Assembly: GCF_028618695.1 (NCBI RefSeq)
Contig: NZ_JAQIVI010000436.1
Span: forward strand, 1 to 8,545
Source: Natrinema soli
Lineage (GTDB): Archaea; Halobacteriota; Halobacteria; Halobacteriales; Natrialbaceae
Length of the DNA stretch: 8,545 nt
Direction: 5' to 3'
Of this stretch, positions 1 to 8,545 are shown one piece after another. The first letter of the stretch is position 1. Each line of letters opens with the position of its first letter. The notes under the pieces are model-generated. The model was not told where the DNA came from, made no database searches, and saw nothing but the letters and a program-made list of their open reading frames with translations. Position numbers and translations under genes: made by a program.

Positions 1-310
1 CGCGTTCCGCCGCGGCCGACAGCGCGAGCGCCGTCTTGCCACAGCCCGTCGGTCCGATCAGGTGGACCGGCTGGTCCGCCTCGAGCCAGCCGTCGATCCG
101 ATCGCGCAGCGATCTGACCGCGTCGGTCTCGACGAACGGTTCGGGGACGACCGTTTCGGGATCGGAGAGGGGGCTGTCGCCGTTTCGTTCGCCTGCGTTC
201 GATGCCGTTCGCGCGAGCTCTTTCTTCGCTCTGCGACCGTTCTTCTGCTCGCGGCTGGCCGTGATCTTCTTGCCACGGACCGTGCGCTTGCGCGAAGTGT
301 CGTCGGCCAT
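1..310 (-). CDS. gvpN: Gas vesicle protein GvpN, AAA-type ATPase, N-terminal part (truncated by window edge)
   Basis: Only the first 103 codons are present; the gene continues beyond position 1. The protein begins MADDTSRKRTVRGKKI. It has a basic, low-complexity N-terminal stretch of about 45 residues, then a P-loop, GPTGCGKT, at residues 86-93, preceded by a hydrophobic strand (VHLI). GvpN proteins are MoxR-like AAA ATPases that help vesicles enlarge but are not part of the minimal set needed to make them. The basic N-terminal extension with the KRTVRGKKI motif before the ATPase domain fits haloarchaeal GvpN. The ATG at 310 lies 6 bases after the gvpA stop codon, so the two are surely co-transcribed. 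There is no strong ribosome binding site; translation may be coupled to gvpA. gvpO would be expected next, outside the window. Identification rests on the P-loop, N-terminal style and position after gvpA. Confidence 0.93.
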   Translation of the reverse strand, partial: MADDTSRKRTVRGKKITASREQKNGRRAKKELARTASNAGERNGDSPLSDPETVVPEPFVETDAVRSLRDRIDGWLEADQPVHLIGPTGCGKTALALSAAAER

Positions 311-316
311 GGGGAG

Positions 317-595
317 TTATTCGGTCGATTTCGGCGACGACTCGGGGCGGGGTTCGACCTCGAGTTCCTCGAGTTCGTCGAGGTCGCCCTCCGCCGTGGC
401 CTGCTCAATTTTTGCGATCTCCTCCGCGTAGTGCAGGAAGGTGTCGACCGAGGCGACCACGACGCGGGCCTCGACCGTGAGCAATTCGATCCCGACGACC
501 GAGATGCGCGCCCAGACGTCGATGACGACGCCCTTGTCGAGGACGCGGTCGAGTACTTCTGCCAGACTCGAGGAATCGGGTGTTCGTTGGGACAT
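317..595 (-). CDS. gvpA: Gas vesicle major structural protein GvpA
   Basis: Ninety-two residues. The core, residues about 10-65, is the hallmark GvpA sequence: [20 protein letters not shown], then [20 protein letters not shown] and [18 protein letters not shown]. It has the helix-strand-strand-helix layout of the protein that polymerises into the ribbed, gas-permeable vesicle wall. I chose the ATG at 595 because MSQ...[17 protein letters not shown] matches the usual N-terminus. An in-frame start 14 codons upstream (637) would add a non-conserved segment that runs through the inverted repeat of the control region. No clear Shine-Dalgarno site precedes the ATG. After the conserved core there is an acidic tail of about 25 residues, making the protein longer than the roughly 76 residues of the Halobacterium protein. 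No gvpC separates it from gvpN. Family recognition is certain. Confidence 0.97.
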
Positions 596-627
596 AACAC
601 TTTTCGTTTGAGGGCCGTCTCGTAACA

Positions 628-652
628 CGACTTGCACTGCGACTGCAAGTCG
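628..652. promoter_or_regulatory. Perfect 9-base inverted repeat, candidate operator upstream of gvpA
   Basis: The left arm CGACTTGCA (628-636) and right arm TGCAAGTCG (644-652) are exact reverse complements separated by 7 bases. The repeat ends 33 bases before the gvpA ATG. If the TATA-like element at 654-660 (minus) is real, transcription would start near 631 and the repeat would lie across the core promoter between TATA and start, a classic repressor position. It does not resemble the GvpE activation half-sites known upstream of the BRE in other haloarchaea. It could instead form a hairpin in a longer leader RNA. The repeat is seen directly; its role is inferred. Confidence 0.55.
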
Positions 653-662
653 CCCTATACTG
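653..662 (-). promoter_or_regulatory. Possible TATA element for gvpA
   Basis: The minus strand reads CCAGTATAGGG here, about 60 bases upstream of the gvpA ATG. It is the most TATA-like stretch in the 100 bases upstream of gvpA. The preceding bases are not a convincing BRE, so this is a weak call. A competing weak candidate, TGTTACGAG at 625-617 (minus), would give an almost leaderless transcript. Confidence 0.3.
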
Positions 663-961
663 GCTACCGCTCACCGGTGTCGCACGTCGGCGAGCTGATA
701 CCACAGGTTGCGATTGCAAGCACCACGATAACCCGCCGCGGAGCCGAACCGTCCGTGACGATACTCGAGTGCTCGACACGGCGCACAGCGGCCGCGAGGA
801 GCACAGCTATCGCAGCCCCATGTCATCTATCTATCCCATCACCGGCCGAGCCGACGGAGTACGCGTACGACTATCGACCCGTCGGTCTCGGCGACAGGTT
901 CGTCGCGGGCAACGACGATTGGGGCCGAGTCAGCGACGAGACACCGATATGACCAGTCAAC

Positions 962-968
962 GAGTGAT
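962..968 (+). promoter_or_regulatory. Ribosome binding site of gvpF
   Basis: GAGTGAT partly matches the haloarchaeal Shine-Dalgarno consensus GGAGGTGAT and ends 6 bases before the ATG at 975. It supports this start, which also gives the conserved N-terminus NNRYVYGVV. Confidence 0.45.
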
Positions 969-974
969 CTACCG

Positions 975-1598
975 ATGAATAACCGGTACGTCTACGGCGT
1001 CGTCGAGTCGGATACCATCGAGTTCGAGACTGACGCGGTCGCCGGTGCCGACCGCGTCTACACGATCTCACACCGGCGACTCGGTGCCGTCGTCTCGGAT
1101 ATCGACACGACCGATCCCGAGGAGACGGACGAGGACGCCCAGATCCACGACGACGTCCTCCGGGAGATCATGGAGTACGACGGCGGAACGACCGTCGTAC
1201 CCATGCAGTTCGGGATGGCCTTCGAGAGCGATCGAGCGCTGAAGAACGTCCTTCGCGGGGCGCGACCGGCGTTCCGACGCGCGATGAACGATATCGAGGG
1301 TAAAATCGAACTCGGGCTCAAACTCGTCCGCGAGGAAGACGCCGACGTCGATCGCGAGGAGATCGAGACGGCGGTCGCCGACCGCCTCGACCCCATCGCC
1401 GCACAGTCCGTCGAGAACGACCTGTTCAGCGACCGGCTCATCCTGAACCGCTCGTATCTCGTCGAGGAGGACGAGCGCGAGGCGTTCGACGATGCGATCG
1501 CCGACTTCGAGAACGACCACGACGAACTCATGGTCCAGTACACGGGGCCGTTCGCACCCTACAGCTTCGTCGACGTGAAAATCGGAGCCAAACAGTAA
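975..1598 (+). CDS. gvpF: Gas vesicle protein GvpF (GvpL/GvpF family)
   Basis: A 207-residue protein of the GvpL/GvpF family, close to the usual length for haloarchaeal GvpF. The N-terminus MNNRYVYGVVES, the block LGAVVSDIDTTDPEETDED near residues 36-54, TVVPMQFGMAF at 73-83, FSDRLILNRSYLV at 151-163 and GPFAPYSFV at 191-199 are all typical of haloarchaeal GvpF. GvpF is a minor wall-associated or assembly protein. In Halobacterium it is known to contact GvpA and other accessory proteins, and is thought to keep GvpA monomers from aggregating before assembly. It is the first gene of the plus-strand gvp operon; gvpG follows after 2 bases. It shares the family with gvpL at the other end of the operon, the two being ancient paralogues with different lengths. 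Confidence 0.97.
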   Translation: MNNRYVYGVVESDTIEFETDAVAGADRVYTISHRRLGAVVSDIDTTDPEETDEDAQIHDDVLREIMEYDGGTTVVPMQFGMAFESDRALKNVLRGARPAFRRAMNDIEGKIELGLKLVREEDADVDREEIETAVADRLDPIAAQSVENDLFSDRLILNRSYLVEEDEREAFDDAIADFENDHDELMVQYTGPFAPYSFVDVKIGAKQ

Positions 1599-1600
1599 CC

Positions 1601-1855
1601 ATGTTCATCCTCGACGACCTCCTGTTCCGGCCGTTCGTCGGCATCATCGACGCGCTCCACACGATCGCGCTCGACGAGATGTACGACGTGGAGGCCCTCG
1701 AGGCTGAACTCAAAGAGAACCAACTCTTGTACGAACTGGGCGAGCGCTCCGAGGCGGAGTATCGACGCCGCAAGGACGAACTCGAGGCGGAGCTCGAGAC
1801 CGCCCGCGAGGTTCACGAGCGGCTCTCGAGCGGCCGCGTGGAGGTGAAAAAATGA
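1601..1855 (+). CDS. gvpG: Gas vesicle protein GvpG
   Basis: An 84-residue protein, the usual GvpG length. The start MFILDDLLFRPFVGIIDALH, the block LDEMYDVEALEAELKENQLL and YELGERSEAEYRRRKDELEA are characteristic. The N-terminal third is hydrophobic and amphipathic; the rest is a charged helix likely to form a coiled coil, ending in a basic EVKK. GvpG is one of the accessory proteins required for vesicle formation in Halobacterium and is thought to act in the early assembly complex with GvpF and GvpL. It starts 2 bases after the gvpF stop and overlaps gvpH by ATGA. Translation of the next gene is helped by a perfect GGAGGTGA inside its last codons. Confidence 0.97.
   Translation: MFILDDLLFRPFVGIIDALHTIALDEMYDVEALEAELKENQLLYELGERSEAEYRRRKDELEAELETAREVHERLSSGRVEVKK
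1840..1847 (+). promoter_or_regulatory. Perfect Shine-Dalgarno GGAGGTGA for gvpH
   Basis: GGAGGTGA ends 4 bases before the gvpH ATG at 1852 and lies within the 3' end of gvpG. It fixes the gvpH start and shows that the ATGA overlap is a real coupled junction. Confidence 0.8.
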
Positions 1856-2466
1856 GCGACAGTTCCCCGAACGACGACCGCGACGAATCGCCCGACGACG
1901 ATCGATCCGACGAGCATCAGACCGACGAGAGTCAGACCGACGAGAGTCAGGTCGACGAGAGCGAACACTGGCTTTCGAGCCTGCTGTCCGCTCTCGAATC
2001 GCTCGACGACGGCCCGACGTCGCGTTCGGGCCGTCGGCGCGGCGATCGGACGACGTTCGATTACGATATTTCGATCCGATCCGGCGACGATCTCTCGGCG
2101 GACGACTCGCCGCTCGGTCAGAATCCGTTCGGCGACGAGAGAGGCGGTCGAGCCCGCGATCGATCGCGAAAGCGCCGCATCCGATCATCGGGTCCCTCGA
2201 GCGATCACCACGTGGCGACCCGGACGCACGAGGACGAACTACTCGTCACGGCGGACGTCGCCGGAGCCGATCCGGACGACATAACGGTGGGCTTCGACGA
2301 CTCGACGCTGGTCATCGGCGTCGACGAACGCGAAGTCGATCGCATCGAGATCCCCTGGCCCAAGACGGAGTCCCGGGCGACGATCAAGAACGGGGTGCTG
2401 ACCGTCCAGATCAGGCCGGAGACGACGGAGCGGACGGACACCGAAGAGACGGAGGGTACCGAATGA
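1852..2466 (+). CDS. gvpH: Gas vesicle protein GvpH, Hsp20-like
   Basis: A 204-residue protein. Residues about 1-40 are very acidic and contain three tandem five-residue repeats (QTDES, QTDES, QVDES, residues 23-37). A short hydrophobic helix, HWLSSLLSALESLDD, follows at 39-53, then an Arg-rich linker to about residue 115. Residues about 119-190 form a small heat-shock (Hsp20/alpha-crystallin) domain: ATRTHEDELLVTADVAGADP, the DDITVGFDDSTLVIGV strand pair, and RATIKNGVLTVQIRPE with an I-R-P tail. GvpH is an accessory, chaperone-like protein that is not essential for vesicle formation in Halobacterium. It sits between gvpG and the unrecognised 313-residue gene, with 4-base overlaps on both sides. 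The N-terminal half is poorly conserved in the family, so identification rests on the Hsp20 domain and gene order. Confidence 0.92.
   Translation: MSDSSPNDDRDESPDDDRSDEHQTDESQTDESQVDESEHWLSSLLSALESLDDGPTSRSGRRRGDRTTFDYDISIRSGDDLSADDSPLGQNPFGDERGGRARDRSRKRRIRSSGPSSDHHVATRTHEDELLVTADVAGADPDDITVGFDDSTLVIGVDEREVDRIEIPWPKTESRATIKNGVLTVQIRPETTERTDTEETEGTE
1918..1962 (+). repeat. Three tandem 15-base repeats inside gvpH
   Basis: CAGACCGACGAGAGT occurs exactly twice in a row (1918-1932, 1933-1947) and a third copy (1948-1962) differs at three positions. The repeats encode QTDES, QTDES and QVDES in the acidic N-terminal tail. The first two units being identical at DNA level suggests recent slippage or duplication. 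Confidence 0.85.
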
Positions 2467-3404
2467 GCGACGCCGAGTCCGAGGAGACGTTCGACGCGCT
2501 ACTCGAGGACGCGACGGAAAGTCTCCAACGACTCGAGGAGACGCTTGGCGAGAGCGAGGCGATAGACGAACTCGACGGCGACACCCTCGAGACGGTCGTC
2601 GGCGACCTCGACAACCTCGTGCGGGTCGCCGAGGAAGTCGGCGAGCTGCTCGAGGCGATGGACCTCAGCGACCTGCCGGAGGCGGTCGACGGGGACGAGC
2701 TCCTCAACGCCATCGAACTCGGCGAGATTCCCGACGTACTGGCGAACGAGGACGACGGCGTGAGCGAACTCGTCGACTTCACGGAGCTGTTCGACGCGAT
2801 CAACCTGTTGAACGCCTGGAACGCGGCGGATCTGACCGACCTCTGGGAGAATAAACGCGAACTCGACGACGCCCTCGACGAGCTCGAGGACGGCGACGAT
2901 GCCGGGATGGTCGAAGACGCCGTGTCGGACGTCGCCGACGACGACGATCAACTGATCGGCGATGACGACGATGATGGACAGCTGATCGGGGATGACGACG
3001 ACGACCTCATCGAGACGGACATGGATTCGACGACCGCGGCGAAGGAGGCGCTGGGCGATATCAACGTCGCGGAGGACCCGGAGGCGTACCAGGCGGCGAT
3101 CCAGCAGCAGGCGATGGAAGGCATCGACGCCTTCCGGACGGCGCTGCTCGAGACGCACGAGAAGTTCGAGAAGCTCTACGAGTTCAACCGCGAGAAGATG
3201 CGCCGGCAGGACACGAGTACGAACTCGCGAAATCCGACGGCGGCGTCGACGATTTCGACCGATCGACTGGACCTGGGCAGCGGGGCGCGCTACTCGACGG
3301 TGCCACAGGCGGTCAAACTCTCGACCGCACCGACGCGGAAACGGATCTACGGCCGCCGGTTCGAACTCGAGCGGGAACGACAACGGAGGACGAACAATGA
3401 GTGA
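2463..3404 (+). CDS. Unrecognised acidic protein in the gvpI position of the gas vesicle operon
   Basis: I do not recognise this 313-residue protein. It is certainly a gene: it overlaps gvpH by ATGA, has GGAGG at 2451-2455 seven bases before its ATG, and has haloarchaeal acidic composition. Residues 1-150 are predicted mostly helical and rich in Asp, Glu and Leu, with a Trp-containing segment AINLLNAWNAADLTDLWENK at 112-131. Residues 155-192 are an Asp-rich linker with two copies of QLIGDDDDD (173-181, 183-191). Residues 199-248 look like a long helix or coiled coil, ending in Lys/Arg. Residues 249-282 are Ser/Thr-rich and probably disordered. The last 30 residues are strongly basic, including STAPTRKRIYGRRFELERER. 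No signal peptide or membrane segment is visible. In Halobacterium this slot holds GvpI, a much smaller basic protein; whether the basic tail is a GvpI remnant is an open inference. A role in vesicle assembly or in regulating it is suggested only by position. Confidence 0.9.
   Translation: MSDAESEETFDALLEDATESLQRLEETLGESEAIDELDGDTLETVVGDLDNLVRVAEEVGELLEAMDLSDLPEAVDGDELLNAIELGEIPDVLANEDDGVSELVDFTELFDAINLLNAWNAADLTDLWENKRELDDALDELEDGDDAGMVEDAVSDVADDDDQLIGDDDDDGQLIGDDDDDLIETDMDSTTAAKEALGDINVAEDPEAYQAAIQQQAMEGIDAFRTALLETHEKFEKLYEFNREKMRRQDTSTNSRNPTAASTISTDRLDLGSGARYSTVPQAVKLSTAPTRKRIYGRRFELERERQRRTNNE
2936..3011 (+). repeat. Asp-codon repeat tract encoding two QLIGDDDDD units
   Basis: Runs of GAC/GAT codons flank two copies of a CA(A/G)CTGATCGG(C/G)GATGACGACGA-type unit, at about 2946-2968 and 2979-3000. 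They encode an Asp-rich linker in the 313-residue protein. The units are near-identical at DNA level, which points to duplication of one module. Confidence 0.75.
3385..3389 (+). promoter_or_regulatory. GGAGG ribosome binding site before the 3397 ATG
   Basis: GGAGG lies 7 bases before the ATG at 3397, which opens a 33-codon frame overlapping the stop of the 313-residue gene. It is as good as the sites used by confirmed gvp genes in this operon. Confidence 0.5.
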
Positions 3405-3498
3405 CTCACTACTGCGGCGACCGAACGGCTGTGAGGTGAGGACGACTGACTACGGCCCCGAACGGAGCGACGCCGGAGGTGAGTGCCGTGGTCGATGA
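3397..3498 (+). CDS. Possible 33-residue small protein or leader peptide between the gvpI-slot gene and gvpJ
   Basis: This short frame begins MSDSLLRRPNGCEVRTTDYG and ends ECRGR. It has a well-spaced GGAGG upstream, overlaps the preceding gene by 8 bases, and overlaps the gvpJ start at 3488 by 11 bases. It therefore bridges the only sizeable gap (83 bases) in an otherwise gapless operon, and ribosomes reading it would end on the gvpJ start. This suggests translational coupling or a small protein. Against it, the sequence is basic and contains two cysteines, unlike the neighbouring genes, and I recognise no family. It could be a decayed remnant of a former gene in this slot. Confidence 0.35.
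   Translation: MSDSLLRRPNGCEVRTTDYGPERSDAGGECRGR
3475..3482 (+). promoter_or_regulatory. Perfect Shine-Dalgarno GGAGGTGA deciding the gvpJ start
   Basis: GGAGGTGA ends 5 bases before the GTG at 3488. The upstream in-frame GTG at 3479 lies inside this site and so cannot be the start it serves. The choice of 3488 gives an N-terminus of similar length to known GvpJ. Confidence 0.75.
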
Positions 3499-4084
3499 GT
3501 TCCAGCCCAGTCGGCAGCAGGCCGACCTCGCCGAAGTCGTCGAGATGCTCCTGGATAAGGGGATCGTCATCAACGCCGACATCGCCGTCTCGATCGGCGA
3601 TACCCAGCTGCTCGGCGTGCAGGTCCGGGCCGCGATCGCCTCCTTCGAGACCGCGGCGAAGTACGGCCTCGAGTTCCCCGAGGGGACGGACATGCGCCGC
3701 GTCGCCGAGGCGGTCGACGACCCCGAACTCGCGGAGATGGACCGGCCGAATCCGGTGATCGATCCGACTCGAGGCGTCAACGTCACCGCCGACGAAGACG
3801 ACGGTGACGGCGAATCGAATGCCGACAGCGGCGACCGAAACGCGGACGGCGGCGAGTCGACCGAGAGCGACGTCGCCGCCAGCGACGAAGAGCTGGTGAG
3901 CGAACGCCTCGGGGCCAGACCGAACCCCGACAGACCGACCAGCGGTGGATTCGACCTGCTCAGCGACGACTCGACGGACGACGGCGAATCCGAAACGGAA
4001 TCGGCAGCCGACGGATCCGAAACTGACGGCTCCGAGGGCGATGAGGCCACCCCAGAAGCGGAGCCGGAGGGTGACGGATCATGA
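3488..4084 (+). CDS. gvpJ: Gas vesicle protein GvpJ (GvpA-like minor protein) with long acidic tail
   Basis: With the GTG start at 3488 the protein has 198 residues. The GvpA-family core at residues 12-66 reads [40 protein letters not shown] and [18 protein letters not shown]. The last two blocks are typical of GvpJ and distinguish it from GvpA. GvpJ is a minor, essential protein with the GvpA fold, thought to take part in nucleating or shaping the vesicle. The rest, residues 95-198, is an Asp/Glu/Ser/Gly-rich tail, almost certainly disordered, that contains [11 protein letters not shown] at 155-165. Halobacterium GvpJ is about 114 residues and also has a shorter acidic tail with a related PLSDDS motif, so the tail is expanded here. 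The gene overlaps gvpK by ATGA. Confidence 0.95.
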
Positions 4085-4425
4085 CGTCGATCGACGTCGG
4101 CGACGGCGAGGACGCGCGACAGGGGCTCGTCACCCTGGTCATCACCGTCGTCGAAATCCTGATCGACGCCCTCGAGCGCGAGGCGGTCCGCCGAATGGAG
4201 GGGGGAAACCTCTCGGACGAGGAGATCGAACGCCTCGGAAGCCAGCTCGCGACGATCGAGGCCGAAATCGAACAGCTCAAAGCCGACGAGGAGATCGAGG
4301 ACGGCGTCGACGATCTCCGGGGCGATCTGGACGGGCTGGTCAACGACGCGATCGAACAGCTTCACGGCGAGCCGACAGCTACGCAGAAACCGGGTTACTC
4401 CGTGTTCGGAGGTGAGGGCGAATGA
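4081..4425 (+). CDS. gvpK: Gas vesicle protein GvpK
   Basis: A 114-residue GvpK, near the family's usual length. The start [20 protein letters not shown], the segment [20 protein letters not shown] and [20 protein letters not shown] are typical, followed by a charged coiled-coil-like helix and a [15 protein letters not shown] block at about 80-94. GvpK is one of the accessory proteins essential for vesicle formation in Halobacterium; its exact step is not settled. GGAGGGTGA (4066-4074) in the end of gvpJ provides its ribosome binding site. It overlaps gvpJ and gvpL by ATGA. It ends in a Gly/Glu tail that is coded by the bases forming the gvpL ribosome binding site. Confidence 0.97.
4408..4415 (+). 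promoter_or_regulatory. Perfect Shine-Dalgarno GGAGGTGA for gvpL
   Basis: GGAGGTGA ends 6 bases before the gvpL ATG at 4422 and lies inside the gvpK coding sequence. It supports the 4422 start although the first 35 residues of GvpL are not conserved. Confidence 0.8.
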
Positions 4426-5390
4426 GCTCCGACGGCGCGAACGACGGTGACGGCGCTGCCGAGAAACTCGAGGCGCTCGACGAGCAGCCGGCCGGCGAGC
4501 ACGCCGAAACGCCGGAAATCGACGAAGGGCGCTACCTGTACTGTCTCGTTCGGGCCGACGAAGACGCCGCCCTCGAGACGACCGGCGTGGACGACGAACC
4601 GGTCTCGATCGTCGCGGAAAACGGAATCGGCGCCGTCGTCCACCCGTGCGACGGTCTCTACGACTCGGCGGACCTCGCACAGATCCGCCGCTGGCTCGTC
4701 CGTCACCAGACGGTCGTCGACGAGGCGGGGCAGGCCTTCGGAACGCCGATCCCGTTCCAGTTCGACACGATTCTGCGCGGCGACGACGCCGCCGTCCGCG
4801 AGTGGCTCCGCGAGGAGTCCGAAACCCTCGAGCGCGCCCTCTCCGGGCTGGCGGACCACTGGGAGTACCGCGTCGAAGTGGTCGAAGTCGATCCGATCAG
4901 CGACGAAGCGCTGATCGAGCGCGACGAACGGCTGCGCGAACTGGACGAGCAGATCGGCGGCTCCGGGGAGGGAACGGCCTTTCTGCTCGAGAAGCAGTTC
5001 GACCAGCGGCTGGCGGAACTCCGAGCCGCGCGACGGGAATCGCTGACCGCCGACCTCGAGGAGCGACTGGCCGCAAAAGCACGGGAAGTCCACGCGCTCG
5101 AGCGATCCCCGAGCGCGAAACTCTCGAACGAGATGGCCGACGGCGAGTCGGAAACGGGCGGGGACTCGAGCGACGGATCGGGCGAGTCAGACGACGGCGA
5201 AACCCTCTGTCGGCTCACGGTGCTGGCCCACGAGGACGACGAGGGAGCCATCGGCTCGATACTCGACGACGTGGCGGCGAACGATGGACTCGAGGTCAGG
5301 TTCACGGGACCGTGGCCGCCGTACACGTTCGCACCGGAACTCGGCGGTGGCGGAAACGCCGCGGACGAGCGGGCGAATCCACAGCCATGA
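4422..5390 (+). CDS. gvpL: Gas vesicle protein GvpL (GvpL/GvpF family)
   Basis: A 322-residue GvpL/GvpF-family protein, longer than the roughly 281 residues of Halobacterium GvpL. An acidic non-conserved leader covers residues 1-35. The family core starts at [13 protein letters not shown] (36-48) and includes GAVVHPC (70-76), [14 protein letters not shown] (107-120) and [11 protein letters not shown] (187-197). A long charged helical region follows at about 155-235, then an Asp/Ser/Gly/Glu linker (239-260), and the closing strand [13 protein letters not shown] plus [11 protein letters not shown] (293-303). GvpL is thought to be a hub that contacts most other accessory Gvp proteins in the assembly complex. 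The gene overlaps gvpK and gvpM by ATGA. The added length lies in the leader and the linker, which look disordered. Confidence 0.96.
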
Positions 5391-5710
5391 GACCTCGAAA
5401 GAACGACGATGCGCTCGTCGACGTGCTCGACGTGTTGCTCAGAGACGGTGCGATCCTCCGCGCGGACGTGATCGTCTCCGTCGCGGATATTCCGCTGGTC
5501 GGGATCAAGCTCACGGCGGCCATCGCCGGCATGGAGACGATGACGGAGTACGGCCTCTTCGAGGAGTGGGACGCCAGCCGCCGAACGGCAGCCGTCAGCC
5601 GACGCCAGTACGATCGGTCGGAACTCGACGAGGACCGCCCCGCGTTCGATGAACTCGATGTCGGTCGCTCACACGAGGACGCCGCGGACGGAGACGAATC
5701 GTCGAACTGA
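5387..5710 (+). CDS. gvpM: Gas vesicle protein GvpM (GvpA-like minor protein)
   Basis: A 107-residue protein starting [20 protein letters not shown]. The GvpA-family core covers residues 9-61 and includes ADVIVSVADIPLVGIKLTAA and IAGMETMTEYGLFEEWD, which are typical of GvpM. GvpM is a minor, essential, GvpA-like protein that aggregates easily on its own and is held by GvpF, G, H, J, K or L. The last 45 residues are a charged tail, making it longer than the roughly 84 residues in Halobacterium. The ATG overlaps the gvpL stop as ATGA with no clear Shine-Dalgarno site, so translation probably depends on coupling to gvpL. This is the last gene of the operon. Confidence 0.96.
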   Translation: MRPRKNDDALVDVLDVLLRDGAILRADVIVSVADIPLVGIKLTAAIAGMETMTEYGLFEEWDASRRTAAVSRRQYDRSELDEDRPAFDELDVGRSHEDAADGDESSN

Positions 5711-5853
5711 CTGCGGGCTCGAGACCGTCGACTCGAGACTGTTGACAGGAGAGGAACGATCGAACGAAGCGACGACGAGACGATGTGGTCGATGGAGAGA
5801 GAAACGCCGCTACTGCACTCGTACCCGGCCGGCCCAGTTCGGTTCGATCGTTG

Positions 5854-5876
5854 CCGTTCCCCCGAGAGGGGGCCGG
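5854..5876. terminator. GC-rich hairpin between convergent gvpM and the zinc-finger gene
   Basis: CCCCC (5859-5863), loop GAGA, GGGGG (5868-5872) form a perfect 5-base stem, flanked by an imperfect CCG/CGG extension. It lies just past the stop of the minus-strand zinc-finger gene and 140 bases past gvpM. Neither strand has a following T-run, so a terminator role is only a guess from position. The rest of 5711-5879 shows no gene. Confidence 0.3.
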
Positions 5877-5879
5877 TGG

Positions 5880-6095
5880 TCAGGCGTACTTCGGGCGTTC
5901 GGTCGTGTGATCGACCTCGCCGGTGACGGTCTCCTCGTCGCTATCGTCGTCGTAGACGTACTGGCCGGTCGCCCCACACAGGGTGCACTCGTACGTCTCG
6001 GAGATCTCGTTTATCATCTCGCCATCCTCGAAGTAGACGCGACTCTGCGTGATCTGCAGGAACTGGGCGGTCTCGCAGTTAGTGCAGGTGATCAT
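5880..6095 (-). CDS. Small zinc-finger (zinc ribbon) protein
   Basis: A 71-residue protein beginning MITCTNCETAQFLQITQSRV. Two CxxC knuckles, C4-x2-C7 and C37-x2-C40, are about 29 residues apart and would bind one zinc ion in a ribbon. The middle is a short beta-rich segment with an acidic helix (EDGEMINEISETYE). The tail from residue 48 is acidic and probably flexible (YDDDSDEETVTGE). Haloarchaea encode many such one-domain zinc-finger proteins of 40-80 residues, few of which have known functions; some affect biofilm, motility or stress responses. It is convergent to gvpM and separated from the gene upstream by a 368-base spacer, so it is likely monocistronic. No link to gas vesicles can be read from the sequence. 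Confidence 0.88.
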   Translation of the reverse strand: MITCTNCETAQFLQITQSRVYFEDGEMINEISETYECTLCGATGQYVYDDDSDEETVTGEVDHTTERPKYA

Positions 6096-6120
6096 ACTCG
6101 TTCGATGGCCAGCACCAGAT

Positions 6121-6147
6121 GTAGTTATCCGGCTTGTAACCGAAAGG
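6121..6147 (-). promoter_or_regulatory. Candidate promoter of the zinc-finger gene
   Basis: Two AT-rich elements stand out from GC-rich surroundings on the minus strand: GATAACTA at 6129-6122 and TTTCGGTTACAAG at 6147-6135. Their distances from the ATG at 6095 fit a leaderless or short-leader archaeal transcript. Confidence 0.35.
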
Positions 6148-6303
6148 CAAAGACGACTATGAGGGTCTTACCCGCCGACCGCCATCGAACGGGGATCCGG
6201 GCGACTCGCCCCGTCGCTCGCGGCCGATCGAGCGCGAGTAACTGTTTCGTACCCCGGGACGGAGGCGGGATTGTCTCGATGGCTCGACGACGAGAATACC
6301 GGC

Positions 6304-6318
6304 GAAAAGACGCTTTTC
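6304..6318. repeat. Perfect inverted repeat GAAAAG-3-CTTTTC
   Basis: Arms at 6304-6309 and 6313-6318 with a 3-base centre. It lies 146 bases past the stop of the oxidoreductase gene on the minus strand and about 210 bases before the zinc-finger gene. The T-rich arm could serve archaeal transcription termination; an operator is the alternative. Confidence 0.4.
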
Positions 6319-6463
6319 CAGCCGTAACGAGACGGTTATCGTCCCACTTATTGGCGTGAAACCGAACGAAAACGGCCAGTGCCGAAAAACGATTCGAGGC
6401 CGAGGGAAGCGCGACCGATTTGCGCCGACGGCCGCACCGATCGATGGGGTGGCGGAGCGACGA

Positions 6464-7471
6464 TCATCGGTCGACGGAGACTCGATCACCGGTTCGAGCC
6501 GCCTCGTAAGCCGCCTCGGTCAGCGCCGTCACCCGAAGCGCGTCCCGGACCGTCGCCGGCGGCTCGGTTCCGTTTCTGACGCTCTCGAGGAACGCGTCGG
6601 CCCGGGTCCGTTCGTCGCGAGGATCGATGTAGGGAACGTGCTCCCCGGCGTCGGAATCGATTTCGACGACTTCCCGGGACCCCCACTGCGTTCCCTCGAG
6701 GTAGATCGCGCCCTCCTCGTCCCAGAGGTGGACGTGTTCGCGGACCGACGGCGCGTCGCCGTGAAACGAAAACGTGCCGGTCGCACCGTTTTCGAACCGA
6801 ACGTCGAGGTGAGCGCGGCGGTCGACTCGCCGCTCGTCGTCGTGGAACGCCATGCTCGCGGCGACGGACGCCGGCTCGAGGCCGGTCGTCCAGCAGACGG
6901 CGTCGAGGACGTGGCTGCCGGTATCGTAGAGAAAACCGCCCCCGGACAGGTCGGGATCAAGCCGCCAGGTCCCCCGCGAGTCGTCGATCCACCCCTGCGT
7001 GATGGAGGCGGTCAGCCACTCCGGCTCGTGCTCGGCGAACCGGGCGCGCGCCGTTCGAAACGCCGTCTGGAGGTGGCGCTGGTAGCCGACCATCACGGTC
7101 CGATCGCTTCGCTCGACCCGATCTACGAGGGCGCGGGCCCGCTCGAGGTCGGTCGTCAGCGGTTTGTCGCAGTAGACGTGGCAGCCCCGCTCGAGGGCGG
7201 CGACGACTTGCTCGTAGTGGAGGGTGTGCGGCGTCCCGACGAGCACTGCGTCAAGAGACGCCTCGGCGAGCATCGCCTCGTACTCGGCGTACTGCCGATC
7301 CGCGGACACGCCGAACCCGCGGCCACCCTCGTCGCGGAGCGCCGCGTCGAGATCGCAGACCGCGCGGACGGTCGCGTCCGGGTGACGGTGAAGCTGCCCA
7401 CCGACGGTGGTTCCGATGTACCCCAGCCCGACGATACCGATCCGAATCGGCCGCGATCCGTCGTTACTCAT
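6464..7471 (-). CDS. Gfo/Idh/MocA-family NAD(P)-dependent oxidoreductase
   Basis: With the ATG at 7471 the protein has 335 residues (MSNDGSRPIRIGIVGLGYIG), the family's usual length. The in-frame start 18 codons upstream would add a segment without family similarity. Residues 9-125 form a Rossmann domain: the dinucleotide-binding GLGYIG at 15-20, an acidic D40 after the second strand, and CDKPLTTD at 101-108 with K103 the expected catalytic lysine of the EKP motif (here DKP). The C-terminal alpha/beta domain contains GGGFLYDTGSHVLDAV (177-192), where D183 and H187 fit the family's catalytic Asp and His. Such enzymes oxidise or reduce sugars, inositols and related polyols; the substrate cannot be told here. 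GAGGT at 7479-7475 (minus) may serve as ribosome binding site. It lies downstream of, but 545 bases from, the alcohol dehydrogenase, so it probably has its own promoter. Confidence 0.93.
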   Translation of the reverse strand: MSNDGSRPIRIGIVGLGYIGTTVGGQLHRHPDATVRAVCDLDAALRDEGGRGFGVSADRQYAEYEAMLAEASLDAVLVGTPHTLHYEQVVAALERGCHVYCDKPLTTDLERARALVDRVERSDRTVMVGYQRHLQTAFRTARARFAEHEPEWLTASITQGWIDDSRGTWRLDPDLSGGGFLYDTGSHVLDAVCWTTGLEPASVAASMAFHDDERRVDRRAHLDVRFENGATGTFSFHGDAPSVREHVHLWDEEGAIYLEGTQWGSREVVEIDSDAGEHVPYIDPRDERTRADAFLESVRNGTEPPATVRDALRVTALTEAAYEAARTGDRVSVDR

Positions 7472-7662
7472 ACGACCTCGAACGGGTTGCAGCCCCATCC
7501 TTCTGGAGGCGTCGCAAGCAAGCATCTCCCGCTCGTCGACCAGTTGGGACCGATCTCGAGACGGTCAGCTACTCGAGTTCGTCCGTTCGTCCACGCGAGT
7601 CGTTCCGCTCGTTTCGTCAGCGCGAGAGAGTAACAACAGCCGGGGTGTCCCGAGTACCGACC

Positions 7663-7677
7663 GGTAGCAGGGTGCTA
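7663..7677. repeat. Perfect inverted repeat GTAGCA-3-TGCTAC
   Basis: Arms at 7663-7668 and 7672-7677 around GGG. It is about 190 bases upstream of the oxidoreductase start and could be a regulatory site or a hairpin in RNA. Confidence 0.5.
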
Positions 7678-7771
7678 CGATCGGAGTAGACGGTGCCTGC
7701 GTTCGGTTCGGAGTCGCTACCGGTGGCCAAGCGGCTGCATAACAATGGGTAACACGCGCAACGTCCGATCT

Positions 7772-7791
7772 GCGGGGTTGCAACTCCCCGC
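7772..7791. repeat. Perfect inverted repeat GCGGGG-8-CCCCGC
   Basis: Arms at 7772-7777 and 7786-7791; the 8-base loop TTGCAACT contains the palindrome TTGCAA. It forms a stable hairpin on either strand. Confidence 0.5.
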
Positions 7792-7906
7792 CGGGTATGC
7801 GCTCGGCCCATCTGTGCGCTGACCAGCCGATTGCGTGCGTTCGTGCCCGGATCGCTCGGACGTGGACTCGCCCCCGCTTCGAGTACGCTCATGTCTCTCA
7901 CGCCCA

Positions 7907-7974
7907 GGGCGGTTCCCGCCCGCCCGGGTTTCACGGTATGCAAACCCGACAGCCCCAGCTCTCGGGGGGAGAGC
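7907..7974. repeat. Three tandem perfect stem-loops
   Basis: Hairpin 1 is GGGCGG (7907-7912), loop TTC, CCGCCC (7916-7921). Hairpin 2 is CGGGTTT (7925-7931), 10-base loop, AAACCCG (7942-7948). Hairpin 3 is GCTCTC (7958-7963), loop GGGGG, GAGAGC (7969-7974). They are separated by 3 and 9 bases. Three perfect stems in 68 bases outside any gene suggest a folded RNA or the structured end of a mobile element. The region lies 43 bases after the alcohol dehydrogenase stop, so a 3' processing or termination role is also possible. Confidence 0.55.
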
Positions 7975-8016
7975 CCAGTAGTGACAACCGACCGGGACGG
8001 CGATCCCAGTTCGCGC

Positions 8017-8545
8017 TCAGAACTCCGTGATGACCGGAATGCCGACCGTTCCGTAGTCGTCCATCGAGGCGAGCGTCTCGGGAGCCTCCTCGAGCGACAG
8101 CGTCTCGCCGATGATCTTGTCGGGCTCGAGGGTTCCCTGTGCGATCAGGTTGAACAGTTCCTCGTAGCGGACCAGCGGCATCCCGAAGGAGCCGTGGAAG
8201 TCGATCTCCTGCATCGTCATGATGTCGACGGGGAGTTCGATCTGGCCCTCCTCCTCGCCGGTCGTCAGTCCGACCTGCACGTGGCTGCCCCGCGTGCCGA
8301 GGCTGTTGACCGAGTTCTTGCAGGTATCGGCGACGCCCAGTGCGTCGATCGAGACGTCGGCACCGCCCCCGGTGATAGCCTGGACCGCCTGGGCCGAACT
8401 GTCGACCTCCGTCACGTTGACCGTCTCCCGGGCACCGAGTTCCTCGGCGCGCTCGAGTTTGTCGTCGACGAGGTCGATCGCGATCGGGTGAGCACCCAGC
8501 GCGTCCGCGATGTGGATCGCCGAGAGGCCGACGCCGCCGCAGCCG
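8017..8545 (-). CDS. Zinc-type alcohol dehydrogenase (MDR superfamily), C-terminal part, truncated by window edge
   Basis: The last 175 residues are present; the start lies beyond 8545. The visible part opens in the Rossmann coenzyme-binding domain with GCGGVGLSAIHIADALGA, which matches the GxGxxG fingerprint of medium-chain dehydrogenases. It is followed by an acidic residue after the next strand (IAIDLVDDKLERAEELGA), then GGGADVSIDALG and RGSHVQVGL, all usual for the family. The closing block TLASMDDYGTVGIPVITEF completes the C-terminal return to the catalytic domain. The catalytic zinc ligands lie in the missing N-terminal part, so zinc dependence is inferred from family. Reaction: NAD(P)-dependent oxidation of an alcohol or reduction of an aldehyde; the substrate is unknown. 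A GTG at 8415 is internal, not the start, because the frame and homology continue upstream to the window edge. Confidence 0.9.
   Translation of the reverse strand, partial: GCGGVGLSAIHIADALGAHPIAIDLVDDKLERAEELGARETVNVTEVDSSAQAVQAITGGGADVSIDALGVADTCKNSVNSLGTRGSHVQVGLTTGEEEGQIELPVDIMTMQEIDFHGSFGMPLVRYEELFNLIAQGTLEPDKIIGETLSLEEAPETLASMDDYGTVGIPVITEF

Follow-up and report, generated by a model that had tools for sequence, protein, structure and literature searches.

The gas vesicle cluster of Halobacterium salinarum carries gvpI between gvpH and gvpJ, and its product has been described as a small, very basic protein (~16 kDa, pI 10.8). In the window analyzed here, the whole 8,545-nucleotide stretch of Natrinema soli DNA, the same slot holds a gene for a protein of 313 aa with a pI of ~4.05 and a net charge of −65, which raises the question of what this protein is and what it may do in vesicle assembly. 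An initial annotation had placed it in the operon as a large acidic protein of unknown family, possibly an acidic domain fused to a GvpI-like tail.

A coding gene within the gas vesicle operon

The open reading frame between gvpH and gvpJ (Table 1) is a real gene within the gvp operon. Its ATG overlaps the gvpH stop codon (ATGA, 2463-2466), and a ribosome-binding-like site lies upstream of the start. The GC content by codon position (0.71/0.36/0.86) is like that of the neighboring genes; a 294-aa ORF on the opposite strand shows the reversed order (0.85/0.35/0.73) and is consistent with a shadow of the coding strand. The dN/dS ratios against four relatives (0.16, 0.22, 0.22 and 0.33) indicate purifying selection. 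On both sides, Pfam and NCBIfam recognize gvpA, F, G, H (as Hsp20), J, K and L, and phmmer recognizes gvpN and gvpM, in agreement with the operon membership proposed initially. The gap between gvpA and gvpN is 6 nt and therefore leaves no room for gvpC between them.

A protein search (7996 candidates scored) returned 277 proteins at E ≤ 0.001, query included; among the best 120 of the 277, the readable names are those of haloarchaeal "hypothetical" or "uncharacterized" proteins, mostly from Natrialbaceae. The minus strand of the window from 5880 to 8545 contains a small Cys-containing ORF (5880-6095), an oxidoreductase-like ORF (6464-7525) and a dehydrogenase-like ORF (8017 to the end). On a Natrinema thermotolerans plasmid, a hypothetical protein, a Gfo/Idh/MocA oxidoreductase and an alcohol dehydrogenase are annotated in the same order after gvpM.

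Table 1. Positions of the gvp genes in the window and of the segments of the long GvpI.
Feature	Position	Strand	Basis
gvpN, truncated by window start	2..310	-	phmmer
gvpA	317..637	-	Pfam, NCBIfam; 6 nt from gvpN
gvpF	975..1598	+	PF06386
gvpG	1601..1855	+	PF05120, NF045779
gvpH (Hsp20 family)	1852..2466	+	PF00011; phmmer to GvpH
Ribosome-binding-like site GGAGG	2451..2455	+	Read from sequence
gvpI, long acidic form, 313 aa	2463..3404	+	ORF; GvpI homology; position between gvpH and gvpJ
N-terminal extension, residues 1-208, net −71	2463..3086	+	Unaligned to short GvpI; charge
Asp-rich linker, residues 143-205, repeated D(n)-QLIG units	2889..3077	+	Charge; DNA repeat family D1; low pLDDT 159-188
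Core helix, residues 206-249, aligned to short GvpI basic helix	3078..3209	+	Profile alignment, AlphaFold2
GvpI tail signature, residues 257-300: NPTAAST, STVP, KLSTAP, RIYGRRF	3231..3362	+	Alignment, Halobacterium GvpI comparison
gvpJ with acidic C-terminal tail	3479..4084	+	NF046090
gvpK	4081..4425	+	PF05121
gvpL	4422..5390	+	NF045778
gvpM	5387..5710	+	phmmer; start read from sequence

The C-terminal third is homologous to GvpI

By BLASTP, residues 208-301 of the window protein align with residues 13-114 of Halobacterium GvpI (31% identity over 104 columns, E = 2e-7), and a long form from Haladaptatus matches the same protein at E = 2e-10. When profiles of 16 long and 16 short forms were compared with each other, positions 214-303 of the long profile fell on approximately 17-112 of the short one (98.5%, E = 2.2e-15), and a second pair of profiles, built from the survey loci described below, gives 99.2% (E = 2.7e-19). 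The homologous part, residues ~209-303, comprises a long helix, a disordered STxP segment and an RIYGxRF helix. We conclude that the gene is almost certainly gvpI, extended at the N terminus of its product by a large acidic domain, and not a new family. The label "unknown family" does not hold, while the suggestion of an acidic domain fused to a GvpI-like tail holds, the GvpI part also taking in the coiled-coil-like helix. In no case did an annotated GvpI align over the full length of the protein. Since homology and gene position both hold, the latter in the window and in most survey loci, we regard small size and strong basicity as characterizing the short type rather than the family as a whole.

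Halobacterium salinarum GvpI (WP_010890525.1, pNRC100, 144 aa) has in common with the window protein the core helix, the NPxAxST/STVP/RxYGxR tail, the slot between gvpH and gvpJ and the ATGA overlap with gvpH. It differs in being without the 208-residue extension, in its strongly basic helix (22 K+R in the first 53 residues) and in a cluster that has gvpC, D and E, unlike the window type. With haloarchaeal GvpC the sole likeness is a complementary distribution, long GvpI occurring where gvpC is absent. GvpC has PF05465 repeats and is encoded by a separate gene adjoining gvpA, whereas the window GvpI has no Pfam match and profile comparison with GvpC gives 0.2% for the extension and 7.6% for the core.

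The window GvpI has no family match in Pfam, NCBIfam or PHROGs. The absence of a Pfam or NCBIfam match means little, because Halobacterium GvpI has none either. A Pfam FlgN match to the window protein (E = 0.97, far below the cut-off) and weak Pfam matches of its relatives (e.g., CENP-Q, Leptin), also below the cut-offs, were dropped, and a PDB profile match to the LIM-domain protein 9e5c (E = 6e-13, profile positions 23-135) was read as probably compositional, reflecting an acidic, helical sequence. Residues 1-208 have no counterpart in short GvpI and match no family searched. A search with residues 1-142 alone returned one 100-aa protein (E = 6e-28) from 303 scored candidates of 78-248 aa sharing short words, so that there is no stand-alone extension family among those 303 candidates. 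Compared with GvpC and 12 other Gvp profiles, the extension gave a best value of 4.2% (GvpK), none of them credible.

Domain architecture and charge

The initial annotation had described an acidic helical N-terminal half, an Asp linker, a coiled-coil-like helix and a basic tail, and the net charges of the segments agree with this layout: −44 for residues 1-142, −26 for the Asp-rich linker (143-205), −2 for residues 206-252 and +7 for residues 253-313. The charges on which the initially suggested bipolar scaffold would rest are thus present. The AlphaFold2 model of the window GvpI has helices within residues 4-157, a single helix at 206-249 and a helix at 298-312, with low confidence at 159-188 and between the last two helices (mean pLDDT 66, pTM 0.29). 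The extension helices reach a pLDDT near 90 within the first 50 residues. In the model of short GvpI a helix at 3-56 is followed by a mostly low-confidence region and a helix at 104-119 (pTM 0.33). Because overall confidence is low in both models, local helices alone were used; the two have in common the order helix, disorder, C-terminal helix. In alignment A4, conserved positions of the extension lie outside the linker (e.g., L52, D67, A83, P90, W119 and E133), and the length of the linker varies.

Survey of gvpI in haloarchaeal genomes

GvpL served as the anchor of the survey, and its constant presence is therefore by design. A named genome collection contained 67 long-form loci, from Natrialbaceae, Haladaptatus, Halegenticoccus, Haloprofundus, Halogeometricum pallidum, Halococcus, Halogranum, Halocatena and other Halobacteriales; phmmer with the Halobacterium protein found gvpC in none of these 67. 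In 391 Halobacteria genomes taken from a larger group, 162 match GvpL (161 above the cut-off) and 162 match the long GvpI profile, with 160 common to both. Of the 161 genomes whose GvpL match exceeds the cut-off, 160 also match the GvpI profile; the exception is G207, where the contig is 6.9 kb. GvpL alone is matched in G207 and G238 (the latter below the cut-off), and the GvpI profile alone in G166 and G368 (E ~5e-4), which have no gas vesicle protein family match. Short forms also match the long GvpI profile, at 2e-16 to 6e-11.

We examined 149 GvpL stretches from 148 genomes (148 matches plus one plasmid cluster of G001). gvpI is present in 147 of them and absent from L196, the 6.9 kb contig, and from L224. 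In most loci gvpI follows gvpH or gvpG and precedes gvpJ; in three (L072, L073 and L192) it is located on the gvpA/gvpO side of the cluster. Fifteen rows failed a strict tail pattern; 14 of these were read by eye, and the last is the leading fragment of the gvpI gene that is broken in L108. Another 13 genomes have GvpL above the cut-off but lie outside the fetched loci. One of these, G240, was fetched later; the remaining 12 all reach E = 3.4e-30 or better against the long GvpI profile, and none is in the gvpC list. Two partial plasmid clusters were observed: L224 (G001, Natrinema zhouii) has gvpJKLM only, and L007 (Natronococcus occultus) has J-, K-, L- and J/M-like genes with no gvpI recognized.

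Two types of GvpI and the presence of gvpC

gvpC was called by profile in 13 of the 149 loci, and in L183 by Pfam repeats, on the same contig just outside the stretch. All gvpC-bearing loci with gvpI (13/13) encode a short form of 113-144 aa at the chosen starts, and all gvpC-less loci with gvpI (134/134) encode a long form, with a median of 308.5 aa and a minimum of 192 (L188) in a range that excludes L108, whose gene is in two pieces. Long GvpI and gvpC are thus mutually exclusive in 147 of 147 loci with gvpI. The absence of gvpC rests on gene spacing as well as on the profile result: the distance from gvpA to the next gvpN or gvpO is ≤172 nt in 129 gvpC-less loci (window included) and ≥938 nt in 12 gvpC-bearing loci, as measured in all but 9 of 150 loci, five of the nine being gvpC-less loci where a search for gvpA gave nothing. 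The long form occurs in most of the salt-loving archaea surveyed and only in gvpC-less clusters.

At the genome level, gvpC is seen in 15 of the 161 genomes with GvpL above the cut-off, 14 of them recognized by Pfam repeats and one by the position of the gene together with a weak profile match; in the other 146 no gvpC was found. The one genome identified by position, G240 (L240:8285-8638 and 10684-11934), has a very divergent short GvpI, in a frame of 117 residues, and a gene in the gvpC position with a weak GvpC profile match (63 bits) that the Pfam repeat model misses. Single-repeat Pfam GvpC matches in G129, G158 and G237 (E = 4e-4 to 7e-4) were set aside because G129 is without GvpL and the other two matches lie away from the GvpL locus.

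A GvpL tree was built from 100 GvpL rows (14 gvpC-bearing loci and L001, the window, every fifth of L076-L138, and later gvpC-less loci) and 12 GvpF rows. The long type forms one clade (SH-aLRT 96), and a single change of type is needed, which indicates a single ancient divergence of cluster types, passed on as a whole, rather than a correlation that arose several times; repeated joint change of gvpC and GvpI type is unsupported. A quick tree rooted with GvpF had the short rows basal, and a tree in which the short rows were held together was better (p-AU 0.82), so we claim no direction of change. Both types are present in Halogeometricum (Halogeometricum borinquense short, Halogeometricum pallidum long).

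Charge differences, partners and a possible mechanism

The two types differ in charge within the homologous part itself. A 45-residue helix segment has a median net charge of +10 in 13 short GvpI (L001 included, L209 not), versus a median of −1 (range −7 to +6) for the aligned segment in 135 long GvpI. Whole-protein pI is ~4.05 (median) in long GvpI versus 10.5 (range 9.5-11.9) in short; one outlier of 7.26 (L197) has an uncertain start, and L209 and the first piece of L108 failed the anchor pattern. In gvpC-less clusters GvpJ ends in an acidic C-terminal tail (median 57 aa, net −19), which is missing from GvpJ of most gvpC-bearing clusters. The basic N-terminal 53 residues of GvpI have been proposed, in a part of PMC7688916, to bind and connect acidic Gvps. 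As the helix of the long type is approximately neutral, the proposed basic bridging property is not common to it, and without the strong positive charge of short GvpI its binding may have changed.

Excerpts of PMC7688916 and PMC9501494 report split-GFP partners of short GvpI (H strongest, then C and L, then F and O) and very long vesicles upon its deletion. Of the 148 gvpI-bearing loci, now counting the window, 14 yielded no gvpH, and each of these 14 is of the long type. The distance from gvpG to the gvpI start is −4 to 172 nt in 13 cases, which are clean; the remaining one, L216, is ambiguous, since the H profile also matches its long ORF. The GvpI tail is kept in the gvpH-less loci displayed (L167, L169, L184, L195 and L204), so GvpH is hardly its sole partner, and GvpL, itself the survey anchor, would be a better candidate. 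For the same reason, the idea that the STxP repeats solely fill a groove of GvpH is disfavored. By analogy, the long core may keep the partners of short GvpI.

We suggest that long GvpI is most likely a minor accessory assembly factor. The core (~209-313) would dock on a platform of GvpL and GvpF, and additionally on GvpH in clusters that have it, and would help to restrict how long vesicles grow, as does short GvpI in Halobacterium. The acidic helical domain (1-142), tethered by the flexible Asp-rich linker (143-205), would offer a further, acidic surface for contacts in clusters with neither GvpC nor a strongly basic GvpI helix. Docking and length control, drawn by analogy with the short form, seem to us plausible but somewhat short of an even chance. 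The statement as a whole, a gvpI of the gvpC-less type encoding an accessory factor with a docking core and an acidic second surface, we hold to be evenly balanced. Some family members may do something else, given the stand-alone copies described below.

Alternative explanations

If an unrelated new protein had displaced gvpI, the tail resemblance would be convergent. The lack of a database family and the 31% identity to Halobacterium GvpI fit this, but the collinear helix, the NPxAxST, STVP, KxS and RxYGxR motifs, the profile match (E = 2e-15) and the shared slot do not, and Halobacterium GvpI is likewise without a Pfam or NCBIfam match; displacement is close to refuted. It is also improbable that the extension is a mere solubility or salt-adaptation tag, turning a basic protein acidic with no specific partner. 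Such a tag would account for the shift in pI between the types and for the varied linker length, but not for the conserved positions outside the linker or the confidently modeled helices in the first 50 residues, and short forms manage without an extension.

Two further readings bear on the gvpC-less clusters as such. In one, the extension replaces GvpC: long GvpI would lie along the vesicle wall and set its shape or strength, making gvpC dispensable. The distribution allows this, in the mutual exclusion across 147 loci and the tight gvpA spacing, and so do the split-GFP binding of short GvpI to GvpC (reported in part of PMC9501494) and the position of gvpI on the gvpA/gvpO side in three loci. 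With one switch on the tree, however, the exclusion may reflect hitchhiking. The sequence comparisons lend the replacement no support: the profile values with GvpC are those given above (the core over 20 columns), and a lone weak Pfam GvpC-repeat match (E = 0.46, below the cut-off) falls in the core helix of a Halocatena protein and not in the extension. Moreover, the gene is mostly in the gvpF-M operon, which according to a section of PMC4390858 yields far less protein than gvpA/gvpC in Halobacterium. We regard replacement of GvpC as a bold possibility, and a quite unlikely one. In the other, gvpC-less clusters, with their long gvpI, make no vesicles under normal conditions or serve another GvpA assembly. 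Passages of PMC4390858 call five species with gvpC-less clusters Vac-negative, and excerpts of the open-licence literature describe no vesicles made by a cluster of this kind; yet PMC4390858, in the same passages, counts the same 11 gvp genes as sufficient, and the dN/dS values together with retention in 160 of 161 GvpL genomes suggest that some function is being maintained. This reading appears unlikely, and an accessory assembly factor remains our preferred reading of long GvpI.

Relation to earlier work

An N-terminal extension of GvpI had already been reported in one sentence of the Natrialba magadii genome paper (2012). By that description the protein is likewise a long form and its cluster lacks gvpC, D and E; no difference from the window protein is apparent. 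Clusters without gvpC are listed in parts of PMC4390858 and PMC9501494. Excerpts of the open-licence literature contain neither a statement that links the type of GvpI with gvpC nor an experiment on any long GvpI; the split into two types, with its details of charge and gene loss, is new in this analysis.

The GvpI experiments in these excerpts use Halobacterium proteins, and the proposal that GvpI links acidic Gvps (PMC7688916, in part) was built on the rarer short type. GvpI of gvpC-less clusters is acidic overall with an approximately neutral core helix, so either charge bridging is not a general GvpI mechanism or the two types work differently. Haloarchaeal clusters may, in a broader and doubtful reading, represent two assembly systems: a majority without GvpC, in which GvpI with its acidic domain would take over the control of wall shape or strength from GvpC or would help to build a different assembly of GvpA, and a minority with GvpC and basic GvpI, the system used in those experiments. 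GvpC-free clusters are candidate material for gas vesicle engineering, and the GvpI homology names many proteins now called hypothetical.

Stand-alone copies and other observations

The initial annotation had raised the question of whether this family occurs mostly outside gvp clusters. Nearly all GvpL loci hold gvpI, as described above, but stand-alone GvpI-like genes with extension and tail were found away from gvp genes in 6 of 10 genomes, which had been picked for extra or weak matches, so that 6/10 is no frequency. The family thus belongs mainly to gvp clusters and is also present off-cluster, and some members may have another role. The stand-alone loci are L235, L236, L237, L238 and L239 (G202, G061, G157, G048 and G217, respectively) and L068 (Halogranum amylolyticum). 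Around them, no other gvp gene was recognized in stretches of 9-17 kb, save a weak GvpE-like match in L236, and their neighbors looked unrelated between genomes.

Two gvp-linked hypothetical proteins, L003:5620-6036 (Halocatena) and L005:4189-4806 (Haladaptatus), are named by neither Pfam nor NCBIfam and have in common, by eye, a glycine-rich VGRxLGxxxG segment and a similar C-terminal helix. The gvpI of Natronococcus amylolyticus (L053 and L108) is broken at a stretch reading MCIRDR, MYKRQ, which we take to resemble sequencing adapter, so that the break is probably an assembly fault.
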